A program made the position numbers and the translations under genes. Shown in pieces: positions 1 to 28,314 of a stretch of DNA of 28,314 bases; position 1 is the stretch's first letter; each line of letters begins with the position of its first letter. Below the pieces are notes generated by a model. That model made no database searches. It had not been told where the DNA came from and saw only the letters and a list, made by a program, of their open reading frames with translations. The stretch comes from Pseudomonadota bacterium (GTDB lineage: Bacteria; Bdellovibrionota_C; UBA2361; OMIW01), in the NCBI GenBank assembly GCA_900299205.1, contig OMIW01000101.1, positions 1 to 28,314 of the forward strand, in the 5' to 3' direction.

Positions 1-25
1 CCCCAAGGTCTCAGAGACTCTGGGG
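1..25. repeat. 25-bp imperfect repeat, copy A (hairpin-forming)
   Basis: The first 25 bases begin with CCCC, end with GGGG and contain a GTCTC-A-GAGAC core, so they can fold into a short hairpin. They match 185-209 at 21 of 25 positions in direct orientation. The repeat could be a REP-like unit, a degenerate element end, or the terminator of a gene left of the window. The sequence does not decide between these. Confidence 0.45.
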
Positions 26-184
26 GATTATAATCCTCACCACTAACGATGGAGCGGACCCGAGCAGATACGGAAAAAGAGTCGCCCGAAGTACTAGCCG
101 GGATCCCTGAGACATTGTTGTGGCTCCGAGAAGAAAATGTAAAACCCTCCCTCCTCAGCGATTCTTTCCTCCAAAACAGTCCCA

Positions 185-209
185 CCCCGAGGTGTCAGAG
201 ACCCTGTGG
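185..209. repeat. 25-bp imperfect repeat, copy B
   Basis: This is the second copy of the repeat at 1-25. It differs at four positions and has the core GTGTC-A-GAGAC. The two copies are 184 bp apart, with no gene between them that I can support. Confidence 0.45.
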
Positions 210-339
210 AAGTCTATGGAAACGGCATTCTGTTTCTTTCGCCCTTTATTTGAATACCCCCCTTACCCATGATACCCTTCCCCGAGTAATCTCCTGAAAT
301 AAGCCCCTCACCGGATACCCCTCAACAAGGAGCCCCCCC

Positions 340-1344
340 ATGAAAGCGCTGTCTGTCGTCGTTCCGGTCTACAACGAAGAGGAAAACGTCGCGGAATCGT
401 ATCGCGAGCTTTCTGAGGTCTTGCAGGGGATTGGGTTGCCGTATGAGATTATCTTTGTGGACGACGGCTCGCATGACCGGACGGTCGCAACCTTGATGGC
501 GGTGGGCGCTGATGATCCATCGCTTCGGGTGATTGAGTTTCGCCGTAATTTTGGTCAAACAGCGGCGATGGCGGCGGGGTTCCACCACACTCGGTATGAC
601 ATCGTCATCGCACTCGATGGGGATCTGCAAAACGACCCGGCAGAGATACCGAGGATGATCGAAAAGCTCGACGAGGGGTTTGATCTTGTCGCGGGGTGGC
701 GGAAGGAGCGCAAGGACAAGTATATTTCTCGGCGACTTCCAAGCATGATAGCCAATCGGATCATCTCGTATTTTACGAATGTACAGCTTCATGATTATGG
801 GTGCACCCTCAAGGCTATGCGGGGTGATATCGCACGCGGAATCCGATTGTACGGGGAGATGCATCGGTTTATTCCCGCGCTTGCGTACGAGCAGGGCGCG
901 CGGATAGTCGAAATTCCGGTCCGACACCGTGAGCGACGATTTGGTACGTCAAAGTACGGGATATCTCGGACGCTGCGGGTTATTCTTGATCTGCTTACGG
1001 TCAAGTTTCTCCTCGGATACTCAAAACGTCCGATCCATCTTTTCGGAACCCTTGGCCTCGGAAGCGGGGGATTGGGTTCGCTCATGTTGATCAATGCGAC
1101 AGTTCAGCGCCTCTTCTTTGGGGTGCCGATGGGGACCCGGCCGATGATGGTGCTGGGGGTGATGTTGGTGTTGATGGGGCTCCAGTTTTTAATGTTTGGC
1201 CTTCTCGCCGAGGTGATGACCCGCACCTATTACGAGTCGCAGAACAAAGAGACGTATGTTATCCGGCGTATTCGCCAAGGAGGGACGAAGGACCCCGGGG
1301 AGGATAGGGACGCTGCGCACCAGCTCCGAAAGGTCGCCTACTGA
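340..1344 (+). CDS. GT2 family polyprenyl-phosphate glycosyltransferase (DPM1/GtrB/ArnC-like)
   Basis: A 334-residue membrane-anchored glycosyltransferase. Residues 1-230 form a GT-A fold: the N-terminal VVPVYNEEENV, the nucleotide-binding VDDGS (D41-D42) and the DGDLQ metal-binding motif (D93, D95). Two hydrophobic segments near 235-255 and 268-292 are the usual C-terminal membrane anchors of this subfamily. Family members transfer one sugar from a nucleotide sugar to dolichyl- or undecaprenyl-phosphate on the cytoplasmic face; donor and acceptor cannot be read from sequence. An AAGGAG site lies 8-9 nt before the ATG, separated from it mainly by a C7 run. It is followed after 53 bp by a GT4 gene on the same strand and likely begins a glycan operon. 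A flippase or polymerase is not in the window. Confidence 0.88.
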   Translation: MKALSVVVPVYNEEENVAESYRELSEVLQGIGLPYEIIFVDDGSHDRTVATLMAVGADDPSLRVIEFRRNFGQTAAMAAGFHHTRYDIVIALDGDLQNDPAEIPRMIEKLDEGFDLVAGWRKERKDKYISRRLPSMIANRIISYFTNVQLHDYGCTLKAMRGDIARGIRLYGEMHRFIPALAYEQGARIVEIPVRHRERRFGTSKYGISRTLRVILDLLTVKFLLGYSKRPIHLFGTLGLGSGGLGSLMLINATVQRLFFGVPMGTRPMMVLGVMLVLMGLQFLMFGLLAEVMTRTYYESQNKETYVIRRIRQGGTKDPGEDRDAAHQLRKVAY

Positions 1345-1397
1345 TCGGAAGGATTGAGCGAACATTCACAACGGAGCAGAGTTGGAGAGGAAACCGA

Positions 1398-2666
1398 ATG
1401 GCGGATGATATATCGTCGGGGGGGGCACACTCTCTGTCATCGATCGCCGCCCCTTGTCGCTCGGAACTATATCCTGAAACGATAAAACTCCTTCTTGATG
1501 CGCGGAAAATATCCGATGGGGGTATCGGCACCTACATTCGCAACCTAGTATCCGGATTATCGGCGCGCCGCGACATTACTCTCACCGTTTTAGTGCGTGA
1601 GCGCGAGGCCCGAGATGAGCAGCTCCGTCATATTCCTCGGGTGCTCACCACCAGTGGTCTCTATTCTTTCCACGAGCTCGTCCGGCTTGGGGCAGAGGTT
1701 CCGTGGCGGTCATTTACCTTATTCCATACCCCTCATTTCGTCCTGCCACTTCGGATACCGATCCCCTCGGTGGTGACGATTCACGACCTCAATCATCTCT
1801 ATCACCCTGAGCGGCCCTATTATCCGGTGATTGCATTTCCCTATTTTGTGTCGGCAATCGTGCGGGCACGGGGTATTATCGCAGTCAGCCGACAGACGGC
1901 GCAGGAAATCGCGCGATTCTCTTGGAGGAACCGGAGAGTCGCGGAGAAGGTGTCAGTGATTCCCAACTGTGTTGCGGCTCTGGCGAAATCGGATATCGAG
2001 GCTCATAACGATACAAGAAGTAATGAAGAATCGGGGAGTGTTCCAAAGCCTTACTTTCTCGCGGTGATCTCGACGGACAAACCTCACAAAGGGGTTGCTG
2101 ATCTTTTGACCGCCTTCGGGCAGATTGCCGACCAATACCCGACATTGACGTTAGTCATTATCGGGGCGGGAACTCCGCCCCGTCAGGCTATCCCAGCACA
2201 TCTTGCACCCCGAATCCGGCTGGAGGGGCTTGTGGACCAGTTTTCGCTCTGGCGGTGGTATCGAGCTGCAGAGGCGGTCATTGTTGCATCCCGTCAGGAG
2301 GGATTCTGTTTGCCTGTCATTGAGGCTCATGCGGTCGGGGTGCCGGTGGTCGCACGTCCTGTTTCCACTCTCACCGAGGTAGTGACCGCGGATGACGAAG
2401 TTGCTGCGGATATGTCGGTTAAGGCGCTCGGGGACGCGATGAGCAGAATGATGCACCGCAAACGACGAAAGAATACGGACGGCGAGCAGGAGCGATTGAT
2501 TGAGCATGCAGCGCGTTACTCAATTGCTGAGGTAACAGCGCGTACCGTGGACTGTTATCAACGAGCGATGCCACAAAGAGAGCGAGAAAGACTCAATCAG
2601 ATGAACTGCGAACGTCACGGCATCAAAGGTCGCCCCTCTCTCTCTACACCAGGAGAGATGTTGTGA
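1398..2666 (+). CDS. GT4 family glycosyltransferase
   Basis: A 422-residue GT-B-fold glycosyltransferase. The conserved part begins near residue 29 with LLLDARKISDGGIGTYIRNL, the N-domain glycine-rich loop. The C-domain has FLAVISTDKPHKG and the retaining-enzyme EX7E motif EGFCLPVIE (E301 and E309). The first ~28 residues are not conserved-looking and include a G8 tract (1418-1425) at codons 7-10, where slippage would switch the frame. The last ~40 residues are a polar tail. GGAGAGG stands about 9 nt before the ATG. Its TGA overlaps the GTG start of the next gene, so the two are translationally coupled. The likely role is sequential sugar addition to a lipid-linked glycan at the inner face of the cytoplasmic membrane; the sugar is unknown. 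Confidence 0.86.
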   Translation: MADDISSGGAHSLSSIAAPCRSELYPETIKLLLDARKISDGGIGTYIRNLVSGLSARRDITLTVLVREREARDEQLRHIPRVLTTSGLYSFHELVRLGAEVPWRSFTLFHTPHFVLPLRIPIPSVVTIHDLNHLYHPERPYYPVIAFPYFVSAIVRARGIIAVSRQTAQEIARFSWRNRRVAEKVSVIPNCVAALAKSDIEAHNDTRSNEESGSVPKPYFLAVISTDKPHKGVADLLTAFGQIADQYPTLTLVIIGAGTPPRQAIPAHLAPRIRLEGLVDQFSLWRWYRAAEAVIVASRQEGFCLPVIEAHAVGVPVVARPVSTLTEVVTADDEVAADMSVKALGDAMSRMMHRKRRKNTDGEQERLIEHAARYSIAEVTARTVDCYQRAMPQRERERLNQMNCERHGIKGRPSLSTPGEML

Positions 2667-3823
2667 AGGTCGCGCTAGTACACGATTGGTTAACCGGAAT
2701 GCGGGGAGGGGAGCGATGCCTTGAGGCGTTCCTCAGGCTCTATCCCGACGCAGATGTCCATACTTTGATTCATGTGCCGGGAAAAACGAGTGCTCTGATC
2801 GACAATCGGGTCCGGGGAACCTCTTGGTTAAACAAACTTCCCGCTGCCGGTACACTCCATCGCCTTTTCCTCCCCTGGTATCCCTCGGCTGCGCGTTCTC
2901 TTTCTCTCTCGGGGTACGACCTAGTCATCTCTTTGAGCCATGCGGCTGCGAAAAATGTGACCGTGGACCGGACCGCGCGTCATATTTGTTACTGCTTTAC
3001 TCCCATGCGATATATCTGGGATCAGGCAGAACAATACTTTGGACCAGCACATCGGGGACTGTGGCCACTTATCCGTTCCCTGCGGCGGTGGGACATCGGA
3101 GGTTCGGCGGGGGTGAGTGAGTTTGTCGCGATTAGCCGTTTCATAGCGGCCCGGATTCGGTGCTATTATGGGAGGCCATCCTCAGTAATCTACCCACCTG
3201 TCGATGCGTCGTGGATCACCCCTGTGAAAGAGGGAACACGGGGAGAAGCCTTCCTCTATGCAGGTGCGCTGGTCCCTTATAAGCGTCCCGATGTCGTGGT
3301 CGCGGCCGCGAACCGATTGGGGCTGCCCCTGTGGGTCGTCGGAGGAGGTCCGATGGAGCGGGCGCTTCGTGCGCAGGCTGGTCCGACAGTGAAGGTACTC
3401 GGGCGATGCTCTGATGAGGAGCTGGCATCTTACTATCGGCGGTGCCGTGCGCTCATTCTCCCGGGAGTTGAGGATTTCGGCATGATGCCGGTTGAGTGTA
3501 TGGCCGCTGGGAGGCCGGTAATCGGTCGGCGGTTCGGCGGGACCGCTGACACCATCGTTGCTGACGGTCCACATCCGACGGGGGTGCTGATAAGGGGAAG
3601 TCGTCATCAGCTCTCAGTCGAGGACCTGACCGAGGCGCTTGAGCGCTTTATGCACACTGAGGATCTGTTTTCCGTCGATGCCTGCACTGAACAGGCTTCG
3701 CGGTTCAGTCCCTCGGTCTTCCGGGATGCGTGGAGAACGATTGTCGACGGACAGGAACCGTGCAAGGAGGCTGGCGTCTATTATCCCGTCGGGCCTGACA
3801 ACAACTCGATTCGGGGTCGCTAA
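2663..3823 (+). CDS. GT4 family glycosyltransferase (WbaZ/mannosyltransferase-like)
   Basis: A 386-residue GT-B glycosyltransferase. The N-terminus KVALVHDWLTGMRGGERCLE is typical of a GT4 group found in exopolysaccharide and O-antigen clusters. The C-domain carries FLYAGALVPYKRPDVVV (donor domain start) and EDFGMMPVE (E270/E278, the EX7E catalytic motif). The GTG start is preceded by AGGAGAG and overlaps the TGA of the upstream GT4 gene by 4 bp, so coupling is expected. The following gene begins 56 bp downstream. Many relatives add mannose or a related hexose, but this assignment is inference from family resemblance only. Confidence 0.86.
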   Translation: MKVALVHDWLTGMRGGERCLEAFLRLYPDADVHTLIHVPGKTSALIDNRVRGTSWLNKLPAAGTLHRLFLPWYPSAARSLSLSGYDLVISLSHAAAKNVTVDRTARHICYCFTPMRYIWDQAEQYFGPAHRGLWPLIRSLRRWDIGGSAGVSEFVAISRFIAARIRCYYGRPSSVIYPPVDASWITPVKEGTRGEAFLYAGALVPYKRPDVVVAAANRLGLPLWVVGGGPMERALRAQAGPTVKVLGRCSDEELASYYRRCRALILPGVEDFGMMPVECMAAGRPVIGRRFGGTADTIVADGPHPTGVLIRGSRHQLSVEDLTEALERFMHTEDLFSVDACTEQASRFSPSVFRDAWRTIVDGQEPCKEAGVYYPVGPDNNSIRGR

Positions 3824-3879
3824 GCAACGCTAAAAAGGGATCTGCATCGGACTAATTTTCAAACCAGGCCCGTTAAATC

Positions 3880-5283
3880 ATGGTGAAACAGCGCCACCAA
3901 CTTTTTGCTTTTCTCTTTATGGTGTCCGACCTTTGTATGGTGTCGGTTGCCTGGGTAGCGTCGTATTTTATTCGGTTCCAGACCGATGTTGTCCCTGCGG
4001 TGAAGGGGATTCCTCGCATAGATGAGTACCTTTTGATGTTGGTCCCGGTTTGGGTAATCTGGGGAATCGTATTCAGAATCGTCGGGTTGTACCGTCCGAT
4101 GCGAGGGGTGCGACGGAGGAGGGAGCTGTGGTTACTGATTAATGCAAATAGTTTTGCGCTTCTCGTTCTCATCGCTTTTGTCTTTCTTTTTCGAGAGAAG
4201 CAGGTTGAATATTCGCGGTTAGTATTTCTCTGTTTTGGCTTCGCGGTCACGGTTGGTACGATGAGTCAACGTCTGGCACTGCGGTTCTTTCTCAGTGAAG
4301 CTCGCCGGAAGGGATTCAATCTCCGGTATCTGCTCGTTGTTGGTGCAGGAAGAGTGGCTGAGGACGTTGTCGCTCGGGTTCGCACTCAGCGTGACCTAGG
4401 CATCCAGCTCGTGGGTTGCCTGTCCCGTAATGGTGAAGAGGAAGTAGGACCACATGGTGCACCAGTGATTGGCTCATATAGCGACCTTGAGGGAGTTCTT
4501 TCACGGGTCAGTGTCGATCAGGTGGTCATTGCGCTTCCACTTGAGGATAGTCCGATGATGCCATCGATCATGGGATCCCTCCGCGATACCCTCGTCGACG
4601 TTAAGATTATCCCTGACCTCTATCAGTTCGTCAGCCTGGGAGGAGCGATTGAGGAGTTCGAGGGTCTTCCTGTGATATCGCTCCAGGGAAGTCCACTTGA
4701 GGGGCTCGGAAGTGTGGCGAAAAGGGTATTCGATGTACTCGTGGGGTCGGTCGCAGCGGTTGTATTGCTGCCGTTTATGCTGATTGTTGGGATGTTGGTA
4801 AAGTGTACCTCGCGGGGGCCGATGCTCTACAAGCAGGAGCGGGTGAGCTATGACGGGACTCGGTTCTGGATTTACAAATTTCGTACTATGCGGCTCGACG
4901 CTGAGCGAGAAGGCCCGGGGTGGACAAGGCCGGATGATAACCGAGTGACCCCTCTGGGCCGCTTCTTGCGCGCCATGAGTCTCGATGAATTACCCCAAAT
5001 TTTTAATGTCATTCGAGGCGATATGTCCCTGGTGGGGCCTCGCCCCGAGCGTCCAGTATACATTGATGAATTTAGACATCGTATTCCACGATACATGTTG
5101 CGCCACAAGGTGCCAGCAGGAATCACGGGTTGGGCCCAGGTATGTGGGTGGCGCGGGGATACCTCCATCGACAAGAGGATTGAGCATGACCTCTATTACA
5201 TCGAGCACTGGTCGTTGATATTCGATATAAAGATTCTGGCCCTCACGGTGTTGAGGGGGTTTTTTAACAAAAATGCGTATTGA
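3880..5283 (+). CDS. Undecaprenyl-phosphate glucose-1-phosphate transferase family (WcaJ/WbaP-like)
   Basis: A 467-residue polyisoprenyl-phosphate hexose-1-phosphate transferase, the initiating enzyme for exopolysaccharide or capsule repeat units. Residues 8-140 contain four to five membrane segments. Residues 145-265 form the central Rossmann-like domain (LLVVGAGRVAEDVV). Residues 278-467 are the catalytic module: a re-entrant hydrophobic helix near 284-306, KFRTM (333-337), DELPQ (369-373), GPRPE (386-390) and a C-terminal GWRGDT...DLYYIEHWS stretch ending in FFNKNAY. That ending is characteristic of the glucose-1-phosphate branch. It is last of the four collinear glycan genes and converges on dapA, with only 14 bp between the stop codons. 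The sugar (glucose versus galactose) is inferred from subfamily features. Confidence 0.9.
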   Translation: MVKQRHQLFAFLFMVSDLCMVSVAWVASYFIRFQTDVVPAVKGIPRIDEYLLMLVPVWVIWGIVFRIVGLYRPMRGVRRRRELWLLINANSFALLVLIAFVFLFREKQVEYSRLVFLCFGFAVTVGTMSQRLALRFFLSEARRKGFNLRYLLVVGAGRVAEDVVARVRTQRDLGIQLVGCLSRNGEEEVGPHGAPVIGSYSDLEGVLSRVSVDQVVIALPLEDSPMMPSIMGSLRDTLVDVKIIPDLYQFVSLGGAIEEFEGLPVISLQGSPLEGLGSVAKRVFDVLVGSVAAVVLLPFMLIVGMLVKCTSRGPMLYKQERVSYDGTRFWIYKFRTMRLDAEREGPGWTRPDDNRVTPLGRFLRAMSLDELPQIFNVIRGDMSLVGPRPERPVYIDEFRHRIPRYMLRHKVPAGITGWAQVCGWRGDTSIDKRIEHDLYYIEHWSLIFDIKILALTVLRGFFNKNAY

Positions 5284-5297
5284 TTCCGAGCTGCGGA

Positions 5298-6407
5298 TTA
5301 TACCGCTGAAGCGAACGATAACGGCCCACTGTTGCCATCTTCTCTATCACCTCTCGTTCCAACATCGGATGAAGAGGGTTTTCGAGCGGTTTGATTTCCA
5401 GATGGTGTATCGGTACTGATTCGATCTAACAACTCTTCGTAGGCAAATTCAGCTGCGCGAAGCGCATCTCGGGTTGAGGCTGCTGCGGTCCGAAGCAACG
5501 TAAGGCAATGCGGCGTCGGAGGCACGAGGGGCAGACGTCCGTGACCAACCTCGATCCCCCCAAGCGACATGAGGGCTTTGATCGGTTCCGGATTCGGTCC
5601 GACTCGCAAGAGAGCTTGTGCAAGAGGAAGGAGTGCATGATGAAGGGTCTGTGCAGCTGGGATATCCCCCGCAGTGAATCGTTCAACGAGCGCAGCGGTT
5701 GTCCGGGGAAGAACATTGGCGATGACCGACACAACACCAACTCCTCCGACTGAGAGGATTGGGAGGGTGAGGGCGTCGTCTCCTGAGAGTATCGCAAGAG
5801 GTCGCGAGGAGAAGGCTCTGCTCCGGAGGAGCGAACAGGTGTCGCTGATCTCTTCGAGATTTCCATTCGCCGCCTTAACCGCCACGAGATTTTCACAAAT
5901 ATCAGCGATCCGTCGAATAGTATCGGGCGCGACATTTATACCGGTTCGACCGGGGATATTGTACAGCATGAGGGGAATCCCGATCCGATTGAGCTCGCTG
6001 AAATGCCGCAAAACTCCCTCTTGGGAAGGCTTGTTGTAGTACGGCACCACAATCAGGCACCCGTCTGCTCCCAACGCTGCCGCACGCTCGGTCAACCGAA
6101 CCGCCTCGCGCGTGTTATTCGAGCCTGTCCCTGGAATTACCTTCACCCCAGAGCCTTTGGCAACAGAAATGCAGATTCGTATAAGTTCGTCACTCTCGTT
6201 ATCATCAAGAGTGGGCGCTTCCCCGGTTGTTCCACAGGGAACCAGCGCGGCAGTGCCATTGTCGCACTGATATCTTGCGAGGGACGCAAACCGCTCAGGA
6301 AGGATTCGTTGAGCAGGTGTGGTGTCAAATGGCGTGACGAGCGCGCAGAGAGATCCTCTCAGCGTATTATCTTCAAACTTGGAATCGGTATGTGTTATGT
6401 TGGTCAT
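5298..6407 (-). CDS. dapA: 4-hydroxy-tetrahydrodipicolinate synthase with C-terminal tail
   Basis: A 369-residue class I TIM-barrel aldolase that condenses pyruvate with aspartate semialdehyde, the first committed lysine/diaminopimelate step. Visible motifs are CGTTGEAPTL (59-68), VPYYNKPSQEG with the catalytic tyrosine region (121-131), YNIPGRTGINV (Y149) and the Schiff-base lysine K178. The usual KEASG context here reads KAANG. The start at 6407 is preferred because the family begins about 15 residues before LRGSLCALVTPF; an in-frame ATG at 6443 would add 12 unconserved residues. The protein is longer than the normal ~290-300 residues, with a ~45-residue polar Ser/Thr/Arg tail. Its stop lies 14 bp from the convergent glycan gene. 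Close aldolase relatives (NanA, KDG aldolase) are possible, but GTTGE plus the conserved tyrosines favour DapA. Confidence 0.88.
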   Translation of the reverse strand: MTNITHTDSKFEDNTLRGSLCALVTPFDTTPAQRILPERFASLARYQCDNGTAALVPCGTTGEAPTLDDNESDELIRICISVAKGSGVKVIPGTGSNNTREAVRLTERAAALGADGCLIVVPYYNKPSQEGVLRHFSELNRIGIPLMLYNIPGRTGINVAPDTIRRIADICENLVAVKAANGNLEEISDTCSLLRSRAFSSRPLAILSGDDALTLPILSVGGVGVVSVIANVLPRTTAALVERFTAGDIPAAQTLHHALLPLAQALLRVGPNPEPIKALMSLGGIEVGHGRLPLVPPTPHCLTLLRTAAASTRDALRAAEFAYEELLDRISTDTPSGNQTARKPSSSDVGTRGDREDGNSGPLSFASAV

Positions 6408-6510
6408 AGAAGGGTCCGATTTAGGCCTTTGACAGCGCTCCATGAGAAAAGGGTTAACGCAAAACTACTGCCCTTTCCACGACTTTTCCAGCACCCCGGT
6501 CTCCCACAAC

Positions 6511-6536
6511 TTCTGTGCACGAGTTCTGTGCACGAG
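6511..6536. repeat. Perfect tandem 13-mer upstream of dapA
   Basis: TTCTGTGCACGAG occurs twice, back to back, at 6511-6523 and 6524-6536. Each unit contains the palindrome GTGCAC, so two equal half-sites are spaced 13 bp centre to centre. The pair lies 104-129 bp upstream of the dapA start on the opposite strand, where an operator for dapA could sit. The regulatory role is inference. Confidence 0.5.
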
Positions 6537-6864
6537 AGCGATATCGGGACTGCCCACGGTTCGACGCACACCATGCAGCATTTCGGACGATGCGCGAACG
6601 GTTTCACAAGGTGATGCTCGCCTTTAATACCTGCTCGTCGCCACCCTCGTATGGCCCTCACGCCAGAGCCAAAAAGAGTAACCCCTCGTAAACGAGGAAA
6701 TGCCCCGAGCAACGAATCAAGCCATTGGAAGTTGCTGGATGCTTTCGCCATGTTAAGACAATCGCAGGTGGCCTTCCAGGGGTACAATGTGCGGCACGGG
6801 GTCGTTTGCTCTCTGGGGGGAGTTGAACGCTTTTACGCATACCGCCCCCAACCAATCGTTCTCT

Positions 6865-6880
6865 GTCCCCGAGGGGGGAC
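6865..6880 (-). terminator. Possible hairpin terminator of the secreted-protein gene
   Basis: GTCCCC-GAGG-GGGGAC (plus-strand reading) forms a perfect 6-bp GC-rich stem beginning three bases after the stop codon of the minus-strand secreted-protein gene. No T-run follows on the minus strand, so it may be only a 3'-end stabiliser or a weak terminator. Confidence 0.35.
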
Positions 6881-6883
6881 TAA

Positions 6884-7603
6884 CTAATTGAGCTCGCTGC
6901 TCGGCCCATTTAAACACCACCGCTCGAGAGGGTCTCCCGAAGAGCCGGGGATATCTCTCAGTTTTGCAGTTACCCTGACGACGTTCCGCATCAACCCTGA
7001 GTAACCATCGTCCCCGAAGCAGTGAAGCAGCCCCTCATCAGCGGTGCCAGCTCCTACCCGGACCTTACCCTGGACCTTGAACGCGCTGCATCGCGCTGGT
7101 GGTGCACTCGAGTTGGCAAGGGCAAAGCTACACCCATTGTAACCCGATACCGGCCATCTGTCGCGATTCTCACGGTCACGAAGCACAACACTGAAAACCG
7201 AAAGATATTTTCCGTAGAGCATGACCCCCGCATTTCCACCACACTCCTTCACTGAGGGTCGGTACTGAACATCGATGGGAACGTCGCGCGAGCAGACACA
7301 CGGCTTGAAGAGGCCTCCCTGACAAAAGTTTGGTGGTGCCGGGCGATAGCGGGGATTTTTCTTGAGACGGTTGTTCTCTCGTCGGACGAGGAACCGATGA
7401 CGAGCCATCATTTGGCTGGCCGTGAACTCTTTTTGGACTGGGGTGGCGGTGGGGGTCGAATTTGGAAGAGAGCTTTGCGCGTAGGCCTCTCGCCCCCCCC
7501 CCAGAATATCCACACCAACGCCGGAGAGTGCCCAAGCGAAGGTGAACATGGAAACGAGGGCTAAGGTGTTGAGCCGACAATATCGGAGTCTAGCTTTTTG
7601 CAT
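6884..7603 (-). CDS. Secreted cysteine-rich protein of unknown function
   Basis: A 239-residue protein that I do not recognise. It has a long Sec signal peptide: basic MQKARLRYCR, a hydrophobic stretch at 13-33, and a plausible signal peptidase site after AYA near residue 42. The mature part has a Ser/Thr/Pro-rich linker, a basic segment (RENNRLKKNPRYRPAP), then eight cysteines spread over the last ~140 residues, suggesting disulfide bonds outside the cytoplasm. An AAAGG ribosome binding site lies 7 nt before the ATG. A G10 run (7493-7502 as C on the plus strand) encodes three glycines just before the signal cleavage region; a one-base change would abolish the mature protein. It lies upstream of dapA on the same strand but 476 bp away, so it is probably a separate unit. 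Confidence 0.65.
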   Translation of the reverse strand: MQKARLRYCRLNTLALVSMFTFAWALSGVGVDILGGGREAYAQSSLPNSTPTATPVQKEFTASQMMARHRFLVRRENNRLKKNPRYRPAPPNFCQGGLFKPCVCSRDVPIDVQYRPSVKECGGNAGVMLYGKYLSVFSVVLRDRENRDRWPVSGYNGCSFALANSSAPPARCSAFKVQGKVRVGAGTADEGLLHCFGDDGYSGLMRNVVRVTAKLRDIPGSSGDPLERWCLNGPSSELN

Positions 7604-7924
7604 GCGATTACCTTTAGGGCTAGTGGAACAACGAATACTGATGAGAGAATCGTATCCTACCGAGGTTTGAGGGTCTAGCGGGCGCGGGCTAGCGGCGTCT
7701 TTTTTTCTGATTTATCTTTGCTTGCATATACTCATCCAGGTCTGCGGTCTTAATCCTACAAAAAGGGCCATTTATCCTAAATTGCCAGGATCTTAACCTT
7801 CAGGAGAATCCACCTCCCCCCATCGGCATCTAACTACCACTCATTTGCCGGAGTCATTTCGAAAGCAGTACCCTCATTCGAGCGCAAGAGAAGAACGAGC
7901 GATAAAGCAAAAAAAGGATCGTTT
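7604..7924. other. Divergent intergenic region
   Basis: These 321 bp separate the divergent secreted-protein gene (-) and the NtrC-type regulator gene (+), and must hold both promoters. They are more AT-rich than the flanking genes. A TATACT near 7726-7731 could be a plus-strand -10 box with a poor -35 (TTCTGA). I see no strong operator, RNA gene or sigma-54 -24/-12 pair that I would defend. Confidence 0.3.
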
Positions 7925-9382
7925 GTGCAGGATTCGGTACCCCTAAGTCGAAAAAAAATACTTATCGTTGACGATGAGCTCGCTATTCGCGAATCGTTAC
8001 AGCTTATCCTCAATGCGCACTTCGATGTGACGATCGCTGCCGATGGTGCAGAGGCTCTCGAGCTCCTGGTCGCAGTGGCTCCCGACCTGGTTTTACTCGA
8101 TGTCTCGATGCCGAAGCTCGATGGAATGGAGACATTACGTCAGATGCGTGACCGGGGTATCTCGATACCCGTTGTCATGCTGACTGCAACGACGACGGTA
8201 AAAACCGCTGTGCAGGCGATTAAGTGGGGTGCGATTGATTATCTCACGAAGCCCTTTGAGCTAGAGGAGCTTACTCACATTATTGCATCGGTCTTCGACC
8301 GGCCCGTTGAAGCTGAGCCGTCCCTCGAGGAGGGAGTCTCGGCTCGAAGTGAAAAAGCCGAGCCTTTTCGCCCTCCCGTTCCTGGATTCGTTGAGGGATC
8401 GAGTGGGGTGATGCGGGATGTTATGCAGCGGGTTTCAAAGGTAGCGGAGCGGGATACAACAGTCCTTATCTCCGGGGAATCCGGGGTTGGTAAAGAACTC
8501 ATAGCCCGCCAGATTCATCTCCTGAGCAATCGGCATGATGGGCCTTTTGTTCCGATAAACTGCGCCGCCATCCCGGAAACTTTGATCGAGGCAGAGCTAT
8601 TTGGGCACGAACGGGGGGCATTCACCCACGCCGTTGAGAGGCGAATCGGCTACTGTGAGCAGGCCAACGGAGGGACCCTCTTTCTTGACGAGATCGGCGA
8701 GCTGAGTCTCGCTGTTCAGGTGAAGCTTCTCAGGTTTCTCCAGGAGCGAGAGTTTTCCCGAGTGGGAAGTTCGAAGCAGATATCGGTTGACGTTCGGATT
8801 GTCGCCGCTACAAACAGAAATCTTGAGGAGGCAATTCGACAGAAGACCTTTCGGCAGGATCTTTTTTATCGGATTAATGTCGTGCACATCGGAGTCCCTC
8901 CGCTTCGGGACAGATTCGAGGATATCGAGCCGATGATCCTTCATCTCGCTGAAAAATTATCCCACCGATATCAAGGCAAATCATTAGTTTTCTCAAGAGA
9001 GGCGCTTGACCTCCTCGTCCAGTATCCCTGGCCGGGGAACGTTCGCGAGCTCGAGAATGTTGTTGAGAGTCTTCTTGCGTTGAGCCGTGGCAATGAGATA
9101 GGGGTTAGTGAGCTTCCCCGGAAGATTAAAGAGCGGTGGGATCTTGGTGGGTCACCGAGTCAGGCAACTCCTGGATTGTCCCTCGAGGATGCCGAGCGGC
9201 AGTTTGAGCGCGATATGATCGAGCGTGCGCTCCAAAAGGCAGGGGGTGTGCAATCGCGAGCTGCTCAAATTCTCGGGATTAGCAGGCGAATTTTGAAGTA
9301 TAAGATGGATAAGTTGGGCATCTCGGATGCCTCCGTGCGAGGAGCAGTCCTCGAGGGAGCGAGCGAGGAATCGTCCCACTAG
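7925..9382 (+). CDS. Sigma-54-dependent response regulator, NtrC family
   Basis: A 485-residue transcriptional activator in three parts. The receiver domain (10-125) has D16-D17, phosphoacceptor D59, T87 and K109. The AAA+ sigma-54 interaction domain (~155-385) has Walker A GESGVGK (184-190), Walker B TLFLDEIGEL (251-260) and an arginine-rich sensor region. The C-terminal Fis-type HTH (~440-472) contains AGGVQSRAAQILGISRR. The sigma-54 contact loop reads GAFTHA (231-236) instead of the canonical GAFTGA; the essential Phe and Thr are kept. The start is GTG at 7925 with AAAAAAGGAT about 6 nt upstream. No histidine kinase gene is adjacent, so the cognate sensor is elsewhere. The target genes cannot be told from sequence. 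The TAG stop overlaps the edge of a 108-bp palindromic element. Confidence 0.93.
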   Translation: MQDSVPLSRKKILIVDDELAIRESLQLILNAHFDVTIAADGAEALELLVAVAPDLVLLDVSMPKLDGMETLRQMRDRGISIPVVMLTATTTVKTAVQAIKWGAIDYLTKPFELEELTHIIASVFDRPVEAEPSLEEGVSARSEKAEPFRPPVPGFVEGSSGVMRDVMQRVSKVAERDTTVLISGESGVGKELIARQIHLLSNRHDGPFVPINCAAIPETLIEAELFGHERGAFTHAVERRIGYCEQANGGTLFLDEIGELSLAVQVKLLRFLQEREFSRVGSSKQISVDVRIVAATNRNLEEAIRQKTFRQDLFYRINVVHIGVPPLRDRFEDIEPMILHLAEKLSHRYQGKSLVFSREALDLLVQYPWPGNVRELENVVESLLALSRGNEIGVSELPRKIKERWDLGGSPSQATPGLSLEDAERQFERDMIERALQKAGGVQSRAAQILGISRRILKYKMDKLGISDASVRGAVLEGASEESSH

Positions 9383-9488
9383 CAGGGTAGTGGAAAATGG
9401 TTCTGCGTTGAGGATTTTGAGAGTTTTAACGAAGTTACCGACAAACTATCAAAATGTGCGACAGGAAACCATTTTTCACCACCCTGCT
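9381..9488 (-). repeat. 108-bp full-length palindromic element, copy 1 (MITE-like)
   Basis: The outer 22 bases (9381-9402) and the reverse complement of 9467-9488 match at 20 of 22 positions (AGCAGGGTrGTGrAAAATGG). The interior is also self-complementary, including an ATTTTGA-TAGTTT/AAACT-TCAAAAT pair, so the unit folds into one long hairpin. Its reverse complement aligns without gaps to 11641-11748 at about 77% identity. It begins inside the TAG stop of the NtrC-type gene. If the terminal GCAGGG is taken as the tip, the left flank is TA and the right is TG, close to a TA target duplication. No transposase is nearby. It may be a small non-autonomous element reused as a 3'-end structure. Confidence 0.75.
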
Positions 9489-9523
9489 GAGCTGAGGGCT
9501 AGTCTTTCCTCCGCATCAAGGCA

Positions 9524-9817
9524 TCATTTTTTAAAGAGGGCATCGAGAGCGTTAGCGATATCGGTCGATGGTTTGGGGGAGCAGGGGTTTGAGGGAGAGC
9601 CTCGGCTTGACGGGCGAAAGTAATCGCAGAAGTTGGCGCGGTCTTTCTGAACGATGCGGTCAGCCCGATTTTCACGACATTCGTTGTAGGCTGACTGATC
9701 ATAAAAATCGCAGTTGTAGCAAACATGAATATCGCGACGACAACCCGAACACTCTTCAGAGCGACCGCGAAGTTCGGCGGGATAGGGGTGAGCGCAGTGG
9801 TAGCAGATGGGTGGCAT
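9524..9817 (-). CDS. Small CxxC zinc-binding-type conserved hypothetical protein
   Basis: A 97-residue protein with four cysteine pairs in its first ~70 residues: CYHC, CSGC, CYNC, then single cysteines in YNECREN and NFCDYF. The layout resembles a zinc-ribbon. The order 'CxxC ... C.xC ... CYNCDFYDQSAYNECREN ... KDRANFCDYF' matches, from memory, a widespread bacterial family of small hypothetical proteins without a defined function. The C-terminal ~28 residues are Ser/Pro-rich with an acidic/lysine end. GAGG lies 7 nt upstream of the ATG at 9817. It stands alone on the minus strand between the 108-bp element and the 195-bp palindrome. It could bind nucleic acid or act as a metal-bound adaptor; nothing here proves either. 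Confidence 0.8.
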   Translation of the reverse strand: MPPICYHCAHPYPAELRGRSEECSGCRRDIHVCYNCDFYDQSAYNECRENRADRIVQKDRANFCDYFRPSSRGSPSNPCSPKPSTDIANALDALFKK

Positions 9818-10244
9818 CGATGTACCTCGTGGATGTGGCGGTTAGTCGGTTGGGAGTTCCCTTCAAGGGACTTGTACCTCGAATTTTCTATTGTAAACAT
9901 CCCTCAGAGGCTGCGAAATAAGGGGGTTCGAGACGAGGGTGCCGCTGCTTTGACACAGACTCGATTCGAAAGTACGAGGAAAAACCGGAGGAATATCAAG
10001 CATATTTTGAGGATTTTTCCTCGTGCTTTCGAATCGATGTATGGGCCGAATGAGCAGTGCAATCGTCCGAAACCCATTATTTCACAGCCTCTCAGGTAAG
10101 GGAGAAGCTTATTACCGTTGATCAAAAGTTGCATCCCAGGAATCCGACCCGCCGGTCAGTTGTCGGAGCTGTTTCTTCGCCTCGGCCTGAGGTATCCTCA
10201 CCCTTTCGGGATTCAAGACCGAGTCACATTCGGAGAGGGGGTCA
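9818..10244. other. Intergenic region with large palindrome
   Basis: This 427-bp divergent region between the CxxC gene (-) and the yihY-like gene (+) is occupied mainly by the 195-bp palindromic element (9902-10096). The remainder (9818-9901 and 10097-10244) must hold the two promoters. The only clear signal there is the GGAGAGGGGG ribosome binding site before 10245. Open frames across the palindrome are by-products of its symmetry. Confidence 0.5.
9902..10096. repeat. 195-bp symmetric palindromic element
   Basis: Outer arms CCTCAGAGGCTGCGAAATAA (9902-9921) and the reverse complement of 10077-10096 match at 18 of 20. Inner arms at 9961-9984 and 10014-10037 are complementary over 24 bases, with only a T:G pair. 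The spacers between outer and inner arms are exactly 39 nt on both sides and still partly similar. The central loop is 29 nt. The geometry is that of a complete foldback element, different in sequence from the 108-bp units. No second copy is in this window, and no transposase adjoins it. Confidence 0.72.
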
Positions 10245-11635
10245 ATGGAGCAACGTGTTGGGAACGCCAGAGCCTTCAAAGGGGTGCTGCGAGGAGCTGA
10301 CTCCGCGACGGAGAGTCTCATGAAGGGTATGCATGCGGAGATTGCTGATGCTATCTCTCTTCCAAGGCGGCTAGCTCAATCAGTTTTCGATGATTTCAAG
10401 TACCTGGTCAGGGTGATTATCTCCGCTATTGATCGCTTCTATTGGGATAATGGTTTCTCAAAGGCGGCATCTCTCGCCTACTCGACCCTATTCGCCCTTG
10501 TACCGCTGACGGCCCTTTTTGTCGGTTTTGTGGGCTCATTCTCGGGTATGGCAGCAAATGCTCCCGACTTGGGGGATTTTATTGTTCGTCAGTTCCTCCC
10601 GAATACCGTCGGAGTGGGCGAGGTCGTTCGCAAAGTAAAAGAGTTCTCTCAGGTTGTGGCGTCGCTTAATGTCGTTACCGTTCCCTTCATCGTCATCACA
10701 TCGCTCCTCCTGATAAGCTCGGTTGAATACGCTCTGAATCAGGTTTGGCAGGTCTTTGAATCGCGACCGATGTCTCACCGAATTGGGATTTATTGTGCAA
10801 TCCTGGTGCTCGCACCAATCCTTGCGCTGTCAGCTTACTACACCGCAAAGTACCGGGTCGAACCGTTTCTTCTCGATGTCTCCGGCCAGGGGGACTTTAT
10901 CAATCGTCTCTACGACGGTGCGGTACCATTTATTATTGACCTTGTCGCTTTCATTCTCCTCTATTATTTGGTTCCGAAAGCGCCGGTACAGTTCCGATCA
11001 GCTGTTTTCGGGGGGGGGTTGCGGCACTTCTATTTGGCTCGGCGAAAGCAGCGTTCGCCTTTTACATTCGGGGATTTTCCTCTTACGAGAGAATTTACGG
11101 TACTTTGGCGGCGATACCAATTTTCCTTTTTTGGCTCTACCTGGCTTGGACGATCGTCCTTTTTGGGTGTGAATTGAGTTATCAGGTTCAGTATCTTCCG
11201 CGGCGGGGGCAGCTATGGAAGCGACAGCTTCTCAGTGTTGGTGATGGAAGGTTCCTCTTGGCTGTGCAGGCGCTCGTGATGGTCGGACGGGCGTTCGAGA
11301 GGGGAGAACGACTCCCGAATGACCTCGAATTGGCGGAGCGGCTCGGGTGCAGTAGCCTTGTTTTGCGACCGGCCCTTGAGTCACTCCGCTCAGCTGGAAT
11401 CATCTCGCGGGGTGATTCGCGAGATATGCCGCTCACTCTTGCGCGCACCCCGGATCTGATTAAGATGGAGGAGGTTCGGGCCGCAGTGGCTCCGTTTCGA
11501 GATTCCGTTGCGTTCGCTGATGAGGTTGCGACGGTGCTATCGGGAGAGGGTGAACAGTTAACCTTGCGACGCCTTATCCGGGGAGATCTTGGAGAATCGG
11601 GGAAGAATTCATCGGAAGAGGCGACGGGGGTTTAG
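10245..11635 (+). CDS. YihY/UPF0761-family inner-membrane protein, frame broken at a G9 tract
   Basis: Frame 1 runs 10245-11177 and reads a typical YihY (formerly 'RNase BN') protein: FSKAASLAYSTLFALVPL, several membrane helices, then ...FRSAVFGGG. At the G run 11010-11018 (nine G) the family sequence moves to the frame that continues VAALLFGSAKAAFAFYIRG...FLFWLYLAWTIVLFGCEL and ends at 11635. One extra G (ten) would restore a 463-residue protein. The C-terminal ~150 residues include a winged-helix-like segment (LPNDLELAERLGCSSLVLRP) seen in long YihY relatives. Start ATG 10245 follows GGAGAGGGGG. The shift may be a sequencing error, phase variation, transcriptional slippage or a true inactivation. 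The gene sits between palindromic elements, with copy 2 of the 108-bp unit 5 bp after the stop. The family's function is unsettled. Confidence 0.82.
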
Positions 11636-11640
11636 GCGCT

Positions 11641-11748
11641 AGCAGGGTGGTGGAAATTTATTTCCTGGTGGGCACTTTGAGAGTTTGACTGCACCTTCGT
11701 CAAAACCCTCCAAATGCTCAATATCGAACCATTCTTCACCACCCTGCT
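11641..11748 (+). repeat. 108-bp full-length palindromic element, copy 2 (MITE-like)
   Basis: This is the same element as 9381-9488 in the opposite orientation, gap-free over 108 positions with 83 identities by my count. Its ends AGCAGGGTGGTG.. and ..CACCACCCTGCT are flanked so that GCAGGG...CCCTGC lies between TA dinucleotides on both sides, which resembles the TA target duplication of IS630/Tc1-type elements. The interior pairs GAGAGTTTGAC with GTCAAAACCCTC. Several differences from copy 1 lie in paired positions. It starts 5 bp after the stop of the yihY-like gene, so it may also serve as its 3' hairpin. Confidence 0.75.
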
Positions 11749-11827
11749 ATTCCTCAGAGAGCCCCCAGAGGTTGAACCGGTTTCGGTCTCAATCAATTTG
11801 TTTTGCTTTTTTGGGAGATTTAGGTAG

Positions 11828-12445
11828 ATGCGTAAATCTATTGCCGCCATCGCTATTTATGCCGCGAGTGCAATCGTCTTACCCTCGTCCGTATGTGCTG
11901 ATGAGCTCCCGAAGCTTCGTCCCGGAGCGTGGGAGCAGGCGATCATTCTCGATGCACCCCAATTCCCGGGTCTTCCTCCCGCGCTCGCGCAGCAGCTTGC
12001 AAAAGGGATCGGTGAGCAAAGACATCGGGTCTGCGTGACCGACAAAGATCAGAACAAGTTGAGCGAGGGATTTCTTGAGGGCAACGAGGGGCAGTGTCAG
12101 ATCAAGAACATCAAGCGAGAGGGGATGAATTCATCTTGGGATGCCGTCTGTGCTTCGACCGAACGCGGAGGGGACACTGAGGGGGCTGGGAGCGTCAGCG
12201 GGAAGATGCATTTTTTGTTGACCAAATCATCTGAGGACGCCTTTACACTGGTTGTCGATGCGGAGGGAGGAGCGAAGGGGCTCCGAGGGTCGCTGAGGAC
12301 AAAAATGGCCGGCAAGTATCTCGGCGCGGATTGCGCCAAGTTCGAAGCAAAAACTGCCGATCAGATCTTCGAGAAGGCAAAGAGGTCAGGCCAGGCCCTC
12401 GCGGAAAATCCCTTTTTGCAGGAACAGCGCCGTATTAAGAAATAG
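11828..12445 (+). CDS. DUF3617-like secreted protein
   Basis: A 205-residue exported protein. Residues 1-24 are a Sec signal peptide with a likely cleavage after VCA. The mature start LRPGAWEQAIILDAPQFPG, the HRVCVTDKD segment, a CQIKNIKREG...WDAVC pair and the final GKYLGADC follow the order of the DUF3617 family (PGxWE..., cysteine after a 'V-C-x-T' segment, KRSG..W.vvC, GDC). That assignment is from remembered family pattern, not a search. The four conserved cysteines suggest two disulfides in the periplasm. No catalytic residues are evident, and the family has no established function. An AGGT stretch lies 5 nt before the ATG. The gene begins 80 bp after palindromic element copy 2. Confidence 0.68.
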   Translation: MRKSIAAIAIYAASAIVLPSSVCADELPKLRPGAWEQAIILDAPQFPGLPPALAQQLAKGIGEQRHRVCVTDKDQNKLSEGFLEGNEGQCQIKNIKREGMNSSWDAVCASTERGGDTEGAGSVSGKMHFLLTKSSEDAFTLVVDAEGGAKGLRGSLRTKMAGKYLGADCAKFEAKTADQIFEKAKRSGQALAENPFLQEQRRIKK

Positions 12446-12524
12446 GCAGCAAGGGAAAGGGGTAAAGAGGGGAAAGCGGTAAACAGATACCTTCGAGTGT
12501 TCCGAATTTAAGCCCATTGAAGAT

Positions 12525-12545
12525 GGGGGAGAGGCCCTCTCCCCC
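12525..12545. terminator. GC-rich palindrome between convergent genes
   Basis: GGGGGAGAGG-C-CCTCTCCCCC is a perfect 10+10 palindrome with a one-base centre, in practice an 8-bp stem with a 5-nt loop. It lies between the convergent DUF3617-like gene (+) and the aldolase gene (-) and could end both transcripts. Neither side has a good T-run, so efficiency is doubtful. Confidence 0.45.
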
Positions 12546-12581
12546 CGGTAATCGCTCAGCACGGGTATCGCGCACTAATCG

Positions 12582-13658
12582 TTAAGCGACATCTATCTCG
12601 GGACACAGATAGACATCCTGGATCGCGTTCAGCAATTCAACCCCATCTTTCATCGGTTTCTGGAAAGCCTTGCGACCCGAGATAAGACCCATACCGCCCG
12701 CGCGCTTGTTGATGATCGCCGTCTTGAGGGCTTCCTTGAGATCATTTTGCCCGGAGCCTCCCCCCGAACTAATCAAACCGACCCGTCCACTGAACCCATT
12801 AACGACCTGATATCTGGTGAGATCAATCGGATGGTCGGATGCAAGCTCGGAGTACATACGGTCATCAAGCTTACCGTAGCTTGAGTCTCCGCTATTGAGG
12901 GCCTTAAAGCCACCGTTTGTTTCGGGAAGCTTCTGTTTGACGATATCTGCTTCTATGGTTGCCCCGAGGTGATTCGCCTGACCAGTAAGATCAGCCGAGG
13001 TCTCGTAATTGATTCCGTTCACTTTGAAACCATTATTGCGGACGTAGCACCACAGGATCGTTGCCATCCCAAGCTCGTGAGCAGCAGCAAAAGCGAGCGA
13101 CACTTCCTGAATTTGGCGAGTTGATTCCGGTGAGCCAAAGTACACAGTGGCACCGATTGCAACGCAACCCATGTTCCATGCCTCCTTGACCCGAGCAAAC
13201 ATCACTTGGTCGAACTTGTTCGGATAGGTGAGAAGTTCGTTGTGGTTTATCTTTAGAATCAGGGGTATCTTGTGAGCGTAAGCTCGCGCTACCACCCCCA
13301 GGGCCCCGTACGTCGTAGCACACCCATTGCAACCCCCTTCAATCGCGAGGCGCACGATATTTTCTGGGTCAAAGTAGGCAGGGTTTTTGGCGAAAGAGGC
13401 TCCCGCCGAGTGTTCAATACCCTGATCCACCGGCAGGATCGAGACATAGCCAGTACCCGCAAGGCGACCATTCGTGAGAAGCGACTGGAGGGACATCAGC
13501 ACCCGGGGGCTCCTATCGGAGCGCGACCATACCCGATCAATAAAGTCAGGCCCCGGAAGGGATAGATTCGTCTTCGATATGGTTCGACATTGGTGAGAGA
13601 GTAAACCATCAAAGTCACTCCCGACTGCCGCCTCAATCTTTCCGAAAAGTGTACTCAT
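12582..13658 (-). CDS. fbaB: Class I fructose-bisphosphate aldolase (archaeal/FbaB type)
   Basis: A 358-residue DhnA-type aldolase that cleaves fructose 1,6-bisphosphate to DHAP and glyceraldehyde 3-phosphate through a lysine Schiff base, in the cytoplasm. Visible features are [16 protein letters not shown] (74-89), [11 protein letters not shown] (136-146), the active-site lysine in EADIVKQK (K241) and the phosphate-binding [10 protein letters not shown] (297-306). E. coli FbaB has a similar length (about 350). The start at 13658 is clear: AGGAGG sits 6 nt upstream, and the in-frame extension to 13874 is unconserved. Residues 22-62 (HQCRTISKT...) look like a normal FbaB-type N-terminal helix region. 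It is divergent from the M16 genes and transcribed alone. The role could be glycolytic or gluconeogenic. Confidence 0.92.
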
Positions 13659-13805
13659 GCCCTTCCTCCTAAAATTTCTCACCTCCCTCTCGGGGGAGAT
13701 CTCCTTTTTCGATCGACTTAAACTGCTCTCGATTGCTGCTTTCGCGCTATGATGCGCCCTGTCACCGGGTAGAGCCGATCTCAGTTTGCGCTGGGATTGA
13801 CCAGT

Positions 13806-13819
13806 AGAACCACGGTTCT
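13806..13819. promoter_or_regulatory. Inverted repeat in the fbaB / M16 divergent region
   Basis: AGAACC-AC-GGTTCT has perfect 6-bp arms around a 2-base centre and lies 148 bp upstream of the fbaB start and 177 bp upstream of the M16 start. The geometry suits a dimeric repressor site. No promoter boxes of quality are seen beside it, so the assignment is weak. Confidence 0.25.
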
Positions 13820-13995
13820 GACCATGCCCCCTTAGTGGGCGAACTGTATAGCATCGGTAACCATTTAATGGCAATCAGTACGGTTTCTCTGGTCTTGAGG
13901 CGTGGGTGTCGGTACTATTCAGTGTCGACCGCAAACGCCCTCGTCGTCAGCTGTCATTACCGAGCTCTTCACGTCATCACAACGTCCGATATCGT

Positions 13996-15267
13996 ATGTC
14001 AAAAGCAATAATAGAAACCCTCGCGAACGGCTTGACCGTAATCGTTGAACCGATGCTTCATCTCCGCTCGGTTGCATACGACCTTTCGATTCCGGGGGGG
14101 GAACTGCTCGATCTTGAGGGGGAGGTCGGGGGAGGCTCTCTAACTCAGGAATTGGTCACCAGAGGAGCGGCAGGAATCGGGGCGTTTGAGCTTTCAAACA
14201 GATTCGACGAAGCGGGTATTTCGCACGGCGAGGGTGCCGGATTCGATAGAGTATCGTTCACGGGGGCGTGTCTCCCCACATCACTGCGCACCGGTCTCGG
14301 ATTGGTTGCAGACATGGTGATGCGACCAACGCTGGATGAAGCTGAGGTTGCGAGTATCAAGGCAGTAATGGTGCAAGATATTACCTCGATTCCGGATAGC
14401 CCCTCCCGTCATGCATCGCTCGCCTTCGAGCAGGAGTACTTTTCTGCCCCGTTCAATCGGCCGTCGTGCGGAAGGCTCGCTGACATCGAAGCGTTCACCG
14501 GAGGGGGCGCGCGCGCAACCTGGGAGAGACTCTATCGCCCCGATGGAGCATGTCTCTCGATTGCGGGTAATATCAATCCGTCGGAGGTCATCTCGGATAT
14601 TAAGCAACTTTTTGCGGATTGGAGGGGAACGGGAGGCGTTCTTCCCCGAAACGCTGAATTGCAATCTGGGAAAGCGTTTTTTGTGCCTTCGCCTTCGGAG
14701 CAGGTGCAGATTGTGCTCGGATATCCCTCGGCTCCTTTCCTCAGTGAGCACTATTACGCTGCGCGGGTTGTCAACGTGGTCCTTTCAGGGGGAATGTTTG
14801 GGCGGCTCTTTGTCGAGGTTCGGGAAAAGCGGGGGCTTTGCTATTCAGTACATTCGAGTCATATCGGTCAGAGGGAGTTTGGATACGTGAGAGCATACGC
14901 AGGAACGACTCCAGATAGGGCAAAGACGACCCTCGAGGTGATGACAGCGGAGCTAGGGCGAGTCGAGGGCACAGTATCAGCAGAGGAGCTGGAGCGGGCG
15001 AAGGGAAATCTCCGTGCATCACTTGTTATGGGGCTTGAGTCACCCATCTCGCGAGCTTCGGCGAATCTCAGCGAATGGTGGATGAAGCGACGAGTAAGGT
15101 CTATCGAAGAGATAGAAGCGGCGGTCGATTGCGTAGATGAGGGAGCAATTGACCGCTATGTGGCCACCTTCTCACCTGCGGCGGCATCGGTGCTCACGCT
15201 TGGGCCAGAACCTCTCCTTCCCGATTCCGCTGAAGTAACCCTCCGGGCAATGCTCGGTGCCGCCTGA
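13996..15267 (+). CDS. M16 peptidase subunit lacking the zinc motif (non-catalytic partner)
   Basis: A 423-residue M16 family protein. The family begins here with ETLANGLTVIVEPM. The position of the zinc motif HxxEH reads SLTQELVTRGA, so both histidines are missing and it should not bind catalytic zinc. The C-terminal half keeps the R/Y substrate-binding pair in EVREKRGLCYSVHSS. That is the expected division in heterodimeric M16 enzymes, where one chain has zinc and the other the R/Y pair. Start 13996 is chosen by family length. A GTG at 13906 with GAGG 5 nt upstream would add 30 basic, unconserved residues and cannot be excluded. The catalytic partner follows 87 bp downstream on the same strand. 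No signal peptide is seen, so it is probably cytoplasmic. Confidence 0.87.
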   Translation: MSKAIIETLANGLTVIVEPMLHLRSVAYDLSIPGGELLDLEGEVGGGSLTQELVTRGAAGIGAFELSNRFDEAGISHGEGAGFDRVSFTGACLPTSLRTGLGLVADMVMRPTLDEAEVASIKAVMVQDITSIPDSPSRHASLAFEQEYFSAPFNRPSCGRLADIEAFTGGGARATWERLYRPDGACLSIAGNINPSEVISDIKQLFADWRGTGGVLPRNAELQSGKAFFVPSPSEQVQIVLGYPSAPFLSEHYYAARVVNVVLSGGMFGRLFVEVREKRGLCYSVHSSHIGQREFGYVRAYAGTTPDRAKTTLEVMTAELGRVEGTVSAEELERAKGNLRASLVMGLESPISRASANLSEWWMKRRVRSIEEIEAAVDCVDEGAIDRYVATFSPAAASVLTLGPEPLLPDSAEVTLRAMLGAA

Positions 15268-15354
15268 TGAGATAGGGGGATATTTGCTGGGTCTGCGCTG
15301 CTGATTTTCCTCAGTGACGAGGCTACACAATTTACTATCGGCTCAAAAAGAAAG

Positions 15355-16602
15355 ATGGAAAAAATGGCAGACATCACAACACCATCATCTGGTCAATTTC
15401 GCACTCATACCCTCGCCAACGGGCTTGTAATTTTGGGTGAGGTCAGCCCTCGAGCAGAGACTGCGGCAGTGGGATTTTTCGTAAAAACAGGTTCTCGTGA
15501 CGAATATCCGCGTGAGGCGGGGGTGTCGCATTTTCTCGAGCACATGATGTTCAAGGGAACGCCACGCCGGACCTCGCTCGATATTACCTATGAGCTTGGT
15601 AATATCGCAGCGAGAGCCAATGCATTCACCTCAGAGGAGTGCACCGTTTACTACGGCGGCATCGTGCCATCGTTCTTTAAGAGAATGCAGGATCTGTTGT
15701 GCGATATGCTCCGCCCCTCGCTCGATTCCGAGGAATTTGCGATGGAAAAGAAGGTTATTCTTGAGGAGATTGCGCTCTATCTTGACCGACCCTCATTTTT
15801 TCTCCACGAAAGGGCTCAGGAAGATTTTTATCGAGGTCATACCGCAGGTAATTCGGTGCTTGGAACGCGAGAGTCGATATCGGCACTTTCGCGCGATGAC
15901 ATGCACCGTTACTTTGAACGGCGGTACGTGCCGAACAATATGGTGCTCGCGGCAGCAGGCAACTTCGATTGGCAGGCATTTGTCGATGATGCTGAGCGTT
16001 TGTGCGGAGGGTGGGCTCCTGCTGAGGCTCGTCGCGAGACTCCTCGCCACTCTCCGCCCGCCGGATTGGTCACCCTGAGCCGGCCGAATCTCAAGCAGGC
16101 CTACCTTATTTTCATGTGTCCGAGTGCGAGCCTCCAGGATAATGAGCGTTTCTCCCTGGCGATTCTTGCATCCCTCCTGACGTCAGGCTCTCTACGGGGA
16201 GCGTATTGGCGTATCGTTCACACGGGCATTGCGGAGTCTGCGTGGGCCGACCTCACGGAGCGAGATGGATGTGGGTCATTTGAGCTCGGGCTGTGTGGAG
16301 AGCCCGAGTCGCTCGAGGAGGCTCGGGAACTTCTTCTCGAGGTTGCTGCCAACCCTGGTCAGATTGATGAGAGCGATCTCGAGCGGACGAAGACCCGGGC
16401 AATTGCGCGGATGGTGTTGCATGATGAGCTCCCGATGGGGAGAATGATGGATATTGGTCTGAGCTATCTCGCCCGAGGTAAGGTACGTACCCTAGACGAG
16501 GCGATAGCTGAGATATCGTCGGTGACGGTTCGGTCAATTCAGGAAGCTCTCGAGCGATTCCCTCTCAGAAACTGGCGAGAATATCGGTTGATGCCGGAAT
16601 AG
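15355..16602 (+). CDS. M16 zinc peptidase, catalytic subunit
   Basis: A 415-residue M16B peptidase. The N-terminus ANGLVILGEV is followed by the inverted zinc motif HFLEHMMFKG (H59, E62, H63) and the third zinc ligand in VILEEIALY (E137, 74 residues after H63). It also has PNNMVLAAAGNFD at the domain junction. The C-terminal half lacks the R/Y pair found in most active single-chain members, complementing the upstream protein. The two probably form a heterodimer that degrades peptides, like bacterial relatives of mitochondrial processing peptidase; the substrate is unknown. A second ATG three codons in (15364) is an equally possible start. It lies in a likely two-gene operon. Confidence 0.9.
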   Translation: MEKMADITTPSSGQFRTHTLANGLVILGEVSPRAETAAVGFFVKTGSRDEYPREAGVSHFLEHMMFKGTPRRTSLDITYELGNIAARANAFTSEECTVYYGGIVPSFFKRMQDLLCDMLRPSLDSEEFAMEKKVILEEIALYLDRPSFFLHERAQEDFYRGHTAGNSVLGTRESISALSRDDMHRYFERRYVPNNMVLAAAGNFDWQAFVDDAERLCGGWAPAEARRETPRHSPPAGLVTLSRPNLKQAYLIFMCPSASLQDNERFSLAILASLLTSGSLRGAYWRIVHTGIAESAWADLTERDGCGSFELGLCGEPESLEEARELLLEVAANPGQIDESDLERTKTRAIARMVLHDELPMGRMMDIGLSYLARGKVRTLDEAIAEISSVTVRSIQEALERFPLRNWREYRLMPE

Positions 16603-16692
16603 GCAGTGGAGGGATCGGGTGGAGCGGCGCAGGTAAAAACATTCGTGGATGATAGGGTCCCCACGCACGACACATAAGGAGGATGGGAGAAC

Positions 16693-17349
16693 ATGGCAGT
16701 AAGTGATGGGCCACCGCGCCCGGGATATCGGTCGGCAGCCCCAAGTGATGATGTGCATCATGAAGCGACTAAACGAGATCCGAGCGAAGAATCGGCTCCC
16801 GAAGATGGGTGGGAGTCGGAGCGATTGCGCGAGGGGGATGAAGATGTGGAGCCCTGTCTTGATGAAACCGGGGGAATCGCACTTGATGCCGCGGATGATG
16901 ATGATGGTTCGGACAATGATGTTGAGACGTTCGATCATGAAAACGATGATGCCGAGCAGGGCCCAGCCGTAGCTGAAGAGGAGATTGAAGAGCCACCGCC
17001 CCCTCGCCGAGGCCCAGAGGTAAACTCAGTCCAGGATCTTATCGCGACACTTCCAAACTGGGCGCGTCAAAACGCGGACCTCCTACGCTCTCACCTGACG
17101 GGGGTCGTTGCGCTCGTTACAACCGATCCCGGCCGATCCTATCGGATTGATTGGAGTGGTGAACGGCTCGTGGTCGAGGCGGGTGATGCCCCAAACGCAG
17201 ATTGTCGTGTAGTGCTCTCTCAAGGGGATCTGATGAGGGTTGTCCGAGGAGATCTCAATCCGCAGATAGCGATGCTCTCGGGTCGGATCAGAGCCACGGG
17301 AAATCCTGAGATGGCGATGTATCTTTTTAATCTAATCGTTCGGCGATAG
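16693..17349 (+). CDS. SCP2 sterol-carrier-domain protein with acidic N-terminal region
   Basis: A 218-residue protein in two parts. Residues 1-108 are low-complexity and very acidic (DDDDGSDNDVETFDHENDD at 68-86), ending in a PPPP linker, and are probably disordered. Residues ~112-216 resemble an SCP2 lipid-binding domain: RIDWSGERLVVEAGDAPNAD, then CRVVLSQGDLMRVVRGDLNPQIAMLSGRIRATG. A run of D...GELNPQ.AF..GK...G is typical of the SCP2 family. It likely binds a hydrophobic ligand or acts as a small accessory domain. AAGGAGG lies about 11 nt before the ATG, and GGGAG is closer. It is followed 74 bp later by the aminotransferase gene. The ligand is unknown. Confidence 0.75.
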   Translation: MAVSDGPPRPGYRSAAPSDDVHHEATKRDPSEESAPEDGWESERLREGDEDVEPCLDETGGIALDAADDDDGSDNDVETFDHENDDAEQGPAVAEEEIEEPPPPRRGPEVNSVQDLIATLPNWARQNADLLRSHLTGVVALVTTDPGRSYRIDWSGERLVVEAGDAPNADCRVVLSQGDLMRVVRGDLNPQIAMLSGRIRATGNPEMAMYLFNLIVRR

Positions 17350-17423
17350 TGAGCGTCAGCGATGTTTCCACGTAGTTACCTTTGGTGCGTCACTCATGTC
17401 GCACCCTTAATCGGTTGTAAGCG

Positions 17424-18575
17424 ATGATTGCAAGTCTTGACGGAATATCGTGGGGGCAGGGGGCGTTCGGTATTCAGACAGAGAAGGCCCGCCTTCTCGC
17501 CACTGGCCGGGTGGTGTGTGACCTTTCTATGGTCAATCCCGATATTCCTCCGCCCCGTTTTCTGATCGATAAATTATGCGAGGCCTCTGTGAAGGGGGTG
17601 AATCATCGCTACGCGGTGTCGCGGGGGGTACGAAAGCTGCGCGAGGCCCTGACTGACCGATATCATCATTCGTTTGGTGTTTCTCTCTCACCCGAAAGCG
17701 ATGTGTGTGTGACTCTCGGGAGCAAGGATGCTCTCACTCAGATAGCCCTCGTCCTTCTCAAGCCGGGGGATGAAATCCTGGTCGGTGAGCCGACGTACGC
17801 AGCTTTTCGTTTTGTCGCTGAATATGCCGGATTGGTGGTCAGGAGTTTTCCCCTGTCATATGATCAGGGGGAGATGGCAGCATCTATTGAGGCGGCGCTT
17901 GCTGCTCACCCGATACGGGCAGTCTTTCTGAACTTTCCGAATAATCCGACCGGACAGACAGTCGCGCCGGAGTTTTACCGTGCCGTCCTTGCCAGTGCAC
18001 GTCGAACTAATACCCTCGTGGTCAATGATTTTGTCTACGGGGAGATGACATATTCCGGTACTCCAGCGGTTAGCCTCCTCAAAGCTGCTGAACCGAGCGA
18101 TTCGGTGCTTGAAACCTTTAGTTTGTCGAAGGCATTCAGTGTCCCAGGATGGCGAGTTGGTGCCGTCCTGGGAGCGAGTAGATTGGTGCGGCAGATCGCC
18201 GTTGCAAAGTCTCGGGTTGATTACGGGCTCTTTTTACCGATTCAGATCGCGGCGGCTGCCGCACTTACCTCGCCCGAGCCATTCGTACGTCAGATCACTG
18301 AACAGTACCGGAATCGCGCCGAGGTACTCACGCGAGTGCTTCAGGGGGCAGGTTGGAGGGTAGTTGCTCCGGAGGCTGGTGCTTCGGTATGGGCCCAAAT
18401 ACCTGAACGGGTCCATGCTCAGGGTAGTGACGCGATTGTCAGTCGATTGGTGTCGGGTGGTCTGGTCACGACGAGCGAAACTTTTTTTGGTGCGGACCGC
18501 CGCGGATTTATCCGGTTTGCGCTGGTTGCGAGTGAGGATCGGTTGCTTCAGCTTGCGGAGGTTCTCCGTTTATGA
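17424..18575 (+). CDS. PLP-dependent class I/II aminotransferase (AlaC-like)
   Basis: A 383-residue fold-type I aminotransferase. Key residues are HRYAVSRGVRKLREAL (61-76), VTLGSKDAL (96-104), NPTG (174-177), D202 and Y205 for PLP, the Schiff-base lysine K236 in SLSKAFSVPGWRVG, R244, and the carboxylate-binding arginine in RRGFIRFAL near the end. The SRG..LREA, 'GSK' and SLSK..S.PGWR combination is that of the AlaC/YfdZ group. LL-diaminopimelate aminotransferase (DapL) is an alternative of similar length, so substrate is not settled. Its stop overlaps the ATG of the TPR gene (ATGA), indicating coupling. It is not part of the his cluster, but a HisC role has not been ruled out. Confidence 0.87.
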   Translation: MIASLDGISWGQGAFGIQTEKARLLATGRVVCDLSMVNPDIPPPRFLIDKLCEASVKGVNHRYAVSRGVRKLREALTDRYHHSFGVSLSPESDVCVTLGSKDALTQIALVLLKPGDEILVGEPTYAAFRFVAEYAGLVVRSFPLSYDQGEMAASIEAALAAHPIRAVFLNFPNNPTGQTVAPEFYRAVLASARRTNTLVVNDFVYGEMTYSGTPAVSLLKAAEPSDSVLETFSLSKAFSVPGWRVGAVLGASRLVRQIAVAKSRVDYGLFLPIQIAAAAALTSPEPFVRQITEQYRNRAEVLTRVLQGAGWRVVAPEAGASVWAQIPERVHAQGSDAIVSRLVSGGLVTTSETFFGADRRGFIRFALVASEDRLLQLAEVLRL

Positions 18576-19888
18576 TTTTCCTACCCTCTCCGGTGTCCTC
18601 AGCGGTAGTGTCAGTGGGACTTCTCTTGACCCGTAAGCTGGTGGCCGCTTTCCTCGTGGGCTTATCGATTGGTGCCTTTCTGGTGTCGAATTCAGCTTAC
18701 GCTGGCGACAAGCCAGCTGGTAAAACATCGGGGCAAGCGACTCCTCCATCGACAACTCCTGTGCCTGCTAGAGAGACTCCGATGGGCGCGGGAACTGACC
18801 AGATTGAGGGGTGTCGTCGAGGTGTTGAATTGACCGTCTCAGGGGTGAATGCGGCTTCAGAGGTGGAGCAAGAGCGGCTTTACTCGGAGGCCATCAGTGG
18901 GTGCTCAGCGATTCCAGAAGCTCACTACAATCGAGCAGTTTTGTATCGTCGGCAAGGAAAGCGTGAAGTGGCTCTCACCGATCTCACGAAGGCTCTTGAG
19001 CTGCGTGATGATGACCGATTTCGGGTTGCTCGTGGACTTGTCTATGATGATCTTGGCCAGTACGACGCTGCGCGTTCCGACTACCGAGCGGTGCTTGGTC
19101 GAAACCCCCGAGATGCCGCGGCACTTATCGGCCTCGCTAAAATTTTAGAAAAACAAGGAGATAGGGCCCAAGCAATTGAAACTCTTGAGCGGGGAAGGGA
19201 TTCCGATCCGAACAGCGCTCTGATACGGCTCAATCTCGGAATTATCTATGAACTCGCAGGACGAATGTTCGATGCCGGAGGAGAGTACGCCCGGGCGACG
19301 GAGCTCGATGCTCTTAACGGTGAGGCATGGTACCGCAGTGGCCTGATTCAGATGCATCGGGGGGAGACAAAAAAAGCGATATCCCTCTTTGAACAAGCTA
19401 TCGCGGCCGGTGGGGTTATCGAGGCTCCCTCCCGTGCGACTCTCGCTCGGCTCTATCGTCAGAGTCGATTATTCGACAAGGCTGAGTTAGTTCTTCGTCG
19501 CGGACTCGAGCGATCACCTGATGATCGCAATCTCCAAAGAGAGTTAATTCTTGTCCTCTCTGATGACCAACAGTTTGAAAAAGTTATTGAGCTTGCCGGG
19601 GCGTTGCTCCTACGCGAGCCGGGGCAGGCATCAATACTCCTTGTAAAGGGGTCGGCGGAGAGACATCTGGGACGGCTCGAAGCAGCGGAGCGTTCATTGC
19701 GTGCATCAGCGGAGCTCGAGGAAGCAAATCCACTCGTTCACTATGAGCTTGCTCTCCTCCTGCGCACGCTGGGGAAGGCTGATGATGCCGCGCACCACGC
19801 TGAGCTTTCAAAGAAGTTGCAGGCGCAGGAGTTTAATGCGGGCTCGTCTGCTTCGGAAGAGAAGATACGGGGGGCAAACGGGAAGTAG
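18572..19888 (+). CDS. Exported TPR-repeat protein
   Basis: A 438-residue protein whose start overlaps the stop of the aminotransferase gene by 4 bp. It has an N-terminal signal or anchor segment (LLTRKLVAAFLVGLSIGAFLVSN, ending near SAYA) preceded by ~20 extra residues, so an internal GTG/TTG start is possible. After a Thr/Pro-rich linker (48-75), about eight to nine tetratricopeptide repeats follow from ~95 to ~420: AHYNRAVLYRRQGKREVALTDL, ARGLVYDDLGQYDAARSDYRAVL, LNLGIIYELAGRMFDAGGEY and others. TPR arrays bind peptides or proteins. It probably sits in the periplasm or on the outer face of the membrane as an assembly factor. No catalytic residues are seen. A CorA-like gene follows 35 bp later. 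Confidence 0.85.
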   Translation: MIFLPSPVSSAVVSVGLLLTRKLVAAFLVGLSIGAFLVSNSAYAGDKPAGKTSGQATPPSTTPVPARETPMGAGTDQIEGCRRGVELTVSGVNAASEVEQERLYSEAISGCSAIPEAHYNRAVLYRRQGKREVALTDLTKALELRDDDRFRVARGLVYDDLGQYDAARSDYRAVLGRNPRDAAALIGLAKILEKQGDRAQAIETLERGRDSDPNSALIRLNLGIIYELAGRMFDAGGEYARATELDALNGEAWYRSGLIQMHRGETKKAISLFEQAIAAGGVIEAPSRATLARLYRQSRLFDKAELVLRRGLERSPDDRNLQRELILVLSDDQQFEKVIELAGALLLREPGQASILLVKGSAERHLGRLEAAERSLRASAELEEANPLVHYELALLLRTLGKADDAAHHAELSKKLQAQEFNAGSSASEEKIRGANGK

Positions 19889-19923
19889 ATGTTTGCAGTT
19901 ATGCGAGGGCTAAATCGACTGTC

Positions 19924-20658
19924 ATGGCTTCATCTCAATCATTCGAGCTCCCCCAATCTCTCGCCCACCACATCGGCAAATCAGTAGGTCGCCAACGGGT
20001 CCTTACCGATGATGGTGCGGTACTTATCGTCCTCCATCGCCCCCCGATCGACGACCACTGGAAGCGTGAGGGGGTGTTTCTCCTCAAGGCTCGCTCAGGT
20101 GAGTGGCAGTGTAAGGGCGAGCAATCTCCCAGACTCCTCCTCGATTCATATCGAGCCGCCGCTCAAGGGTTCGACGACGAACTCGAGGAGGGAGATGCAC
20201 CCGGCCCACTCTTCGCCCTGCTCGATCGACTGGTTCCGTTGCGTCGCGCCGCGAGAAACATTCATGCGGTGCTTGCAGAAGCGGGAGAGCTTATTCCCGA
20301 TGATAGGGAATTGGCAGAGTGGATTAATTTTTCCTATGAGACTGAACGCGGGCTCGACCTCCTTTATGATGATATTCGTCATTCGATAGACTCCCACATC
20401 GCCCGCATCGAAGAGGCTCAGATGGAGCTCACTAAACAATCGTTAGTAGCGACAAATCGTCTTAACTTGCTCGTCGCCCTCTTTTTGCCACTGGCAACGA
20501 TAGCGAGTGTTCTTGGGATGAATCTCGACCACGGTTTTGATCGCAAGGACCCTCGGGTTTTTTTTGGCGTTGTGCTCTTCGGTGTGCTTCTCGGGATTGG
20601 GGTGTTGCGATACATTCAGGGTGGGGTGATTCATAGTTCAGATAGCCGTCGGTTGTAG
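19924..20658 (+). CDS. Short CorA-like membrane protein
   Basis: A 244-residue protein. The C-terminus resembles CorA: a long charged helix, then LLVALFLPLATIASVLGMNLDHG with the Gly-Met-Asn signature (198-200), and a second helix FFGVVLFGVLLGIGVLRYI. The N-terminal domain is shorter than in CorA (about 310-350 residues), and the usual acidic insertion after GMN is replaced by LDHGFDRKDP. It could be a true small divalent-cation (Mg2+ or Co2+) channel or a related regulator. The gene lies between the TPR gene (35 bp gap) and the rtcB-like gene (28 bp gap) and is probably cotranscribed. The function of CorA-like proteins with reduced N-domains is unsettled. Confidence 0.78.
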   Translation: MASSQSFELPQSLAHHIGKSVGRQRVLTDDGAVLIVLHRPPIDDHWKREGVFLLKARSGEWQCKGEQSPRLLLDSYRAAAQGFDDELEEGDAPGPLFALLDRLVPLRRAARNIHAVLAEAGELIPDDRELAEWINFSYETERGLDLLYDDIRHSIDSHIARIEEAQMELTKQSLVATNRLNLLVALFLPLATIASVLGMNLDHGFDRKDPRVFFGVVLFGVLLGIGVLRYIQGGVIHSSDSRRL

Positions 20659-20686
20659 AGAAGTGTGTGCACAAAGGGGTGATCCT

Positions 20687-22216
20687 ATGTCATCCATCAA
20701 TGATGTGTGTGGTACATCTTCCACCGCCTCACCTGCAGTAATACCGACCGAAGAAGCGTTCGGCTACCTACTGGTCCCCGGCGATTCAGCGATCCGTATA
20801 CCGGTCGTCGGTACCGACACGATCCGTTCTGGTTTTGATCCGGTGTGCCTTCAGCAAGCGATAACCTCGCGGACTGCGCCCGGCGTTTCTGAGCTTATCC
20901 TCAATCCCGATGCCCACGTTGGGTACGGAGCCCCAATTGGGTGCGTTCTTGTATCGCCGACCCACGTCTACCCGGGTCCGGTAGGGGTCGACATCAAGTG
21001 TTCAATGAGTCTCCTTCAGCTCGATCTCCCTGCGGATGCCATCAATGATCGGCCTGTTCGTCGCGCTCTTATCGACGCGATAATCGAGCGGCTCCCGACC
21101 GGCCCTGGTAAAGGTCAGCGCTCTGTTCCCAAGGCCCGGCAGATCTCGTGCGATGATGGGATGAAGGCTGTTGTGGAAGGAGCAACCGAAGAGGTATGTA
21201 CTGCTCTTGGAGTCCCGCCATCGTGGCGGTTCCGGTGCGAGGATGCTACCCACCGAGGACACGATGGAACATCGCTATCGCTCAAGTCCCGCCTTGCCTC
21301 GCTCATCGATGCGGGTGAGCTTCCATATCTTACCGAAAAACTCACCCAGCTTGGCTCCTACGGAGGGGGGAATCATTTTGGTGAGTGCAGTACGGTCGAG
21401 GTAGCTCAGACCGAGAGTGCTCGTCGCGCTGCATCAGTGTTTGGGCTCAAAGATGGTCACGTTGCCTTTCTCTCTCACTGTGGATCTCGAGGTTTTGGAT
21501 ACGCACTCGCTTCCCGACAATTTCGCCTCCTCCAAGAGCAATTTCAGGAACAACGAATACCGTTTCCCGGAGGTGATAAAGAGCTTGTATACGCCTCGGT
21601 CGGGACTCCCGAAGCAGATAGCTATCTCGACGATCTCGCGCTCGGGGGAAATTTTGCAACGATGAATCATCTTGTCATCAATTCACTTGTGCTTGAGGCT
21701 TTTCAGCAGGTCTTTCCGGGAGTCACTGGATCATTAATCTACTTTATCAGTCATAATTTCGCACGACAGGAGGAGTATCGAGGAACTCTCTCCTGGGTCC
21801 ACCGTAAGGGTGCAACGAGAGCATTCCCGGCAGGTCATCCAGGATTGATCGACACCCCGTTTTTTGCGGTCGGACATCCGATCCTTCTGCCGGGCGATCC
21901 CTGTTCAGGCTCGATGGTGATGGTAGCCGAGCCCGGAGCAGAGAGGACATGTTTCAGCATCAATCACGGAGCGGGTCGAGCTCTTGGACGGCGGGCTGCC
22001 ATCCGGTCCCTCGACCAACGAACGGTCGATGAAGACCTTGATACACACGACATTCTCACTAACTGTCGCCACTATCCTCGCGATGAGGCTCCCGATGCGT
22101 ATAAGTCGTTTGACGAAGTGATACGCTCGGTCGAGAAGGCCCGCCTCGCGTCACCCGTTGCGTCGTTACGGGCGCGGTTCGTGATCAAGGATGCGGAGGA
22201 GGGGCGGCGCCGGTAG
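20687..22216 (+). CDS. RtcB-family RNA ligase
   Basis: A 509-residue protein of the RtcB family, which joins 2',3'-cyclic phosphate and 5'-OH RNA ends using GTP and manganese. From this start, motifs are GVDIKCSM (100-107), GGGNHFGE (226-233), HCGSRGFG (264-271), SHN (355-357), HRKGATRAF (372-380) and SINHGAGR (424-431). The metal-binding Asp/Cys and histidines are therefore kept. The first motif differs from the common DIGCG form (K and S), and HCGSRG differs from HSGSRG, so it is a divergent subgroup. ATG 20687 has an AAGGGGTGAT stretch upstream; a GTG at 20663 would add eight residues. No RtcA or RtcR gene is adjacent. RNA repair is the default inference. The neighbouring cotranscribed genes do not clarify it. 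Confidence 0.9.
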   Translation: MSSINDVCGTSSTASPAVIPTEEAFGYLLVPGDSAIRIPVVGTDTIRSGFDPVCLQQAITSRTAPGVSELILNPDAHVGYGAPIGCVLVSPTHVYPGPVGVDIKCSMSLLQLDLPADAINDRPVRRALIDAIIERLPTGPGKGQRSVPKARQISCDDGMKAVVEGATEEVCTALGVPPSWRFRCEDATHRGHDGTSLSLKSRLASLIDAGELPYLTEKLTQLGSYGGGNHFGECSTVEVAQTESARRAASVFGLKDGHVAFLSHCGSRGFGYALASRQFRLLQEQFQEQRIPFPGGDKELVYASVGTPEADSYLDDLALGGNFATMNHLVINSLVLEAFQQVFPGVTGSLIYFISHNFARQEEYRGTLSWVHRKGATRAFPAGHPGLIDTPFFAVGHPILLPGDPCSGSMVMVAEPGAERTCFSINHGAGRALGRRAAIRSLDQRTVDEDLDTHDILTNCRHYPRDEAPDAYKSFDEVIRSVEKARLASPVASLRARFVIKDAEEGRRR

Positions 22217-22266
22217 GATCTCGGTGGTGAGAAGAGGATGAAATCATCCCGAGCGAGGAGCTACCG

Positions 22267-22902
22267 TTACGGTCGCACATTCCACCAGCAACACCGCCAG
22301 CCATCGTCCTCACTCTCAAACAGAGACACTGCCCCGGTCGCCAGCTTGATCGAATCACCCGGATTCAGTCCCGCGCTTTCGGTGAGAAGACACGGTGCAA
22401 AGCGGGCTATGCCGTTGCTTGTTACCACGAGAGCGGTCTCTCCCCGATAATCTGCGATTAATCGCGCACCAAACCTCCGCCACTGAACACGGATCTGCTC
22501 CGGATCGACCCGCCACCCAGGAGGCACGGTCCCATCGCTATCCCACGCCGCGATCGCATCGATACCCACCCGCGCGATAACCTCCGCCTCCGATCTGTTC
22601 TCGTCGGGTCCGTAATCGATTTCGTTAAAGATTGCGAGCGACTCAATCGGAATCGAAGTGGGAGCTAGAGAGGACCCTAATCCCAACACGATCTCTTCCG
22701 CGGTCTGGATTGTCCGACAGAGGGTCGAGGTAAAGATCCTCGCCGGAATAAGATCGTGCGCGAAAAGATACTTGCCGAGTGCTCGTCCCTGCTCACGGCC
22801 CCACGCCACCAAGGGAAGATCGGTCATCCCAACCCGGGTGACGGTAGTGCCGGGTGCAAACGTATTGCCGTGACGGGCGATAAGAAGTTTGGTTGCTTTC
22901 AT
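22267..22902 (-). CDS. Histidine phosphatase-superfamily protein missing the second histidine
   Basis: A 211-residue member of the phosphoglycerate-mutase-like (histidine phosphatase) superfamily. It has the N-terminal LLIARHGNT (catalytic H11), the conserved TSTLCRTIQTAEE (R63) and an acidic NEIDYG (E94). The C-terminal phosphate-pocket motif, normally VTHGG, is VTSNG (159-164), so the second active-site histidine is replaced by serine. The gene starts 18 bp after the kdsB stop on the minus strand (22921 to 22902), so the two form a likely operon. An alternative KDO-8-phosphate phosphatase role (KdsC) is attractive by neighbourhood but unproven, and the lost histidine argues for a changed or absent activity. 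Confidence 0.82.
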   Translation of the reverse strand: MKATKLLIARHGNTFAPGTTVTRVGMTDLPLVAWGREQGRALGKYLFAHDLIPARIFTSTLCRTIQTAEEIVLGLGSSLAPTSIPIESLAIFNEIDYGPDENRSEAEVIARVGIDAIAAWDSDGTVPPGWRVDPEQIRVQWRRFGARLIADYRGETALVVTSNGIARFAPCLLTESAGLNPGDSIKLATGAVSLFESEDDGWRCCWWNVRP

Positions 22903-22920
22903 GAGGCATCTCCTTCGCCT

Positions 22921-23745
22921 TTAGGGAGTCGACCCATCAAACGGATCCCCCCACACCTGGATTAGCTCCTCCGCCCGAATAACATCCTCTGGGCTGTCGA
23001 TCCCCGACATCGCGGGTCGGCCCTCTGCCTCGACAGGGACACACCGAATCGTGTAGCCATGCTCGAGTGCGCGAAGCTGTTCGAGCCCCTCAAGCTTTTC
23101 GAATCGGCCTTCGGGGAGAGTCGCGTACCGCTCAAGCATCTCCCGTCGGTAGCCGTACAACCCGATATGACGAAATACTGGGCTTAAAAGACCCTCAGAT
23201 CGATACCGCGCTTCGCCCCGTATTGCAGGTAGGATCTGCTTACTGAACCAGAATGCACGTCCCGTAATGCTATCAAAAACAGCGCACGTTCCGCTGAAGG
23301 GGGTCGTTGCCTTCGCAAGCCGGAGCGCATCGAGATCATTCCATGTCAGTTGGGTAACTGGGGTGACGATATCAGTCGGCGCGACGACGAACGATTCGAT
23401 AAGTGCTCGCACCGTTGAGGGGGGAGTAAGGGGGGCATCTCCCTGCATGTTGATGACGAAGTCGATGTGAGCACCGTGCCGCCTGATCGCCTCGGCAACC
23501 CGGTCAGTCCCGGAGGGACATTCCGGTGACGTCATGACGGATGAAACCCCGATCTGCCGACAGTGCTCGCTGATTCGCTCATCATCAGTGGCGACGATCA
23601 CCTCAACCCCGGTGAGCCCCGAAGCCGCGGCTCGACTGAGCGCGACGACACGCTGGAGCATCGTGCGTCCCGCAATCTTCACAAGGGGCTTGCCCGGCAG
23701 GCGCGTGGATGCGTAGCGGGCCGGTATGACGATGGTGGTTTGCAT
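22921..23745 (-). CDS. kdsB: 3-deoxy-manno-octulosonate cytidylyltransferase
   Basis: A 274-residue nucleotidyltransferase that activates KDO with CTP to CMP-KDO for lipopolysaccharide inner core, in the cytoplasm. The N-terminal VIPARYASTRLPGKPL is the diagnostic nucleotide-binding signature. FVINMQGDAPL carries the conserved QGD metal-binding motif, and the C-terminal IRCVPVEAEGRPAMSGIDSPEDV fits KdsB. Length is a little above the normal ~245-260 residues because of the short C-terminal tail. Upstream on the minus strand lies the 268-bp gap shared with the divergent hisG gene. The next gene downstream on the minus strand is the histidine-phosphatase-like gene. It shows the organism makes LPS. 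Confidence 0.93.
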   Translation of the reverse strand: MQTTIVIPARYASTRLPGKPLVKIAGRTMLQRVVALSRAAASGLTGVEVIVATDDERISEHCRQIGVSSVMTSPECPSGTDRVAEAIRRHGAHIDFVINMQGDAPLTPPSTVRALIESFVVAPTDIVTPVTQLTWNDLDALRLAKATTPFSGTCAVFDSITGRAFWFSKQILPAIRGEARYRSEGLLSPVFRHIGLYGYRREMLERYATLPEGRFEKLEGLEQLRALEHGYTIRCVPVEAEGRPAMSGIDSPEDVIRAEELIQVWGDPFDGSTP

Positions 23746-23876
23746 GATTGGCGAAAAGAGATGAAGGAATATGCGAACTCGGTCAGATTAACGTAGGAAG
23801 GGCGACAAGTACCCGTTTTTCGGCAAAAATTGCCCGATTAAGGAGTCTTACCTTCATTCTGTGACCGGCTGTTTTA

Positions 23877-23912
23877 TTGACCCAACACGCCCCTGATTGC
23901 TATCATCAGGGG
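23877..23912 (+). promoter_or_regulatory. Candidate sigma-70 promoter with overlapping palindrome for the his cluster
   Basis: TTGACC (23877-23882), an 18-nt spacer and TATCAT (23901-23906) form a good -35/-10 pair, each matching consensus at 5 of 6; TGC before the -10 makes it an extended -10. CCCCTGAT (23890-23897) and ATCAGGGG (23905-23912) make a perfect 8-bp inverted repeat with a 7-base spacer that covers the -10 box. It could be an operator for a repressor or, if transcribed, a hairpin. The hisG ATG lies about 100 bp downstream. Confidence 0.45.
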
Positions 23913-24013
23913 TCGGCGGTCATGACGCGGTTAGTCGCGCGTTTCTCGGAGCATACCCATTCGGTCGACTCTTCGTAAAGACTGTTTGCGCCAGCAATTC
24001 TTTGGTACCCACC

Positions 24014-24904
24014 ATGCCATCTCTCTCTATCGCATCCCCTCGCCCCCCTTTCCCCCTCCATCTTGGACTCCCCAAGGGTCGAATGTTTTCGGGGGTTCTA
24101 GCGTTGATGGCGGAGGCGGGTATTCAGATTCGGACCGATGACCGAACCTATCGCCCGATTGTATCGCTGCCGGGGCTCGAGGTAAAAATTCTCAAGCCGC
24201 AGAACATCGCGCAGATGCTCGAGCTTGGTTCCCGAGATATCGGTTTTGCTGGTCGTGACTGGGTTGTCGAGCTTGGTGTCGCCGTGATTGAACTGCTTGA
24301 TACGGGCCTCGATCCCGTCCGGCTCGTCGCAGCAGCCCCCTCGGAACTTTTAGTTGAAGGTGTTCTTCCGAGACGTCACCTCATCGTCGCCTCCGAGTAC
24401 GAAAATCTCTCGAAAAGTTGGCTTGCCCGAAAGGGGATTGATGCTCGCGTGATCCGGACCTACGGCGCGACCGAAGTGTTCCCCCCCGAGGATGCTGATT
24501 GTATCGTTGACAACACAGCAACCGGCTCAACACTGCGTGCGAATGGTCTCACGATTGTTGATGAATTGATGACTTCATCGACGTGTCTCTACGCGAGTCG
24601 CGCTGCGATGGAAGACCCTAATAAGCGGGCCCGGATTGAGGATATCGTCCTCCTCCTCTCAGGAGTGCTCGCCGCTCGACGGCGAGTGATGATCGAAGTC
24701 AACGTAACCCACCATTGTCTTGATGCGGTCGTGGCACTCATGCCAGCCATGAAACAAGCGACGGTATCGCCCTTGCAGAGCACCGCTGGATTTGCGGTCA
24801 AGGCGGCGGTGTTGAAGGCCGATCTTCCGCGAGTTATTCCCCTCATTAAGGCGGCAGGGGGAACCGACATCGCTGTATCAGCTCTATCGCAGATAGTTCC
24901 GTAG
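24014..24904 (+). CDS. hisG: ATP phosphoribosyltransferase, long form
   Basis: A 296-residue HisG that couples ATP and PRPP to start histidine biosynthesis. It has LGLPKGRMFSG (18-27), DIGFAGRDW (75-83) and the PRPP loop in DADCIVDNTATGSTLRANGL (160-179). Residues ~215-296 form the extra ACT-like regulatory domain of the long form, which is feedback-inhibited by histidine and does not need HisZ. Start 24014 is chosen by family length; a TTG at 23897 lies inside the promoter palindrome and would add 39 unconserved residues. No strong ribosome binding site is seen. It heads the his cluster, followed after 89 bp by hisB. Confidence 0.93.
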   Translation: MPSLSIASPRPPFPLHLGLPKGRMFSGVLALMAEAGIQIRTDDRTYRPIVSLPGLEVKILKPQNIAQMLELGSRDIGFAGRDWVVELGVAVIELLDTGLDPVRLVAAAPSELLVEGVLPRRHLIVASEYENLSKSWLARKGIDARVIRTYGATEVFPPEDADCIVDNTATGSTLRANGLTIVDELMTSSTCLYASRAAMEDPNKRARIEDIVLLLSGVLAARRRVMIEVNVTHHCLDAVVALMPAMKQATVSPLQSTAGFAVKAAVLKADLPRVIPLIKAAGGTDIAVSALSQIVP

Positions 24905-24993
24905 GAGACGTCGGTTGGATTGTTTTGGTCGGATAGTCGCCGTTCAAAACATCGGGAGAAACTGGTCCTCGAATTAAAATCGGAGAATGAGTC

Positions 24994-25602
24994 ATGGCAA
25001 GTGCCGAGCAGCAGCAACCAGTTCGTGAGGGACGGGTATCACGAAAGACAAATGAGACCGATGTGCAGGTCGCAGTCGCTCTCGATGGTAGCGGCCAGAT
25101 TTCGGTAAAGACCGGCCTTGCGTTCCTCGATCACCTCATCACTTCATTTGCAACGCACGCACGGATCAATCTGCACCTGACCGCAGTGGGGGACATTGAG
25201 GTTGATGACCATCACACCGTTGAAGATGTCGGGATCGCGATGGGAGAGGCTATACGGCTCGCCGTTGGTGACCGCTCCGGCATTCGCCGGTTTGGTACGG
25301 GACATGCTCCCCTTGATGAGGCTCTCGCGCGGGTCGTTATCGACCTCTCCAACCGCCCGGGAGCGTGGACACAGCTGACTCTTCGACGTGAGCGAATCGG
25401 CGATGTATCGACCGAAAACCTGACTCACTTTTTCTTCTCGTTTGCGATTGCAGCCCGGGTTACCCTCCACGTTGATGTAATTCGGGGAGAAAACGATCAT
25501 CACAAGGTTGAAGCGGCCTTTAAGGCTCTCGCGCTTGCCTGTCGGGAAGCGTGGCAGCGGGATACGACTATTGGGGTGCCAAGCACCAAAGGGGTATTAT
25601 AG
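24994..25602 (+). CDS. hisB: Imidazoleglycerol-phosphate dehydratase
   Basis: A 202-residue dehydratase that converts imidazole-glycerol phosphate to imidazole-acetol phosphate using two manganese ions. The signature histidine/acid motifs are present: FLDHL (44-48), DDHHTVEDVGI (71-81) and ENDHHKVEA (166-174), with H145. It is the monofunctional form, without the phosphatase domain fused in E. coli HisB; a separate histidinol phosphatase must exist elsewhere. GGAG sits 8 nt before the ATG. It is spaced 89 bp from hisG and 89 bp from hisH. Confidence 0.94.
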   Translation: MASAEQQQPVREGRVSRKTNETDVQVAVALDGSGQISVKTGLAFLDHLITSFATHARINLHLTAVGDIEVDDHHTVEDVGIAMGEAIRLAVGDRSGIRRFGTGHAPLDEALARVVIDLSNRPGAWTQLTLRRERIGDVSTENLTHFFFSFAIAARVTLHVDVIRGENDHHKVEAAFKALALACREAWQRDTTIGVPSTKGVL

Positions 25603-25691
25603 GGGGTTATTATCGTTCTCATGAGACGCGCCGCACGAGAGGGCAGTAGGGGACGATTAGTGACGAATAAAGGGCGGCTCGGGGGGTTCGT

Positions 25692-26294
25692 ATGGCGAAA
25701 ACATCAGTCACGATAATCGCGACCGGGGTTGCGAATATCGCCTCAATGAGGGGCGCTTTTCACCGACTAGGGTGCGAGACAGTTCTCACACAGGAACCCG
25801 CCCGAGTTCTCGAGGATTCACTCGTTGTCCTCCCCGGCGTTGGCGCGTTTGGCGCGGGGATGGAGCGGCTTCGTGTCCTGGGGCTCGAAGGAGCAATTCG
25901 TGAGCGGGTTACCTCAGGGAGATCGCTTCTTGCCGTGTGTCTCGGATTGCAGCTGCTGTGTCGCTCGAGCGAAGAGAGTCCGGGGATAGATGGATTGTCG
26001 ATTCTTGATGGGGTCGTTGAGCGTTTTCGGACACCCGAGCGGATTCCGCAGCTCGGTTGGAACGAGGTGACAGCACCACCAGAGGCTCGATACCTCCGCT
26101 CCGGCTATGCCTATTTCGCAAACTCCTTCTGTGCCCGTTCGATAACGGGGGTCGATGTGATAGCACCCGCTACTTACGGCCACCAATTCGTCGCAGCATG
26201 CGAGCGAGGAGGTTTGCTCGCATGCCAGTTTCACCCTGAGCTCTCTGGCGCATGGGGTGCATCGCTCCTCGATCGGTGGATAGCAGGCGCGTGA
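25692..26294 (+). CDS. hisH: Imidazole glycerol phosphate synthase, glutamine amidotransferase subunit
   Basis: A 200-residue class I glutaminase that feeds ammonia to HisF. It contains the catalytic triad C83 in AVCLGLQLL, and H181 and E183 in QFHPELSG. VVLPGVGAFGAGM (45-57) and IPQLGWNEV (118-126) are typical of HisH. The usual CLGMQ reads CLGLQ. The ATG follows a GGGGGG stretch. It sits between hisB (89-bp gap) and hisF (about 124-bp gap). Confidence 0.94.
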   Translation: MAKTSVTIIATGVANIASMRGAFHRLGCETVLTQEPARVLEDSLVVLPGVGAFGAGMERLRVLGLEGAIRERVTSGRSLLAVCLGLQLLCRSSEESPGIDGLSILDGVVERFRTPERIPQLGWNEVTAPPEARYLRSGYAYFANSFCARSITGVDVIAPATYGHQFVAACERGGLLACQFHPELSGAWGASLLDRWIAGA

Positions 26295-26306
26295 GAGGAT
26301 GCGGGT

Positions 26307-26355
26307 AATCGGGCTCGATGATTCCTGTTGGACTCTGGGTACATGAGTCCCGATT
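26307..26355 (+). other. Overlapping hairpins in the hisH-hisF gap
   Basis: GGACTC (26330-26335) pairs with GAGTCC (26345-26350) in a 6-bp stem-loop. Alternatively, the same GAGTCCCGATT (26345-26355) can pair with AATCGGGCTC (26307-26316) with one bulged base. The two folds are mutually exclusive, and no T-run follows. They could be a mRNA processing or stability structure; a switch is speculative. Confidence 0.3.
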
Positions 26356-26418
26356 TCGTGAGTCTCGAAGTAGGTGAATTCTGAGCAGGAGTGAGTCTCT
26401 TTATAGCAGCGAGAAGTG

Positions 26419-27180
26419 ATGATAACAAAACGGATTATACCGTGCCTCGACATACGAGGGGGGCGGATTGTTAAAGGGGTTCAGTTCGGGAATATTAAAG
26501 ATGCCGGTAACCCTGCGGAGCGCGCAAAGCTCTATGAGGATCAGGGAGCTGATGAAATTGTTATCCTTGATATCTCTGCGACCGACGAGGAGCGACGAGC
26601 CTGTTTTTCAACGATCTCGGCGGTTCGGGCGGTTCTCTCGATTCCTTTAACGGTCGGTGGGGGAGTTCGTACCGTCGATGATGCGCGGGCACTCCTTCAG
26701 GAGGGTGCAGATAAAGTTGCGGTCAACACCGCTGCGGTGCGAAATCCTGAATTGATCAGCTTGCTGGCGGAGCAATTCGGAAGCCAGTGTGCGATTCTCG
26801 CGCTCGATGCTCGCAGCTCCGGATTGATGCCCTCAGGATACGAAGTTGTGGTGAGTTCGGGAAAGGAACCAACTGGGATTGACGCAACGACATGGGCGCG
26901 GCGAGCGGGGGAGCTTGGCATCGGCGAGATCGTTCTGACCAGTTTTGACCGTGATGGAACGGGTGCGGGATACGATATCCCCTTACTCCAGGCGATCTCT
27001 ACCTCAGTATCGGTTCCGGTCATCGCCTCGGGGGGTGCGGGGAACGTTGACGATATGGTGCAGGCGTTTGAGGCTGGAGCAGATGCGGTACTCGCGGCAT
27101 CGATATTTCACTACAATCGTTCGACCGTTACTGAGGTAAAGGCGGCGCTCGCAGCACACGGGTTGTTGATGCGGCCTTAA
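26419..27180 (+). CDS. hisF: Imidazole glycerol phosphate synthase, cyclase subunit
   Basis: A 253-residue TIM-barrel enzyme that joins ammonia to PRFAR, giving IGP and AICAR. Catalytic D11 (PCLDIRGGR) and D130 (LALDARSSG) occupy the classical HisF positions, with VGGGVRT (79-85), KVAVNTAA and DGTGAGYD (179-186). ATG 26419 follows a GTG at 26416 (GTGATG); either could be used, and GAGAAG just upstream supports the ATG. It is 111 bp before the HisA-HisI fusion. Confidence 0.94.
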   Translation: MITKRIIPCLDIRGGRIVKGVQFGNIKDAGNPAERAKLYEDQGADEIVILDISATDEERRACFSTISAVRAVLSIPLTVGGGVRTVDDARALLQEGADKVAVNTAAVRNPELISLLAEQFGSQCAILALDARSSGLMPSGYEVVVSSGKEPTGIDATTWARRAGELGIGEIVLTSFDRDGTGAGYDIPLLQAISTSVSVPVIASGGAGNVDDMVQAFEAGADAVLAASIFHYNRSTVTEVKAALAAHGLLMRP

Positions 27181-27291
27181 GCGCCAGGCCGAGAGAGTCA
27201 ACGTAGTGACCTTATCTAAAATCAGCGAGTTCTATTTTGCGTTTTTTAACCTTCTGAGACGCCATCCAATTTTTTATCAGACGAGTATCCG

Positions 27292-28314
27292 ATGATTATT
27301 CCATCAATAGACCTCCTCGGTGGGCAGACCGTGCAGTTAATTGGGGGAAAAGAGCATGCCCTTGATCTTGGGGACCCCTTGCCCTACCTCGAGGAGTTTA
27401 GACTTTTCGGAGAGACAGCCGTCGTTGATCTTGATGCTGCGCTTCGTCAGGGTGATAACGAGCGGCTTATTCTCTCCCTCATTGAACGGGGACCCTGTCG
27501 GGTGGGTGGGGGGATTCGCTCGGTTGATCGAGGGTTGTTCTGGCTTAACAATGGTGCCGATAAGATCGTTCTCGGTACCGCAGCCACCCCCGAGGTCTTG
27601 AGCAAGTTCCCCCGCGAGCGAGTTGTGGCTGCGCTCGATGCTAAGGAGGGCGAGGTCGTCATCGATGGATGGCGGGTGGGAACTGGTCGAACGGTGGAAG
27701 AGCGTATCGCTGAGCTCCGTCCGTATGCGGCGCATTTTCTCGTGACCTTTGTGGAATCAGAAGGTCGGCTACAGGGGTTAAACCTTGAACGGGCGAGAGC
27801 AATCGTCGCTGCAGCGGGGGAGGATAGTCGGGTAACAATTGCGGGTGGGGTTACGACGCTCGCCGATGTTCACGCTCTCGATGCGATGGGTGCGGATGCT
27901 CAGGTAGGGATGGCACTCTACACTAAGCGGTTCACCGTCGCCGAAGCGGTAGCAGCGTGTCTGACAAGTGATCGCCCCGATGGTCTCTGGCCGACGATTG
28001 TCTGCGATGAGGGGGGACGGGCGCTTGGACTGACCTACTCTAATCAAGAGAGCTTGTCCCGCGCTACTGAGCTCCGTCAGGGGGTCTATTGGTCCCGAAA
28101 GCGGGGGTTATGGCACAAAGGGGCGAGCTCGGGCGCGACGCAAACGCTGCTCCGAGTGTCGGTCGATTGCGACAGGGATTGCCTCCGGTTCCTCGTGCGC
28201 CAACAGGGTGACGGATTCTGTCATACAGGAGACTCGACCTGCTTTGGCCCATTAGCGGGGCTCTCAGCGCTCGAGAGGCGGCTTAGTGCGCGGCTAAGGG
28301 AAGACAGCGCAGTA
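27292..28314 (+). CDS. HisA-HisI fusion (probably HisA-HisIE), partial at window end
   Basis: The reading frame starts at ATG 27292 and stays open to the last base (341 codons), with no stop inside. Residues 1-225 are HisA-like (ProFAR isomerase): IIPSIDLLGG (D7), VVDLDAAL (45-52), VGGGIR (71-76), ALD with D116, VIDGWRVGTG and the phosphate-binding TIAGGVTT (182-189). Residues ~232-318 are HisI (phosphoribosyl-AMP cyclohydrolase): YWSRKRGLWHKGASSG, DCDRDC with D292, D294 and D296, then C310 in FCHTG and C317. From 319 on, LAGLSALERRLSARLRE looks like the start of HisE. One chain would thus catalyse two, perhaps three, steps. The 3' end is outside the window. Confidence 0.88.
   Translation, partial: MIIPSIDLLGGQTVQLIGGKEHALDLGDPLPYLEEFRLFGETAVVDLDAALRQGDNERLILSLIERGPCRVGGGIRSVDRGLFWLNNGADKIVLGTAATPEVLSKFPRERVVAALDAKEGEVVIDGWRVGTGRTVEERIAELRPYAAHFLVTFVESEGRLQGLNLERARAIVAAAGEDSRVTIAGGVTTLADVHALDAMGADAQVGMALYTKRFTVAEAVAACLTSDRPDGLWPTIVCDEGGRALGLTYSNQESLSRATELRQGVYWSRKRGLWHKGASSGATQTLLRVSVDCDRDCLRFLVRQQGDGFCHTGDSTCFGPLAGLSALERRLSARLREDSAV

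Follow-up and report, generated by a model that had tools for sequence, protein, structure and literature searches.

The histidine operon and the gene at the contig end

The window, a stretch of 28,314 nucleotides that corresponds to the entire contig C101 of a genome assembled in 206 contigs (~90% complete), carries a series of histidine biosynthesis (his) genes towards its 3' end:

23897..24904, + strand: hisG, long form, with the C-terminal regulatory domain (Pfam HisG and HisG_C)
24994..25602, + strand: hisB, IGP dehydratase (Pfam IGPD, E 7.1e-57)
25692..26294, + strand: hisH (from its translation; as the hisH query, it retrieves a gene from the corresponding position in relatives' operons)
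26416..27180, + strand: hisF, a separate gene directly upstream of hisAIE (Pfam His_biosynth, E 6.9e-77)
27292..27963, + strand: hisAIE, HisA domain (ProFAR isomerase, TIM barrel), residues 1–224 (Pfam His_biosynth at 1–215, residue survey and single-clade tree)
27964..28248, + strand: hisAIE, HisI domain (PR-AMP cyclohydrolase), residues 225–319 (Pfam PRA-CH, profile abutment and invariant metal residues)
28249..28314, + strand: hisAIE, HisI-HisE connecting stretch, residues 320–341 (110-bp contig overlap; the chain goes on at contig C143, L003:111-368, with HisE and a stop)

The gene order is hisG, hisB, hisH, hisF and hisAIE, followed on C143 by hisD (PF00815, E 6.5e-127), a separate gene that starts 93 bp past the hisAIE stop and occupies the same place as in relatives. 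Unlike most relatives, positions 23897–28314 hold no hisC between hisG and hisB. The window also contains, at 17424–18575, a class I/II aminotransferase gene.

The last gene, 27292..28314 (+), is an ATG-started ORF of 341 aa that, as the original prediction stated, has no stop at the 3' end of the window and leads in one unbroken frame from a HisA barrel into a complete HisI. A HisE domain and a stop had been anticipated past position 28314, and both are present on C143, a contig of the same genome whose positions 1–110 match the last 110 bp of C101 at 97%, with three substitutions and no indels. Across this overlap, the encoded peptides are identical except for one Leu/Ile position. C143 adds 85 in-frame codons and then TAA, so that the joined frame, rebuilt from two contigs over an overlap with three mismatches, comprises 426 codons up to TAA with no internal stops, while the remaining five frames of the join reach at most 140 codons. 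C101 probably ends here because strain variation interrupted the assembly.

Domains and active sites

The domain search proposed earlier for this chain matched all three families: His_biosynth (E 2.7e-38, covering profile positions 1–228 of 228) and PRA-CH (residues 247–318, E 8.6e-26) on C101, and PRA-PH (PF01503, E 1e-15) in the HisE part on C143. The HisA and HisI profiles abut within about one residue, leaving practically no linker between them.

The HisI metal residues D292, C293, D294, D296, C310, H311 and C317 are invariant in all 55 fused chains surveyed, and the D292-C-D294-x-D296 site, C310 and C317 carry exactly the numbering given in the original prediction. The DCDxD metal site and the two downstream cysteines are likewise invariant in 20 separate HisI sequences. 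The acidic motif of HisE, EExxE...ExxD (E366, E367, E370, E383 and D386), is kept in the fused chains with rare exceptions. In the HisA domain, the phosphate-binding glycines are kept and D7, D116 and T152 are invariant (54/54 fused chains), D7 being the N-terminal catalytic Asp. Position 157, after strand 6, is Glu in the window member; from the alignment and established knowledge of HisA, we equate it with Asp176 of the Salmonella enzyme, the customary catalytic acid. Glu occupies position 157 in 53 of 54 fused chains, compared with 5 of 22 separate HisA sequences, the other 17 having Asp. Judged from these alignments, each of the three domains retains its catalytic residues, and the conservative Asp-to-Glu change in the fused HisA is a clade marker and an oddity rather than a sign of lost function.

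The HisA part falls under the NCBIfam equivalog cut-offs for HisA, with 142.7 against 243 bits for PRK13585 and 135.1 against 229 bits for TIGR00007, these cut-offs being annotation thresholds and not biochemical features. The low scores may reflect divergence, and in terms of sequence, the region is a HisA-type domain within a fused chain rather than a standard HisA equivalog. It resembles the HisA and PriA proteins (Salmonella 5a5w, Mycobacterium tuberculosis PriA 3zs4) in its TIM barrel, its key catalytic Asp and Thr residues and an identity of 25–28%, but differs from them in that its C-terminus passes straight into HisI and in the Glu at the catalytic acid position.

The best PDB sequence matches of this domain are PriA proteins, which, together with the Glu in place of the usual catalytic Asp, raises the alternative that it has ceased to be a ProFAR isomerase and has either degenerated into a scaffold or become a PriA-like HisA/TrpF enzyme. 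However, the Glu is shared with the five separate HisA proteins mentioned above, and the catalytic residues and phosphate-binding glycines are kept. Moreover, the His_biosynth profile search of the window genome (~90% complete) returned only two matches above the cut-off, hisF and the fused gene, and no separate HisA. A PriA role appears unlikely because the genome has a separate trpF gene (on contig C206; PF00697, E 3.4e-32), unlike the state expected of PriA hosts. Taken as a whole, we regard this alternative as very improbable and favour a functional HisA domain.

The only HisI in the window genome is that of the fused gene, and in 15 other named genomes tested, there was also one HisI each, always the fused one. 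The cell thus appears to depend on the fused chain, a conclusion that is strong but not absolute because the window genome is incomplete.

Distribution and origin of the fused gene

At least 35 distinct full-length HisA-HisI-HisE homologues were found in independent assemblies, in agreement with the proposal that HisE belongs to the same chain. Relatives, mostly full-length, are encoded at 31 loci of named public genomes, and all three Pfam domains were detected in each of the seven full-length homologues first scanned. Within the phylum of the window, the fused gene is present in 8 of 45 genomes, in one of which it is truncated after HisI; others have separate HisA and HisIE. A full-length homologue is encoded in the complete chromosome of an isolate, Planctomycetes bacterium Poly30 (CP036434.1, L029), and about 20 fused genes were found in the 246 genomes drawn from its phylum, several on large single contigs. 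Bins labelled, with taxa as given, Sumerlaeota, Polyangiaceae, Acidimicrobiales, Acidobacteria, Alphaproteobacteria, Spirochaetae and Euryarchaeota also contribute to the 31 loci. At most of the named loci, the genes run hisG-hisC-hisB-hisH-hisF-hisAIE-hisD; in the Acidimicrobiales records, no other his genes were detected near the fused gene.

In the HisI(E) tree, all HisA-fused chains form one clade (SH-aLRT 97), as do all fused HisA domains in the HisA tree (SH-aLRT 99), both trees coming from quick searches in which the fine branching is weak. Both fused clades stand apart from E. coli and from the unfused genes found in the order to which the window belongs. A single putative fusion event with later transfer between phyla fits these trees best. 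L101, considered as an unfused member of the fused HisA clade, was discarded, since its match reaches the first base of the contig and the gene is merely cut off.

Two genomes of the Poly30 phylum encode HisA-HisI chains that belong to the fused clade but stop after HisI and have no HisE domain (L082:961-2451, + strand; L083:1381-2406, - strand). These chains offer a precedent for the alternative that the original prediction itself named, a HisA-HisI chain with HisE as a separate gene. Here, however, C143 runs in frame into the PRA-PH domain, and the one other PRA-PH match in the window genome barely exceeds the cut-off (22.8 against 21.3 bits). This alternative is very improbable, being ruled out for the window genome by the C143 continuation, and the three-domain chain is the reading retained. 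That a chimeric contig or missed frameshift joined separate hisA and hisIE genes, the other outcome foreseen, is hardly credible: the contig does end within the gene and the continuation overlap has three mismatches, but the HisA-HisI joint sits within one contig and recurs in dozens of independent assemblies, the mismatches alter a single residue, hisD follows in its usual place, and the complete Poly30 genome refutes an artefact in general.

Other fusions of his genes were observed during the survey. In genome G150, L084:1036-2193 (- strand) encodes a HisF-HisI fusion of 386 aa that falls outside the HisAIE clade and, on this tree placement, arose independently of it. Two loci in genomes of the window's order, L012:155-1564 (+ strand) and L013:1175-2539 (- strand), each join HisG (including HisG_C) to HisI within a single open frame, with Pfam HisG, HisG_C and PRA-CH all above the cut-off, so that steps 1 and 3 are fused. 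In genome G006, HisH and HisF share a 495-aa frame (GATase and His_biosynth; L021:1432-2916, - strand) that adjoins HisAIE and resembles eukaryotic HIS7. At L042:3126-6320 (+ strand), a single frame without stops spans HisA-HisI-HisE and the first part of HisD, and the HisA-HisI and HisE-HisD junctions carry similar repeat-like sequence (HRDT...). This was not counted as a HisAIED fusion, as the stretch separating HisE from HisD resembles spacer read-through and the hisD frame is broken at about residue 905.

Comparison with known systems

The C-terminal part of the architecture is that of the bacterial and plant HisIE enzymes (E. coli HisI, Shigella 6j22, Medicago HISN2 7bgm), with the same HisI-HisE order, metal ligands, both folds and steps 2 and 3. 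Unlike in HisIE, a HisA barrel precedes HisI, and the fused HisI(E) sequences form their own clade apart from those of E. coli and the other separate HisIE sampled. Fungal HIS4 (HisI-HisE-HisD) is also a trifunctional histidine enzyme built on HisIE, but its partner is a C-terminal HisD, which catalyses the last steps, instead of an N-terminal HisA.

The original prediction considered the fusion unusual, which is a fair remark, although the architecture is already in the literature. Chains of PRA-PH, PRA-CH and ProFAR isomerase were mentioned for some Gammaproteobacteria and Spirochaetia (PMC8102479), and 'HisA/F fusions with HisIE' for four archaeal metagenome assemblies (PMC11237513), each in one sentence and without a test. 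As described there, these chains have the same three activities or domains as HisAIE. The fusions named in papers about histidine gene evolution are HisIE, HisNB, HisHF and HIS4, and not HisA-HisI-HisE (PMC1963479, PMC8305728), which is also absent from the five his fusions listed by Fani et al. in 2007 (PMC1963479). No experimental study of such a fusion was found in the open literature searched, most subscription papers being outside its scope. The architecture is, therefore, known though uncharacterised, and the window chain is a further example of it.

Structure and proposed function

A confident AlphaFold model of the Poly30 homologue (pLDDT 88, pTM 0.82) places its barrel on Salmonella HisA with a Z score of 28.7 and 1.8 Å over 225 residues; in Foldseek, the C-terminal part is matched by Shigella HisIE (6j22/6j2l) and plant HISN2. 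The HisIE fold rests on the Foldseek matches because those from VIA-align cover mainly the HisA part (residues 1–305).

HisE, HisI and HisA catalyse the consecutive steps 2, 3 and 4 of histidine biosynthesis, from PR-ATP to PR-AMP, ProFAR and PRFAR. The fused gene very probably encodes a trifunctional HisA-HisI-HisE histidine-biosynthesis enzyme of about 426 residues, as its domains and conserved residues suggest. We infer its three activities, which very probably serve three consecutive steps; the earlier description of these as non-adjacent in order was mistaken, the pathway order being simply inverted in the arrangement of the domains. The C-terminal HisE would hydrolyse PR-ATP to PR-AMP, the metal-dependent HisI in the middle would open the adenine ring to give ProFAR, and the N-terminal HisA barrel would isomerise ProFAR to PRFAR for HisHF, with the hisF gene next door.

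By analogy with HISN2, a chain-swapped dimer (PMC8102479), the fused chain is probably active as a homodimer in which the HisI and HisE folds would be completed by the partner chain, with one HisA barrel hung on each side. A single chain would provide equal amounts of three consecutive enzymes, and the fusion may favour the hand-over of PR-AMP and ProFAR by proximity. The HisIE of Acinetobacter, which lacks a tunnel, transfers PR-AMP preferentially through proximity, and the authors of that study cautioned that fusion by itself is no guarantee of channelling (PMC10242683). In light of both points, channelling of ProFAR to HisA is plausible but unproven. More tentatively, HisAIE could be an enzyme with three sites that arose once, spread horizontally and hands PR-AMP and ProFAR along one homodimer, the near-linkerless HisA-HisI joint setting the barrel mouth near the HisI site; we hold this fuller picture as possible, though doubtful.

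Where an annotation pipeline names the fused gene after a single domain, hisA or hisI could be falsely listed as absent. The HisA part of the fused chains constitutes a distinct Glu-containing branch, and a widespread fusion of steps 2–4 with a single origin would offer a natural system in which to ask whether fusing consecutive enzymes speeds the transfer of intermediates.
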